NCBI GenBank assembly: GCA_029551145.1
Contig: JAKPGA010000069.1
Location: 1-64,000, forward strand
Direction: 5' to 3'
Source: Thermotogota bacterium
Lineage (GTDB): Bacteria > Thermotogota > Thermotogae > Thermotogales > DSM-5069
Length of the DNA: 64,000 bases
Positions 1-64,000 of the stretch are shown one piece after another (the stretch's first letter is position 1; each line of letters begins with the position of its first letter). A program made the translations under genes and the position numbers. The notes below the pieces were generated by a model. It worked only from the letters and a program-made list of their open reading frames with translations. It searched no databases and was not told the DNA's origin.

Positions 1-246
1 TGTGAACTATAGCCCTCCTGAAATCTCCCCAAAAGAACGAAGGGCAGATTCTTTCGGGAAAGACTGGTTGGCTCACGCCCCTATCCGAGCACCAGTCACA
101 CTCGGTAGGAACGGCTGCTTATCTATTAAGCAGCAAGTGCAAGTTCTTCGTTGGCACTTATTTGTTGTTCCACCTTTTTAACGAGGTGGTGGAGACCTCG
201 ACTCGCTTCCTGGGGGACCTCAAACCCGTCGAAACCGTTCGCCCCC
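1..246 (-). ncRNA. ssrA: tmRNA (transfer-messenger RNA), 5' part; 3' end lies beyond the window start
   Basis: Minus strand reads GGGGGCGAACGGTTTCGACGGGTTTGAGG..., the conserved tmRNA 5' end, followed by a tag reading frame GCC AAC GAA GAA CTT GCA CTT GCT GCT TAA TAG (ANEELALAA**) at 155-123, then pseudoknot-like GC-rich helices. Confidence 0.93.
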
Positions 247-248
247 TG

Positions 249-284
249 TCTATTAATATTAGCACAGAAGAGCTTTCTGTGCAA
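249..284 (-). promoter_or_regulatory. Putative sigma-70-type promoter of ssrA: -35 TTGCAC (284-279), 17-bp spacer, extended -10 TGC-TAATAT (264-256)
   Basis: Direct motif reading on the minus strand; sits just upstream of the tmRNA 5' end. Confidence 0.6.
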
Positions 285-294
285 ACAGAGAAAC

Positions 295-1815
295 TCATAG
301 TTTTAGTTCTGAGAGCCTTCTTTTCACGACATTCAAGAATGCCTTGTACAGATCTGGATGGAACTTTACCCCAACCATTTCTGTTTCTATGATCTTTAAA
401 GCTTCGTCCACGCTGAGTGGTGGTCTATATGGTCTTTCTTCTATGAGCGCCGTGAAAACATCAACGATGGAGACTATCTGGGCACGAACACTTATTTGAT
501 CACCCGCTAACCCATCCGGATAGCCAGAACCATCTATATTTTCATGATGATGCCTCACGATATCTGCGACCAAATCCCAGCCGGATATGTTCTTAATGAT
601 CTTTTCCCCGAAGATTGGATGCTTTTTCATTATCTCGAATTCCTCGAAGGTGAGCCTGCCAGGCTTGTTCAGTATGTGTTCGGGTATGCCTATCTTTCCC
701 ACATCGTGCAATAAAGCCCCGAATTTTATCGCCTCGAGGTCCGCGGGATCACTCACACCCAGTTCCTTTGCCAGATCGAGGGCAAGATTAACAACTCTGC
801 CAGAATGTCCAAATGTGCCTGTGTCTTTTATTTCAATAGCCTCTGCCAGCGTTGAAATTATCTGTGTGTTTCTCTCTTGAAGGACTCTTTGCATTTCCTC
901 CAGTTCATTCACCGTGTCTTGCAGACTATTCATCATCGCGTGCATCTCAACCTGCGAGGCCTTTTCGATCTCAAGAAGTTTCACAATCGATTCTTGCAAT
1001 TCATTCAGATCATCGATGTTTGTTTTCACGGGTATGTAGTTCACTTCTCTGTTTTTTTCAATCTGCATGGTGCTCTTGTTTATGTTCTCCACGATCGTTG
1101 CAGTGGCACCAACCAGTCTGGTCTGAAACCTTGAGAAAAAGATCATCCATATGATTACACCGACAAGAGCGGCGAATGAGATAATAAGGTAAGGAGAGAG
1201 TACAACAAAATAACTCTGAATGGGAATGAAAACAGCAGCTCTGGCATTTTCGATCGGAAGATTCTCAAAATACAAATACCCGAAAGTGCCGTTCAGTTTG
1301 GCAAATCTGCTTTTGCTTTTCACGTTCATACCTGCCATTTCCGGCTGTGTTGAGAGAACAACTTCGCCCTGGTTGGTGACCAGGAGTACATACGCCAATT
1401 CGCTTGTCAGAAAACTGCTGAAAAGACTCTGAGGTATCTCAACCAACAAAAGATCATCCTGACGCTGCAGTAAGAATTTTGCGCTGTTTCCCGATACAAA
1501 CAAACCTTTGAAATCTGGCATGAGCCATGGCAGTTCTTTGTAAGCAAGCACACCTGAAAGATCTGCACCAGTTTGCAAATCCACAAGGTTGCGGTCCAGG
1601 GTTCTTACAACAACGTTGGCTTGTTGTTTCTGGTTCAGTGCATTTTCAATTGTGCTGTTAAGTAACTGCTTTTCAGATTTCAAGTATGTTTGAGAGTAAT
1701 ATCTGTGAACATTCTGAAAGATCAACACAAAGCCGATTATGAAGACTAAGATCAAAGTCAAGATCAAGAAAAGACCGTACCTTGCCAAGCTTCGAACTGC
1801 AGTTGCAAGCTTCAT
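295..1815 (-). CDS. Membrane-anchored HD-GYP domain protein (probable cyclic-di-GMP phosphodiesterase)
   Basis: N-terminal TM and extracytoplasmic sensor region, second TM, then ALLHDVGKIGIPEHIL...HHENIDGSGYPDGL (HD and GYP motifs intact). Confidence 0.9.
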   Translation of the reverse strand: MKLATAVRSLARYGLFLILTLILVFIIGFVLIFQNVHRYYSQTYLKSEKQLLNSTIENALNQKQQANVVVRTLDRNLVDLQTGADLSGVLAYKELPWLMPDFKGLFVSGNSAKFLLQRQDDLLLVEIPQSLFSSFLTSELAYVLLVTNQGEVVLSTQPEMAGMNVKSKSRFAKLNGTFGYLYFENLPIENARAAVFIPIQSYFVVLSPYLIISFAALVGVIIWMIFFSRFQTRLVGATATIVENINKSTMQIEKNREVNYIPVKTNIDDLNELQESIVKLLEIEKASQVEMHAMMNSLQDTVNELEEMQRVLQERNTQIISTLAEAIEIKDTGTFGHSGRVVNLALDLAKELGVSDPADLEAIKFGALLHDVGKIGIPEHILNKPGRLTFEEFEIMKKHPIFGEKIIKNISGWDLVADIVRHHHENIDGSGYPDGLAGDQISVRAQIVSIVDVFTALIEERPYRPPLSVDEALKIIETEMVGVKFHPDLYKAFLNVVKRRLSELKL

Positions 1816-2810
1816 TTCTTCACCTCATCAGCAATGAATTGAGCGTTTCTCACCGTCACGAAATTCGTCGTTCTGAACACAGACAGATCTGAACTGACTG
1901 TGAAGGTTCCAGTTGCTCCTTTGAATGTCTTGCCCTGAAGATAATTGCTCGCTTCAGTCGTCTTGATTTTTGATGAAACCAACGTCAATATTACCATAAG
2001 CGCGTCGTAACTGCCTGCATGTTCAAGGCTTGTAAATCCAAATTTCGTCATTTGAGAAAGATCGAAAAGACCGTATAATATCATTCCCTCGACGGCAGAC
2101 GACCCTGTTGTAATCAGTGCATCGGTATAGGCGTAGTCAGAACCATAGATGATTCCATTAAATCCTTTTCTCAGAGCCAATTGGGCAACCAGACCTGCTA
2201 CTCTTCCATCGACAATCAAAACAACTGAATCGTATTTTGAAAAATCAAAATTGACCAATTCATCTACAGAATCTATGTACAGACAATCAAAAGATAGCGG
2301 TGAAAACTGAACCATCATTTGAAAAAGACTTTCGCTATAAGCGATGTTGTTTCTATCACATATCACGACTGTACTCTTTCTCAGATCTTTCTGTAGCCGC
2401 TCAACCAAATCTCTCGCTTGAAGTTCATCTGACGGGCTCAAGCTCATGAGGTATTTACTCTTCCCAACAACCTTTGGAGAGGTTACCAACGGAGCTATTG
2501 TGAAGATCTGGAATTTTTCAAGGTACGGGAGTAGTGTCAATGCTTCGGAACTGATCCTTGGACCGATCGCGTAACAACTGTGATATTTTCTCAGATTTTT
2601 TTCAACCTCGCTGACAGGCTGATCTACTCTGATTGTTACAGGGTTTATCTTCAATTTATTGTCCTTTGTATATCTATCAACGCCACTGCGAAAATCAGCT
2701 TCACCGTCTTCAAAGATCAGGATCGTGGGATTTGGTTGTTTTGAATGCAGGGTGAAAACGATGACAATTACTACTGCAACCAGTGCCGCAACAAGGACCA
2801 TTTGTTTCAT
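1812..2810 (-). CDS. Periplasmic-binding-protein-like (type 1 fold, LivK-like) protein with N-terminal membrane anchor
   Basis: 332 aa, N-terminal hydrophobic segment, ABC-substrate-binding-like sequence; overlaps the HD-GYP gene start by 4 bp. Confidence 0.6.
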   Translation of the reverse strand: MKQMVLVAALVAVVIVIVFTLHSKQPNPTILIFEDGEADFRSGVDRYTKDNKLKINPVTIRVDQPVSEVEKNLRKYHSCYAIGPRISSEALTLLPYLEKFQIFTIAPLVTSPKVVGKSKYLMSLSPSDELQARDLVERLQKDLRKSTVVICDRNNIAYSESLFQMMVQFSPLSFDCLYIDSVDELVNFDFSKYDSVVLIVDGRVAGLVAQLALRKGFNGIIYGSDYAYTDALITTGSSAVEGMILYGLFDLSQMTKFGFTSLEHAGSYDALMVILTLVSSKIKTTEASNYLQGKTFKGATGTFTVSSDLSVFRTTNFVTVRNAQFIADEVKK

Positions 2811-3661
2811 TCAACAACCTCCATACCAAATCCAGCAGTTCCTGGGCCTACGTGCGTTGTGATGACCTTTCCCATTTCGGTGAAACTCACGTCCAAAACT
2901 TCGTAATTCTGCTTCAGCATCTGTAGCAAAACCTTTGTGCTTTCTCTGGCATCCGCGTCGACCATGAGTAGTCTCAGCTTTGAACCCTTTGGTACAAGGT
3001 TCAACGCCTTGTTGATCAACATCTCCTGTGCTCTCTTGGTTCCTCTTGCTTTCTCAAACGGCACGAGTTTACCTTCTGGATCGATCCACAGCCCTACGTG
3101 TATGTTCAGTAATGATCCGAAAAACCCTTGCATGCGTGAGACCCTTCCACCTTTAACCAGAAAGTCAAAATTCGAAACGTAGAATATGGCTTTATACCTG
3201 CCGTTTTTGACATCCTGCTCAAGCACCTGCATTATCTTTTCTGCGTTCAATCCCTCTTTTTCTAATTCTCTCGCGCGCCTTGCAGGAAGTGGCATGGCGG
3301 CGGAGGCAAGTTTGCTATCAAGCACGAAAACAGGTATCTTCACTTGTTCAGCCGCGCTGAGTGCTGAATCGTAAGTCCCAGAGAGTTTTGTCGAGATACA
3401 GATCGCCAGGATCTCATCGTAACCCTCCTGCTCTATCTGCTGATACAGCGAGACAAACTCACCCACAGACGGCTGAGAACTCTTTGGCAGTTCCTTTGCC
3501 GAGGCAACTCTCCTGTAGAAATCCTGTATTTGCTGAAGATCTCTTGTGTCATCCTCCTGATCACCTTTTGGCCAAACGATATGCAACGGTGCAATCGCAA
3601 CATCTAACTTTTCAATCCACTCTCTTGGTATATCACACGTGCTATCCAAGACTATCTTCAT
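2807..3661 (-). CDS. DegV family fatty-acid-binding protein
   Basis: MKIVLDSTCDIPREW..., SSQPSVGEF, ISTKLSGTYDSA, GGRVSRMQGFFGSLLNI; start placed at internal ATG (3661) rather than the ORF-track start. Confidence 0.9.
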   Translation of the reverse strand: MKIVLDSTCDIPREWIEKLDVAIAPLHIVWPKGDQEDDTRDLQQIQDFYRRVASAKELPKSSQPSVGEFVSLYQQIEQEGYDEILAICISTKLSGTYDSALSAAEQVKIPVFVLDSKLASAAMPLPARRARELEKEGLNAEKIMQVLEQDVKNGRYKAIFYVSNFDFLVKGGRVSRMQGFFGSLLNIHVGLWIDPEGKLVPFEKARGTKRAQEMLINKALNLVPKGSKLRLLMVDADARESTKVLLQMLKQNYEVLDVSFTEMGKVITTHVGPGTAGFGMEVVE

Positions 3662-3757
3662 TCTTGGCACTCTACTCACCTCCCAGCTTCGTGGTGATAA
3701 GACTCTCCAATAGATTGTATCAAACTCCATCGTCTGGCAAAAGTTATCAGGTGTATG

Positions 3758-4486
3758 CTAAGTAATTGCCACTCCAAGATAAGCCTTTCTCACATCGTCA
3801 CTCTTGAGCAAGTTTTGACCGGTGTCCTGCATGACTATTCGACCCGTCTCTAAGACATATCCATAATCTGCTATCTTCAAAGCGGCAAGTGCATTTTGTT
3901 CGATGAGCAGAATTGTCACGCCTTCTTCTCGTATCTTTTGGATTATTTGGAAGACTTCTCGGACAAGCAGAGGTGCTAATCCCAAGGATGGCTCATCGAG
4001 CATGAGTAATTTAGGTCTTGTCATCAAACCACGCGCAACAGCGAGCATCTGTTGCTCTCCGCCAGAAAGCGTACCGCCGAGCTGCTTCAATCTTTCCCTC
4101 AGTCTTGGAAAGAGAGTTAATACCCAGTCTAAATCTTTCTTAATACCTTCAACATCCTTTCTCGCGTATGCACCCATCATGAGGTTCTCATGAACGGTGA
4201 GATTTGGGAAAATCCTTCTGCCTTCAGGAACAAGTGCTATTCCGTTGTTTATAATGTGATGAGTTGCCATGTGGGTTATGTCAGTGCCATTAAAAAGTAC
4301 CTTTCCACCGCTCTTTCTGACAAGATTGGTTATTGCCTGAAGCGTCGTCGTCTTACCTGCACCATTTGCACCTATCAATGTCACAATCTGACCAGTCTCA
4401 ACTTCGATACTGATTCCTTTCAAGGCATGTATACTGCCGTAGTGTACATGCAAGTCTTCGATTTTCAACATCGTCTGGGTGTTCAC
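3758..4486 (-). CDS. livF: Branched-chain amino acid ABC transporter ATP-binding protein
   Basis: Walker A GANGAGKTT, signature LSGGEQQMLAVARGL, LivF-type sequence; in liv operon. Confidence 0.93.
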   Translation of the reverse strand: MNTQTMLKIEDLHVHYGSIHALKGISIEVETGQIVTLIGANGAGKTTTLQAITNLVRKSGGKVLFNGTDITHMATHHIINNGIALVPEGRRIFPNLTVHENLMMGAYARKDVEGIKKDLDWVLTLFPRLRERLKQLGGTLSGGEQQMLAVARGLMTRPKLLMLDEPSLGLAPLLVREVFQIIQKIREEGVTILLIEQNALAALKIADYGYVLETGRIVMQDTGQNLLKSDDVRKAYLGVAIT

Positions 4487-5262
4487 AGGAGTACCTCCTC
4501 TCCCAGATAAGCCTTTATGACAAGTGGGTTAGACTGAATCTGCTCTGGGTTTCCCTCGGCAATCAATTTGCCATAGTCCATGACATAGATTCTCTCGCAG
4601 ATTCCCATTATGACCTTCATGTCGTGTTCGATTATCATTATTGTCAGTTTGAAATCCTCTCTGATCTGCTTTATGAATCCCATGAGTTCAAAGGTCTCCT
4701 GAGGGTTCATACCCGCTGCTGGTTCATCCAGAAGAAGCATTCTGGGATTCGTTGATAAAGCCCTTGCTATCTCGAGTTTTCTCTGAAGGCCATACGGAAG
4801 TGAGCTTGCTTTTTCATTGGCGAAATTCTCCAGACCAACTCGCTTCAAGAGCTTCAACGCTTCTTCACGCATATGTCTTTCCATACGAATACTGTCTGGC
4901 GTTTTTGCTATGCATTTGAAAAACCACAGCCAGTTTCTCAATTTCAAGTGCTGTGAGACCATAACATTTTCGAGGACTGACATGTCTGAAAACAAACGAA
5001 TGTTCTGAAAAGTCCGAGCTATGCCAAATCTTGTTATTTCATGAGGTTTGAAGCCAGATATGTCCTTGCCAAAAAAGAAAATCCTACCTTCGTCAGGTGC
5101 GTACATACCGGTTATAACATTGAAAAGAGTTGTCTTGCCAGCCCCGTTTGGACCAATTAATCCCAGCAATTCTCCTTGCTTTACATAACCATCAAAACGA
5201 TCCACCGCCACAAGGCCACCGAAGCGCTTTGTGACGCTGTCTATTCGAAGAACCTCATTCAT
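4483..5262 (-). CDS. livG: Branched-chain amino acid ABC transporter ATP-binding protein
   Basis: GPNGAGKTTLFNVITG, LivG-type GIARTFQNIRLF; start at MNEVLRID. Confidence 0.93.
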   Translation of the reverse strand: MNEVLRIDSVTKRFGGLVAVDRFDGYVKQGELLGLIGPNGAGKTTLFNVITGMYAPDEGRIFFFGKDISGFKPHEITRFGIARTFQNIRLFSDMSVLENVMVSQHLKLRNWLWFFKCIAKTPDSIRMERHMREEALKLLKRVGLENFANEKASSLPYGLQRKLEIARALSTNPRMLLLDEPAAGMNPQETFELMGFIKQIREDFKLTIMIIEHDMKVIMGICERIYVMDYGKLIAEGNPEQIQSNPLVIKAYLGEEVLL

Positions 5263-6325
5263 CCACGACACCTCTTCTTCTGGCACTCTTTGTAAACAAC
5301 TTGTAGATCAAGTCCCAAGTCAGTTCATCTCTTCCCATAATTCCCCTCTGCCAAAAGAGCATGAGTACTATGAGCATAATCGAGAGCACAACCATTCTCA
5401 TGCCGGGAATGCCGGGAAAGTTTATGAACCAAATTTTGAAAGGACTTTCAAGAACCCTCAGAAACTCCAGTCCAACTGTGTAGATAGACGCACCTATAAT
5501 TGCTCCGCTTATACTACCGAGTCCGCCGAGGACCGCCATGATGAGTATTTCAAAGGTTTTAGAAAATGCGAAAGACTTCGGATCTATGGTTGTTATCAAA
5601 TGAGCCCAAAGTGCACCACCAACACCTGCGAAAAAGGAACCAAGCACGAAACTGACAACCTGATGTGAAAATACATTTATTCCCATTGCTTTAGCGGCGA
5701 TAGGATCCTCCCTGATGGCTTTCAAAGCTCTTCCATAGCTACTCTTGACCAAACTAGCAATGACAAGAACGGTTACAAATGCCCAACCCCATGACCAGTA
5801 AATGTTTGTATAAGGAGGAATTGCTTTCAAGCCAAGAGCTCCATTTGTTATCGACCATGCATTATTTGCAATTATTCGTATAGTTTCCCCCAGGCCCAAT
5901 GTGGCTATTGCAAGATAGTCACCAATCAATCTCAGCGATGGCGCAGCAACGACATATCCAAAACCAGCTGCAACAAGCCCAGCGATGAGAGTAGCTGGTA
6001 AGAAGGGCATCTGAATCTGATTAAATGGATATATAAGTGGTTTGATAAGAAAGGTCATTTCCTTCTGTGCGACAGGAAGAGTCAGCAAGGTTGATACATA
6101 CGCTCCAATAGCTATAAAACCAGCATGACCAAGTGAGAAGATACCCGTTATACCGTTTATTAAAGTCAGTGAAACTGCGAAAATCATATTTATTGCCATT
6201 AAATTGAGTATTAGTATCACATATTCACTTGCTCTTTTGTTGGCAAGGAACAAGAGAAAGCCAATGACAACTATCAGCGCAAGCGTCAAGATAAATTTCA
6301 GGCTGTTCGAAAGGCTCTTTTCCAT
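5255..6325 (-). CDS. livM: Branched-chain amino acid ABC transporter permease
   Basis: LivM-type permease (SLGHAGFIAIGAYVS, RAIREDPIAAKAMGIN); start placed at MEKSLSNSLKF. Confidence 0.92.
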   Translation of the reverse strand: MEKSLSNSLKFILTLALIVVIGFLLFLANKRASEYVILILNLMAINMIFAVSLTLINGITGIFSLGHAGFIAIGAYVSTLLTLPVAQKEMTFLIKPLIYPFNQIQMPFLPATLIAGLVAAGFGYVVAAPSLRLIGDYLAIATLGLGETIRIIANNAWSITNGALGLKAIPPYTNIYWSWGWAFVTVLVIASLVKSSYGRALKAIREDPIAAKAMGINVFSHQVVSFVLGSFFAGVGGALWAHLITTIDPKSFAFSKTFEILIMAVLGGLGSISGAIIGASIYTVGLEFLRVLESPFKIWFINFPGIPGMRMVVLSIMLIVLMLFWQRGIMGRDELTWDLIYKLFTKSARRRGVVDE

Positions 6326-6329
6326 GCTC

Positions 6330-7238
6330 TCACACCTTTTCTGATACTTCAACACCAAGTATTCCTGTTGGTTTGACAAGTAAAACAAACAACAATATCG
6401 CATACGCAAAAGCGTCCCTGTAACCAGCAAGGGATGGTACAAACGCAACAATCATTATTTCACTTATTCCCAATATGAAACCGCCAACCATTGCACCTTG
6501 AATACTACCTATACCACCCACAACTGCTGCTATGAAAGCCTTGAGTCCAGGTATCATACCAGTATAAGGATAAACCTGAGGATATTTCATTGCCCAAAGG
6601 ATGCCACCTATTGCAGCAAGCCCTGAGCCTAACATGAAGGTGAAGCTGACAACTCTATCGGCATTGACTCCCATCAATTTTGTTGTTGGAATATCCTTTG
6701 AGATAGCCCTCATCGCCATCCCGATCTTGGTCCTGTATACGATCCAAATTAACAACACCAAAGCTGCAATCACGATACCGATCGTGATAAATGTGAGAAC
6801 AGGTATTCTAACACCACCAATATTGATCATGTTCAAAAATGATGTCGGGTAGATACCGGTTTGTGGATTAAAGGATTTCGCCCGCCCACCAAAGGCTACT
6901 ATCGCAAAATTCTCTAAGAAGAAGGAGACACCAATGGCAGTTATCAACGCCGATATCCTTGGTGCGTTTCTCAAAGGTCTGTAAGCGATTCTCTCAATGA
7001 AAGCACCCAAGAATGCTGTTGCAAAAATCGAGAAGACAAAAGCCACCCACCATGGCATCAAAAACAATACGACAGCGTAGAAGGCAAAGTAGATCCCATA
7101 TGTAAAGACATCACCGTGAGCAAAATTGATGAGTCTCAGGATACCATACACCATCGTGTAACCTATCGCAATCAAAGCATAGATTCCACCCAAAGACAGT
7201 GCGTTGACAAGGTGCTGAAAAAACCCAGCAAGGCTCAA
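6330..7238 (-). CDS. livH: Branched-chain amino acid ABC transporter permease
   Basis: LivH-type (GGIYALIAIGYTMVYGILRLINFAHGDV). Confidence 0.93.
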   Translation of the reverse strand: MSLAGFFQHLVNALSLGGIYALIAIGYTMVYGILRLINFAHGDVFTYGIYFAFYAVVLFLMPWWVAFVFSIFATAFLGAFIERIAYRPLRNAPRISALITAIGVSFFLENFAIVAFGGRAKSFNPQTGIYPTSFLNMINIGGVRIPVLTFITIGIVIAALVLLIWIVYRTKIGMAMRAISKDIPTTKLMGVNADRVVSFTFMLGSGLAAIGGILWAMKYPQVYPYTGMIPGLKAFIAAVVGGIGSIQGAMVGGFILGISEIMIVAFVPSLAGYRDAFAYAILLFVLLVKPTGILGVEVSEKV

Positions 7239-7258
7239 AAGATCACCTCCAAATGTGG

Positions 7259-7281
7259 AAAAGCCCCCTGTCGGGGGCTTT
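7259..7281 (-). terminator. Strong hairpin in the livK-livH intergenic space (attenuator-like)
   Basis: Minus strand AAAGCCCCC-GACA-GGGGGCTTTTCC: 9-bp arms, 4-nt loop, 2 nt after the livK stop. Confidence 0.65.
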
Positions 7282-7283
7282 CA

Positions 7284-8411
7284 TCATGGTCTGACCACAG
7301 TCATCAGTCTGAATTGCCCATCCTTCACCGTGTTAATCACGGCGGGCTTCACAGGATCTCCTGAACCTTCTGGATAGGTTATAGATCCACCGACACCTTG
7401 GAAGTCCTTAGTGGCGGCGATCGCATCTCTGATTGCAATCGGATCAAGTGATTGGGTTCTTTCGATGGCATCCAGCACGAGGTTATAGGCGTCAAAGGCG
7501 AGTGCACCGAATGCATCAGGTCTTCTGTTGTATTCTTTTACGTACGCTTCTACGAAGGGTTTCGTTGCAGGTGAAAGGTCGGCATCCTGATGGAAGTAAG
7601 TTGTGTAATACAGACCCTCGACGAATTTCCCTCCAATCTGTATGAGTTCTGGAGCATCAGCACCGTCGCCTGCCAAGAAATTACCCTTGAACCCCAATTC
7701 ACGTGCCTGCTTACAGATGAGTGCTATCTCTGAATAATAACCGGGTAAGAAGATTGTGTCTGGGTTTCTGGAAAGGGCATCCGTCAATTGAGCTGTGAAG
7801 TCCTGATCTCCGGTGTTGTAGTATTCCTCAAAGAATTTGCCACCGAACTGAGCGAATTTTCTCTTGAAGTAATTCGCCAATCCCACCACGTAATCTTGCG
7901 CCACATCAACCATGATCGCCACATTCTTAGATTTCAGCTGTTCCCAGGCGAATTTCGCAAGTAACTCTCCCTGCATCGGATCGATAAAGCACGCCCTGAA
8001 AATGAATCTTCTGTTCTGTGTCACGAGCGGGTTTGTTGCAGTGTTTGTAACCATAGCCACCTGTTTCTGTTCGGCTATCGCTCCCGCGGCAAGGGCACAT
8101 GAGCTGGTACATGGTCCAAGAATGGCGACAACCTTTTCAACATCAATCAGTCTTTTTACAACGTTGGCTGCTTCAGCCTTGTCTCCCTTGTTGTCCAACA
8201 AAACGACTTTGACGGGTACATCCTTCCCACCAATTCTGACTGTTGGTCTGAGCTTCATTGCCAGTTTTACACCATCCCACGACATCTGACCAAACCCTGC
8301 AATAGGTCCAGTCATTTCCCATCCTGCGCCGATCTTTACTTCTGTGATTTCGCTTGCTGAGACAACAACAAAAGCCAGAACCAAAGTGAGAAACACGTAG
8401 AACTTCCGCAT
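7284..8411 (-). CDS. livK: Branched-chain amino acid ABC transporter substrate-binding protein
   Basis: Signal peptide MRKFYVFLTLVLAFVVVSA, then LivK-like IKIGAGWEMTGPIAGFGQ-type sequence; first gene of liv operon. Confidence 0.92.
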   Translation of the reverse strand: MRKFYVFLTLVLAFVVVSASEITEVKIGAGWEMTGPIAGFGQMSWDGVKLAMKLRPTVRIGGKDVPVKVVLLDNKGDKAEAANVVKRLIDVEKVVAILGPCTSSCALAAGAIAEQKQVAMVTNTATNPLVTQNRRFIFRACFIDPMQGELLAKFAWEQLKSKNVAIMVDVAQDYVVGLANYFKRKFAQFGGKFFEEYYNTGDQDFTAQLTDALSRNPDTIFLPGYYSEIALICKQARELGFKGNFLAGDGADAPELIQIGGKFVEGLYYTTYFHQDADLSPATKPFVEAYVKEYNRRPDAFGALAFDAYNLVLDAIERTQSLDPIAIRDAIAATKDFQGVGGSITYPEGSGDPVKPAVINTVKDGQFRLMTVVRP

Positions 8412-8462
8412 AATTCAGCCCCCTTCTTGAGAAATATACCTGAGTTTCTCAGGTTGGCACAT

Positions 8463-8493
8463 ATTATGTCACACATGATCGATCATCCGTCAA
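8463..8493 (-). promoter_or_regulatory. Putative liv operon promoter: -35 TTGACG (8493-8488), extended -10 TGA-CATAAT (8471-8463), 19-bp spacer containing palindrome ATGATCGATCAT (8475-8486)
   Basis: Motif reading upstream of livK on the minus strand. Confidence 0.5.
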
Positions 8494-8527
8494 GGGCAGA
8501 ATCCACATTGAATTGCCAAAAGCAAAA

Positions 8528-8552
8528 GGCGGAGGCTTTCCTCCGCCGTTTT
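8528..8552. terminator. Bidirectional intrinsic-terminator-like hairpin GGCGGAGG-CTTT-CCTCCGCC flanked by A- and T-rich tracts
   Basis: 8-bp perfect GC-rich stem; TTTT on + side, TTTTGCTTTT on - side. Confidence 0.75.
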
Positions 8553-8609
8553 GACACGGTTTTTAGCAAGTTGACACTTCTACATGTACAAACATGATAT
8601 TGATTACAT

Positions 8610-8948
8610 CTATCCAACGAACGTTTTTTCTAATTCGAGCAAGATCAGTTTTTCTATGTATAGACATTTCTTGCTCTGAAATAGTTTTCTGTTCACAGTG
8701 ACGCTGTCATATCTTGTAAGGTCTACCGACCCGTTTGAAAGACCAGAGTGCATCGATCATCTCTATCAAACCTTGTAAAGTATTCGAACGCATCGACCGA
8801 CAGATTGAAAACGCCGATTCTATCACCCATGATCATATAGCTTACACTGAGAGAATCACGCAATCTTTCAACCATAAGTACTACCTTTCTTGAATAGTCT
8901 CAGAGAATCTTTCAAAAGCTTAGACCTATCCCAATTTATGTGGCTACC
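8610..8948 (-). pseudogene. Apparent frameshifted gene remnant
   Basis: Minus strand: ...NWDRSKLLKDSLRLFKK / VLMVERLRDSLSVSYMIMGDRIGVFNLSVDAFEYFTRFDRDDRCTLVFQTGR* / MHSGLSNGSVDLTRYDSVTVNRKLFQSKKCLYIEKLILLELEKTFVG*; protein-like stretches in successive overlapping frames, each below the ORF-track length cut-off, followed by the 8528-8552 terminator. Confidence 0.45.
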
Positions 8949-9233
8949 TTAAGACAGATCTGTCCTGGCAAGCTTGTCCAATATATATAATACGAAAGTG
9001 AAAAATATCACATTAGAGCAAACACGCATTTTGAAAGTATTTTTGAAGATTTTCTTCAGAAGGTCGTCTTCTCATGATTGTTCTGGGATTTAGTTGTGAC
9101 TAACTGAACAATGACCTTTAGCATATGCTAATGCTGCAAAAACAAAGATCTCAATCACCAAATGTGCAAACGTATAGCACCATGAGTTGGGATGGTGATC
9201 CTGCGCCAAATTACCATTCTGCCTTCGGTCAGC

Positions 9234-9902
9234 TCAGTCACCTTTCCAAAACCGGCAAAGTACTCTTGCAAGCTCGAGGTCTTTCGGCTTTGTGATCTTG
9301 AAACAATAAGAGTCACCTTCCACTAATCTGATCTTTTCACCACTCAAAAATACAGGCTTTGTACTATCTTCACCTTCGAAATCTTTCAAAGCATTGACAA
9401 CGATGTCATAACGGAAGGCCTGAGGTGTTTGAATTCGATACAAACCATCTCTTGGAATATAGGAGTTCACAAAATCATCTTTGAAGTAAGCAACCGTGTC
9501 AGTGATGGGGACGGCGGCAGTAGCTGCTCCAAAGACTTTCGCTTCTTCGATTACCTTCTCCAGCAGACTCACACTCAGAAAAGGTCTCGCTGCGTCGTGA
9601 AAGACAACGATCGATGGACTGACACTTCTCAGAAAATCGAGTGCTATCACAGAGGTCTGATGCCTTGTCTCTCCACCAGTCAATATCCATCTTACCTTTC
9701 TGAAGCCTTCAACCATCTGTGAAATGCGTTCTGCATACCCTTGAGGTATCATCACAAGGCAGGAGTCTATCAGCGCCGACTTTTCAAAGGCAGAAAGCGA
9801 ATACTGAATAACGGGACGATCACAGATTTTGCAGAACTGTTTTGGTATCTGTGAGTTTATACGGGTGCTTCTACCCGCAGCCATTATTATGCCTATTGTC
9901 AT
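9234..9902 (-). CDS. ispD: 2-C-methyl-D-erythritol 4-phosphate cytidylyltransferase
   Basis: MTIGIIMAAGRSTRINSQIPKQF..., VVFHDAARPFLS, IQTPQAFRYD. Confidence 0.93.
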   Translation of the reverse strand: MTIGIIMAAGRSTRINSQIPKQFCKICDRPVIQYSLSAFEKSALIDSCLVMIPQGYAERISQMVEGFRKVRWILTGGETRHQTSVIALDFLRSVSPSIVVFHDAARPFLSVSLLEKVIEEAKVFGAATAAVPITDTVAYFKDDFVNSYIPRDGLYRIQTPQAFRYDIVVNALKDFEGEDSTKPVFLSGEKIRLVEGDSYCFKITKPKDLELARVLCRFWKGD

Positions 9903-9947
9903 CTTTTCATCACCATATGTTACAATAACACAAAGGGGGAGTGTTGT

Positions 9948-10544
9948 GTGGTGGATACAAAGAAATTAGAGAGTATTATTTCGCAGATTTCAGGTGTCAC
10001 AGCCGTTCGAATAGTGCCAGATGGAGATAATCTGAGAGAAATCCATGTAATAGCCGATTCAGCCAAGAATCCCAAGCAAGTTGTTCGTGATGTAGAAACA
10101 GCAATATTGGCGTCGACTGGACTGAGAATAGATAGAAAGATAATAAGTGTTGCTCAGATGGCTGGTGAAGTCCATGCTCGTCCTGAGTACGTTATATCTT
10201 CTTTGACAACAGAGGACCTTGGCAAGAATCTGCGTGTGGCTGTTAGCGTAGAACATGGTGAGGACAGATATGAAGGCTCTGCCGAAGGGGCAAAGACGAG
10301 CATTCAAAGACTCAAAACCGCTGCAGCAGCCGTGATTTCAGCATTCGACGAACTGACCGAAAGTATCTATTCAGTTGATGATGTACGGATCATTACACTG
10401 GCGGGCAAAGAGTTTCTTGTGTGCCACATAACCAAACTTGACGGCGGCAAAGAAAGAAGTCTGATAGGCAGCGCAGAGCTTGAAAAAGATCCGCTCTTAG
10501 CTGCCGCGAACGCTGCTCTTGAAGTCCTGGTCAGATTTCAGTAA
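9948..10544 (+). CDS. Conserved hypothetical protein (GTG start)
   Basis: Preceded by a GGGGGAG SD; ISGVTAVRIVPDGDNLREIHVIADSAKNPKQVVRDVETAI is a recognisable conserved bacterial hypothetical family. Confidence 0.8.
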   Translation: MVDTKKLESIISQISGVTAVRIVPDGDNLREIHVIADSAKNPKQVVRDVETAILASTGLRIDRKIISVAQMAGEVHARPEYVISSLTTEDLGKNLRVAVSVEHGEDRYEGSAEGAKTSIQRLKTAAAAVISAFDELTESIYSVDDVRIITLAGKEFLVCHITKLDGGKERSLIGSAELEKDPLLAAANAALEVLVRFQ

Positions 10545-11171
10545 GTCTTTGCTATCGCAGTATTCAATCACAACCTTTCTGTATGGCTCGATGCCGATCG
10601 AATAACTCTTTATGTCTCGATAACTTTTGGCGATCTCGTGAACGACCCGCCTTTCAAAAGCAAACATCGGATCTAAAACGACTTTGCCTTTGTTACTCCT
10701 CACACGATCAATAACTTGCCTGACCATGTGTTCCAGGCTCTTTTTTCTTCTTTCTCTGTACTCACCCGCATCGACTATCACAGACAGTTTTGTGTCGCTC
10801 AGTCTGTTCAAGTAGATTGTGGCAATGTGTTGTAATGCAGCGAGAGTTTTCCCATGTTTGCCAATCAGTCTACCAAGATCTCTCCCCTCCAGTTCGACCG
10901 AGAACCTCCTACCGGCATACTGTACATTGACATTGATATCTCCGTAGGTGTTCAAAATATGATTCATGAATTGCTCAAGTCTTCTTTTATAAAAATCGCT
11001 CTTGATCGTTATTTCGACAACTGCTTCCTTAGCCATGAGACCGAAAAAGCCCTTTGAACCTTTTTCCACAACTGCACACTCGAATTCATCATCCCTTAGA
11101 TCTAATTGCTTTTTCACCTTCTCAACAGCATCCGTTACAGTGGGTCCCGTGGCTCTCAATTTCCTCACCAA
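10497..11171 (-). CDS. jag: Jag/KhpB (EloR) family RNA-binding protein with KH and R3H domains
   Basis: Jag-N-like MVRKLRATGPTVTDAVEKVKKQL, GRDLGRLIGKHGKTLAALQHI (KH), R3H-like C-terminus; downstream of yidC. Confidence 0.9.
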   Translation of the reverse strand: MVRKLRATGPTVTDAVEKVKKQLDLRDDEFECAVVEKGSKGFFGLMAKEAVVEITIKSDFYKRRLEQFMNHILNTYGDINVNVQYAGRRFSVELEGRDLGRLIGKHGKTLAALQHIATIYLNRLSDTKLSVIVDAGEYRERRKKSLEHMVRQVIDRVRSNKGKVVLDPMFAFERRVVHEIAKSYRDIKSYSIGIEPYRKVVIEYCDSKDLLKSDQDFKSSVRGS

Positions 11172-11181
11172 TTCTCACCCC

Positions 11182-12513
11182 TTAAGCCTTAGGCCTCAAA
11201 CCAAGCAATTCTCTGGTCGTTATGCCTTTGATTTTGTAGCGTTTATATATGTAATATGTGATAACAAGCTGAATAACTGTGTTGAGCGTGTAATACAAAA
11301 ACAGACCACTTGGTAGTCCAACAAACAGGAAAGGAAAGATTACTGACATAAGGATCCCCTGCCAAGCACTTCTTGTGTCCTGACTGGTTATCAATGTGTT
11401 GTAGTAACTTGCGACGATCGTTATGATTATGAACAACGCGTTTGGCCCAAAACCTCCAATCGAGAGATCGTTCCAGAACAGGAATCTGCTTCCAAAGGCG
11501 AATTCTTCCTGAAAGTATCTTATCACCGCGTAGAGCAGGAAGAATATCGGGAGTTGAATCAGTAACATTAAACATCCGCTCGCGGGGTTGACACCTTCTT
11601 CCTTGTAGACCTTCATTAGTTCTTCTTGCTGCTTGGTAGGATCTTTATATTTCTTTCTTACCGCTTCAACCTTCGGCTGAAGTTTTCTCATCTTTATCAT
11701 CGATTTTGTCTGCGCGTGGTACAGTGGATACAAGACAAGCCTAACTATGACGGTGAAGACAACTATTGTCCAACCGAAATTCTTTGTCAGTTCAAACAGC
11801 CACCAGAAGAACCATACGAGTGGATAAAAGAACGGATCGTACCAAGCAGAACTACCGCTTATTTTCTTTATCGTGTCCAGCAAAACAGGATAGTCATCTG
11901 CGAATAGTTTTTTGAGAAAGATCCTTTTATAGGGTGCCATATGAACAAGCACCTTCCCGAATCCACTAACAGTGAGTTTATTGGAAACCAGTTTCGAGCC
12001 ATTCGTTTTTGAAATGGAGATGATCCTGTTTTTTGGTGCAAAGGACAGAAAATAATCTTTGACAGCACGATCATTTTCCTCATACCACACCCTTGGCAGT
12101 GTCACAACTACAGAATCTGCGCTTTCAATTTCCACAGTGATGACATACTCAGGTGCATTTTTGAAGGTTAGGATTTTTCGAACACCATTCTCGTACTCAT
12201 AGATCACCGACAAGTCACCAGAATAGGTATTTGGAGCTATCATGGTTCCCTTGACAGTGGAACTGAGGAGATTCAAAGGTGAACCATCGATGGAAAATAA
12301 CTCCAGCCCATCACCATCAGCTTGAAAGATGTGGAGTTTTCTGTCAATTGTGAGATAAACATTTACAAGATCGCCTTTAGTGTTCAGCTCAAATTCATTG
12401 AACCTTGTGGTGACCTTAAGTCCGTTTTCAAGATTTGTCACCTGAATTTCGTTCTTCGGGAAAGCCACAACCATGAGAATGGTGATTAGTATCAAGACAA
12501 TCGATTTTCTCAA
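11182..12513 (-). CDS. yidC: Membrane protein insertase YidC/Oxa1
   Basis: [74 protein letters not shown]. Confidence 0.95.
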
Positions 12514-12749
12514 GTCGATCTCCTCCTCAACGTGAATTTCTCTGGCACAGGATCATGCCCTCCTGGATTTAGAGGATTGCACCTGATTATTCTTTTCAGT
12601 GCAAGATAGCCTCCTTTGATCACTCCGAAACGCTCGATTGCCTGCATGGCATAAGTTGAGCAGGTAGGAGTGAACCTACATGTTGGTGGTTTCAGTGGAG
12701 AGATATATCTTTGATAGAAGCGTATCAACGACACAAATAACCTTTTCAT
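12510..12749 (-). CDS. yidD: Membrane protein insertion efficiency factor YidD
   Basis: [59 protein letters not shown]. Confidence 0.95.
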
Positions 12750-13117
12750 TTACCGATCCTCTTCAGCAAAGAATAAAGTTCCTCTTGGACAAAAAAGTAA
12801 GACAACTTTTCAAAGACTTCTGACAGGGCCTTCCGAGGAAGAATGATCAAATCAAATCCCTTTGCCAATTCGTTTTTCATCGTTCTGTAAGCTTCCTTTA
12901 CCCAACGCCGAACTTTATTTCTGTCATGAGCCTTACCAAACTTCTTCTTGACCATCACAGCGATTCTGTTGTAATCAAGTCCATTCTCGACAAACATAAC
13001 AGTGAAAAAATCACTTTGAAGAACCTTTCCCTGTCGGAACACCCTGTCAAAGTCCTTCGTATGTCTGAGACGCTCTGCTCTTGGCAGCGAAAAATCGTTC
13101 AAACAGCGAGTCTCCAT
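12746..13117 (-). CDS. rnpA: Ribonuclease P protein component
   Basis: [16 protein letters not shown]..., [22 protein letters not shown]. Confidence 0.94.
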
Positions 13118-13233
13118 CTACCTCTTGCACGCCTTCGAGCCAGAACCTTACGACCCGACGGTGTCCTCGATCTCACCAAAAAGCCGTGAGTTTTCTGCCG
13201 CTTTCTGCGATTAGGTTGATAGGTTCTTTTCAT
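13099..13233 (-). CDS. rpmH: 50S ribosomal protein L34 (44 aa; absent from the supplied ORF track)
   Basis: Minus strand translates to [44 protein letters not shown]. Confidence 0.97.
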
Positions 13234-13299
13234 CCTCGATCCTCCTTCTGCATCTTGTGATAGCCTTTGTCATTTTACCACAGAACTATAATACTCTTG

Positions 13300-14352
13300 T
13301 CAACCAACTCTATTTCTAATCATACCAATTGCCGACGCTATTGCCAACGCCCTTTTTTCACCTATGCCGTCCACAGATTGAAGGGTGTCAATGGTCGCTT
13401 GACTCAATGATCTGAGATCTCTAAAGGTCTTGACAACCTTTGTAGAAACACTTATGGGAATCTTTGCGTTGTACTTCAAGACTCTGTAACCCCGTGCATA
13501 GGAAGTAACCTCTCCTGCTTGGGTCAAGCTCTGAATGTCTATGTCGAGTGTTCGAATGATTTTCAAAAGCGAGATTTCCCTATCTTGGCTGAGTCGCTCA
13601 ATTATTTGACGAGCCTGATCTAATTCCATATCTTTCTGGGAATAGTCCATCACCAACAGACAAGTTATGTCCTCAACATCTTTCAAGATTTCTTCCAGCT
13701 GCATCTTCATCAATCTGCCTTCTTCTCCAAGTTCTACCAAATAGGGAAAGATCTCTTCATAAGTCCTCATTATTGTCAGTGCCTTTTCTATAGCACGTGC
13801 GACATCGTATATTGAAACGCCTGAGTGAAACTCATTGATTTCTATCTCGGAAAGGAGCTTGTCGAAGTTCGTTCTGTACTTCTCGAGAGTATTTATAGCC
13901 TGCGATACCCTTGCCATCAAAATGCGTGCGTCGTTCATCACATATTTGTACTGACCACAGTAAAGTGAGATCACATTTCTTCTCTTAGATATTGCAACGA
14001 CCATCTGCCCCGTTTGTTTTGCCACTCGCTCAGCCGTTCGATGCCTCATACCCGTTTCTATGGTTGGAATCATTGGATCTGGTACGAGATGTACGTTCGC
14101 GAAAAGTATCTTCGAGAGATCTGAGGAGATGACAACTGCACCGTCCATCTTTGCCAATTCATACAGCCTCTCCGGAGAAAAAGTGCAGTCCAGATCGAAT
14201 CCTCCCTGGATGATGTCCTCGTATTTTTGTGGATCATCAACAAAGAACAGTAATGCGCCCAAGTTCGCCGATATAATATCGTCCAGAGCCTTTCTCAGTT
14301 TCGTTCCCGGAGAAAGAAGGGCAATCTTACTGAGAAGTTCATCTGGTATCAG
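13300..14352 (-). CDS. disA: DNA integrity scanning protein DisA / diadenylate cyclase, probable CTG start
   Basis: MDGAVVISSD, HRTAERVAKQTGQMVVAISKRRN, C-terminal HhH GIGEKRALAIA. Extending the frame to CTG at 14352 gives (M)IPDELLSKIALLSPGTKLRKALDDIISANLGALLFFVDDP. Confidence 0.88.
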   Translation of the reverse strand: MIPDELLSKIALLSPGTKLRKALDDIISANLGALLFFVDDPQKYEDIIQGGFDLDCTFSPERLYELAKMDGAVVISSDLSKILFANVHLVPDPMIPTIETGMRHRTAERVAKQTGQMVVAISKRRNVISLYCGQYKYVMNDARILMARVSQAINTLEKYRTNFDKLLSEIEINEFHSGVSIYDVARAIEKALTIMRTYEEIFPYLVELGEEGRLMKMQLEEILKDVEDITCLLVMDYSQKDMELDQARQIIERLSQDREISLLKIIRTLDIDIQSLTQAGEVTSYARGYRVLKYNAKIPISVSTKVVKTFRDLRSLSQATIDTLQSVDGIGEKRALAIASAIGMIRNRVG

Positions 14353-14353
14353 A

Positions 14354-15673
14354 TCAACTCACCCCCAAGGCTTTACATAATTCTTGCACCGAGTACACCT
14401 TCTGGATATTGCTATCCCTGAATTCTGTGTTCTTGGGAACAATTATAGGACCAACACCAATTTTCTTGAGCGCGTCGATTCTGGATTTCATACGATGAAC
14501 GCGTTTGAGTGACCCATCCAGACTCACTTCACCGATCAACGCCGTTCTGCCCAACTGCTTATCCAGCATTGATGACAAAAGTGCACCCACAACTGCTGCG
14601 TCAATCCCAGGATCTGTGATTTTCAGACCACCAAGTATATTGACATAGACATCGTGTGATTCTATGGGCAAATGCATATGTCTGCCTATCACTGCTATCA
14701 ACAAAAGAAGCCTTGTCATCTCAAAGCCATTGCTCACACGCCTTGGCATATTGCTTTTGGTCCTTGAAACAAGTGCTTGAACCTGTATTACAAAGGAACG
14801 AGAGCCTTCAACTGCACATGTTAGGCAATTTCCTGGTAACTGATCTTCAGCATCGTAAAAGGCTGGGTTCACTACCTGCTTTAGACCATCTTCGGTCATC
14901 TCAAAGATCGCGACTTCTCCTGAAGGACCAAAACGGTTTTTCATAGTTCTCAGGATTCTCAGTTCGGTGTTGCGCTCTCCTTCAAAATAGATAACCGTGT
15001 CTACCAGATGTTCGACCAATTTGGGACCAGATATTTCTCCACTCTTGGTTATATGTGCTATCAGTATGCTTGGAATAGATAACTGTTTGCATTTCTCGAT
15101 AATTTTCTCGGCACAAGTGCGGATTTGCAAGATACTCCCAGGATAAGTTCCCACTTCCGGTGAATACATCGTTTGAAGCGAATCAATTACAAGCAATGAG
15201 TAAGTATCATCAAGTAGATCAAGCACTTGTTCCAGGTCGTTTTCAGGACACACCATGATATTCTCCAGTCCATCGCGGTAAAGCCTCTGAGCTCTTACAG
15301 CTATCTGGTCTGCTGATTCCTCAGCGGCGACATACAGAGCTTTCAATCCATTCTCCGAAAAATAATTGCATATCTCAAGGGCAAGAGTACTCTTACCGAC
15401 ACCAGGTTCTCCACCGAGCAAGAGCACTTGACCCGGCAAGATCCCTCCTGCGAGAGCTGCATCGAGTTCGCTGAAACCAGTACCCAGCCTTTTAACATTC
15501 CCAGCCGATTTCAGAGTTTCCTGCAGGCTGACAACCGATGCTCTGCCCTTTCTTGCTGCCTCTGCTTTGAACTCAGTAGCGGTATTCCATTCACCACAAC
15601 TGGGACATTTGCCGAACCATTTTACCGATTCATAACCACATTTGCTGCAGACAAAGTAATTCTTTTCTCTCAT
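14354..15673 (-). CDS. radA: DNA repair protein RadA/Sms
   Basis: Zinc finger CSKCGYESVKWFGKCPSCGEWNT, GGEPGVGKST, KNRFG motif. Confidence 0.95.
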   Translation of the reverse strand: MREKNYFVCSKCGYESVKWFGKCPSCGEWNTATEFKAEAARKGRASVVSLQETLKSAGNVKRLGTGFSELDAALAGGILPGQVLLLGGEPGVGKSTLALEICNYFSENGLKALYVAAEESADQIAVRAQRLYRDGLENIMVCPENDLEQVLDLLDDTYSLLVIDSLQTMYSPEVGTYPGSILQIRTCAEKIIEKCKQLSIPSILIAHITKSGEISGPKLVEHLVDTVIYFEGERNTELRILRTMKNRFGPSGEVAIFEMTEDGLKQVVNPAFYDAEDQLPGNCLTCAVEGSRSFVIQVQALVSRTKSNMPRRVSNGFEMTRLLLLIAVIGRHMHLPIESHDVYVNILGGLKITDPGIDAAVVGALLSSMLDKQLGRTALIGEVSLDGSLKRVHRMKSRIDALKKIGVGPIIVPKNTEFRDSNIQKVYSVQELCKALGVS

Positions 15674-18120
15674 CTCTTGAGAACACCTGTTCTGTGTTTT
15701 CTTTTGAGAAATTTCAGCCCGTTCTCGCCAGCTTTGCAGATCACCGTATCTGCCGAACCGAACTTTCCTTTGAGAATCTCTTCAGCGAGCGGGTCTTCAA
15801 GATATTGCTGGATAGCCCTTTTCAGAGGTCTGGCACCAAAGATTGGGTCATACCCTTTTTGAATGAGAAATTCCTTAGCCTCTTTGGTCAACTTCAACGT
15901 GATTCCTTTTCCTTCAAGCCTTTCTTGAACATCAGAAACCAGTATGTCGATAATTTTTTCTATATGTTCTCGTGTCAGTGAGTGGAAAACTATGACTTCA
16001 TCTATCCTGTTGAGAAATTCAGGTCTAAAGGTTTTCTTAACTTCTTCCAAGACCAAGTTTTTCATCTCTTGGTAATCCTTCTGTGCATCCTCTGAGGAAA
16101 CAAATCCCATAGTCTTTTTGGATTTGTTTATCAAATTACCTCCAATGTTACTTGTCATCACAACGATCGTATTCTTGAAATCAACCTCTCTTCCCTGAGA
16201 ATCTGTCAGTCTCCCATCATCCATTATCTGCAGAAGAATATTGAACACATCGGGATGCGCTTTCTCTATCTCGTCGAACAAGATAACCGAGAAAGGTCTT
16301 CTTCTGACTCTTTCGGTGAGCGTTCCACCTTCTTCATAACCAACGTATCCAGGAGGTGCTCCGATGAGTCTTGATACAGAGAATCGCTCCATGTACTCGC
16401 TCATATCAAACCTAAGCAATGCCTTTTCATCACCGAACAAGTGAGTGGCAAGGACCTTTGTGAGCTCGGTCTTTCCAACACCGGTTGGTCCAAGGAATAG
16501 AAAGACACCTATAGGCCTTCTCGGATCCTTCAAACCACTTCTTGCTCTCCTTATGGCTTTTGAAATGGCCTTTATGGCCTCGTCTTGGCCCACTATTCTT
16601 TGATGCAAAGCCTTCTCCAAGCTCAAAAGCTTCATGCTCTCGCTTTCTTCAAGCTTCATCAAAGGTATGCCAGTCCACCCAGAAACAACCTCCGCGATTT
16701 GATCTACATCAACAGTCACAATCATTGATTCAATGGATTTTCGCCACTGTTCATATCTGTCTGTGTACTGTTGACTCAGAATTCTCTCCTGTTCTTTGAG
16801 CTCTGCTGCCTTTTCATAATCTTGGTTCAGTACCGCGAGTTCTTTGTTTGATTTGACATCTTCGAGTTGTTTTTTCAGTTCCTGCAAATCGGCTGGAATC
16901 ACAAAGCTCCTCAATCGAGCCCTGGCTGCGGCTTCATCTATGACATCAATAGCCTTGTCGGGCAAGAAATGGTCTGTTATGTATCTTTTTGAGAGGTAGA
17001 CTGCGGCCTCAAGTGCACTGTCTGTATATCTGACCCTGTGGTGCGATTCATATTTGTACCTGAGCCCTTTCAGTATATTCAGAGTCTCGTCAGTCGTAGG
17101 CTCTCTAACATAGATTTTCTGGAATCTTCTCTCAAGTGCAGCATCTTTTTCTATGTATTTTCTGTACTCATCTGGAGTTGTGGCACCTATACACCTGATT
17201 TCACCACGTGCAAGGGCTGGTTTCAATATGTTTGCGGCGTCCACAGCACCCTCTGCAGAACCGGCTCCAACTATGGTATGGACTTCATCTATGAAAAGGA
17301 TGATGTTGGGATCTTTGGTAACGATCTGCAGCAGTTTCTTCATCCTCTTTTCGAACTCACCGCGGTATTTCGTTCCAGCGACGAGTGCGGCTACATCGAG
17401 CGAGAATATCGTCTTACGTTTGAGAGGTTCTGGGACCTCACCTGCGACGATCCTCTGTGCAAGCCCTTCCACTATTGCCGTCTTCCCAATTCCTGGTTCA
17501 CCGATGAGAACTGGATTGTTTTTCTTTCTTCGAACAAGTACCTGCATGACCCTTTCTATTTCCTCTTCTCTTCCTATCACCGGGTCCAACTGATTTTTCG
17601 TCGCAAGAGCAGTTAGGTCGATACCAAATCCCTCTAAGTGCCTTACCGATGCATTTTCAATTGTCCTGTCACCTTCGAACTCTGTGCTTTTTGGCGAGGC
17701 ATTCTCCACTATCACCTTTCTCAGAGTTCCAAGGTCGATGCCCATCTTTCTAAGCACATGGACGGCTATGCCTTCTCCTTCTCTTATAATTCCAAGTAAT
17801 ATATGCTCAGGATGGATTTTGTCACTGCCAAGATATTTTGCCTCTTCATAAGCCATCTCGATCACTCTTTTTGCACGTGGTGTCATCTGTGGGGAACTTG
17901 AAAATCCTCGCATGCCCATACCGACCATTGAGATTACCTCATTCTTAGTCCGAGCATAGGTTATACCCATCTCTGCAAATGCGTCGATAATAGGCAGATC
18001 CTGTTTGAGAATTGCCAGAAGTATATGTTCCGTTCCAACATATGAATGTCCCATTTCTTTGGCCTCATTCTGTGCCTCGACGAAAACCTGTGCTGACCTT
18101 TCGGAAAATCTATCGAACAT
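15670..18120 (-). CDS. clpC: ATP-dependent Clp protease ATP-binding subunit ClpC
   Basis: Clp-N repeats, two AAA+ modules ([32 protein letters not shown]), UVR-like middle region. Confidence 0.94.
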
Positions 18121-18133
18121 CGTATCACCCCTT

Positions 18134-18712
18134 TCAAGTGAAGAAGCTTATCATCAGGGCCACCGTATTGTTTAGACAGTGTATTATCATTGGAGGTACG
18201 AGTGAACCAGAAATTTCCCGCACAACACTCAAAACCAGTGACATCACAAAGATCTGTGGAAAGATCTCAAATGGATGGAAGAGTGAGAAAAACAGTGCGC
18301 TGATCAATATAGTTGAGTTCATACTCATCTTCCTTCGAACGATTGACTGAGCGTAACCTCTGAAGGCCATTTCTTCCGAAACGGGCCCAAGAAGTGTTAT
18401 CACCAACGCTGTGATCAAATCGACATTTTGTACTTGGGCCGTTGTTCCAGCCGTTGGAAAAAGAACGGTGACCACCGCCATTAAAACATATATCAAAGGT
18501 AAAAACAAGACGCTTTTCAATATCCATTTTCCCTCTAACTTAAAGAGGCTCGACAACTTCTCGCCAGTTTTCAAGCTGAAATACAGACTCACCAAAAACA
18601 GGCCGGCATACCATATCACGATAAACCACATACTCGAAACATAGTATGCCATCATAGAACCTATCCAAAGCACTGTTAAAAAGATCAGAAACCTCAGTAT
18701 CGATTTACTCAT
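18134..18712 (-). CDS. CPBP family intramembrane metalloprotease (CAAX protease-like)
   Basis: Multi-TM, LGPVSEEMAFRGYAQSIV (EExxxR) and HPFEIFPQIF / HCLNN motifs. Confidence 0.88.
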   Translation of the reverse strand: MSKSILRFLIFLTVLWIGSMMAYYVSSMWFIVIWYAGLFLVSLYFSLKTGEKLSSLFKLEGKWILKSVLFLPLIYVLMAVVTVLFPTAGTTAQVQNVDLITALVITLLGPVSEEMAFRGYAQSIVRRKMSMNSTILISALFFSLFHPFEIFPQIFVMSLVLSVVREISGSLVPPMIIHCLNNTVALMISFFT

Positions 18713-18750
18713 TTTTCCAATTTCTCCTCAGTACAATTTTATCACACAAC

Positions 18751-18779
18751 AAAAACCAGCACCAATGCTCAGGTGCTGG
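18751..18779 (-). terminator. Intrinsic terminator downstream of rpsT
   Basis: Minus strand CCAGCACC-TGAGCATT-GGTGCTGG-TTTTTGTTGTG. Confidence 0.75.
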
Positions 18780-18826
18780 AACAGCTTAGAAAAACAGCCT
18801 AAACCTTCTTATAGAGTTTTTTACAC

Positions 18827-19093
18827 TCAGGCTCTTGTAGCCTTCATAAGGCGAGATTTTCTTCGAGCTGCCTGGTTCTTGTGAATGATTCCTTTGGAAG
18901 CTGCTCTATCAATTGATGAGATGGCTGCCTTTAGTAATTTGTCTATGTCCTCGCCTGATTCTTTTGTCTTAACAGCTTCAAGTAGTTTCTTTACCGCAGT
19001 CTTCATTTGCGTTTTGTAAGCCCTGTTTCTTGCTCTTCTCTCAAGTGCCTCTTCTGCTCTCTTCACAACAGATCTGCTTACTTTCTTAGCCAT
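18827..19093 (-). CDS. rpsT: 30S ribosomal protein S20
   Basis: RRARNRAYKTQMKTAVKKL...SSIDRAASKGIIHKNQAARRKSRLMKA. Confidence 0.94.
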   Translation of the reverse strand: MAKKVSRSVVKRAEEALERRARNRAYKTQMKTAVKKLLEAVKTKESGEDIDKLLKAAISSIDRAASKGIIHKNQAARRKSRLMKATRA

Positions 19094-19110
19094 CTATTCT
19101 TCCTCCCTCT

Positions 19111-20301
19111 TTACATATTGAACGCTCTTTTCAGTTCAGGCACTACATCTAAATTCTCCCAGGTGAAGTCTGGATCGTTTCTGCCAAAGTGACCGTAGGC
19201 CGCAGTCTTTTTGTATATAGGTCTTCTGAGGTTGAGTTTCTTTATTATAGCGAGCGGTCTGAAATCAAAGATTTGCATTATTACGTCTCTCAACTTTGCT
19301 TCATCCACCTTTGCCGTGCCAAAGGTGTCTATCATGAATGAAACGGGTCTTGCTTTACCTATTGCATAGGCGATTTGCAACATGAATCTGTCTGCTAAAC
19401 CAGCAGCGACAACATTCTTCGCCACATAACGAGCCATGTAATGTGCCGATCTGTCGACCTTCGTTGGATCTTTCCCGCTGAAAGCTCCTCCTCCATGTGG
19501 GATCCAGCCACCGTATGTATCAACGATTATCTTCCTACCTGTCAATCCCGTGTCGGCCGAGGGGCCACCCAGAACAAACCTTCCAGTTGGATTCACCAGA
19601 ACTTTTAATTGATCGCTCCAGTACTGTTCTGGGACAGTCGGTCTGATAACATGTTCTATAAGGGCATCCCTTAATTCACTCATGCTAACATCTGGTTCAT
19701 GCTGTGCCGATATCAGCACCGTATCAACTCGAACTGGCTTACCATTTTCATCGTACTCCACCGTAACCTGAGTTTTTCCATCTGGTCTCAAAAATGGCAG
19801 AACCTTCTCCTTTCTAACCCTCGCCAGTCTCATCGCAAGTTTGTGAGCAAGGGTTATTGGTAAAGGCATGAACTCAGATGTTTCGTTTGTTGCGTAACCA
19901 AACATCATCCCCTGATCCCCTGCACCAACTCTATCAAACTCGTCTTCATCATTGTTCTTTTCCCTCGCTTCGAGTGCTCTGTCTACGCCTAAGGCGATGT
20001 CTGGCGACTGGCTGTGTATAGAGGTGAACACACCACAAGTTTCACCATCGAACCCGAATTTCGCTCGTGTGTACCCCACTTCGAGGATAGTTTTTCTAAC
20101 GATATCCTGCACATCCACATAGGCTTCAGTTGTGACTTCTCCAGCAACAACCGCTATGCCAGTGGTCAGAAGCGTTTCAATTGCCACTCTTGCGTCGGGG
20201 TCCTGTTCAATGATTGCATCCAGGATCGCATCTGAAATTTGATCGGCTACTTTATCTGGATGCCCTTCGGTAACGCTTTCGCTCGTGAAAAGCTTTTTCA
20301 T
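19111..20301 (-). CDS. metK: S-adenosylmethionine synthetase
   Basis: [53 protein letters not shown]. Confidence 0.97.
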
Positions 20302-20642
20302 TTCTCCGCCTCCTTCTTTTCCTGAACCATCTGCTCATATTCTTCTTTGGTTATGAACTTTCCGCCTTCAAGGCTGACTGTTCTGACTTTGTATGAAGCC
20401 CCAAAAGAAGCCAACAAATGGATCTTGTTCGGGCATTTCGAACCAACATAAATCTTATCTATTTTGTAAGGAGCAGCCGCATTATCATAGTCGTTTATGA
20501 AATCATAGCCTATCCTCAAATGACTTCTGAAATACTCTCCACATTTATCACATTTCAGATAAACAACCAACAAATTCCCTTCTCTGTAAAATGGGTTACT
20601 CTGTAACTCCTGATCACTTTTCTTTTTCCTGAATGGCCACAC
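20298..20642 (-). CDS. Conserved hypothetical protein with CxxC motif
   Basis: 114 aa, [27 protein letters not shown]; 4-bp overlap with metK. Confidence 0.65.
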
Positions 20643-20647
20643 CGTCT

Positions 20648-21625
20648 CTACCTTCTTTCAACTACAAACTTCACCACGTATTCCTCATTCCATATATCAC
20701 TACAAACGATCTTAACATTTATTCGCGAAGGTAATTTCCCCAGTTCCGCGAATTTATTCGTCTTTACGAGAGAAGTACCTCTATCTGGATACAGTTTGTA
20801 CCAAGCGTTGTAACTGTATCCATCAGAGACAGAATCATTTGTATAGACACTCCACACGTTGTTGAACTCGTCCAACGGTATCTCGCCAAGATTAATATCA
20901 TACACAAGAATTTCGTTGAAATACAGCTTTAAAGTCTTCAGACCAATTACATTTTTGTTAAGTGTTGCCACCGCATTCATTGCAATCTTGGGAAATGCAT
21001 CTTTGAACTGATACACTCTGCCTTCTGTATATGTATAACGTTCAGAGTCGATTACCAACGATTTTACCGAGAAAGCAGCATCCTTTGGCTTTGAAAAACT
21101 TATGAAAGAGGCGGGATCGTAACAAATTGATTCATCCGCACTTCGGATTTCAAAATGACAGTGGGGTTGGGCTGCTTCTCCTGTCTGCCCGGAGTAACCG
21201 ATCGGCTCGCCAGAATTGAAAAAGAACGCTTTAGTCGGAAAGTTAACTACTATTCGTTTCTTCCCAAACTCCGAAACAACAGAGTTGATAATCGAATCGA
21301 GCTTTGGCGAAAATTTGCTCAGGTGTGCATAAAGTGTCCTCAGGCCGTTCTCGTGTTCCAGGACAACAACGTTGCCATATATATCATCATCGTCAATTTC
21401 GATTCTCACAAGCCAGCCATCAGCAGCAGCCAATATCGGCACACCGCTTCTCATATTCGTGGACAGGTCTATTCCCATGTGAAAGTGTGGTCCTCTGTTT
21501 CCACTGCCTCTGAATTCTCCAAAACTCGATGTGACCAGAGCCACACCTGCAACCGGCGAGACGAAATCAGCGGCGTAAACGACCATGACTGTGAGCACTA
21601 AAAAGAGAATCAAATACTTCTTCAC
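20648..21625 (-). CDS. M23 family metallopeptidase (LytM-type)
   Basis: Signal peptide, HFHMGIDLSTN, PHCHFEI motifs. Confidence 0.87.
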   Translation of the reverse strand: MKKYLILFLVLTVMVVYAADFVSPVAGVALVTSSFGEFRGSGNRGPHFHMGIDLSTNMRSGVPILAAADGWLVRIEIDDDDIYGNVVVLEHENGLRTLYAHLSKFSPKLDSIINSVVSEFGKKRIVVNFPTKAFFFNSGEPIGYSGQTGEAAQPHCHFEIRSADESICYDPASFISFSKPKDAAFSVKSLVIDSERYTYTEGRVYQFKDAFPKIAMNAVATLNKNVIGLKTLKLYFNEILVYDINLGEIPLDEFNNVWSVYTNDSVSDGYSYNAWYKLYPDRGTSLVKTNKFAELGKLPSRINVKIVCSDIWNEEYVVKFVVERR

Positions 21626-22878
21626 GAATTCATCCCTCCTGCGATCTGCTTCAGACGCCGTAATATACCAGGGCGTCCCCTAACCCGAAGCACTACCATA
21701 TCTTCTTGATATACCTGTTCGGTGATTGTTATCTTTTCCTTTTCTTTCATGAGCAAAGGCAAATCTCTCAGTTTGACTGCAAATAGATCTTCGCATTCAT
21801 TCTTTTCGATTTCATCGCAAACACGTTTCAAAAGTTCCTGAAATCCAGTTTTGTATAGAGCGCTTATGAATATAGATTCCGGGTAAGCAGCAGAGAGTTC
21901 TTTCAGCACATGTGGAGAAACTCTATCGATCTTGTTAAAAACTAAAAGACGAGGCAGGTGGTTTGCTCCAAGTTTTTCCAATGCGGCAAGAGAAGATCCG
22001 AGTTTTTCGTTGAAGTTTTCATCTGAGATATCCACAACAACCACTATGAGATTCGAGTAGAGTATCTCCTCAAGCGTAGATTCGAAGGCTTTTATGAGAG
22101 TGTGTGGCACATTCTTTATGAAACCAACGGTGTCCTTAAAGAGTACCACCCTTCCGTTGGGGGTCTTCACTCTCCTTATCACCGGTGCCAGGGTGCTAAA
22201 AAGTTTGTCGGCCACGAGTATATCATCATCGCTCAGGGCTTTTATCAAGCTCGATTTTCCTGCGTTTGTATATCCCACCACCGAGACCATTGGAAGATCG
22301 CTTTGAAGGCGCATTTTTCTTTGTTGTGCCCTGTTTTTCTCTATCTGCATCAATTTCTGCTTTATGATTCTTATCCTTTCACGTATCCTGCGTCTTTTCT
22401 CTTCCAGCTCCTGCTCACCTGGTCCCCTGGTCCCTATGCCACCACCAAGCCGCGAAAGCTCTCTACCTTGCCCTACCAATCTTGGCAACTGGTACTGTAG
22501 ACTTGCCAGCTCTACCTGAAGTTTTCCTTCCTCGGTTGTTGCGTGGTCTGCAAAGATATCTATTATGATCTGTGTTCTGTCTTTTACAGTCACACCGAGT
22601 TCTTTCTCGAGATTCTTGACCTGTAAGGGAGTTATTTCATCATCAACTACAACAAGATCGGCATTTGTCAATGCTATGAGTTCCTTGAGTTTTTCTATCT
22701 TGCCAAGCCCGAAATAATAACGTGAATCAGGTTCGGATCTTTTCTGATAGAACATCTCCATGACTTGGACCTGAAGCGTGCTCAACAATTGTTTGAGCTC
22801 TTCGACAGATGAGTAATCTTCCCTTATGCTCAGGATGATTGCATTGTGAGGTTCAAGTGTTTTTCTACTTTGAGACAC
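21622..22878 (-). CDS. hflX: GTPase HflX
   Basis: GRELSRLGGGIGTRGPGEQELE, GYTNAGKSSLIKAL, KDTVGFIKNVPH. Confidence 0.95.
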   Translation of the reverse strand: MSQSRKTLEPHNAIILSIREDYSSVEELKQLLSTLQVQVMEMFYQKRSEPDSRYYFGLGKIEKLKELIALTNADLVVVDDEITPLQVKNLEKELGVTVKDRTQIIIDIFADHATTEEGKLQVELASLQYQLPRLVGQGRELSRLGGGIGTRGPGEQELEEKRRRIRERIRIIKQKLMQIEKNRAQQRKMRLQSDLPMVSVVGYTNAGKSSLIKALSDDDILVADKLFSTLAPVIRRVKTPNGRVVLFKDTVGFIKNVPHTLIKAFESTLEEILYSNLIVVVVDISDENFNEKLGSSLAALEKLGANHLPRLLVFNKIDRVSPHVLKELSAAYPESIFISALYKTGFQELLKRVCDEIEKNECEDLFAVKLRDLPLLMKEKEKITITEQVYQEDMVVLRVRGRPGILRRLKQIAGGMNS

Positions 22879-23137
22879 CTTCGGCTTGACCTTCCTGTTG
22901 CTCTTCCTTCTGCTCGGTTTTCATGAGCATTACAAAGCTCGAGGGCATGATAGTACTTATCGCGTGTTTGTAGATCAAATTCTGCTGATTCTCGTTCTCG
23001 AGCAGAATCGTGAAACTGTCAAAGGAACGGATAATGCCTTTGGTTTGAAAACTGTTGACCAAATACACCTTCACCTCGATCTTGCCCACCCTCAGCGCAT
23101 TCAGAAACCTGTCTTGGAGATTGAACTTTTCAACCAT
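22865..23137 (-). CDS. hfq: RNA chaperone Hfq
   Basis: FNLQDRFLNALRVGKIEVKVYLVNSFQTKGIIRSFDSFTILLEN...YKHAIST; start at ATG 23137. Confidence 0.94.
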   Translation of the reverse strand: MVEKFNLQDRFLNALRVGKIEVKVYLVNSFQTKGIIRSFDSFTILLENENQQNLIYKHAISTIMPSSFVMLMKTEQKEEQQEGQAEGVSK

Positions 23138-23138
23138 T

Positions 23139-24068
23139 CTATAACCCCCCGTCAACAAATAAATTACCTCGTGCTTCTTGCAACACGATTTGCGAAATAA
23201 TCTTCACAGTGTCTTCGTTCTCAGAAACGTTCAACACCAATGCGTCTTCGTATCTTCGAAACCAAATCAACTGTCTCTTAGCGAAATGCCTGGTATTCTT
23301 CTTTATCTTCTCGATCATCGATCGATAGTCTATTTTCCTTTCTATGTATTCAATCACCTCTTGATAACCAATCGTTTTCATTGAGTTCAATTCTTTTGTA
23401 TACCCCATTTTCAGAAGACCTTCGACTTCATCCACTAAACCACTTTGAATCATCTTTTCAACCCTTGTATTGATTCTATCATAAAGTTCATTTCTATCTC
23501 GATTCAAAATTATCACGGTGAATTTCCCCGCAGGAGATATCTGTTTTTGAAGTTCGGAGAACTTTTTTCCAGACTTTAAGCAGACTTCAAGCGCTCGGAT
23601 TGTTCTTTTCAAATCATTTTTGTGAATCTTTGAAGCGTACTCTGGATCATATTGCTCAAGTAATCTTCGCAGAGAACCGGGGTTTTGTTTTTCCACTTCA
23701 AGAAGTTCGGAACGCAGTTGCTCGTCTCTTGGGACTCCATCAAAGATGCCTTTTAACAAAGAATCGATGTACAAACCAGTTCCCCCAACGAAGATCGGAA
23801 TCTTCCCTTGCTGAAGGATCCTTTTGACTGTTTGAATCGCATCGACTCTGAACTGATAGACGTTATAGTATTCATCAGGTTTGACTATGTCAACAAGGTG
23901 GTGTTTGACCAAGTTCCTCTCTTGCATAGTTGGTTTGGCCGTACCGATGTCCATGAATTTATAGATCTGTCTCGAATCAACTGAAACGATCTCTCCATCA
24001 ATACTCTGACACACTTTGATTGCGATCTCTGTTTTACCAACGGCAGTAGGACCGCAGATGATGATCAT
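23139..24068 (-). CDS. miaA: tRNA dimethylallyltransferase
   Basis: GPTAVGKTEIAI, DSRQIYKFMDIGTAKP, GGTGLYIDSLL, KRQLIWFRR. Confidence 0.95.
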   Translation of the reverse strand: MIIICGPTAVGKTEIAIKVCQSIDGEIVSVDSRQIYKFMDIGTAKPTMQERNLVKHHLVDIVKPDEYYNVYQFRVDAIQTVKRILQQGKIPIFVGGTGLYIDSLLKGIFDGVPRDEQLRSELLEVEKQNPGSLRRLLEQYDPEYASKIHKNDLKRTIRALEVCLKSGKKFSELQKQISPAGKFTVIILNRDRNELYDRINTRVEKMIQSGLVDEVEGLLKMGYTKELNSMKTIGYQEVIEYIERKIDYRSMIEKIKKNTRHFAKRQLIWFRRYEDALVLNVSENEDTVKIISQIVLQEARGNLFVDGGL

Positions 24069-24835
24069 TTCTTTTCTATCACCCCATAGAAAACTTGACT
24101 TCTTCTACTGCCGAAGATTTTATCCACAGGTATACGTCTGAACAAGCTATCCTTGGCATGTGCCTTGAGAACAATCCTTCTCTTGGCAACTTTGAACATT
24201 TGGTCTACATCGTCTGCGTTTATTGTGTCGTACACAGCAAAAGGTCTTAGTGGATTCATGGAAGACGACTCAAAAACGGGATTCTCAAACATCGGGTCAC
24301 AGTAGACTATATCATAGGAATTCTCTTCACAGGATCTCAGGAATTGTTTGAAGTCAGCGTGTATCACCTGTATTTTCCTCATCGCGGTGTTAATCCAGTT
24401 TTCCTTCGCCCTGTGGTTTGCCAGTCCATCTCGAACGACCACAAAGATCGGTGTTGAGGCTTCCAGACCTATTACTGTTCCTGAATCGAGGAAAGAAGCC
24501 ATCAAAATCGCTTCTGTGCCAAGCCCAAGAGTTGTGTCGAGAATGATTTCATCGCCAGTTAACTGAAGACATTCAATCAGATGATCTTTCAATCCCTTCT
24601 GTATGTTTTTCATTCTCACCTTCGCCATCGATGGATGAAAAAAGAATTCACCGCTTTCAGATTTTACTACGAGCCGGTTTTTTTCTACCACATAGCAGTA
24701 TTCTCCTTGGGTCGCTGCACAGATGTTGGGGTAGTCTTTTCTGGGAAGGTATGGTATTTGTAGTTCATTTGCGAGTTTCTTAGCCTTTTTCACTTGTTCT
24801 TCAGCAGGGTCGTGAGAAGTGGTGACGAATATCAC
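24065..24835 (-). CDS. Class I SAM-dependent methyltransferase (RsmJ-like family)
   Basis: DTTLGLGTEAILMASFLD, YCDPMFENP motif. Confidence 0.75.
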   Translation of the reverse strand: MIFVTTSHDPAEEQVKKAKKLANELQIPYLPRKDYPNICAATQGEYCYVVEKNRLVVKSESGEFFFHPSMAKVRMKNIQKGLKDHLIECLQLTGDEIILDTTLGLGTEAILMASFLDSGTVIGLEASTPIFVVVRDGLANHRAKENWINTAMRKIQVIHADFKQFLRSCEENSYDIVYCDPMFENPVFESSSMNPLRPFAVYDTINADDVDQMFKVAKRRIVLKAHAKDSLFRRIPVDKIFGSRRSQVFYGVIEKK

Positions 24836-25077
24836 TTCTTAATGTTCACTCCTTCTATTATGTTCTTATCCTCCTGTAGCTCCTTGAATTCTACGAGCAA
24901 GTTCTCATAGGTCGATTTGAGTTGTTGGTTCTTGAGTACACACTGTTGATATCTAATGTAGGAAACTGTAAATAGAAAGAGGACACAACACAGAATAATC
25001 AGGGTGACACCCCTGAATACACGTCGACTCTTCTTTTTGCGATTTTTCTTCAGTTTTATTTTCAAATCAGCACTCAA
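24832..25077 (-). CDS. Small single-TM coiled-coil protein, FtsL/DivIC-like in architecture
   Basis: 81 aa: basic N-tail, one TM (TLIILCCVLFLFTVSYI), then LKNQQLKSTYENLLVEFKELQEDKN. Confidence 0.5.
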   Translation of the reverse strand: MSADLKIKLKKNRKKKSRRVFRGVTLIILCCVLFLFTVSYIRYQQCVLKNQQLKSTYENLLVEFKELQEDKNIIEGVNIKK

Positions 25078-25091
25078 TCAAACCACCCATT

Positions 25092-27365
25092 CTACTTGAG
25101 TCCTGTACGTGCGACTCCTCTTACAAAGTATTTTTGAGTGAACAAGAACAGTATAACAATGGGCAAAATGGAGAAGGTCGCTGCGGCCATCAATTGATTA
25201 TACACAGTTCCCACATCTGTACTGAAGGTTTGTAACCCAACGGGCAGGGTTCTGTATTTATCCTTATTGGTCACTATTAAAACCCACAGAAAGGCGTTCC
25301 AACTACCAACAAACTTCAGAAGGGCACTTGTTATTATAGTTGGTTTTGAGAGCGGTACAACCACAGTCCAGAGAAATCTAAGGTGAGAACAACCATCTAT
25401 CCAGGCAGCATCCTTAAGTTCCATCGGAAGTGTCAGAAAATGCTGTCGCATGAGGAAAATCGCAAACACGCTCACCACCCAAGGTACTATTAGTGCATAA
25501 TAGGTATCTATCCAGCCAAGTCTTGATATCGTGATGAAATTCGGTACCAAGAGCACCTCTCCTGGGATCATCATAGTTCCTAAGAAGAGTGCGAAAACGA
25601 AATTCTTCCCTGGAAATCTCATCATGGCGAAGGCATAGGCAGCCATAGCGGCAAAGACAACCTCTATAACCGTTGTAACTATGGCTACAAAGGCTGTGTT
25701 CAAATAGTATATGCCAAAGGGAGCACTCTTCCAAGCCATGAAGTAGTTTTGAAAAACATTTGCGAAGATCTCTTTTAAGGAGTAGTCTACCCGGACAGAA
25801 TAATTCTCATCTTCCAGGTAAACTGGGTGAACATCGCTCAGCTCTATTTCAATGTTTTGATTCCTATTCAGTCTAATATTCTTAACGAACTCCGGAGCCT
25901 GAACAATATCCATAAGAGATTGGCTTTGATTGTAAATTCTTCTCAGCTCCGAAACTGCCTGGATGTTCTCATAAGTCTCAATCAGCAACTTCCAAAATTG
26001 CTCTGGATCACCACCAATTCTTGACAGGTTCTCAAGTTTTTCCAAAGCTATCTGTAGAGCTTGATTCATACCAGTCAGTTCTCTCAATTTCTCGACCATC
26101 GTTTCAAAGGATTGAAACTGTGAGAGACTCTCTACACCCATATAGGTTAGCGAACTGGTCAGCGCTGAAAGTGGTTGCTTCAGCTGCTGAATGTACGTTC
26201 TCACGTTGTCAACGTGCATAGTCTGAAACTGTCTGTATAACTGTTCATCCAGTACTTTGTCAACTCTCTCCGGCAGCGATTGTGTCGAACGACGGAGTTC
26301 TTCGTTGACGACATCCTTGATCCTTTCAGAGAATTTCACCTGCGCGAGTTGCTGTGACATTATTCTGTCTCTTTCTGTGTTGCTCAGAAATTTGAAGACG
26401 ATCTTGTCAGTTTGAGTTTTCGATGTCTGAATCGATCTGAAATACCTGTCAACGAAGACATAGGTGTCGAGCAGATTGAGAAGATTTCGAAGTGGCTGAA
26501 CAACTCTATTTGCATAAAGTTGTACGACAGGGCTGTCTTTCAGTTCAGGGTTCAATGAATCCGGTGCGACTTGTTCGATACATTCGCTCATATTCTTTCT
26601 GAGACTTTCAATTTCTTCATCCTGCAGCAATGCAATCGCACCCTTCTTAAAGATTGTTACTTTCGACAGCGTGCTGTTCAATGATTTTTTTGCATTGGAT
26701 ATCAATGACAGATAGTTTTCCCTCTCATCTTCTGTTATCCTATTTGCATACCTTTCAAAGATTTCCAGCTGGTTCAATGAATTACCGATTACTTGCTCGA
26801 CCTCTGTTATGTAGTTTCTACGGTCTAAAAGTGCGGATGAACCATGTTGGTATAGTACAAAAAAGTTTGAAAAGAATTCTTCAGCATCCCGGGCTGATCT
26901 TGCCAACTCCGATACTTGCTTGTTTGGACTGACGGAATTGAGTTGTTCGACGAATCTATCGAAACTTTCCCGATCAAGTGCTCCACGAAGATACGCAAGA
27001 TCCTTCGACAGAAGAATCGTTACCGTTCCTCTGTAGACTGGATCGTCGTCTATTTGAAGCGAAAGAACCCTACTCGTTCTCTGTGAATCTGTGAGGGTCA
27101 AAGCTTCCCTCAAAGTTAACCCTCTCCAGTCGATGCCACCAGCAGAGCTTCTTGACACCTTCACCTTAACTTTCCACGATCCTGAAAAGTTCTTCGAACC
27201 CCACTGAGGTGGCCATTTTTCAACCTCACTTCTGGCTTTGAAGGAGGTTGAGACCATCCAGGCAAAAGGCAACAGCATCAATATAGCTCCACAGGTGACG
27301 AGCAGATAAACCAGGGTCGAGAAAAGGAACTTTCTCATGCCTTTCACCTCAAGAGATGTACTCAA
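25092..27365 (-). CDS. MalG-type ABC sugar permease with a roughly 460-aa insertion after TM1
   Basis: TM1 MLLPFAWMVSTSFK; C-terminal core with EAA loop ELKDAAWIDGCSHLRFLWTVVVPLSKP. Confidence 0.85.
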   Translation of the reverse strand: MSTSLEVKGMRKFLFSTLVYLLVTCGAILMLLPFAWMVSTSFKARSEVEKWPPQWGSKNFSGSWKVKVKVSRSSAGGIDWRGLTLREALTLTDSQRTSRVLSLQIDDDPVYRGTVTILLSKDLAYLRGALDRESFDRFVEQLNSVSPNKQVSELARSARDAEEFFSNFFVLYQHGSSALLDRRNYITEVEQVIGNSLNQLEIFERYANRITEDERENYLSLISNAKKSLNSTLSKVTIFKKGAIALLQDEEIESLRKNMSECIEQVAPDSLNPELKDSPVVQLYANRVVQPLRNLLNLLDTYVFVDRYFRSIQTSKTQTDKIVFKFLSNTERDRIMSQQLAQVKFSERIKDVVNEELRRSTQSLPERVDKVLDEQLYRQFQTMHVDNVRTYIQQLKQPLSALTSSLTYMGVESLSQFQSFETMVEKLRELTGMNQALQIALEKLENLSRIGGDPEQFWKLLIETYENIQAVSELRRIYNQSQSLMDIVQAPEFVKNIRLNRNQNIEIELSDVHPVYLEDENYSVRVDYSLKEIFANVFQNYFMAWKSAPFGIYYLNTAFVAIVTTVIEVVFAAMAAYAFAMMRFPGKNFVFALFLGTMMIPGEVLLVPNFITISRLGWIDTYYALIVPWVVSVFAIFLMRQHFLTLPMELKDAAWIDGCSHLRFLWTVVVPLSKPTIITSALLKFVGSWNAFLWVLIVTNKDKYRTLPVGLQTFSTDVGTVYNQLMAAATFSILPIVILFLFTQKYFVRGVARTGLK

Positions 27366-28596
27366 CTGTTCTGCGGCTCAGCCAAAACTGAAGGGCCGTG
27401 AAGATCAAGATAATGGCAAAAAGTATGTACGCCGCGGCACAGGCAATGCCCATCCTTTGTTGAACGTAGAACCTGTCAAAAACATAGTAAACCATAGTCA
27501 TCCCACTGTTGTTGTAAGGACCTGGGAGTCCGCTGTATAGAACATACACCTCGGTGAAAACCTTGAAGGAACTTATCAAAGACACAACCAACAAGAAAAA
27601 CGTGGTTGGTGTGAGCAATGGCCAGGTTATGTAAAGAAATTTATCCCAAGCTTTCGCGCCGTCAACCTCTGCAGCCTCATAATAAGATTTGTCTATGTTT
27701 TGAAGGCCTGCGAGTAATATCACAGCATCATATCCAACCGTTTTCCAGATCGATACGATTGCTATGGTAGGAATAGTCCAGCGCTCATCTTTCAACCAGG
27801 CTATCTTACTGATCTTGAAAAAAGAAAGCAAGTAATTCAGTAGACCGTAAGCATCGTCAAAAATCCATCGCCAGACAAGAGATATGGCAACCACGGAGGT
27901 AACAAAAGGTACAAAGTAAGCTGTTCTGAAAAACGCTCTTAGTTTTATATTGCTGTTGAGCAACAGCGCTATGATCAGAGCCAGCCCGATGGTTGTTGGA
28001 ACGCTTAGGACGACATAATAGAGTGTGTTGTAGATGGCTTTTATGAATAGATTCTTGTCACGACTTTCAAGGAAGAAATTCACAACGGTGTAGATCCTCT
28101 TGTCAAAAAAGATCCAAAGCGCGATCAACAATAAAGTGATCAGACTGATGCCGATTCCATGCTTTGAGAAAACCGCTTTGTTCCTCAACAAAGCGTAGAT
28201 AAGAGCCAAAAGAACGACAACAAGGATCGTAGAAATCTTATAATTGGTCGCAAACCAAAAACACATGGCTGAGACCATGACTGTAATAGTGGAAAGATAT
28301 GGCCTTTTTGTGAAGGCGTACAGTGATAGGACAACTGCAAAACAGACTGCAATAACGGTCAATGTTTCAATCAAGGAATAGGCAAAACTGTGGGAAGGTA
28401 AACTCTGAAATCGAAAGATTTCCGCATAGTTTTCAAAACCCGCAAAAACCGGGTTTCTCATGTTTTTGAAATCCCATCTGAAGAAGCTCAGCACAAACGA
28501 GAAACCAACGGGCCAGAACACAAAGGTACCAAGAACCAAAAAGGAAGGCAACAAGAAAAGATATGCCAGCAGAGTTTCTCTTGCCTTCCTCTTCAT
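27349..28596 (-). CDS. MalF/UgpA-type ABC sugar permease with an extra TM-rich insertion
   Basis: AYLFLLPSFLVLGTFVFWPVGFSFVLSF; EAA loop YYEAAEVDGAKAWDKFLYITWPLLTPT. Confidence 0.86.
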   Translation of the reverse strand: MKRKARETLLAYLFLLPSFLVLGTFVFWPVGFSFVLSFFRWDFKNMRNPVFAGFENYAEIFRFQSLPSHSFAYSLIETLTVIAVCFAVVLSLYAFTKRPYLSTITVMVSAMCFWFATNYKISTILVVVLLALIYALLRNKAVFSKHGIGISLITLLLIALWIFFDKRIYTVVNFFLESRDKNLFIKAIYNTLYYVVLSVPTTIGLALIIALLLNSNIKLRAFFRTAYFVPFVTSVVAISLVWRWIFDDAYGLLNYLLSFFKISKIAWLKDERWTIPTIAIVSIWKTVGYDAVILLAGLQNIDKSYYEAAEVDGAKAWDKFLYITWPLLTPTTFFLLVVSLISSFKVFTEVYVLYSGLPGPYNNSGMTMVYYVFDRFYVQQRMGIACAAAYILFAIILIFTALQFWLSRRTVEYIS

Positions 28597-28609
28597 CTAA
28601 CAGCACCTC

Positions 28610-29995
28610 TCACAGGATATATGAGCTGACGTCTTCATCTTCCACTATAGCTGCGAGTTTTTCTCTAACGTACTTTGCGTCAATTACGATTTTCATGTCT
28701 GGTAATTCAGGTGCATCATACGAGACATCTTCGAGCACTTTTTCAACGACGGTGTACAGCCTTCGAGCTCCTATGTTTTCAAGCCTTTGATTCAAATCAT
28801 AAGCAATCTTGGCGATTTCTTCAACTCCTTCTTGAGTGAAAACCAGTTCCACACCTTCTGTGGAAAGAAGTGCTTGGTACTGTTTTGTTATGGCATTCTC
28901 TGGTTCTGTAAGGATTCGAACGAAATCCTGTCGTGTGAGTGATGTCAACTCAACTCTTATTGGAAAACGCCCTTGGAGTTCGGGTATAAGATCTGACGGT
29001 TTGCTTATGTGAAAGGCACCAGAACCTATGAAAAGGATATAATCTGTTCTCACAGGTCCGTATTTCGTCATTATCGTCGTACCTTCCACGATAGGGAGAA
29101 GGTCCCTTTGTACGCCCTGTCTTGATACATCTGGTCCCGCACCAGTAGATTTAATGGCGATTTTATCCAGTTCGTCTATGAAAATGATGCCACGGTTCTG
29201 TGCTCTATCGATTGCCTCCTGCGCTGCTTTGTCCATGTCTATCAGTTTCTCGGCTTCGATTGGTAGTAAAATCTTCCGGGCTTCGGAAACTGTCATTCTC
29301 TTTTTCTGTTTAGTCTTGGGCATGAGGCTACCGAGCATACTGCCTAAGTCGATACCGAGATCTTCTAACTCTCCTTGACCCAAAACTCCCACGAACGGTG
29401 AAACCTCTTTTTCTATCTCTATCTCTATCAACTCATTTTCCAATTCCCCGTTTCGCAATCTCTGACGCATTTCTTCACGCTTCTGTCTCAGCGTCTTTCT
29501 TTCTTCAGGTGATGGTTGTTGTTGCTGTGGATTTCCGAATATTCCCATCAAACTTATGCTCTGAGGTTTTCTGCTTTCGGGAACAAGTGCGTCCAGTATC
29601 CTTTCTTCAACCATAGATTCAGCCTTTTCTCTAACCTGTTCGATTCTCTCTTTCTTGACCATGTTAACGCTAATTTCGATCAAGTCTCTTATCATCGATT
29701 CCACATTCTTGCCAACGTACCCCACTTCTGTGAAGCGTGTTGCCTCCACCTTCAAAAAAGGTGATCCGGAGAGCTGTGCAAGCCTGCGCGCTATTTCTGT
29801 TTTGCCAACACCAGTGGGTCCTATCATCAGTATGTTTTTCGGGAGCACCTCTTTCTGCCACTGCTCAGACAATTTCTGTCTGCGGATTCTGTTTCTAATC
29901 GCTATTGCAACTGCCTTTTTTGCCTGTTGCTGACCTATTATGTATCTATCCAGCTCCTTAACGATCTGCTTTGGTGTCAATTCGTCAAAGCTCAC
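28610..29995 (-). CDS. hslU: ATP-dependent protease ATPase subunit HslU
   Basis: [64 protein letters not shown]. Confidence 0.96.
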
Positions 29996-30009
29996 GTTTC
30001 ATCACTCCT

Positions 30010-30540
30010 CTATATTTCCTCAATGGTTATATTCTTATTTGTGTATATGCATATTTCACTGGCTATCTCCATAGATTTTTCAACGATAGTTCTGGCGTCT
30101 AAGTCCGTGTTTCTTACCAGTGCCCTTGCCGCAGCAATCGCGTATGGTGCGCCCGAACCAATAGCGGCAACGTTGTCATCAGGTTGAACAACCTCACCGG
30201 TACCAGAGATTATGAGGACATTACTCTTATCGGCCACGAGTAAGAGTGCTTCCAATCTTCTCAGAATCCTGTCTGTTCTCCAGTCCTTTGCAAGTTCGAC
30301 GGCGGCTTTCGTCAGGTTTCCACCCCATTCTCTGAGTTTCGATTCAAATCTGTCAAAGAGCGACATTGCGTCGGCAACAGACCCCGCAAAACCAGCCAGG
30401 ATCTGCCCATCACCTATCTTTCTTATCTTTTTTGCACCATGCTTCATTATGGTGTTGCCATATGTCACCTGTCCATCACCGGCCATTACTGTTTTACCAT
30501 CCTTTGAGACGACGAGCACAGTTGTTCCACGCCATGCCAT
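30010..30540 (-). CDS. hslV: ATP-dependent protease proteolytic subunit HslV
   Basis: [42 protein letters not shown]; catalytic Thr context. Confidence 0.96.
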
Positions 30541-30552
30541 TTTCCACACCTC

Positions 30553-33500
30553 CTACTTCGATAATGCCAAGTCTCTTTGCTTAGCTGCCAGCATCTTGTA
30601 GAATTCAAGAAACCGACTTTCTCTCTCCCACAACAGTAGCTGATCAGGTAAATCGGTTACCTTTGCCGAAACCCGGTTCAAAACTTGAGATGCTTTGGTT
30701 TGATCTTTCAAAGAGAGATTTATCAAGTTTCTAAACTCATTCAGCAAGGCACTATATAAATTCCTGCTTATCGTGAATTTCTGGTTCCATTTCTTGTCAT
30801 AGACGAGTGAATTGAGTTCCGCTCTCACTATAGCTTCCCAGTCAATGCTTTTCAAATAGTTTTGTATCTGTGGGACAAAGTTCTTGATTGTTTCTTTCAC
30901 AGCCTGAACTCTGTCTGCGCTGACACCACTTTCAAGCAAACCCTGAGTCAAAACTTGTGATATACCATTCAGATAGGTCTCAACCAGCAGATCAATTTTG
31001 AGTTTTTTCACATCATTTTCTATTCTCTCATATGCCGGTTGATACAACTGTATCATCTTCTTGTACAGTTCTTTCGCTCTGTCTGAATCGGTTTTTTCCA
31101 GCTCGGCTGCTGCTACCCACAGATATTCTGCTACTCCATCTGGTACCGCCCAAACGCCCTTTTTGGCCATTCCTTCACAGGCCCATGACTCTTCTTGAGC
31201 TAAGTATTGTAGCAAGCTGAGAATCTTGTCGCTCGTTACTGAATCGATTGATACGGATAGGGTTGCGATCATTCTGTAGATATCCTCACCCGATATTGCC
31301 CTGGAAAGATCAATGTTCTTCCAGTCGGGGAATCTGTTCCAACCACCAGGTAATCTTTCGACAGTCGCTCTTGAGTAGCTGATGAACTCTTCGAGATATT
31401 TCTGCCTCAGCTTTTTCAATTCATTGACCGCATTCTCTATAACTGGATCGTCGGTTTGATCTTGCAACTCGTTGATCAATTGAATAGTTGCATCGCATAG
31501 GCTTTGGTATCTTGCAACCAAACCCTTGTATGTATTTCTTTCGTTGAAAGAAAGCAGTGAAGTCTTGAAGAGCGCACAGGAATCGACTATAGCCTGCATT
31601 GTCGAGAAATCCTGAATCAGTTCTGGTTTCTTCTCCAAAAGCGGTATTGCGAAGAGAAAATCAGAACTTTTGTATTGGTCTGCTATGAATCTTTGATATG
31701 CATCGTACTCCTGCTTTAGGACAGAATAATCCTTTTTCAAGAGCGCGCTTTTGACCTCTGAGATCCTCAAAGGTCTGAGGCACAGCGAGGAAAGGTAGAA
31801 GTGAGCCTTACCATAAGCGTGGTTCAGTTTCAGAGCTGTCACCAAGTTCTCTTCTGCCTTTTGTGTGTATGTCCTTTCAAGTTCTTCTGCCTTTTTCAAG
31901 TTGTTCTGCACATTCATCAAGCTCTTCTGAAGTTCAGCTCTAATAGCTGCGATTTGGTTGATCCTCTGTTTCTCGAGCTCCACTCCCGAAAGGTTTGATG
32001 ATTTGTAGTTTTCTGGTCTCAGATAGGCAAAATCACCCGTCAAATCATTCAGTTCATCAAGTTTTTGCAGATAAACCTTCTCGTATTGTTGAAAAACGGA
32101 TTTATCGTTTGAAATCCCAATCAGGCCATTGTAGTAATTGTTACCATTCTTGAAGTACACTTCGCTCACGAAGTAATTCCACTTGAGATAGGTTGAACCA
32201 ATGACTGTGACCAACAAAACAGCGATAAAAGAAAACAATGCAAAACCTTTCAAATGAATCTCGCGCGCAAGAATTTTCTTGTTGTTGAAATAAACCCCTG
32301 TAGCAACCGCCGCTGCGAACAACGCAAACAGGGAGTTTGGAAGAAGGTGACCTGGAAAACTGAAGAAGCTCTGCACCATGAATGCCACAAACGCACAGGC
32401 AAGTGACAGGAATAGCAACAGATCGTCTTTGTCTTGAACTGACTTCAAATACCTGAAGGCATAAACAATTAACACGCACATCAACAGAGCCACAGCAGCA
32501 AGACCCAGTACACCCGTCTCACCAAGAATCTGAAGATAGTCATTATGTGTGCGTTTAAAGTTGTTCCATCCATAAAGCAAACTTGGATAATCACGCATGG
32601 CTTCCTGCAATGTATCGATTGCCATCAGCTGATAGGTTCCTATACCGGTGCCAATGATTTTGCTGTTTTTCCACTGGTATATGGACCCAAGCCAGGCCAG
32701 AAACCTCTCATCACGGCTGGACACACTTGCCATCGCTGAAAATCTACTTGTTATGGAGACTTGCCCGCCACCTGTGAGCGGGTTTTCTGTGTTGTAAACG
32801 ATCAGAACGACAACAACACCGATGAGTAGGATCGTCAAGAGTAGTTTATTGGTTCTTACAAGTCTGGGGAGATCTTTCTCAAAATCCTTGTTTGCGATAT
32901 TGTTTTTGGTCCTTTTTGAATATACCAGATAGAAGACGACAAAAACGAGGGTGGAGACAATCATCGATATATACTCAGACCTTGTCTGGCTAACGATGAT
33001 CGTGGTGAGAAATAACAGAACTGCCACCAAAGAGAATATCTTCACCATGAGCGCATTCTTGTAACTGTATTTCCTCCAACCGAAATCGAGGCTTAAGATG
33101 AAATAGACCGATGGGAGCAGAAGCATCGTCATGTAGTTTGCCACAAAAATGGTGTTCCCAATCGTACTTTTAATGGCAGCCCTTGAATAGGCTTCTCCAA
33201 CCTTTCCAAGAAAGATACTCGTACCAGTGTAGAAATTCAAAAGTGCATCTATTGCAGCGATCACACCAGTTCCAACAAAGGTCAAAAGCAGGCGAGTTAT
33301 AGATTCCTTGGTCTTGAACCTGTTGGATATGTAAAGCCCTATGAAAGCAGTCAAGAGCACATAGAGGGCTATGTCTATCGAATATCTGAAATAGAATCTG
33401 TTCTCTTTGAACACACTTATCGTAGATATCAGCGACGCAAAAGAGAAGAGAAACCATGAGATGCTTGCCATTGAAATGTAGAGTTTTAGCTCCTTATCTT

Positions 33501-33657
33501 TGAGGACTCGATAGACCAGCATGATACAAATGAGAAAAGTAAAAGCGGTTAAAATAGCGTATTTCGGCACGCTGAATTCGTACGTGACGAATTTGTTCGC
33601 AAAAAGCGCAACAACTATGACGGTAACATGAAGCAGGATCTCTTCCACCTTGCTCAT
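30553..33657 (-). CDS. O-antigen ligase/polymerase family protein with a very long helical (TPR-like) C-terminal region
   Basis: About 12 N-terminal TMs, RTHNDYLQILGETGVLGLAAVALL Wzy/WaaL-type motif, then roughly 500 aa of soluble helices. Confidence 0.8.
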   Translation of the reverse strand: MSKVEEILLHVTVIVVALFANKFVTYEFSVPKYAILTAFTFLICIMLVYRVLKDKELKLYISMASISWFLFSFASLISTISVFKENRFYFRYSIDIALYVLLTAFIGLYISNRFKTKESITRLLLTFVGTGVIAAIDALLNFYTGTSIFLGKVGEAYSRAAIKSTIGNTIFVANYMTMLLLPSVYFILSLDFGWRKYSYKNALMVKIFSLVAVLLFLTTIIVSQTRSEYISMIVSTLVFVVFYLVYSKRTKNNIANKDFEKDLPRLVRTNKLLLTILLIGVVVVLIVYNTENPLTGGGQVSITSRFSAMASVSSRDERFLAWLGSIYQWKNSKIIGTGIGTYQLMAIDTLQEAMRDYPSLLYGWNNFKRTHNDYLQILGETGVLGLAAVALLMCVLIVYAFRYLKSVQDKDDLLLFLSLACAFVAFMVQSFFSFPGHLLPNSLFALFAAAVATGVYFNNKKILAREIHLKGFALFSFIAVLLVTVIGSTYLKWNYFVSEVYFKNGNNYYNGLIGISNDKSVFQQYEKVYLQKLDELNDLTGDFAYLRPENYKSSNLSGVELEKQRINQIAAIRAELQKSLMNVQNNLKKAEELERTYTQKAEENLVTALKLNHAYGKAHFYLSSLCLRPLRISEVKSALLKKDYSVLKQEYDAYQRFIADQYKSSDFLFAIPLLEKKPELIQDFSTMQAIVDSCALFKTSLLSFNERNTYKGLVARYQSLCDATIQLINELQDQTDDPVIENAVNELKKLRQKYLEEFISYSRATVERLPGGWNRFPDWKNIDLSRAISGEDIYRMIATLSVSIDSVTSDKILSLLQYLAQEESWACEGMAKKGVWAVPDGVAEYLWVAAAELEKTDSDRAKELYKKMIQLYQPAYERIENDVKKLKIDLLVETYLNGISQVLTQGLLESGVSADRVQAVKETIKNFVPQIQNYLKSIDWEAIVRAELNSLVYDKKWNQKFTISRNLYSALLNEFRNLINLSLKDQTKASQVLNRVSAKVTDLPDQLLLWERESRFLEFYKMLAAKQRDLALSK

Positions 33658-34556
33658 TTATTGTTGCCTCCTTCGTCGTACCAGAACATCCTCAAAGATA
33701 AGACTACCACAATTGACCCGAGGAATGCTATAAGGATGGAAAATTCAACGTATTTCAAAAAGGAGAAACCGATGGCAAGTGCGGCCATCAGAAGAACCGT
33801 CTTACGATCCCTCTGTAGTTTTGAACCATTAACCCTTCGCCATATCTTATCGTATATGTGGTCTCTGTCCCCCATGAAAGGTGATCTTCGGGCGATAATT
33901 CTTCTCGCGACACCGCTGAAGATATCAAGAAAAAGAATCCAAAATGTCAAGAAGACTCGCAGATCGAATGCTGTCTTCAAATTCGCAAAAATCGTGTAGC
34001 TGATGATGGAACCTATGAAGTAACTACCGGCATCTCCCATAAAAATCTTGGCGGGCGGGAAATTGTACACAAGATAACCACCAACAGATCCAATGACAGC
34101 CCATTGCAAAGAAGACTGACCGGAAAACATCATTCCGATCACAGTGATCGTGGCACACACTCCATCCATTCCATCGATCATATTCGTTGCGTTCACCACT
34201 ATGACAAACAGGACACTGTACAAAAGACTTGTGATGAAACTCTGAGCAAAGCTAATGCCCAGAAACCAACCAACAAGTAGCTCTGCTCCAAGCCTGACAT
34301 ACCAGACGACGGATTTGATGTCATCCACAAGGCCGATCACGAACATGACCGTTGCTAAGAATAGCAGCTTCATATCCGGCAAAAACGGTGCAACACCAGC
34401 ATAAATCGCGACGCCTCCAAGATATGGAACCACCCTCTGGTGTGTCTTCAGTACTCCATCAGGTTTGTCTACAATTTTGAGTTTCTCACCAAGGTACATG
34501 GCAAAAGGTGTGACAACAAGCGATATAAGAAACGAGATGATAATTCGCCCAATCAT
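33654..34556 (-). CDS. Polyprenyl-phosphate HexNAc-1-phosphate transferase (MraY/WecA family)
   Basis: LVDDIKSVVWYVRLGAELLVG, NATNMIDGMDGVCATI, PAKIFMGDAGSYFIG. Confidence 0.88.
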   Translation of the reverse strand: MIGRIIISFLISLVVTPFAMYLGEKLKIVDKPDGVLKTHQRVVPYLGGVAIYAGVAPFLPDMKLLFLATVMFVIGLVDDIKSVVWYVRLGAELLVGWFLGISFAQSFITSLLYSVLFVIVVNATNMIDGMDGVCATITVIGMMFSGQSSLQWAVIGSVGGYLVYNFPPAKIFMGDAGSYFIGSIISYTIFANLKTAFDLRVFLTFWILFLDIFSGVARRIIARRSPFMGDRDHIYDKIWRRVNGSKLQRDRKTVLLMAALAIGFSFLKYVEFSILIAFLGSIVVVLSLRMFWYDEGGNNK

Positions 34557-35239
34557 TTTGCTATCATCCTTGCCAGGAAATCAACTATTGGCGTGAAAAC
34601 AAGAGCGGGAAGAAAATTCCCAACCCGTATGTCCTCGATTTCAAGCAGTCTTATACCTATTGCGACCACAATTAAACCGCCGGCACCCGTGAAATCCGCA
34701 AGGTAAGCCTTATCGGTTAGGAAAACGAGCTGTGAAGAAAAGATCACGAGTAGTCCTTGAATCAAGAGAACTATGAGTGATGTAACCAAAACACCTATTC
34801 CGTACAAAGATGCCAGGATTATGGAAGATATGAAATCGAGCACGGACTTTATGTATATCAGCGTACCGTCCTTGATTAACCCAGCTCTGACAGAGCCAAC
34901 AATGGTCATCGGTCCGACAAGAAAAAGTGTAGTGGCGGTCACAAAACCCTTTGCAAACCTGTTAGAATCCCTCGATATCTTTCCAATTGAGGCAATCCTG
35001 TCCTCGATCCTCAGCAATTCGCCGAATAGTACTCCCAAGGCAAGTGAGATGAGAACAACGATGAAATCCGATGTCTCAAGAGTCATTTTGATTCCTATTC
35101 CGATAGTTGTCAATCCGACCGCTTGAAACAACACCTTTCTTAACCTATCTGGAATGGATTTCCCCAAAATCATTCCAACACTTGATCCAGCAGCTACCGA
35201 TAGACTGTTCACGAGAACCGAGATATGTATCTTCATCAC
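34553..35239 (-). CDS. DUF554 family membrane protein
   Basis: SVAAGSSVGMILGKSIPDRLRKVLFQAVGLTTIGIGIKM; VGPMTIVGSVRAGL. Confidence 0.85.
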   Translation of the reverse strand: MMKIHISVLVNSLSVAAGSSVGMILGKSIPDRLRKVLFQAVGLTTIGIGIKMTLETSDFIVVLISLALGVLFGELLRIEDRIASIGKISRDSNRFAKGFVTATTLFLVGPMTIVGSVRAGLIKDGTLIYIKSVLDFISSIILASLYGIGVLVTSLIVLLIQGLLVIFSSQLVFLTDKAYLADFTGAGGLIVVAIGIRLLEIEDIRVGNFLPALVFTPIVDFLARMIAK

Positions 35240-35278
35240 CTCCTTGTTGAGTTATATTATATATTCGGAGGTGGAATC

Positions 35279-36046
35279 TTGCTTTTGCTTTTCGATATAG
35301 GAAATACACACACAGTGGCTGGTTTCACAGAAGACGGGATGACATTTGTGAAATGGCGATTGTCAACGCACAAATTTGAAACAGAGGATGAGCTTTATGT
35401 CCTTCTCAGATCTTTACTTGAGAATAACCATGTGGGTTTTTCTCAGATTGACTCTGTTGTTATAGCCTCGGTCGTTCCTCCAGTGAACTACATCTTCCAG
35501 AGATTTTCCGAGAAATATCTTGGTATCAAAAATCTCTGGGTTGAAGCATCTGAAGGATTAGGAATCAAGTGGAATGTGAAAAATCCGATGGAGATAGGTG
35601 CAGATAGAGTGGCGAACGTTTTGGGAGCCGCGAAAACATGTGAGAATGCAATTGTCCTGGATTGCGGTACCGCGATAACGATAGATGTGCTGATGTCTGG
35701 AAGCTATGAGGGAGGTGCGATCCTGCCGGGATTGATGACGGCTGCACACTCTTTGTTTGAGAAAACAGCAAAACTCCCACAGATCGATCTGTATACACCA
35801 CAGAACTGCATCGGCAAAGACACAGCAGAGAATATAAGAATTGGCATAGTCAGAGGCACAGCCCATGCACTGAATGGACTTGTTGAAGAGGTGAAGATTT
35901 GCTTTAACAATGAACCAACGATCTTTCTAACAGGTGGGCAGAGCAAGGTGCTGGAGAAACTCATTCACTGCGATGTAAAAGATCCAGATCTAACTCTGAG
36001 GGGAATGTATGTCTATTGGCAGAGAAAATGTACATCTTGCTTGTGA
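35279..36046 (+). CDS. coaX: Type III pantothenate kinase (TTG start)
   Basis: LLLLFDIGNTHTVAGF, DCGTAITIDVL, GGAILPGLMTAAHSLFEKTAKLP; SD GGAGGTGG before TTG 35279. Confidence 0.93.
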   Translation: MLLLFDIGNTHTVAGFTEDGMTFVKWRLSTHKFETEDELYVLLRSLLENNHVGFSQIDSVVIASVVPPVNYIFQRFSEKYLGIKNLWVEASEGLGIKWNVKNPMEIGADRVANVLGAAKTCENAIVLDCGTAITIDVLMSGSYEGGAILPGLMTAAHSLFEKTAKLPQIDLYTPQNCIGKDTAENIRIGIVRGTAHALNGLVEEVKICFNNEPTIFLTGGQSKVLEKLIHCDVKDPDLTLRGMYVYWQRKCTSCL

Positions 36047-37356
36047 ATCCTTGGATCTATGACTTTGCTGCGTATGACTTTTGGCTCAAACCACTGGGTT
36101 TATTGTATATTGCATCATTTCTGAAGGAAATCGGTTTTGAAGTCCGGTTAATCGACCTTTTGAACCGTCACGATCCAAAGTTGTCAAATTTCATCAAACC
36201 AATGACTGACAAGAGATTTTCAACGGGCAAGTTTCACAGCTTCGAGGTGCAGAAGCCTGTTTTCTTCAAAAACATTCCGCGCAGATACAAGTGTTACGGC
36301 GCACCTGTTGAATATTTTCTGTCAGAACTGAACAATGCGGGTAAACCCGATGCAGTTTTCGTGACATCTTCATTGACCTACTGGTGGCCAGGTGTGGCTG
36401 AAACGATAACCCAGATCAAGAAGATTATGCCAGACGTTCCCGTTATTCTTGGTGGATTGTACGCTAGGTTGTACCCAGAACACGCCAAGAATAATACCGG
36501 AGCAGATTATATTTTCAGTAACGAGTTGTCTGGAATCGGCAGCCTTATATACGATCTGACGGGCAGAGATGTCGATTTTGACACCGAAAACTGGTTTGAA
36601 CTCCTTGAACCTGCGTATGAACTGTACGAGAAGGTGGGATATCTTGTATTCTTGACGTCTCTGGGTTGCCCCTATAGATGCACATACTGTGTCTCACACA
36701 AGCTGTGGAAAAAATTCATACAGAGAGAACCACACGCAGTCGTTGAGACCATTGAGAAATACTTGAACCTCTTTTCAGTGAAAGATGTAGTATTTTTCGA
36801 CGATGCGATACTGATAAACAAAGAGAATCACTTCAAACCGTTGCTGAAGTTACTCATCGCAAAGTCATTCGGGGTGAATTACCATCTCCCAAATGGTATA
36901 CACGCAAGACTGTTGGATGAAGAACTTGCCTGTCTTATGAAGGAGGCTGGCTTCAAGACAATCAAGCTTGGTTATGAAACCACCGGCGTATTGCAGAAAC
37001 TCACAGGTGGTAAAGTTTGTGATCAGGATATAATCAAAGCCGCGCGTATCCTAAGAAAGGCAGGTTTCACTGAGCAAGAAGTACAAGCTTACATAATGAT
37101 CAACATGCCGCATCAGAAAGCGGAGGATGTGATCAAGGCAATAGAGATCTGCAAGAACGAAGGAATTTCCGTCTCAGTAAACGAGTACACACCAATTCCC
37201 AGTTCTCAGGATTGGTATGCACTCATAGAACAGGGGTTTTTAGATAAAGATACTGATCCAGCTCTTCTTAACAATACAATAATGCCTTATTGGTTCAAGG
37301 CCGGTATGGATTTCAAAACCATTCAGACAATCAAGAATTTCGTACACAACAAATGA
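36028..37356 (+). CDS. B12-binding-domain radical SAM protein
   Basis: N-terminal PLGLLYIASFLKEIGFEVRLIDLL; radical SAM CPYRCTYC (GCPYRCTYCVS). Confidence 0.88.
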   Translation: MYILLVNPWIYDFAAYDFWLKPLGLLYIASFLKEIGFEVRLIDLLNRHDPKLSNFIKPMTDKRFSTGKFHSFEVQKPVFFKNIPRRYKCYGAPVEYFLSELNNAGKPDAVFVTSSLTYWWPGVAETITQIKKIMPDVPVILGGLYARLYPEHAKNNTGADYIFSNELSGIGSLIYDLTGRDVDFDTENWFELLEPAYELYEKVGYLVFLTSLGCPYRCTYCVSHKLWKKFIQREPHAVVETIEKYLNLFSVKDVVFFDDAILINKENHFKPLLKLLIAKSFGVNYHLPNGIHARLLDEELACLMKEAGFKTIKLGYETTGVLQKLTGGKVCDQDIIKAARILRKAGFTEQEVQAYIMINMPHQKAEDVIKAIEICKNEGISVSVNEYTPIPSSQDWYALIEQGFLDKDTDPALLNNTIMPYWFKAGMDFKTIQTIKNFVHNK

Positions 37357-37357
37357 C

Positions 37358-38365
37358 TTATTCTTTTTTCGTCACCTTCGATGCAATTATACCTACACCT
37401 GGTTCGTATCCTCTGATGATCGATAGATCATTTGCCACCTTCTGAAACAACACCATAACGGGTATCGAAGAAAGAGTTTCGCACAATCCTTGTTTGAGGA
37501 CGATGGACTTCTCGATCGAAAGATCCTGATCGGTAATGCACCAGATGTTTTGATAAGAAGAAAGGTCAGATAGAAGATCAAGCGAAAGAGCCATCGTTTT
37601 ACCTTGTAAGGCAACGACACCCACCAGTGGGTTTGTCACCATCAACTCCATTGGACCATGTCTGAAGCCTGCACCACTGTAAACAACACTATTCACCTTT
37701 GAGATCTCTGCGAGAGTCAGTTGAGCCATTCTCAGAATGGGTACGCTAAAACCTCTACCAACAAAGATGAGATTTGCCTTGTCAAGAAGATCTCTGGTGA
37801 ATGAATCAGCGTTTGTGGTTAAAGTACTTTCAACATGATCGATGAGCCTTTCAAAATCAAGGTTCTGGCCGGTCCAAGTTGATGCGGTTATGAGCAGGGT
37901 CACTATGGTGTTCAGAAAGGTCTTTGAGGAACCCATCGCCCTTTCTGTACCTGCGAAGATCGGAAAGACCCTCGATTCTCCGAGAATCTGGGCATTGAAG
38001 CACGAAGGATTGTTGGTGACGAGCACGCAGTTGTCCAGTTTTTTAGAGAATATATCGATAAATCTGGTCAGTTCAGCAGTTTCACCAGATTGACTGACCA
38101 AGACGATCAAATCATATTGTTCAAGCAATTTCTCGCTATCGTACCAGATGAATTCAGACAACTCCCTGCACTGAACATCGATTCCATTAGAGCGCAAGTA
38201 TATAGCTGCGTAAGAAGAAGCATAGTAAGAAGCACCCATGCCAAGGAACAAAACCTTCTCGTGCTTCAATAATACTGCCTTTTTCTCTAATTCCTTCTTC
38301 TGACTCAAAAGATCTCTCATGGCTTTTGGTTGTTCAAGAACATCTTCAAGAAAGATCGATGCCAT
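37358..38365 (-). CDS. SIS-domain sugar isomerase (GlmS isomerase-domain-like)
   Basis: FLGMGASYYASSYAAIYLR, VSQSGETAELTRFI, GAGFRHGPMELM. Confidence 0.85.
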   Translation of the reverse strand: MASIFLEDVLEQPKAMRDLLSQKKELEKKAVLLKHEKVLFLGMGASYYASSYAAIYLRSNGIDVQCRELSEFIWYDSEKLLEQYDLIVLVSQSGETAELTRFIDIFSKKLDNCVLVTNNPSCFNAQILGESRVFPIFAGTERAMGSSKTFLNTIVTLLITASTWTGQNLDFERLIDHVESTLTTNADSFTRDLLDKANLIFVGRGFSVPILRMAQLTLAEISKVNSVVYSGAGFRHGPMELMVTNPLVGVVALQGKTMALSLDLLSDLSSYQNIWCITDQDLSIEKSIVLKQGLCETLSSIPVMVLFQKVANDLSIIRGYEPGVGIIASKVTKKE

Positions 38366-38489
38366 TTGTCGATACCTCCTTCGCGGTAATCGGTTAAGTT
38401 TATAGCACAAGATTTTAAAAACTGTTCAGACAAAAGGCAAACAAATCGTGTAAAATACACAACAGGTACAAAAAGAGGAGTGTGAAAAA

Positions 38490-40514
38490 ATGCCAAGACT
38501 CAGAGTTTATGAACTTGCCAAGAAGCTGAATATGTCCGCAAAGGATTTATTGCAAGAACTTGAGGAACTCGGTCTGGATGTTAAGAATCATATGAGCTAT
38601 ATAGATGAGGAAACCGTGGGCTTGATTCTTGAGATATTCGAGGAAGAGGAAGAATCGGTTAAGAAGGCAGCAAAGCCCAAGAAAGAGAAGGAAAAGGAAG
38701 AGGAAGAAGAGGTCTCCCAGGAAGTTTTCGTGAAGCCCGAGGAGATGCAGCTAAACACCTTTGCCGTGAAGATAGGAGTTCCTCTGAACAGGATAATTCA
38801 GGACATGTTCACCAAAGGTATAGCACTCAAACCAATGCAGCAGTTGGATGAGAAACTCGCCAAAGAGATAGCAAGGATGTACGGCTACCGTTTGAAGTTG
38901 CAGCAGTCTTCAATTCAAGTGGAACAGGAAGAGATAGTCGAAAACGAGCTTGAAAAGCTTGAGAGATACTTTGAGACTCTTTACACCGTTCACAAGAATG
39001 AACTGACGATCCGACCACCTGTTGTAACGGTCATGGGACACGTCGACCACGGGAAAACAACGCTTTTGGACAAGATAAGGAAAACAAGGGTCGCCGAACA
39101 AGAAGTTGGGGGTATCACACAGTCGATAGGAGCCTACCAAGTTTCTCACAATGGAAAGAAGATCACTTTCATCGACACTCCTGGGCATGAACTTTTCACT
39201 GAGATGCGCGCCAAGGGTGTCCAAGCTACAGACATCGTGGTCCTCGTTGTTGCTGCGGATGACGGAGTTATGCCGCAGACGGTTGAGGCATACAATCATG
39301 CCAAGACAGCAAATGTACCTGTGATTGTCGCGATCAACAAGATCGACAAACCAAATGCAAATGTTGAATTAACCAAGCGGCAGTTGGTGGACAAACTGAA
39401 CCTTGTTCCAGAGGACTGGGGTGGAGACACCATAGTTGTACCCATCTCGGCGCGAACAGGAGCAGGGATAGATGAGCTACTCGAGATGATATTGTTGGTT
39501 TCTGAAATGAAGGAAATAAAATGCTATCCCAAAGGTCCAGCAAGGTGTGTCATCATCGAATCAAAACTCGACAGAGCGTTGGGACCTGTAGCCAACGTCA
39601 TAGTAAAAGATGGGATATTGAAAATTGGAGATTACTTGGTTTCAGGACCAGTCTATTGTAAGGTTAGAGTATTGGTGGATGACAAGGGAAGGTCAGTGAA
39701 GAGTGCTGAACCTTCTCAGCCGGTGATGATCGTGGGATTTGAGGAAGTGCCAGATATAAGGTATATGGTGTACGCGGTTCCGGACCTTGAAACCGCCCGT
39801 ATTGTTACTCAACAACTTAAGGAAAGGCTCGATCGGGATAAGGCAACCAAGAGGAAGGTGAGACTCGAAGAACTGTTGAAGATGATGGAAGAATCAGATA
39901 AGAAGGAACTTAACATAGTTCTCAAGGCAGATACCTTTGGTTCGTTGAGCGCTGTGCAGAACGCAATTGCTTCGATCAAGAGTCAGGAAATAAAGGTAAA
40001 TGTTGTGCATTCGGCAATTGGTACGATTAACAACAGTGATGTGATGTTAGCATCGGCAAGTAATGGAATAATAGTTGGTTTCAGAGTGAAGGTGGATACT
40101 CAAGCTAGAAAGGCGGCAGAATCTGAAGGTGTACAGATAAAAACCTACGAGATCATCTATGATCTGTTGGATAATCTAAAACTCGCACTTGAAGGCATGT
40201 TGAAACCTGAAGTTGTCGAAGAACTCGTTGGCCGAGGTGAAATCAAGAAGGTTTTCGAGATCAAGAAAGTTGGCAAAATAGCAGGAGTTCAACTGCTCGA
40301 TGGTTTCGTGGAAAAAAGCTGCGTTGTGAAGATCTATAGAAATGGTACTTTTGTCTCAAGCGATGAAATAGAGAGCTTGAAACATTACAAACAAGATGTA
40401 GATAGAGTTGACGCACCTCAAGAGTGCGGCATAAAACTGAAGACAGACTTAGAGATTCACGAAGGTGATGAACTGGAGTTCTATCGAAAGACACAAGTCC
40501 AAAAAAGGCTCTAA
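38490..40514 (+). CDS. infB: Translation initiation factor IF-2
   Basis: [50 protein letters not shown]-type G3. Confidence 0.96.
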
Positions 40515-40517
40515 ATT

Positions 40518-40928
40518 CTAAACGTTGTGCTGGAGATAATCACTGCACTGAGAACAGACACCATAGACGATTAGTTCGGTTCTTTGAACTGTGCCGGGCA
40601 GATTCATCTTCACTTTGTAGTTGATGTCGTAAATACTCCCGCAGACTGTACAAACAAAGTGCCCATGATCCGATGTATCGATGTCGTATATTGCCATGGA
40701 TTCGCTTATGGCTATTTTCTTTACCTGACCCATTTCCTCCAGTGTATGGAGTGTATTGTAAACCGTTGTGAATGACACACTGCCAACCTTTGAGAGCACA
40801 TGTTCGTATATCTGTTGTGCTGTCGGATGAATTCTGTTGCTTTGCAGAAATCTGAGAATCTCCACTCTCTGAGGCGTAATCTTTAGTCCATGATTTTTCA
40901 AAAGCTCAACTATCTGGCTGACCGACAT
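40518..40928 (-). CDS. Fur/PerR family transcriptional regulator
   Basis: LKITPQRVEILRFL, SFTTVYNTLHTLEEMG, DHGHFVCTVCGSIYDI, CSQCSDY. Confidence 0.92.
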   Translation of the reverse strand: MSVSQIVELLKNHGLKITPQRVEILRFLQSNRIHPTAQQIYEHVLSKVGSVSFTTVYNTLHTLEEMGQVKKIAISESMAIYDIDTSDHGHFVCTVCGSIYDINYKVKMNLPGTVQRTELIVYGVCSQCSDYLQHNV

Positions 40929-41005
40929 TGTTCTACCTCCAGTTCTTTCGAATTCATTATACCATTATTCTCAAACAATTTGATTTATAATCAATTTGGG
41001 AGGAG

Positions 41006-41635
41006 ATGCAAATTCCGCTCTTAGATGATCTACGGCAGATAAAAGATCAGGCGCAAAAGCTCGTCGAGGATAGGTTCAGAGAGTTCAAACTGCTTGGGGA
41101 AAATGGCTCAGAAGAAGATCTGTTCAGCGAGCTGTGTTTTTGTGTTTTGACTGCAAATTGGAGTGCGCAAGGTGGAATCAAGGCACAGCAGGTTATTGGA
41201 AAAGAAGGATTTCTGACTTTAGAGCAAGATGATCTTGAGTTATCGCTTGCAAGATTAGGACATAGATATCCCACAGCAAGGGCTTCGTACATCATAAAGA
41301 ACAGGGACTTATTTGGAAATCTGAGATCTGTCATCAAAATGGACCCGTTCGTTGCGAGGGAATGGCTGGCAAAGAACGCACTCGGCATCGGTTTCAAAGA
41401 GGCAAGCCATTTTTTGAGAAACGTTGGTGTGGAAGAACTCGCAATTCTTGACAGACACGTTCTCTCGTTGATGAATAAACATGGTATTATAAATGAATTG
41501 CCAAAATCAATCACCAAGTCACGATATTTGCTCTATGAAGATCGGCTACGAAAGGTTGCCAACGATTTTGGTGAACCATTGGGGAAATTCGACCTTTATT
41601 TGTGGTATCTTGTGAAAGGAAAGGTAGAAAAATAG
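41006..41635 (+). CDS. N-glycosylase/DNA lyase (8-oxoguanine DNA glycosylase, Ogg2-like)
   Basis: LCFCVLTANWSAQGGIKAQQVIG, LGIGFKEASHFLRNVGVEELAILDRHVL (HhH-K...D). Confidence 0.9.
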   Translation: MQIPLLDDLRQIKDQAQKLVEDRFREFKLLGENGSEEDLFSELCFCVLTANWSAQGGIKAQQVIGKEGFLTLEQDDLELSLARLGHRYPTARASYIIKNRDLFGNLRSVIKMDPFVAREWLAKNALGIGFKEASHFLRNVGVEELAILDRHVLSLMNKHGIINELPKSITKSRYLLYEDRLRKVANDFGEPLGKFDLYLWYLVKGKVEK

Positions 41636-41647
41636 GAGGTGTAGCAA

Positions 41648-43063
41648 TTGGTCAGGGTAAGATTTGCTCCGAGCCCAACTGGTTATCTGCATGTTGGAGG
41701 TGCAAGAACGGCTCTGTTCAATTATCTATTTGCGCGGCATCACGGTGGACAATTCGTCCTGAGAATAGAGGACACCGATATTGCGCGCTCTGAAAAAATA
41801 TTCGAGGAGAATCTGTTGAAAACCCTCAGCTGGCTTGGTTTGAGCTGGGATGAAGGACCAGACATTGGCGGTTCTTTTGGGCCATATAGGCAGAGCGAAA
41901 GGCTGCACATCTACCGAGAATACGCAGAGAAGCTTGTTTCTCTTGGAAAAGCTTACGAGGTGTACGCATATCCTGAGGAGATAGAGAAAATTCGAGAACA
42001 GCTCCTGTCACAAGATGAAGCACCTCACTACACCAGGGAATTCTTTGAATCCTTTGCAACAGCCCAGCGAAAAAAAGAATATGCAGAAAAAGGGCTTAGA
42101 CCGGCGATCTATTTTTCGATGCCAAGAAAGACGATAGTTCACCAGGACTTAGTGAAAGGTACCGTCGTCTTTTCTGAAGGATCGGTTGGGGACTTCGCCA
42201 TTTTGAGAAGCAACGGTGTTCCCACTTACAACTTCGCATGCGTCGTGGACGACATGCTTATGGAGATTACCCATGTAATACGTGGGGATGATCACTTGCC
42301 CAATACGGTGAAACAACTTGCGATGTACGAAGCCTTCGAGGCAACGCCACCCAATATAGGTCATGTTTCAACAATTCTTGGACCTGATGGGAAAAAGCTC
42401 AGTAAGAGACATGGGGCAACTTCGATAGAAGAATTCAAAGCGCAGGGATACCTTCCAGAGGCTGTGGTGAATTACCTTGCGCTCCTCGGATGGTCATCTC
42501 CGGATGCAAAAGAAATCATGTCAATGGATGAGATGATATCGAAATTCTCCATAGATAGGGTCAGCAAAAACCCAGCTATTTTCGACCCAGTGAAACTCAA
42601 TTGGATGAATGGGCACTATCTACGAACAATGGATCAAGACAAACTTGTTCAGTTGATTTCACCTTTTCTGAATAGCTGGAGTTTTGTTCCCAAGGATTCT
42701 CACTGGTTAGCACAAGTTTTGCAGGTAGTCAAAGACAGAATGCACACTCTGAAAGATTTTCAGACGGTGGCTGACTTTTTCTTCCTAAGACCACAGGTGA
42801 AAATGTTGGTAAGCGAAGAGGTCAAAGAAGCCCTTTTGGTTTGCGCTGAGAAACTACAAAGTGCATCACAGATTGACAAGAATTACATCGTGGATCTTAT
42901 AAGATCGGTCGTCAAAGGTAGAAAGCTGAACGCGAAGGAGTTCTACACCAGCTTGAGATATTTGTTAACCGGCAAGAACGAGGGCCCAGAGCTTGTCGAT
43001 GTAGTCTATCTGTTGGGGACAGAAGAGACAGCGAAGAGAATCAAAATGGGTCTGGAGGGCTGA
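41648..43063 (+). CDS. gltX: Glutamyl-tRNA synthetase (TTG start)
   Basis: [45 protein letters not shown]. Confidence 0.95.
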
Positions 43064-43065
43064 AT

Positions 43066-44460
43066 ATGCGAATACGAAATACACTTTCAGGTAAATTGGA
43101 GGAATTGAAACCGACAGATCCAGGCATTGTGAAAATGTATGTATGTGGTCCTACAGTTTATGGGTTAATTCATGTTGGTAATGCGAGACCAATGATTGTT
43201 TTTGATGCGCTCAGGAGGTATCTGGAATACAGGGGATATAGAGTCATCATGGTGCAGAATTTCACAGACATAGATGACAAGATCATCGTTCGTGCCAACG
43301 AGCTTGGCGTTACTTTCAAAGATGTTGCAGATAGTTTTATATCTGAATATTGGCGCGATGCAACTGCACTTGGTGTCAGAGCGCCGAATTTCGCACCTAA
43401 GACCTCAGATTTTGTTCAACAGATAATTTCTTCCATCGAAAAACTCATTGCAAAGGGATACGCCTATGTGGTTGACGGTGATGTGTACTTTGATGTCAAG
43501 AGTTTTCCAAAGTATGGAGAGCTGTCCCACAGATCACTTGATGACATGATCTCGGGTGCAAGAGTAGAGGTGAATGAAAAGAAACGAAACCCGCTGGACT
43601 TCGCACTCTGGAAATCTGCAAAACCAAAGGAACCCGCATGGCAAAGTCCGTGGGGACTGGGCAGGCCAGGATGGCACATAGAATGTACCATAATGTCTAC
43701 GGAACTCCTTGGTTCCACGATCGATATACACGCAGGTGGGGAGGATTTGATATTTCCGCACCATGAAAACGAGAAGGCTCAAAGCGAAGCTTTAACCGGA
43801 AAACCCTTTGTCAAGTACTGGATGCACAATGGAATGATAAGATTCTCCGGCGACAAAATGAGTAAATCGCTTGGAAACATCTTCCTGCTGCGTCAGGCGA
43901 TCAAGGCGTTTGGGGCTGATGCACTGAAGCTCTTCTTTCTGTCGAAACACTACAGGAGCCCGATAGATTTCTCTCAAGATGCAATCATGAGTACCGTGAA
44001 GGCCGCGCAACGTGCCTCAGAGACATTCAACAGATTCGAATCTAAGATCTCCGTTCCACCACTGGCAAAGAGTGACGAATGGCTTGAAGAGAAAAGGGCT
44101 GCTTTTTGTGATTCGCTCGACGATGATTTCAACACACCGAAGGCAGTCGCATTGATCTTCGAAATGATAAACGATCTCAACAGAGCGATGGATGAAGCCA
44201 ACGACGACATGGCTGTGAAAATATACCATTTGTTGAGAAGAGAGTTCTGCCCTGTTTTGGGGTTATTCGAAGTGCCTTCTTGGGCAGCTAAGAACTCAAT
44301 TGATGAAGTTCTCCAAATACTGATAGGTGTGCGAAATGAATTGAGATCAAGAAAGGTGTACGATTTGGCAGATGAAATTCGTCTCAAATTGAGAGCAAAT
44401 GGTATTGAACTTAAAGACAAACCAGAAGGGACTGATTATACATTTACCGGGGAGGTGTGA
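43066..44460 (+). CDS. cysS: Cysteinyl-tRNA synthetase
   Basis: [42 protein letters not shown]. Confidence 0.96.
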
Positions 44461-44463
44461 TCG

Positions 44464-45738
44464 ATGTGGGAACATGTTAAGGTAATCGATCCAGAAATTT
44501 ATCAAGTGATACTTGGCGAACTGAAAAGACAGGAATATGGAATTGAACTCATAGCATCCGAGAATTTCGCTTCCGTTGCGGTAATGGAAGCAATGGGGAG
44601 TGTCCTTACCAATAAATACGCCGAGGGATATCCGTCAAAGCGTTACTACGGTGGCTGCGAGTGGGTCGACATGGCTGAAGAACTTGCAAGAGAGAGGGCA
44701 AAGCAGCTCTTCAAAGTGCAATATGCCAATGTTCAGCCACATTCTGGTTCACAGGCGAACATGGCTGCTTATCTCTCCGTGGCAGAAGCTGGGGATCTGC
44801 TTATGGGAATGAGTCTCTCACACGGTGGCCACCTCACCCATGGCGCAAATGTCAATTTCTCTGGCAAATTGTTTAAAGCGATTCAGTATGGTGTGGACCC
44901 AAAAACAGAAATGATAGATTATGATCAGGTTAGGAAACTTGCATTGGAGTACAAGCCTAAGATTATAGTGGCTGGCGGTAGTGCATACTCCAGAGTGATA
45001 GATTTCAAGAGATTTCGAGAAATAGCAGACGAGGTAGGTGCATACCTCGTAGTTGATATGGCTCATTTTGCTGGCTTGGTCGCAGCAGGTATCTATCCAA
45101 ATCCATGCGATTACGCGCACATCGTCACATCGACAACCCACAAGACACTCAGAGGACCACGGGGTGGTTTGATTCTCACGAACGATCAAGAAATCTATAA
45201 AGCAATCAATAAGACAGTCTTCCCAGGCACTCAGGGAGGACCGCTGATGCACGTGATAGCAGCAAAGGCGGTGTGCTTCAAAGAAGCGTTGACACCTGCC
45301 TTTGTGGAGTATCAGAAGCAGATAGTGTTAAATGCGAAGACCCTGGCTGAAGAATTGTCAAATCTTGGATTGAGGATAGTCTCGGGTGGCACTGATACAC
45401 ATCTGATGCTTGTGGATCTGAATCCACTCAATGTGACAGGTAAAGCAGCGGAAAAGGCGCTCGAAAGCTGTGGTATAACTGTTAACAAAAACACCATTCC
45501 CAACGAAACGCGTTCACCTTTTGTGGCGAGCGGTATAAGGATTGGCACACCTGCCGTCACTACCAGGGGAATGAAAGAGCCTCAGATGAAACAGATAGCA
45601 CATCTCATTCTCACAGTGCTCAAGAACATAGTCGATGAAGACGGCAAAGTTCGCGAATCTGTTCAGAAAGAAGTTCAAGAGGCTGTCAAGGATATGTGCG
45701 AGCATTTCCCTCTTTATGTCAACAAGATCGAATCGTAA
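44464..45738 (+). CDS. glyA: Serine hydroxymethyltransferase
   Basis: [55 protein letters not shown]. Confidence 0.97.
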
Positions 45739-45745
45739 CATATGC

Positions 45746-45778
45746 AAGGAGCGTATCTTGATCGATACGCTCCTTTTG
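45746..45778. terminator. Intrinsic terminator between convergent glyA and hisS
   Basis: AAGGAGCGTATC-TTGATC-GATACGCTCCTTTT, 10-12 bp stem. Confidence 0.85.
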
Positions 45779-45794
45779 CGTTTGGATCATATAT

Positions 45795-47057
45795 TTATCG
45801 CTTTTTCAAAATATCCAAGATATAATCCACAGCGTATTTTAGTTCAACTTCAGATTGAGTCTGATTTACAAGATCCTTGACCTGTATCGTTTCCTTTGAG
45901 AGTTCATCCTCACCTATTATGACTGAAATAACTGCATTGAGTCTGTTCGCGTGCTTCAACTGCATCTTGATCGGTCGAGCATTGATGTCACAAACGGTTA
46001 TGATCCCTCGTTTTCTGAGTAGATCAGCCAACTCGAGGGCTTTGGCAGTGGCTTGTTCACCAATAGGAGCTACATAGACATCACACTTTGGTACTTGTGG
46101 TATCTGCAAGCCTTCCGATTTCACAGCCAGAATAAGTCTTTCAATTCCAGCTGCAAAGCCAAGCGCGGGGAGATCAGTCCCTCCGAGCTCTTTGCACAGA
46201 CCATCATACCTTCCACCACCAAGAACTGCGCTCTGTGCGCCGAGCAAATCATGCTTCACCTCAAAGACCGTGCGAGTGTAATAGTCCAGACCTCTAACCA
46301 AGCTTGCATCTTCATCAAATGGTATGTTGAGATGTACCAAGAGATCTTTGAATCTTTCATAATGTTTTCTACATTCATCGCACAGATAATCAACGGTCTT
46401 GGGAGCCCTCTTGGCTATTTCGAGGTCCTTTTTACAGTCAAGTAGCCTCAGAATATTTGTTTGGAAACGCTTCTTGCAGTCCTCACATATTTCATCATAA
46501 TGTTGACTGTAGTACTGTCTCAGAGCGTTCTTATATTCCACCCGGCAATTAGGACAGCCTATCGAATTGACGAATATTTTGTAAGAGGTCAACCCCAGAA
46601 GATCTAAGAATGACTTCGCAAACTGTACAATCTCGGCGTCTGCCGATGGTTCAGCAGATCCTATCAGCTCCACACCAAACTGATGAAACTGCCGAAGTCT
46701 GCCAGCTTGAGGCCTCTCGTACCGAAACATAGGCCCGATGTAGTAGAATCTTTGGGGCAAACCATCGTTGATCATTGAATTCTCTATAAATGCCCTTATG
46801 GTCGGAGCGGTACCTTCTGGTCTGAGTGTCAGACTTCTGCCGCCTTTATCAACAAAGGTGTACATTTCTTTTTGAACTATATCGGTCTCTTCACCAACAC
46901 TGCGCGTGAAGAGTTCAGTTGACTCAAAGATCGGTGTTCTTATCTCTCCATATCCAAACAACTGAGAGATCTGTACTGCTTTACGTTCAACGAAGCTCCA
47001 ATACCAGACATCTTGCCCGTAGATATCATTTGTTCCCTTGATGCGTTCGTATTTCAG
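45795..47057 (-). CDS. hisS: Histidyl-tRNA synthetase, probable CTG start
   Basis: TLRPEGTAPTIRAFIE, RYERPQAGRLRQFHQFG; frame extends upstream to (M)KYERIKGTNDIYGQDVWYW with SD GGAGGG and start CTG at 47057. Confidence 0.93.
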   Translation of the reverse strand: MKYERIKGTNDIYGQDVWYWSFVERKAVQISQLFGYGEIRTPIFESTELFTRSVGEETDIVQKEMYTFVDKGGRSLTLRPEGTAPTIRAFIENSMINDGLPQRFYYIGPMFRYERPQAGRLRQFHQFGVELIGSAEPSADAEIVQFAKSFLDLLGLTSYKIFVNSIGCPNCRVEYKNALRQYYSQHYDEICEDCKKRFQTNILRLLDCKKDLEIAKRAPKTVDYLCDECRKHYERFKDLLVHLNIPFDEDASLVRGLDYYTRTVFEVKHDLLGAQSAVLGGGRYDGLCKELGGTDLPALGFAAGIERLILAVKSEGLQIPQVPKCDVYVAPIGEQATAKALELADLLRKRGIITVCDINARPIKMQLKHANRLNAVISVIIGEDELSKETIQVKDLVNQTQSEVELKYAVDYILDILKKR

Positions 47058-47076
47058 AATTCAGCCCTCCTCTAAT

Positions 47077-48726
47077 TCATGATACCACAGCACCGATCTT
47101 GTTGAGTACGTTCATGCATTCTTGATTGTTTTCCAAAACTTTCATCAGTTCCTCAAAAGATTTGAACGGTCTTGCGAGTAAGATCTTCTTGGCACGTCTT
47201 TCACCAATTGTTGGAATCTGAATCAATTCTTCATAAGATGCAGTGTTCAGGTTCAGTGGATATCGAACAGCTGTTATTGATCTTGGACCATGGTCAACTA
47301 CGACTACATCACCTTTAGATGCAAATTCCCCGGCTACACCAGCCAAGACAGGGTAGCTTCCCAGTTGTCTTGCGAAGGTGATCTTGCCCTCTCTGTACTC
47401 TGGATACACGTTTCGCAAAATGGATCCAACTGGAAATACTCTTCTAATCATTGGCAAATCGATTTGCTCCCTTATTTTCTCTTTATACTTTCTGAACAGC
47501 TCGCGGTTCAATCTGAGTTTTTCCCTCTGTGAGAACCTGTACAGAGCCGTACCTGGCTCCACTATAACCTGTCTGAGGTTTATCCTTCTCAACAGAAGAC
47601 CTTTGTCCAAAATCAATTTCAGCCATTTCAAATTCTCCTCATAGGTTTGTTTTGTTTCACCGATCAATCCGAACACCAAATTGATCCCGGGAAGCAGCTT
47701 TGGGACGCCATCGATTCTTACAGTTCCAATTTGATTTACCAGCTCGACTGCCCTCAGAACCTGCTGTGGAAAGTTCATTATGTTGTTCATTTTGACCACT
47801 CTGGGATCGAAACTCTCAACTCCAAAAGATAAGACATCACCCGTTGTGTTCCAGCTAACCATCGTTTCTACGATCTTTGCGCACTCTCTTTCGTAGTTTG
47901 CTATGAAAGCAGGATTGGCATTATCGTGGTGCAAGACTTCAATCTGAGGGCATCTGGTCCAGATGGTCTTGTACAGATCCTCAAAAACCGTGGGACAGGG
48001 TTTTCCATCTATGTCGAAATAGTAAGCCAGGACATTGGCAGATCTGCCGAATCTAAAGGCTCTACAACCATTCTTGTACAGTTCGCAGATCTCATCTATC
48101 ACATCTTCCACAGGTCTTGATGTGAACTTGGGATAGAAAATGGGTTCCGCACAAAAACTGCAATGACCCTTTCTCTCACAACCACGAGACAGTTCTATCT
48201 CACAGATCACGTTTGGATATCTTGGATGTTGCTTGATTATCGAGGCACCAAGGACAGATGCCGATCTGACGATTTTCCAATTGTTGTTCCTTTCTTGCAG
48301 ATCAAAAAGGTAGTTGTAGAGATCAACGGCTATATCTGGGCTAAGTGCGTAATCTGCACCCAGCTGAAGCTCCTTTGCCTTTGTTCCACCTTTGCGTGCC
48401 TGGAAAGAAGAAAAAGGTCCACCGATCAATCGAATACTTCTCTTGCAAGTTCCAAGTATCATTTCGAGTTCATCATGTGACATTGGCTGTCCGCCGACGT
48501 AATTGCCGGGGACGGTTATCCCACCTATCACCAAGATGAGGTCAAAATGGGGCAATTCATCCCAAAGCTTTTCGGTTCGAACTTGGTCTATGGTGTAGTA
48601 AGTCACCTGGTAATTTTTCATCGCAAGGATTCCTGCGGCATAACGAACATAGTGACTTATGTAAGGAGGTACTCCAAAAGCGGCTGGCTCATCTATATAG
48701 CCATCGAGGATGAGTGCTCTGTTCAT
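47077..48726 (-). CDS. Radical SAM protein with C-terminal helix-hairpin-helix domain
   Basis: ELSRGCERKGHCSFCAEP; C-terminal NLNTASYEELIQIPTIGERRAKKILLARP. Confidence 0.87.
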   Translation of the reverse strand: MNRALILDGYIDEPAAFGVPPYISHYVRYAAGILAMKNYQVTYYTIDQVRTEKLWDELPHFDLILVIGGITVPGNYVGGQPMSHDELEMILGTCKRSIRLIGGPFSSFQARKGGTKAKELQLGADYALSPDIAVDLYNYLFDLQERNNNWKIVRSASVLGASIIKQHPRYPNVICEIELSRGCERKGHCSFCAEPIFYPKFTSRPVEDVIDEICELYKNGCRAFRFGRSANVLAYYFDIDGKPCPTVFEDLYKTIWTRCPQIEVLHHDNANPAFIANYERECAKIVETMVSWNTTGDVLSFGVESFDPRVVKMNNIMNFPQQVLRAVELVNQIGTVRIDGVPKLLPGINLVFGLIGETKQTYEENLKWLKLILDKGLLLRRINLRQVIVEPGTALYRFSQREKLRLNRELFRKYKEKIREQIDLPMIRRVFPVGSILRNVYPEYREGKITFARQLGSYPVLAGVAGEFASKGDVVVVDHGPRSITAVRYPLNLNTASYEELIQIPTIGERRAKKILLARPFKSFEELMKVLENNQECMNVLNKIGAVVS

Positions 48727-49535
48727 TTTTCCAACAACTGTTTGATCTGTCTCAGAACCTCGTCATCCTGAGTGATTATGTATATGAAGTATCCCTGACC
48801 ATTACACTGCAGCATTTTCTCATTCTGTTCCGTATTGACGTTGACTTGCTTTGAAGCGTACACTATCTTCAAAATGGAGCCAGATTTATGATTTGCCATG
48901 ATCAATATGACTTGTTCCTCACCAATTCTGAGGCGTGAAATCGTGTACCAGGAAACGGTTTGCAGAATCTCTTTGATTTCGTTTGGGAAGTTAACAGTCG
49001 TTTCGCTTGCGCGGATGTTGTATTTACTTGCAATATCCTCAAATTTCTGCGAAAGGGGTTGTACATCTTCGTATACCAGCTCAGTTGTTACACCTTGGAA
49101 AACCCGTGTTATTCTTTCGGGATATCCTTTCTCATTTATTATCGCTGTGAACAGACCAGAGGGTGAATCAACAACAACCTTGTACTTACCGTCAACCTTC
49201 TCTGTCTTTGAGATACCCGTTTGCTTCATTTGCCTGATGAAAAGGTCTTCAAGGTCGAGGATTTCGAGTGGGGATACGCGAAGATTATTTGGCTCACCCA
49301 TAACAAATGAACCAGAGTGTTTCGCCCAGATCAAGACCAGAGGAGATAAAACCTGAACGATCTTATCCTCAGGCCATCTATAAACAAGTTCAATCCTGCT
49401 CTTGTTGCTGGCACCACGCTCTGTCACAACTCTTCTTCCAAAGTAGGAGTTGGTCAAAAAAAGATCAATAAAAGACTGACATAACGCGGCTACGGTAAAT
49501 GCAATGATACAGACTAATATCAGGGTTTTTCTCAT
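48723..49535 (-). CDS. Exported MucB/RseB- or LolA-like protein
   Basis: Signal peptide, beta-rich region, location next to ECF sigma/anti-sigma genes; family call from context. Confidence 0.5.
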   Translation of the reverse strand: MRKTLILVCIIAFTVAALCQSFIDLFLTNSYFGRRVVTERGASNKSRIELVYRWPEDKIVQVLSPLVLIWAKHSGSFVMGEPNNLRVSPLEILDLEDLFIRQMKQTGISKTEKVDGKYKVVVDSPSGLFTAIINEKGYPERITRVFQGVTTELVYEDVQPLSQKFEDIASKYNIRASETTVNFPNEIKEILQTVSWYTISRLRIGEEQVILIMANHKSGSILKIVYASKQVNVNTEQNEKMLQCNGQGYFIYIITQDDEVLRQIKQLLEK

Positions 49536-49559
49536 TCACTTCATCGCTCCTAAGCTGGC

Positions 49560-49913
49560 TCAGAAACCATCTCCAACTAACTTAACCAAACTGAGATAAT
49601 CAAAAACCTCACTTACAGAAACTTGCTGTGTTTTGGCTGTAACCGGGATCTTGACTGGCATGACATTAAACACAATGAAAAACAGTGCAGCCACAACAGA
49701 TGCAGCTATCAAAAGCTCCGAGAACAGCTCTCTCTTCTTGCGGACCTTCGACATCACTCGCTCCTCAAGGACTGCACTCGGCTTGTAGTCATATCTCGCT
49801 TTCATCACTTGCATCGTAAGAGTGTAAGTCTTGACATCTTGCTTTGTCTCTTGATCCAACTCATCTTTTCCTATCTCACCATCGAGGAATTTCTGAAAAT
49901 TCTCCTCGTTCAT
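49560..49913 (-). CDS. Putative single-TM anti-sigma factor
   Basis: FQKFLDGEIGKDEL N-terminus, one TM (LLIAASVVAALFFIVFNVMPV), 4-bp overlap with the ECF sigma gene. Confidence 0.7.
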   Translation of the reverse strand: MNEENFQKFLDGEIGKDELDQETKQDVKTYTLTMQVMKARYDYKPSAVLEERVMSKVRKKRELFSELLIAASVVAALFFIVFNVMPVKIPVTAKTQQVSVSEVFDYLSLVKLVGDGF

Positions 49914-50464
49914 CCATTCGCCTCCTCAAGTAACTTCTTGAGCCTTTTCCTTGCATAATGAAGACTGCTCTTAACGCTACCGACTGATTTATCGATTATC
50001 TGACTGATTTCCTCATAACTCAAACCATCTACATCCCTAAGTTTGATAAGCAACCTATCGTCTGCTGACAGTCTCTCTATCGCGTCCATGATCTTTTCGT
50101 AAGCTATCTCGCCGGTTGCTTGTAAGATTGTATCAGATTCTGACACTGGGTGTGGAATTGATCCTTCTTCATCTTCTGTGAAATCGGTGAGTACTTCGTT
50201 TCGCCTTTTGTATTTCGACAGATAGTCTTTGCATACATTTATTGCTATTCTATAAATCCATGTAGAAAGCTTTGAATCTCCTTTGAATCTTCTCACACCT
50301 TTGAAAACTCTTAGCATGACCTCTTGGACAACGTCATCAACATCGTCTGCTCCAAGATAAGTCCTTGCAACACTTCCTATCCTGCCAGCGTATTCTCTGT
50401 AAAGCCATCTATATGCCCAATCGTCACCGCGTCGCAATCCTCTGAGGAGTTCTTCATCTTGCAT
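49910..50464 (-). CDS. ECF-type RNA polymerase sigma factor (sigma-E/RpoE-like)
   Basis: DDVDDVVQEVMLRVFKGVRRFKGDSKLSTWIYRIAINVCKDYL; LSYEEISQIIDKSVGSVKSSLHYARKRLKKLL. Confidence 0.93.
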   Translation of the reverse strand: MQDEELLRGLRRGDDWAYRWLYREYAGRIGSVARTYLGADDVDDVVQEVMLRVFKGVRRFKGDSKLSTWIYRIAINVCKDYLSKYKRRNEVLTDFTEDEEGSIPHPVSESDTILQATGEIAYEKIMDAIERLSADDRLLIKLRDVDGLSYEEISQIIDKSVGSVKSSLHYARKRLKKLLEEANG

Positions 50465-50504
50465 CTTTTTCCTCCTATTTTGACATTGAATGACTCTCAA
50501 AAGT

Positions 50505-51008
50505 TCACTTACACATTATCTCATTCGGTTCACATTCAATTGTACCAATTTCTCTCAGTACAGCTTCTCCAATGGGATTATCAACACCTGCAAGGTAGTC
50601 AGACAGATGTAAATGCAAACATTTGACTCTTTTCAAGTCCTTTATCCCGCCGCTGCCAACTTTGTCCAATTTCTCTCTTATGTTTTCATCGTTAATAAGT
50701 CTCGCCCTTCTTTCTCTGATAACCTTGTGTGCATTCAGATATCTCTCTTTGAAGACCAGATCGCATGCGATGCGCTCTTCAAGCTTGTGAATCCATCCTT
50801 GTGACTCCAAACGTGAAACGGCTTTCACCAAATATGGGCAGGTCAACCAATACAACGTGGGAAATGGCTTTTCATCAATCACCGGGCAACTTTGTATCAG
50901 TACGGGATAACCATATCTACACCTTCTGACGATACCAGTTATTCCCTTTGGCCAGCGACCTATTTGCTGCTTGATTGTCAGCAGATCTTCACGGCAAATG
51001 CCTTCCAA
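50505..51008 (-). CDS. DUF501 domain protein
   Basis: GRWPKGITGIVRRCRYGYPVLIQSCPVIDEKPFPTLYWLTCPYLVKAVSRLES. Confidence 0.88.
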   Translation of the reverse strand: MEGICREDLLTIKQQIGRWPKGITGIVRRCRYGYPVLIQSCPVIDEKPFPTLYWLTCPYLVKAVSRLESQGWIHKLEERIACDLVFKERYLNAHKVIRERRARLINDENIREKLDKVGSGGIKDLKRVKCLHLHLSDYLAGVDNPIGEAVLREIGTIECEPNEIMCK

Positions 51009-51787
51009 TTTTGCATCTCACCCTCAGACATTATCTCGAAATTCCTGCTCCGCAGGTGTCTTTTGACAACTGTTTCATCCTTGGCGGGTATTCCAGATAC
51101 AATCAATGTCGAACCCGCATTTGTTACTTTGTCAACCTGATCTATCAACTCGATTATCACAGGCGTCAATATGTTTGCAACCACAAGATCGTATCGACCT
51201 GTAATGTTGCTCAACAAATCAGATAGTATTACATCTACCTTCACTCGATTCTTTTTCACAAACTCTTTGGCAACCTCAACAGCAACCGGATCATTGTCCA
51301 AAGCCGTGACCTTCCTTGCGCCAAGCTTTGCTGCAATAATTGCCAGTATGGCCGTGCCACAACCAACATCAAGAACGCTGTAAGTGTTTTTCAAGTACTG
51401 GATCAACAATCTGGCTGCAAGGAGAGTTGTGGGATGATCACCGGTTCCAAAGGCCGCCGATGGCTTCATCTTAACAACCACAGCATTCCGCAACTTCAAT
51501 CTGTCTGTTGGATCCACCCAGATACCATCGGCGATCTCAAAAGGTTCAAGTTTCATATACCTGAACCAGTCATCAACGCGAGAACTTCTCTTTTCAACAA
51601 GTTCGCTGTCAGTTCTTTTCAAAAGATCTCTGACGAAGTCTTCATCTTCTGTGTATAAAATTACTCTCGTTTCATCGGTCTTATGCTCTATTGCATATGC
51701 GAAAAATCCCCTTGAAATCAACTCTTCTTTAAGATCTTCCACACAATGACTTTTCAGATGCCATTCTGTGGTACTTTTCAGCATCAT
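50978..51787 (-). CDS. prmA: Ribosomal protein L11 methyltransferase
   Basis: PSAAFGTGDHPTTLLAARLL, LDVGCGTAILAIIAAKLGARKVTALDNDPVAVE. Confidence 0.92.
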   Translation of the reverse strand: MMLKSTTEWHLKSHCVEDLKEELISRGFFAYAIEHKTDETRVILYTEDEDFVRDLLKRTDSELVEKRSSRVDDWFRYMKLEPFEIADGIWVDPTDRLKLRNAVVVKMKPSAAFGTGDHPTTLLAARLLIQYLKNTYSVLDVGCGTAILAIIAAKLGARKVTALDNDPVAVEVAKEFVKKNRVKVDVILSDLLSNITGRYDLVVANILTPVIIELIDQVDKVTNAGSTLIVSGIPAKDETVVKRHLRSRNFEIMSEGEMQNWKAFAVKIC

Positions 51788-52656
51788 GTTCTTCCTTCAA
51801 GCTCACGTCTAATGAAGTTTGGCAGTACAAAGGCAGCTTGGTGGATTTCCTCGTTGTAATACTTCAACTCCTTAGACATCTTCTGCGCATCTTCAACTCT
51901 GAAATCTTTCAGAGGATCTTTCCCTTTCGAAGCGAAAATGTACAACCAATAACCTGAAGGGTACGTTGGAATAAAGCCTTGATATACTCGGACAACTGGG
52001 AATGCGTTACTGACTCTTCTATAGGCGATCTTGAGCCAGCCAAAATCGTACAATGGATTTTCGGCTTCTGCTGTCATTACGCCGCCTTCTTTGAGGGCAT
52101 CATAACACGACTTGTAAAAATCTTGGGTGAAAAGATGCCCGCCTTCACCGGCTGTCGGATCTGTTGAATCGATTATTATCACGTCAAATTCGTTTCGAAT
52201 GCGTTTTATATATTCTGCGCCGTTCTCGAAAACAACCTCAGCTTTTTCGCTTTCAAAAGCCACACCTGTCTTCAAGTACTCTTTTGAGACTTCAACTACA
52301 CGTCTGTCAATTTCACAGAGAACAGCCTTCTCAACTTGTGGGTGTCTCAGTACTTCGCGCAGAGTTCCGCCGTCACCGCCACCAACGATCAGCACTGATT
52401 TTGGATTTTCATGTGAAAACATCGCCACATGCGCGAGCATCTCATGATACATGAATTCGTCTACATCCGTTGTCATCGTGATGCCATCGAGTGCAAAAAC
52501 TCTTCCCAGAGTTGGGTTGTCGAAGACATCTATTCTTTGATACTGAGTCTGCTCAGAATGAATCATTCGACTTATTCTCATCACAAGACCGACATCACCA
52601 CCAGAAAAATAATCAAAGAACCATAGGTGCTTTCCTGGAACGACTTTTTCAAGCAC
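51784..52656 (-). CDS. speE: Spermidine synthase (aminopropyltransferase)
   Basis: LVIGGGDGG-type [39 protein letters not shown]. Confidence 0.93.
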
Positions 52657-53068
52657 TGCATACTCCTCCCTTCACAGCCTTGTGTGGTGCAGTGGTTGGT
52701 ATACCTATTGCTCTGTAATCACCACGAGTGTGCTCGAAAACTTGTGTTCTCTTTGCGTCAAAGGCCTTTTTCAAATAGTCAAAAGCCTTCCATGGATCTG
52801 TATCCTCTCCGCAGGTGAACAAGTCGATTGCGGCATAGCCATACTCAGGCCACGTGTGAATCGTTAGGTGCGATTCAGAAATGACAACTACACCGCTCAC
52901 TCCGTAGGGGAGGAACCTATGGAACGAGCTACCGATTATTGTTGCTCCGGCAACAATAGCTGCATCTTTCATTTTTTGCTCAACAAGTTCTACGTCATCA
53001 AGGGCTCTTTGATCACAGTCATAAAACTCCGCAATCAAGTGTCTTCCCAAGCTTTTCTTCATTGCCAA
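52649..53068 (-). CDS. speD: S-adenosylmethionine decarboxylase proenzyme
   Basis: [32 protein letters not shown], with ES self-cleavage site. Confidence 0.95.
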
Positions 53069-53078
53069 TCCCTCCCCA

Positions 53079-53609
53079 TCAATCGATTTCTATCCACAGA
53101 ACTACTGCTTCCTTTTTCTTGCTCGGATTCTTCAAAAAATGCTTTTTATCGGCACGGTAGTAAAAACAATCTCCCTGGGACAGTTTGTACCTAACATCAT
53201 CGAGCCACAGGTCTACCTTGCCTTGTAATACATAGCCAAACTCATCACCTTCGTGATAGTCTTCTTCCTCTGTTTGTGCACCTGGCTTCAAAGTCACTAA
53301 AATGGGATCTATTTTCTTTGTCTCGACGTCACTCATCAACAACTGGGACGAAACCCCGTCTGGTTCATCGTAGACCGGTATTCTATCCTCTTTTCTGAAG
53401 ACTACTTTTCTCTCTTCCTCCGAGAAAAACGCCTTCAAATCAGTCCCAAGAGCGCGCAAGATCTTTTCCAAAGTGTCCACAGACAAAGATGTCTTGTTAC
53501 TTTCAAGCTGCGAGATAAAGCTTCTTGAAAGATCTGTACGCATTGCCAGTTCTTCTTGTGTCAACCCTCGAGACATTCTTAGCCTCTTAACCTTTTCACC
53601 CAAATCCAC
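53079..53609 (-). CDS. XRE-family HTH regulator with cupin domain (PuuR-like architecture)
   Basis: [34 protein letters not shown]; cupin [17 protein letters not shown]. Start placed at GTG 53609 behind GAGGTG SD; GTG 53672 is the alternative. Confidence 0.87.
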
Positions 53610-53899
53610 CGAAAACACCTCAATCCATCTGTAGAAGCCATTATCCGAACTTATGTCCAGTATACTGTTCACATTGGGTCAACTTACATAGTCATTATAT
53701 GCATGTCTTGCTCGAAAAAATACTAAGAAATCTTTAAGAGTACTTTACAAAAGAGATTAAACTGGTGATACTGAACAGTTTATTCACACGTCCTGGTTCA
53801 TGCACAAATCTCGTTAACTATTGTGAACATTTCGAAGATGCCAAGGTAACTCAGGGCAGATTTCATTTTTCATGTAAAGTGTTGTATATTATTAATGCT

Positions 53900-54427
53900 A
53901 TGAATGAATTGGATTTGATCACCTACTTGCAGAAGATCGAACTGAAACAGAATATCGACAGTAGAATCTCGTGGGATGAATATTTCATGAGAATATGCTG
54001 TATTGTGAGTGAAAGGTCCACATGCGTTCATAGGAAGGTAGGAGCAGTAATTGTCAAAGAAAACAGAATTCTTGCCACAGGCTACAATCAACCACCATCG
54101 GGATTTCCGCATTGCGACTCGATAGGCTGTATACGCGATGATTTGAAGATACCTTCTGGCAGAAATCAGGAAATATGCTATGGCCTACATGCCGAGCAAA
54201 ACGCGCTGATGCAGGCAGCCAGATTCGGCATATCAACTAATGGAGCCACGATATACGTAACGGCAAAACCGTGCTCGGTATGCGCGAGGCTCATAATAAA
54301 TGCGGGTATACTTAGAGTAGTGTATTTTTCAGATTATCCCGATCCACTGACAGATTATTTCTTTAGAGCATGTAACATCAAAGTTGAATTGGTCAATATC
54401 ACTGGAGGTGAATCTTTTGAAGGTTGA
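53900..54427 (+). CDS. Deoxycytidylate (dCMP) deaminase family protein
   Basis: CYGLHAEQNALMQAARFG and KPCSVCARLIINAGI (HAE...PCxxC zinc site). Confidence 0.9.
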   Translation: MNELDLITYLQKIELKQNIDSRISWDEYFMRICCIVSERSTCVHRKVGAVIVKENRILATGYNQPPSGFPHCDSIGCIRDDLKIPSGRNQEICYGLHAEQNALMQAARFGISTNGATIYVTAKPCSVCARLIINAGILRVVYFSDYPDPLTDYFFRACNIKVELVNITGGESFEG

Positions 54428-55223
54428 AAAATTGACATCTTATCTACGTCAGGACCATTGGCCAACCATATGGTGCCCTGGATGTGGAAACGGAATAATA
54501 CTGAAGGCCTTTTTGCAGGCGGTCGACAATCTTGGTATAAAACCTGAACGAATGGCTGTGGTGTCGGGTATAGGTTGTTCATCGAGAGCCACTGGCTATA
54601 TAGATTTCAATACGCTACACACTTTACACGGAAGGGCTATTGCATTTGCAACGGGTGTAAAACTCTCAAAACCAGATTTTCAGGTTGCGGTGCTCGGTGG
54701 TGACGGTGACATTCTCGCCATAGGTGGAAACCATTTCATTCACGCTTGTCGCCGCAACATAGACATCACAATAGTTGTTTTCAACAACATGATATACGGT
54801 ATGACGGGTGGTCAGAATTCCCCTACCACTCCATTTGAAAAAGTCGCCTCGACAACGCCCTATGGTAATATCGAGAAACCATTTGATGTCGTTAAGATGG
54901 CCGTCGCTGCGGGTGCTACCTACGTTGCAAGGGCGACCGTTTACCATTATCCACTATTGGTTCGCTACATATCGAAGGCCTTGAGTCACAGAGGTACGGC
55001 AGTTGTGGAAGCCGTTACAAACTGTCATACGTATTATGGGAGATACAACAGAATTGGCGATGCCCCACAGATGATCGACTATTTCAAGAAAAACAGCATC
55101 ATGTTGGATAAAGCCAAGAGCATGCCTGAAGCAGAACTCAAAGATAAGATAGTCATAGGAGAATTCCACGAAGAAGATAGACCCACCTTTCAGGATCTTT
55201 ACAAAGCGGCAACATTGCATTGA
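54417..55223 (+). CDS. 2-oxoacid:ferredoxin oxidoreductase subunit beta (TPP-binding; TTG start)
   Basis: WPTIWCPGCGNGIILKAF, GGDGDILAIGGNHFIHACRRN, NNMIYGMTGGQNSPTTP. Confidence 0.92.
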   Translation: MKVEKLTSYLRQDHWPTIWCPGCGNGIILKAFLQAVDNLGIKPERMAVVSGIGCSSRATGYIDFNTLHTLHGRAIAFATGVKLSKPDFQVAVLGGDGDILAIGGNHFIHACRRNIDITIVVFNNMIYGMTGGQNSPTTPFEKVASTTPYGNIEKPFDVVKMAVAAGATYVARATVYHYPLLVRYISKALSHRGTAVVEAVTNCHTYYGRYNRIGDAPQMIDYFKKNSIMLDKAKSMPEAELKDKIVIGEFHEEDRPTFQDLYKAATLH

Positions 55224-55237
55224 AGGAGGTGCACCAC

Positions 55238-55837
55238 TTGAGAATCAACGACCCTTTGAGTGTGAGAGTAGCAGGAATCGGTGGTCAAGGGAATATACTC
55301 GCTGGGAAACTGCTTGCGCAGGCAGCAGTTTTCGACGGAAAATACGTAGTTCAGACACAGCTCTACGGTGCTCAAGTAAGAGGTGGTATAAGCCACTGTG
55401 ACATCATAGTTTGTGATGAGTGGATAGATTTTCTCGAACCTTCTCAATTCGACATAATGTACATAATGCATCTGGATGCGCTGAAAGCATATCAGAAATT
55501 TCTAAGGCCAAATGGAGTCATCCTCATGGATTCAACGTTTGGTGAGATTTCACCACAGAGTCTCCACAGGACCAGAAAGATCCTGCTGATTCCACTTGAA
55601 AAACTCGCAATAGAGAAGTTCGAAACGCCCATTGTTAGTAACATGATAGGTCTTGGAGCTCTGGTGAAAGCCACTCAGATCGTCACGCTGAATTCTTTGA
55701 TCAAATCTGTCTATGAACTGGTTTCTGAGAAGTACACGAAGATGAACATAGAGGCGATCAAATATGGCTACGAGACAACTAATAAGGAATTCAAGATCAG
55801 AGCCGAACAAAAGGTCAAAACGGTTGGCTTCGAATAA
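55238..55837 (+). CDS. 2-oxoacid:ferredoxin oxidoreductase subunit gamma (TTG start)
   Basis: SVRVAGIGGQGNILAGKLLAQAA..., YGAQVRGGISHCDIIV. Confidence 0.9.
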   Translation: MRINDPLSVRVAGIGGQGNILAGKLLAQAAVFDGKYVVQTQLYGAQVRGGISHCDIIVCDEWIDFLEPSQFDIMYIMHLDALKAYQKFLRPNGVILMDSTFGEISPQSLHRTRKILLIPLEKLAIEKFETPIVSNMIGLGALVKATQIVTLNSLIKSVYELVSEKYTKMNIEAIKYGYETTNKEFKIRAEQKVKTVGFE

Positions 55838-56282
55838 CCTTTTTGATTCTTTTAGAAACGCAGTTGTGGGCCTTGTAGAGGCCTTAAAACGTGAAAGGAA
55901 TCTTAAAGTACATTTTCTCATAGGAACTGTGGTTCTTGTCAGTTCGTATTTTCTTGATATCTCGAGTGGTGAAATGCTTTGGTTAACATTTGCTGTCTTC
56001 TCTGTGATCGGCATGGAATTGATAAATACTATGGTTGAGGGAATGATGGATGTTTACAGTGAAAATCACGATCCACGCATCAAGTTCGTCAAAGATGTTG
56101 CAGCCGGGATAGTTTTGTGGTATTCTTTATTCGCAGTGGTTGTTGGTCTTATAGTTCTTGGGCGAGCCTTGTTCAATTGGAAAGCCGATTTGGGGAGATT
56201 TCTTGCGTTGTTGTATGTTGTTTTCTTCCCAATAATTGTTTTGGGTGGAGGGTTGAAGAGGCGTGGCAAACGCAAAGATTAG
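55824..56282 (+). CDS. Diacylglycerol/undecaprenol kinase family membrane protein
   Basis: SFRNAVVGLVEALKRERNLKVHF, VIGMELINTMVEGMMD, KFVKDVAAGIVL; TTG start overlapping the gamma-subunit stop. Confidence 0.88.
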   Translation: MASNNLFDSFRNAVVGLVEALKRERNLKVHFLIGTVVLVSSYFLDISSGEMLWLTFAVFSVIGMELINTMVEGMMDVYSENHDPRIKFVKDVAAGIVLWYSLFAVVVGLIVLGRALFNWKADLGRFLALLYVVFFPIIVLGGGLKRRGKRKD

Positions 56283-57303
56283 CGTGGTGGTTGTCGATGA
56301 TTCGGCTTTCATGAGAATGGTTCTCAAAGATATCATCGATAGTCAGCCAGATATGCAGGTAGTCGGTATAGCAAAAGATGGTTTGGAGGCACTCCAGATC
56401 ATTCAAGCAAAGAAACCAGATGTTGTCACGCTCGATGTGGAAATGCCCAAGATGAATGGCATAGAAACTCTGAAGAATATCATGGCGAAGTTTCCCACGC
56501 GTGTCATCATGGTGAGCAGTCTTACCGAGGAAGGTGCAGATATCACAATTACAGCACTTTCAATAGGGGCCGTTGATTTTCTGACAAAACCTGCCGGATC
56601 TACATCTCTGAGCTTCAGAGAAGTCGCAGACATCTTGGTTCAGAAAATAAGAACCGCTTCTTCCATTGATCCATCCAGATTGATCGCAAAGTCTTCCCCA
56701 TCAAAAGTTGTAGCTGGTCCGAGAAAGGTTTCTGCCTTTGAAAAAGCTATCGTAATAGGCGCATCAACAGGAGGTCCAAGATCGCTCGATCAGATTATCC
56801 CGGCGCTGCCAAAAGATTTTCCAGCGCCTATCTTTTTAGTTCAGCACATGCCTCCCATGTTCACAAAATCTCTCGCGATGCGCTTGAATTCTCTTTCGAG
56901 TGTTCAAGTCAAAGAGGCTGAAGATTCCGAAGTTGTTAAAAAGGGTACCGTCTATGTCGCTCCAGGTGATTATCACATGGGTGTAAAGATTGAAGGCAGT
57001 GTGATCAAGATTTTGCTGGATCGATCCGAAAAGATAAACAACGTTAGACCTGCTGTTGATTTCACTCTCATGAAAGTTGCAGAGATTTACAAAGGTAACA
57101 CCGTGGGAGTTATACTCACAGGCATGGGGAGAGATGGTGCGAAAGGCGCTTTCAAGGTAAAATATTATTCTGGTAAGATAATAGCTGAGGACGAGTCAAC
57201 CTGTGTTGTCTATGGTATGCCAAAGGCCGTTGTGGAAGAAGGATACGCAGATTTTGTTCTACCTGCTCACAAGATACCAGAAAAGCTTGTTGAACTTGTA
57301 TAA
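56263..57303 (+). CDS. cheB: Protein-glutamate methylesterase CheB
   Basis: Receiver VVVVDDSAFMRMVLKDII...VTLDVEMPKMNGIETL; methylesterase GASTGGPRSLDQIIPALP, VAPGDYHMGV, LTGMGRDGAKG. Confidence 0.94.
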   Translation: MANAKISVVVVDDSAFMRMVLKDIIDSQPDMQVVGIAKDGLEALQIIQAKKPDVVTLDVEMPKMNGIETLKNIMAKFPTRVIMVSSLTEEGADITITALSIGAVDFLTKPAGSTSLSFREVADILVQKIRTASSIDPSRLIAKSSPSKVVAGPRKVSAFEKAIVIGASTGGPRSLDQIIPALPKDFPAPIFLVQHMPPMFTKSLAMRLNSLSSVQVKEAEDSEVVKKGTVYVAPGDYHMGVKIEGSVIKILLDRSEKINNVRPAVDFTLMKVAEIYKGNTVGVILTGMGRDGAKGAFKVKYYSGKIIAEDESTCVVYGMPKAVVEEGYADFVLPAHKIPEKLVELV

Positions 57304-57314
57304 AAAAAGGGGAG

Positions 57315-58142
57315 ATGAGAGTGAAAAGATTTTCTATCCTGTTTTCTCTTTTTCTTCTGTCCGTGGTGATCTTTGGGGGGTATCTAACCGTATCTTATGT
57401 GATTCAACCCGGTGATAATCTGTACGACATTGCCAAGAAGTTCAAAGTTTCTCCATCTACGATTCTTGACTGGAACAATCTGTCAAATCCGCTGAAATTA
57501 AAAACCGGACAACAAATTGTGATTCCACAACCAGAAGGTTTCATTTACACTGTAAAACAAGGAGACAGCCTTTACACGATTGCACGTATGTTTTTCACGG
57601 TAGTCAGTGATATCATGTTAGCCAATGAATTGAGTAGCGACTTCATAAGACCTGGTCAAAAACTGTTCATACCACAAAAGAGTGTTGGGAAAGCCTTTAA
57701 TACTGAGAAGGGATATATCTGGCCGGTCTATGGAGTGATCTCCTCACCTTATGGCTGGCGTATTCATCCGGTAACTAAGCAGATGTCGTTCCACTCCGGA
57801 CTCGACATAGCGGCACCAGAAGGAACACCCATCTTTTCCTCGACTTCAGGTACGGTGTCCTTTACAGGGGAAAAGTCTGGATACGGCCTTATGGTCGAAG
57901 TGAAATCGGGCAACAATATCATTCGGTATGGTCATCTTTCAAAGATCACTGTGTACGTTGGTCAGAGAGTGGAGAGAGGCACTCTGGTGGGAAGGGTAGG
58001 GAGTACGGGTGTGAGTACAGGCCCTCATTTGCACTTTGAAGTACTTGCGAACAGCGAGACTGTCAATCCTCTTGCTTTGCTGCCGTCCTCGAGCAAAGTC
58101 TACGTTCTAAAAGAAGGGGTGGAGGCGGCAGGTGGAGAGTGA
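57315..58142 (+). CDS. LysM-domain M23 family metallopeptidase
   Basis: Two LysM repeats (YVIQPGDNLYDIAKKF; YTVKQGDSLYTIARMF) and FHSGLDIAAPEGTP, GPHLHFEV. Confidence 0.92.
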   Translation: MRVKRFSILFSLFLLSVVIFGGYLTVSYVIQPGDNLYDIAKKFKVSPSTILDWNNLSNPLKLKTGQQIVIPQPEGFIYTVKQGDSLYTIARMFFTVVSDIMLANELSSDFIRPGQKLFIPQKSVGKAFNTEKGYIWPVYGVISSPYGWRIHPVTKQMSFHSGLDIAAPEGTPIFSSTSGTVSFTGEKSGYGLMVEVKSGNNIIRYGHLSKITVYVGQRVERGTLVGRVGSTGVSTGPHLHFEVLANSETVNPLALLPSSSKVYVLKEGVEAAGGE

Positions 58143-58898
58143 TCAATGTTTTTTTATCCAGTCGATCAAGTCCTTCATGAAGATCGGACCGTTTTTTTCG
58201 TCCTCGAACAGTTCGTGAAAGCTACCTTTGTACACCTTCAGAGTCTTATCTGGTGAGCTGATCAAATCAAAAAGTTGTTTTCCGCCTTCTGGAAATGTGA
58301 TCGAATCTTTCTCACCAAGCGCTACAAGACAAGGGACACTTATTTTGTTTGCTTCCTTCAGAGCAACTCTTGAATTGACAAACATGTCATGAGCAAGTTT
58401 TGCGCTGATCTTTTTATGTACTAACGGATCTTTAACGTATCTTTTCACAGCATCTTTGTTTGTCGAGAGGTTATTTGGATCTATACCGTTGTCAAAGGTG
58501 AGCCTTGGTGCTACCAGTGAAAAAAAAGATGCAACAAATCTCAACAAGGAATTGTCCTTTGACAGCCTTAAAGCAGGTGAAGTGACTACTAATCCACGCA
58601 GATTTTCTCTCAGTTCAGCATACCTGACCGCGATGAGCCCACCCAGACTGTGACCCATCAGAAAGGAATTTGGATGTGATTCAAGCAATCTATCAAGAAA
58701 GTCAAAGATCTCCTCGAAGGTTGCATGTCCTCTTTTTCCTGAGCTTTCACCATGGCCCGGCAGATCAAAAAGGATCAAGCCATAATCTTCTTTCTGAAGA
58801 AGTTCTGAAAGCCACAGATACCTTTTTGAGTGTTCTCCCAAACCATGAACAAGTATTACGTGCCCCTTCCTACCTTGAAACTCTTTTATCCACAACAT
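58143..58898 (-). CDS. Alpha/beta hydrolase (monoacylglycerol lipase-like)
   Basis: ILVHGLGEHSKRY, LPGHGESSGKRGH, LMGHSLGGLIAVRYA; start placed at MLWIKEF. Confidence 0.88.
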   Translation of the reverse strand: MLWIKEFQGRKGHVILVHGLGEHSKRYLWLSELLQKEDYGLILFDLPGHGESSGKRGHATFEEIFDFLDRLLESHPNSFLMGHSLGGLIAVRYAELRENLRGLVVTSPALRLSKDNSLLRFVASFFSLVAPRLTFDNGIDPNNLSTNKDAVKRYVKDPLVHKKISAKLAHDMFVNSRVALKEANKISVPCLVALGEKDSITFPEGGKQLFDLISSPDKTLKVYKGSFHELFEDEKNGPIFMKDLIDWIKKH

Positions 58899-60996
58899 TG
58901 TTCTCATCCTCCACCAATTCAAAATCCACTTCACCAGAGATCTTGTTAGCATTCGTTACCCTTGCTTTTATCACATCACCAATCTTGAATGTTCGCCCAC
59001 TTCTTTCGCCAATCAGAATGTTCTTCTTCTCGTCGTAATTATAGTAATCACTCAACGTAGATATATGTATCAAGCCAGATATAAGTTTGTCAGGGATTTC
59101 AACAAACAGTCCAAATCTTGCCACGTTAGTAACTACGACATCAAATACCTTGCCCATGTATCTGCTTATGTACTCGACCTTCTTTATACTGATCAAGTCC
59201 CATTCTGCCTCGTCTGCCACTCTTTCACGTTTACTGCAATGCTCTGCGATCTTTGGAAGCAATTGTGAATACATCTCAATTTGCTCCGATTTGAACTTGC
59301 CACCCTGTTTGACGTACAGCTTCAAAAGTCTATGTACCATAAGGTCTGGGTATCTTCTGATCGGCGACGTGAAATGAGTGTAAGCAAAAGACGCGAGACC
59401 AAAATGGCCAACGTTGTAGGCAGAGTAAATCGCACGCTTCATTGAGCGCACAAGTAATTTCTCAACGCTTGATCTCAAAGGATGATCCTTAACAGCTTCC
59501 AATACTTTTTGCAGAATGCTTGGATGAACTGTTTTGGGGAACTTTATCTTCAATCCCAGTGCCTCGACATATTCTCTGAGCTGAAGCAGAACCTCAGGAT
59601 CAGGTTGTTCATGTATTCTGTAAACGAAAGGCAGTCCGGCGTTGTGAAAAATCTCAGCTACTGTTTCATTAGCCTTTATCATGAACTCTTCGATTAGGAT
59701 CTCCGCTTCACCTCTTTTGCGTGGAACTATATCAACAACGTGTCCTTTGCTGTCTGTTATCACATCAACTTCTCCACCTTCCACGTCCAGTATCGCACCT
59801 CTTCGCCTTCTGTTCTCTCTAAGGATCTTGGACAGGTCACGCATCAAATCGAGTGAATGGCATATCTTTTTTCCCAATTTCGCTTGAGCGAGTTTGTCAC
59901 CTGCAAAATACTCATTCACCAGTGTATAGGTGAGACGCTTCTTACTCTTTATCACACTCGGTGCTATTTCATAATCTATGGTGTTCCCTTCACGATCGAT
60001 GGTCATCTGAACGGTAAATGTGAGTCTGTCTTCGCCTTCTACTAAGCTGCACAAATTGTTAGACAATTTGAAAGGCAGCATCGGAATGACTTTGTCCAGT
60101 AGATAAACACTCGTACCTCTTGAAAATGCTTCTCTGTCAACTGCAGAACCTTCTTTTACATAATGAGATACATCGGCAATATGTATGGACAAGAGATATT
60201 TACTTTTGGAAAGCTTTTTGATCGAAACTGCATCGTCAAAATCCTTAGCATCCTCGCCATCTATGGTGAACACGATCTGATCTGTGAAGTTCTTTCTGTC
60301 CTTTTTTTCCTCGTCCAATACTCTGTCTGGCAGACCTTGAATTTCTTCAATGACTTGCGAAGGGAACTCATCTCTCAATCCATGCTTGGCTACAACACTT
60401 GGGATGTCAATTGCAGGGTCATCAATATCACCGAGTACGCTCACAATCTCAGCTTCGGGGTATCTGCCGTGGGTCGGCCATTTGGTGATCTTTGCTATCA
60501 CTTTTTGTCCTGGCCTCGCACCGTGTATAGATTCCACAGGCACATAAAAATCGTACACGATCTTTGAGTCATCTGGTACCACATAGGACAGCGATCTTTT
60601 GAGCTGAAGAACGCCGACAATCTTTTCTCTGCCACGTTCCAAAACCTTTACCACTCTGCCCATAGGTAGGTTTCTCCATCTACCCATTATTTCAACCAAT
60701 ACCTTGTCACCATGGATGGCACCATTTGTACTGTCAAGGGGTACGGCTACCTCTTTGCTGTTTTCAGTCATGACAAATGCCATGTTGCCCCTTCTTGTGA
60801 ACTCTATTGTGCCAACGATCAAATCTTCACCGATCTTTCGATATCGGCCCCTGCCGTCTCTGACAATTATTCCTTCTTTGATAAACTCATTCAATACGGT
60901 CTTCACCTGTTTTCTCTGATTCTTATTCTTTACACCAAGGAGCTTGAGAATCTCCTTTTGCGTCAATTTCACATCTTCAGCAAAAATCTGTTCCAT
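58870..60996 (-). CDS. rnr: Ribonuclease R (RNB family exoribonuclease)
   Basis: TIDGEDAKDFDDAVSI, SYAYTHFTSPIRRYPDLMVHR-type motif; start at MEQIFAED with SD GAGGAAAAGG (ORF track starts at 61029). Confidence 0.92.
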   Translation of the reverse strand: MEQIFAEDVKLTQKEILKLLGVKNKNQRKQVKTVLNEFIKEGIIVRDGRGRYRKIGEDLIVGTIEFTRRGNMAFVMTENSKEVAVPLDSTNGAIHGDKVLVEIMGRWRNLPMGRVVKVLERGREKIVGVLQLKRSLSYVVPDDSKIVYDFYVPVESIHGARPGQKVIAKITKWPTHGRYPEAEIVSVLGDIDDPAIDIPSVVAKHGLRDEFPSQVIEEIQGLPDRVLDEEKKDRKNFTDQIVFTIDGEDAKDFDDAVSIKKLSKSKYLLSIHIADVSHYVKEGSAVDREAFSRGTSVYLLDKVIPMLPFKLSNNLCSLVEGEDRLTFTVQMTIDREGNTIDYEIAPSVIKSKKRLTYTLVNEYFAGDKLAQAKLGKKICHSLDLMRDLSKILRENRRRRGAILDVEGGEVDVITDSKGHVVDIVPRKRGEAEILIEEFMIKANETVAEIFHNAGLPFVYRIHEQPDPEVLLQLREYVEALGLKIKFPKTVHPSILQKVLEAVKDHPLRSSVEKLLVRSMKRAIYSAYNVGHFGLASFAYTHFTSPIRRYPDLMVHRLLKLYVKQGGKFKSEQIEMYSQLLPKIAEHCSKRERVADEAEWDLISIKKVEYISRYMGKVFDVVVTNVARFGLFVEIPDKLISGLIHISTLSDYYNYDEKKNILIGERSGRTFKIGDVIKARVTNANKISGEVDFELVEDENNVVDKRVSR

Positions 60997-61004
60997 CCTT
61001 TTCC

Positions 61005-64000
61005 TCAGATCAGTGGAAGATTGTGACACAGGCCTCCCCTTTCTTTGGATGCGTATGTTGCTTTATCAGCAAGGGCAATCAGATCTTCAGGTTCGAACAC
61101 CGTATGTTCTGGGTAACCAGCTACACCAAAGCTCATCGTCACACGAAAATCGAAGGGATTCGTTTCTATAATTTGATACAGGATTTTTTCAGCAACTCTG
61201 GCTGCATTTTCTTCATTCGTGTTCGGAAGGATCAATATGAATTCTTCTCCACCATATCTTCCCAGTATATCGCTTGCTCTTGTACTACTTCTAAGTACAG
61301 AAGCTATGAACTTCAAAACTTCATCACCCATTCTGTGTCCATACGTGTCGTTTATCTTTTTGAAATCGTCAATATCGCACATGATGACTGAAAAATGACC
61401 ACCATATCTTTTTACTCTTTCGAATTCTTCGTGCAAACGTGATGTAAAATACCAGCGCGTGTGTAAACCCGTTAATGGATCGGTCACGCTTCTGTGATAG
61501 ATTATGATATTTTTCAACGCGTAAACAATCACTTCTTGCAGATTCAAAACCATCTTTGTGAGTTCATATCCTGATGAGTCATCAAGATGCAACGATCTGT
61601 TGGCAACATACAAAACAACGGTAAATCCATCGTATACTTCGATTTGACTGCACAATTCGAAAGGTGTGTATGTAACCTTTGTCTGCTTTGGCACCTGATC
61701 AACGTTGAAACCAACATATTCCAATACCTTACCTCGTGAATCTTGTAACACGAGCCCTGCTGATGATATTGGCAGAAGGTTCATCATCTTTGATACTAAA
61801 AACTCCATAGCGGTATGAATTTCATCTTGCGGATCGGTGACCTTTAGAATATCAAGAACGTGTTGAACAAATTCGGAATTTCTCACGGTCCTTTCCATCT
61901 GCTCTTTTATTTTGATCAAGATTTGTTTTGAATACTCGTTGGATTGCGCTTGAAGTTCATCCATCATTTTGAGTGTGTCTACTTCTGATAAGTGGTTTAT
62001 TTTCCTCTCAAGCCAGAGCGCAGCGTTCAAGAATGATCTGGTTCTGTAAATCGAAATCGCTCTTTCAGCGTAATTAACCGCCAGCGGAATAGCATTGACA
62101 GACTTGTATGCGATGGCTTGGCTCTCATAAACCTGTGCAAGAGACAAAAAGGCACCGGCTTTGATTGCGTTTGCCTCAAGCTGCTTGGTAAGCTTCAGAA
62201 AACCGTCTTTATCAATTCTCATCAAACGTTCAGCGAATATCTGACAGGTTTCTTCAGCCCAGTAAGGACTATCTCTTTTGAGAAATCTCTGCCAGGCTTC
62301 CATAAATGTGGTGTCATTTTCGGCTAAGAATAAATCTCTGAACTGTACAAATCCAGGGTAGTTCATAGCGGGATTCTCGATGTTTTCCAATATTGTCTGT
62401 CTTGCTTTGTCAAGATCTTCTGACATAGCATATGAACAGACAATACCCCTCAGGGCTCTTTCCTCTATGCCAAGATATCTTTCAATCGAGAGTTCGCGGG
62501 TGTAATCTTCCAGTGCCTCGTCAAGTTCGCGATTGTACATGTGGAAATTCGCTTCGAGAAAATAGCTGTACGCCTCAAGCTGGAGATTGCCAGTGATCCT
62601 GACAAACTGCCTTAATCTCTCAAGGTATTGGAACATCTTATTGACATCGCCTCTATAGAGACTTGTCCAAGTCATGTTGGACAGTGCAGTCAGCGCAAGA
62701 CCATCTGATCCTATCCTATGCGCAATCTCAATAACATGCTCAAACAAACCTTCTGCCTCTGCAGTTGCAGCAAGCCTTGTACCAAGTTCATTCAGAATTG
62801 AAGCCAACACATCTAAGATTCCTTCGCTCTGAGCAATTTGTCTTGCTTGATTGAGCAGTTCCAAGTTACTGATACTCGATCTTTGAACATTCTGTGCGAT
62901 CAATAAGAGAGTTCGCGATCTCAGTGCCTTGTGAAGCTTTGTGTCTCTCAGATTGCTGAGCAAGACTTCAACTTCACTGAGTAATTCCTCAGGCACTTTC
63001 TCGCCAGAAAACAACATGCGCATCATTTTACAACACAACTTTGAGAGTCTTCCGTAGTTTGTCCTGGATTCAAAAAGTTTTGTCTGTTCTTCCATTTGCT
63101 TAGCAAGAGCCATCTTCGATGCGTGTACCAGAGCACTATACCTGAGAAAATCGTGTTTCTTGCTAAGTGTCAGCGCATACCTTTCCAACGCGTTGGAGTC
63201 TTGTTTGATCCTTAGTGCTTTGAGTTTTAGGCTGTTGAGCGCATAACTTTCTCTTCCTTCCAGAAGCCTTTCAGCTTCTTCTAATAAGGACAAAGCCGTA
63301 GAGACATCGTGGTAGTTTGCAAGTTCCTTTCTGGCAATGAGTAGGTACAAAACAATCGCAGCGATCTTTCTGCCAAGCATCTTCAAATGCCAAGCCTTCT
63401 TTACTGGATTGTGAACAATGGCTGCCAACTTATCGTGTAGTTGAAGTCTCTGATTTGGTTCTATTTGCTCATAGAGAGATTTCCAGATATCATAAACTGT
63501 GAACCTGTATCTGCCTTCTTCCCAGTAAATCAAACCGTTATCGTTCAGTTGTGTCAAGTAAAGATTGATTCTGAAGATCTCTTGAGATGCAGCTGAGCAA
63601 AGGTGGTCAAGCTCCTGTATTTCAAACCTTTCACCGAGAATTGCCAAAAGGTGCGCCCCAGATTCGACGGTTTTCGCCAAAGACGGCAGCAGAATTTGGC
63701 TGAAATCTGTTTTGTTCAGGATTTCTTGCTTGATGATCACTCCATTTTCCTCGATTTGCAACGCTTTGCTCTTGAACATTATTCTGATCAGTTCGACCAC
63801 ACGACCGGGCAGTCCATGACTAATTGCATGAATCCATCTGCTGAATTCTTCGACCTGTCTTTCATCTGTGGCAAGCATCGCTGATATCATCTTTTTTGTC
63901 TTGAACAGATCGAAAGGTTTCAGTTCTATCAAATGATCATAGTTGAGGGATATATCTTTGTGAAAGGATGCCAAGATCAAAGTATGCCCAGAAGAAAAGT
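61005..64000 (-). CDS. Large signalling protein (ATPase-like/TPR region, GAF-like region, C-terminal GGDEF), N-terminus beyond window
   Basis: C-terminal DPLTGLHTRWYF...GRYGGEEFILILPNT; long TPR-like helices; frame is open to the right edge. Confidence 0.85.
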   Translation of the reverse strand, partial: FSSGHTLILASFHKDISLNYDHLIELKPFDLFKTKKMISAMLATDERQVEEFSRWIHAISHGLPGRVVELIRIMFKSKALQIEENGVIIKQEILNKTDFSQILLPSLAKTVESGAHLLAILGERFEIQELDHLCSAASQEIFRINLYLTQLNDNGLIYWEEGRYRFTVYDIWKSLYEQIEPNQRLQLHDKLAAIVHNPVKKAWHLKMLGRKIAAIVLYLLIARKELANYHDVSTALSLLEEAERLLEGRESYALNSLKLKALRIKQDSNALERYALTLSKKHDFLRYSALVHASKMALAKQMEEQTKLFESRTNYGRLSKLCCKMMRMLFSGEKVPEELLSEVEVLLSNLRDTKLHKALRSRTLLLIAQNVQRSSISNLELLNQARQIAQSEGILDVLASILNELGTRLAATAEAEGLFEHVIEIAHRIGSDGLALTALSNMTWTSLYRGDVNKMFQYLERLRQFVRITGNLQLEAYSYFLEANFHMYNRELDEALEDYTRELSIERYLGIEERALRGIVCSYAMSEDLDKARQTILENIENPAMNYPGFVQFRDLFLAENDTTFMEAWQRFLKRDSPYWAEETCQIFAERLMRIDKDGFLKLTKQLEANAIKAGAFLSLAQVYESQAIAYKSVNAIPLAVNYAERAISIYRTRSFLNAALWLERKINHLSEVDTLKMMDELQAQSNEYSKQILIKIKEQMERTVRNSEFVQHVLDILKVTDPQDEIHTAMEFLVSKMMNLLPISSAGLVLQDSRGKVLEYVGFNVDQVPKQTKVTYTPFELCSQIEVYDGFTVVLYVANRSLHLDDSSGYELTKMVLNLQEVIVYALKNIIIYHRSVTDPLTGLHTRWYFTSRLHEEFERVKRYGGHFSVIMCDIDDFKKINDTYGHRMGDEVLKFIASVLRSSTRASDILGRYGGEEFILILPNTNEENAARVAEKILYQIIETNPFDFRVTMSFGVAGYPEHTVFEPEDLIALADKATYASKERGGLCHNLPLI

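Follow-up and report, generated by a model that had tools for sequence, protein, structure and literature searches.

A pair of sugar permease genes standing apart from any partner, each with a product enlarged by an unusual insertion, raises the question of how such a transporter receives its substrate: from a receptor built into the permease, or from a solute-binding protein (SBP) encoded elsewhere. The pair, of MalF and MalG type, lies in the window, by which we mean the whole stretch of 64,000 nucleotides analysed, part of a 2.1 Mb Thermotogota genome (G000). The original prediction had placed large insertions after TM1 in both subunits, proposed that the permease might itself carry a receptor or an envelope-spanning module, and regarded the pair as a candidate for an undescribed system. 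Its statement that no SBP or ATPase gene lies beside the pair in the window is correct; the SBP is encoded elsewhere in the genome.

BPD_transp_1 is the sole domain recognised by Pfam in either protein (residues 570-752 of MalG and 203-410 of MalF). The best NCBIfam matches, UgpE for MalG (142.7 bits, cut-off 297) and UgpA for MalF (83.2 bits, cut-off 335), both remain below their cut-offs. With two such cores and an EAA loop in each, the proteins form a type I (CUT1-like) permease pair, and the invariance of these loops across homologues (EAAEVDGA..P in MalF, DAAWIDGCS..P in MalG) agrees with the earlier expectation that they are intact and should couple to an ATPase. At its maximum length, the malG reading frame spans 25092-27365 on the (-) strand and encodes 757 residues from an upstream TTG. 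The ATG at 27338 is likely the better start, because the bases ahead of it, GAGGTGAAAGGC, contain an SD-like GAGGTGA and the starts in relatives align there; a 17-nt overlap with malF would then be replaced by a 10-nt gap. MalF in turn starts 13 bases past the hslU stop codon. The features are compiled in Table 1.

Table 1. Coordinates of the permease genes and of their inserted segments in the window.
Feature	Position	Strand	Details and basis
MalG/UgpE-type permease	25092..27338	(-)	748 aa from ATG; BPD_transp_1 69 bits
MalG core, TM2-TM6	25092..25754	(-)	EAA loop DAAWIDGCSHLRFLWTVVVPLSKP; EAA match, core conservation
MalG insert, TM1-TM2 (P1) loop	25755..27185	(-)	residues ~52-528 of 748; alignment to L245
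MalF/UgpA-type permease	27349..28596	(-)	415 aa; BPD_transp_1 68.6 bits; EAA loop EAAEVDGAKAWDKFLYITWPLLTP
MalF insert, TM1-TM2 loop	28057..28413	(-)	~119 aa, about four TM helices; hydropathy, alignment

The boundaries of both inserts were set by alignment to the nearest insert-free paralogues, a pair in the same genome (L245) with 46% identical cores. The MalG insert comprises about 476 residues between '...WPPQWGSKNF' and 'QNYFMAW..', and that of MalF residues ~62-180. Hydropathy averaged over 32-33 homologues from across the phylum gives an N-terminal TM helix and five core TM helices for MalG, with no TM peak between them, and three to four additional TM peaks within residues 74-164 for MalF. 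The MalG insert is accordingly predicted to be soluble and extracytoplasmic. A low-confidence AF2 model (pLDDT 55) places short strands near both of its ends and helices between. The two architectures originally proposed, a mainly helical extracytoplasmic segment after TM1 of MalG and about four extra helices in the matching loop of MalF, are thus recovered by alignment and averaged hydropathy. Pfam, NCBIfam, PDB sequence and PDB profile searches found no known domain in the MalG insert, nor did Pfam and PDB profiles yield any SBP match. A match to Baculo_PEP_C (0.00029) and similar hits were single-member and coiled-coil-like, and we dismissed them as chance. AF2 runs from three sequences only gave two models with pLDDT values of 55 and 47, which yielded no fold for the insert and are too poor to speak on a novel one; Foldseek with these models returned nothing meaningful (best E 0.14).

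In sequence, the inserts have drifted far more than the cores: across the phylum, 80-93% of core columns are conserved, compared to 30-45% in the MalG insert and 28-47% in the MalF insert, with length and architecture retained throughout. A conserved ..DD(P)xYRGT motif stands out in the MalG insert. Between G000 and G009 the nonsynonymous difference within this insert is 0.18 and the synonymous one 0.77, synonymous sites being saturated for several of the pairs compared, and the insert is under purifying selection. As it is also single-copy in its own genome and present in 44 of the 45 genomes of the order, it is no chance feature.

The insert extends well beyond the order. A profile of TM1 plus insert, counting matches beyond the generic TM1 motif, detects insert-bearing MalG in 98 of 103 Thermotogota genomes, the exceptions being G034, G046, G075, G077 and G078. 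An insert-only profile, which has limited sensitivity and misses three true members, finds it in 95 of the 103 and gives no match among 287 non-Thermotogota genomes (390 in all). MalF was found in 96 of the 103 genomes; together with a frameshift-split copy in G013 that the search missed, the total is about 97-98. In a tree of permease cores, all insert-bearing MalG proteins form one clade (100/99). A scan of the named genome collection returned mostly the generic TM1 motif, its only true relatives being in Pseudothermotoga (L105) and Fervidobacterium (L106). The pair has been inherited vertically and marks a near-universal, single-copy importer, restricted to Thermotogota, with an uncharacterised domain of ~475 residues. 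In many members of the phylum malFG lies upstream of a methyltransferase-miaA-hfq-hflX-metK block; in the family of the window it follows hslVU. Elsewhere the genes are scattered, and in G044 and G033 MalF, MalG and SBP are each on a separate contig. G025 and G035 have MalG in two separate frames, and G002 has a truncated copy; for these genes and the frameshifted MalF of G013 (loci L038, L047, L035 and L271), sequencing error and real inactivation are both possible.

The partner came into view in Thermotoga (L042), a genus assignment that follows from a near-identical copy of the T. maritima arginine-binding protein (ArgBP) adjoining the locus. There, an SBP gene is oriented divergently, 96 bp from malF. 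We take this locus of pair and SBP to be the TM0595-TM0598 neighbourhood; a literature search found no paper naming TM0595, TM0596 or TM0598. The orthologue in the genome of the window (contig C33, 24951-26198) is unlinked to the pair and 62% identical, as against 32% in the next paralogue. Within the order, 42 of the 45 genomes have an orthologue, with a gap in identity from 61% to 35%; the copy in G012 is in two pieces. Across the phylum the count is 95 of 103 genomes, mostly with a single copy. The protein is UgpB-like (123.3 bits, below the cut-off of 411) with SBP_bac domains, and its signal sequence does not end in a lipoprotein cysteine. Its closest solved relatives are a series of sugar-binding proteins (7c14 and relatives, E 8e-43), presumably of Thermus origin, and UgpB.

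SBP and permeases also disappear together. In four genomes from three lineages (G034, G046, G077 and G078), SBP, MalF and MalG are all missing, a co-absence with a Fisher p of about 8e-5 when relatedness is ignored. Only one genome, G075 (78% complete), has the SBP and lacks the pair; the converse applies to G001 and G047 (each 71% complete), G099 (fragmented) and G015 (99% complete). The last of these belongs to a genus (f2 g5; L041, L043) in which the SBP is absent in G015 and split in G012 and the permease pair is intact and constrained, and which offers a natural test of SBP dependence.

A third line of evidence comes from class-level relatives of family f8, where a duplicated SBP-SBP-MalF-MalG set forms one cluster, with a third SBP in some. 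The duplicate MalF (427-429 aa) has the extra TM helices, and the duplicate MalG (~566 aa, core 58% identical), whose insert is homologous but shorter, branches within the insert-bearing clade (100/99). The SBPs of the cluster fall in the partner clade (100/99), from which the remaining SBPs of the genome are excluded. These loci (L265-L269) have two or three paralogous SBPs per permease pair, and nearby are ~175-aa proteins starting with MKIAVIGYSG.

By adjacency, co-absence and joint duplication, the UgpB-like SBP is identified, on genomic grounds, as the dedicated partner of the pair. Of the two findings that had been named as speaking against the original proposal, a known domain family in the insert did not emerge from any search; a standard dedicated SBP did, adjacent in Thermotoga, in an operon in f8 and co-absent elsewhere. 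The idea that a receptor built into the permease makes an SBP unnecessary drew on the lack of an SBP gene in the window, and G015, which retains the pair with no detectable SBP, would suit it. It has become very improbable, given an SBP that is dedicated, co-retained across the phylum and twice linked to the pair, and an insert in which Pfam and PDB profile searches found nothing SBP-like.

For its more than 20 CUT1-like permease pairs, the genome of the window has only three ATPases of MalK type. One of the ATPases (L210, contig C13), of UgpC type with 525 bits (cut-off 432), has no permease beside its gene, and this lone UgpC/MalK-type protein is likely the motor of the MalF-MalG pair. Each piece of the system scores best against the models for UgpE, UgpA, UgpB or UgpC. 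By the equivalog test, however, the ATPase alone passes; the other three lie far below the curated NCBIfam cut-offs, and UgpABCE permeases measure about 280-295 aa and have no inserts. The pair belongs to an intact type I importer, with which an SBP is associated on genomic evidence.

Among the other permeases of this genome, a 740-aa MalF-type protein (L209, 2716-4938; contig C7) has ~440 extra residues with several TM helices before its core, and a 404-aa MalG (L213, 2820-4034; contig C16) has a TM1-TM2 insert of ~130 residues; the MalF partner of the latter (L213, 1954-2823) is interrupted by one in-frame TAG.

The closest published precedent is provided by MalG1 and MalG2 of Thermotogales, which contain a hydrophilic TM1-TM2 region of ~500 residues, unlike any known protein, of unknown function, and said to be absent from all other MalG proteins (Noll et al. 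2008, PMC2246101). To call the system of the window undescribed was therefore too strong, even though the published insert is a different and apparently non-homologous one. The two cases share phylum, subunit type, loop, approximate size and a helical-looking insert, and the MalG1/MalG2 operon, like the window pair, has no ATPase gene. However, a profile-profile comparison of the inserts (hhalign) gave a probability of only 1.9%, by which we rejected homology, and the cores are only 30% identical, the MalG1/2 clade being remote from that of the window family in the core tree (100/100). MalG1/2 sit with malE and a MalF having a P2-type loop, whereas in the window pair MalF has additional TM helices, the SBP is unlinked and no malE lies next door. 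The window family is a second case of a TM1-TM2 insert, in a different permease clade, and since the inserts are without sequence homology and the cores distant, the two insertions appear to be independent. Within a single phylum, unrelated large domains have in this way entered this permease loop on at least two occasions. Such a recurrence of apparently independent insertions in one loop, together with the partner SBP, which is now open to expression and assay, is where we see the main value of the analysis.

What might the insert do? Our leading mechanism, reached by analogy, has a dispersed-gene CUT1 importer (UgpABCE/MalFGK-like) in which the MalG insert acts as an SBP-docking arm, a reading to which we give an even chance. 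The secreted SBP would bind a sugar or polyol-like solute and dock on the MalF-MalG dimer, with the shared ATPase driving uptake. The insert, as an extracytoplasmic arm, would serve to capture, orient or check the SBP, in the manner of the enteric MalF P2 domain, and the extra MalF helices might brace this arm or widen its membrane base. The proposal builds on the location of the insert, in a loop that, in E. coli MalG, reportedly touches the SBP: as cited in PMC3150292, Daus et al. (2007) place the MalE contact sites in MalG P1, the TM1-TM2 loop, and in MalF P2. E. coli MalFGK2 likewise has a large extracytoplasmic domain in one permease subunit, on the SBP-facing side; P2, however, comprises about 180 aa and lies between TM3 and TM4 of MalF, whereas the insert of the window is in MalG, between TM1 and TM2, and unrelated in sequence. 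Two observations count against docking. The insert evolves fast and the SBP is far more conserved, unlike what a tight docking surface alone would predict; and the pair stays constrained in G015, where no SBP was found, and the SBP of G012 is in two pieces.

Such fast evolution at constant length could instead reflect a helical stalk, which in an otherwise usual SBP-dependent importer would anchor the permease to peptidoglycan, an outer-membrane protein or the toga and hold it near the site of substrate entry. Stalks are often, like this insert, long, mostly helical, constant in length and variable in sequence, and both the confinement of the insert to Thermotogota among the 390 genomes and the unrelated hydrophilic insert in the same loop of MalG1/2 suggest a phylum-specific need of the envelope. 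We consider this reading unlikely, though worth keeping in mind: Pfam and PDB sequence and profile searches found no known peptidoglycan- or membrane-binding domain, the short strand segments and the YRGT motif near the membrane suggest a folded base, and the stalk shape itself depends on a poor model.

Less probable still is that both inserts chiefly help the heterodimer to assemble or remain stable at high temperature, without contributing to substrate delivery. The two inserts do occur together in every pair examined, the f8 duplicates included, and MalF and MalG are on different contigs in some genera, so their assembly may need help. However, the inserts are present in all sampled families, from whose breadth we infer that growth temperature makes no difference, and they are missing from most of the remaining permease pairs in the genome of the window.

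The docking arm, for its part, invites a broader and rather doubtful generalisation, namely that large extracytoplasmic arms arose repeatedly among Thermotogota in the TM1-TM2 loop that faces the SBP: in the UgpE-like family described here, with its paired MalF helices, in MalG1/2, and in other paralogues such as the 404-aa MalG and the 740-aa MalF-type permease. If true, such arms would be a means, specific to the phylum, by which soluble SBPs are captured in a periplasm that is unusually wide and enclosed by the toga. In either case the locus raises an experimental question, what a type I importer needs at its SBP-facing side in a toga-bearing envelope.

Two neighbours of the pair deserve mention. 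Directly after malG, a position kept in many relatives, the window encodes an 81-aa protein (24832-25077, (-) strand) for which a Pfam search was empty; it has a single TM helix and then a coiled-coil-like segment, a layout resembling FtsL/FtsB/DivIC. Further on, between miaA and hflX, lies the gene of an Hfq-like protein (22865-23158, (-) strand; NLQDRFLNALRVGKIEVKVYLVNSF).
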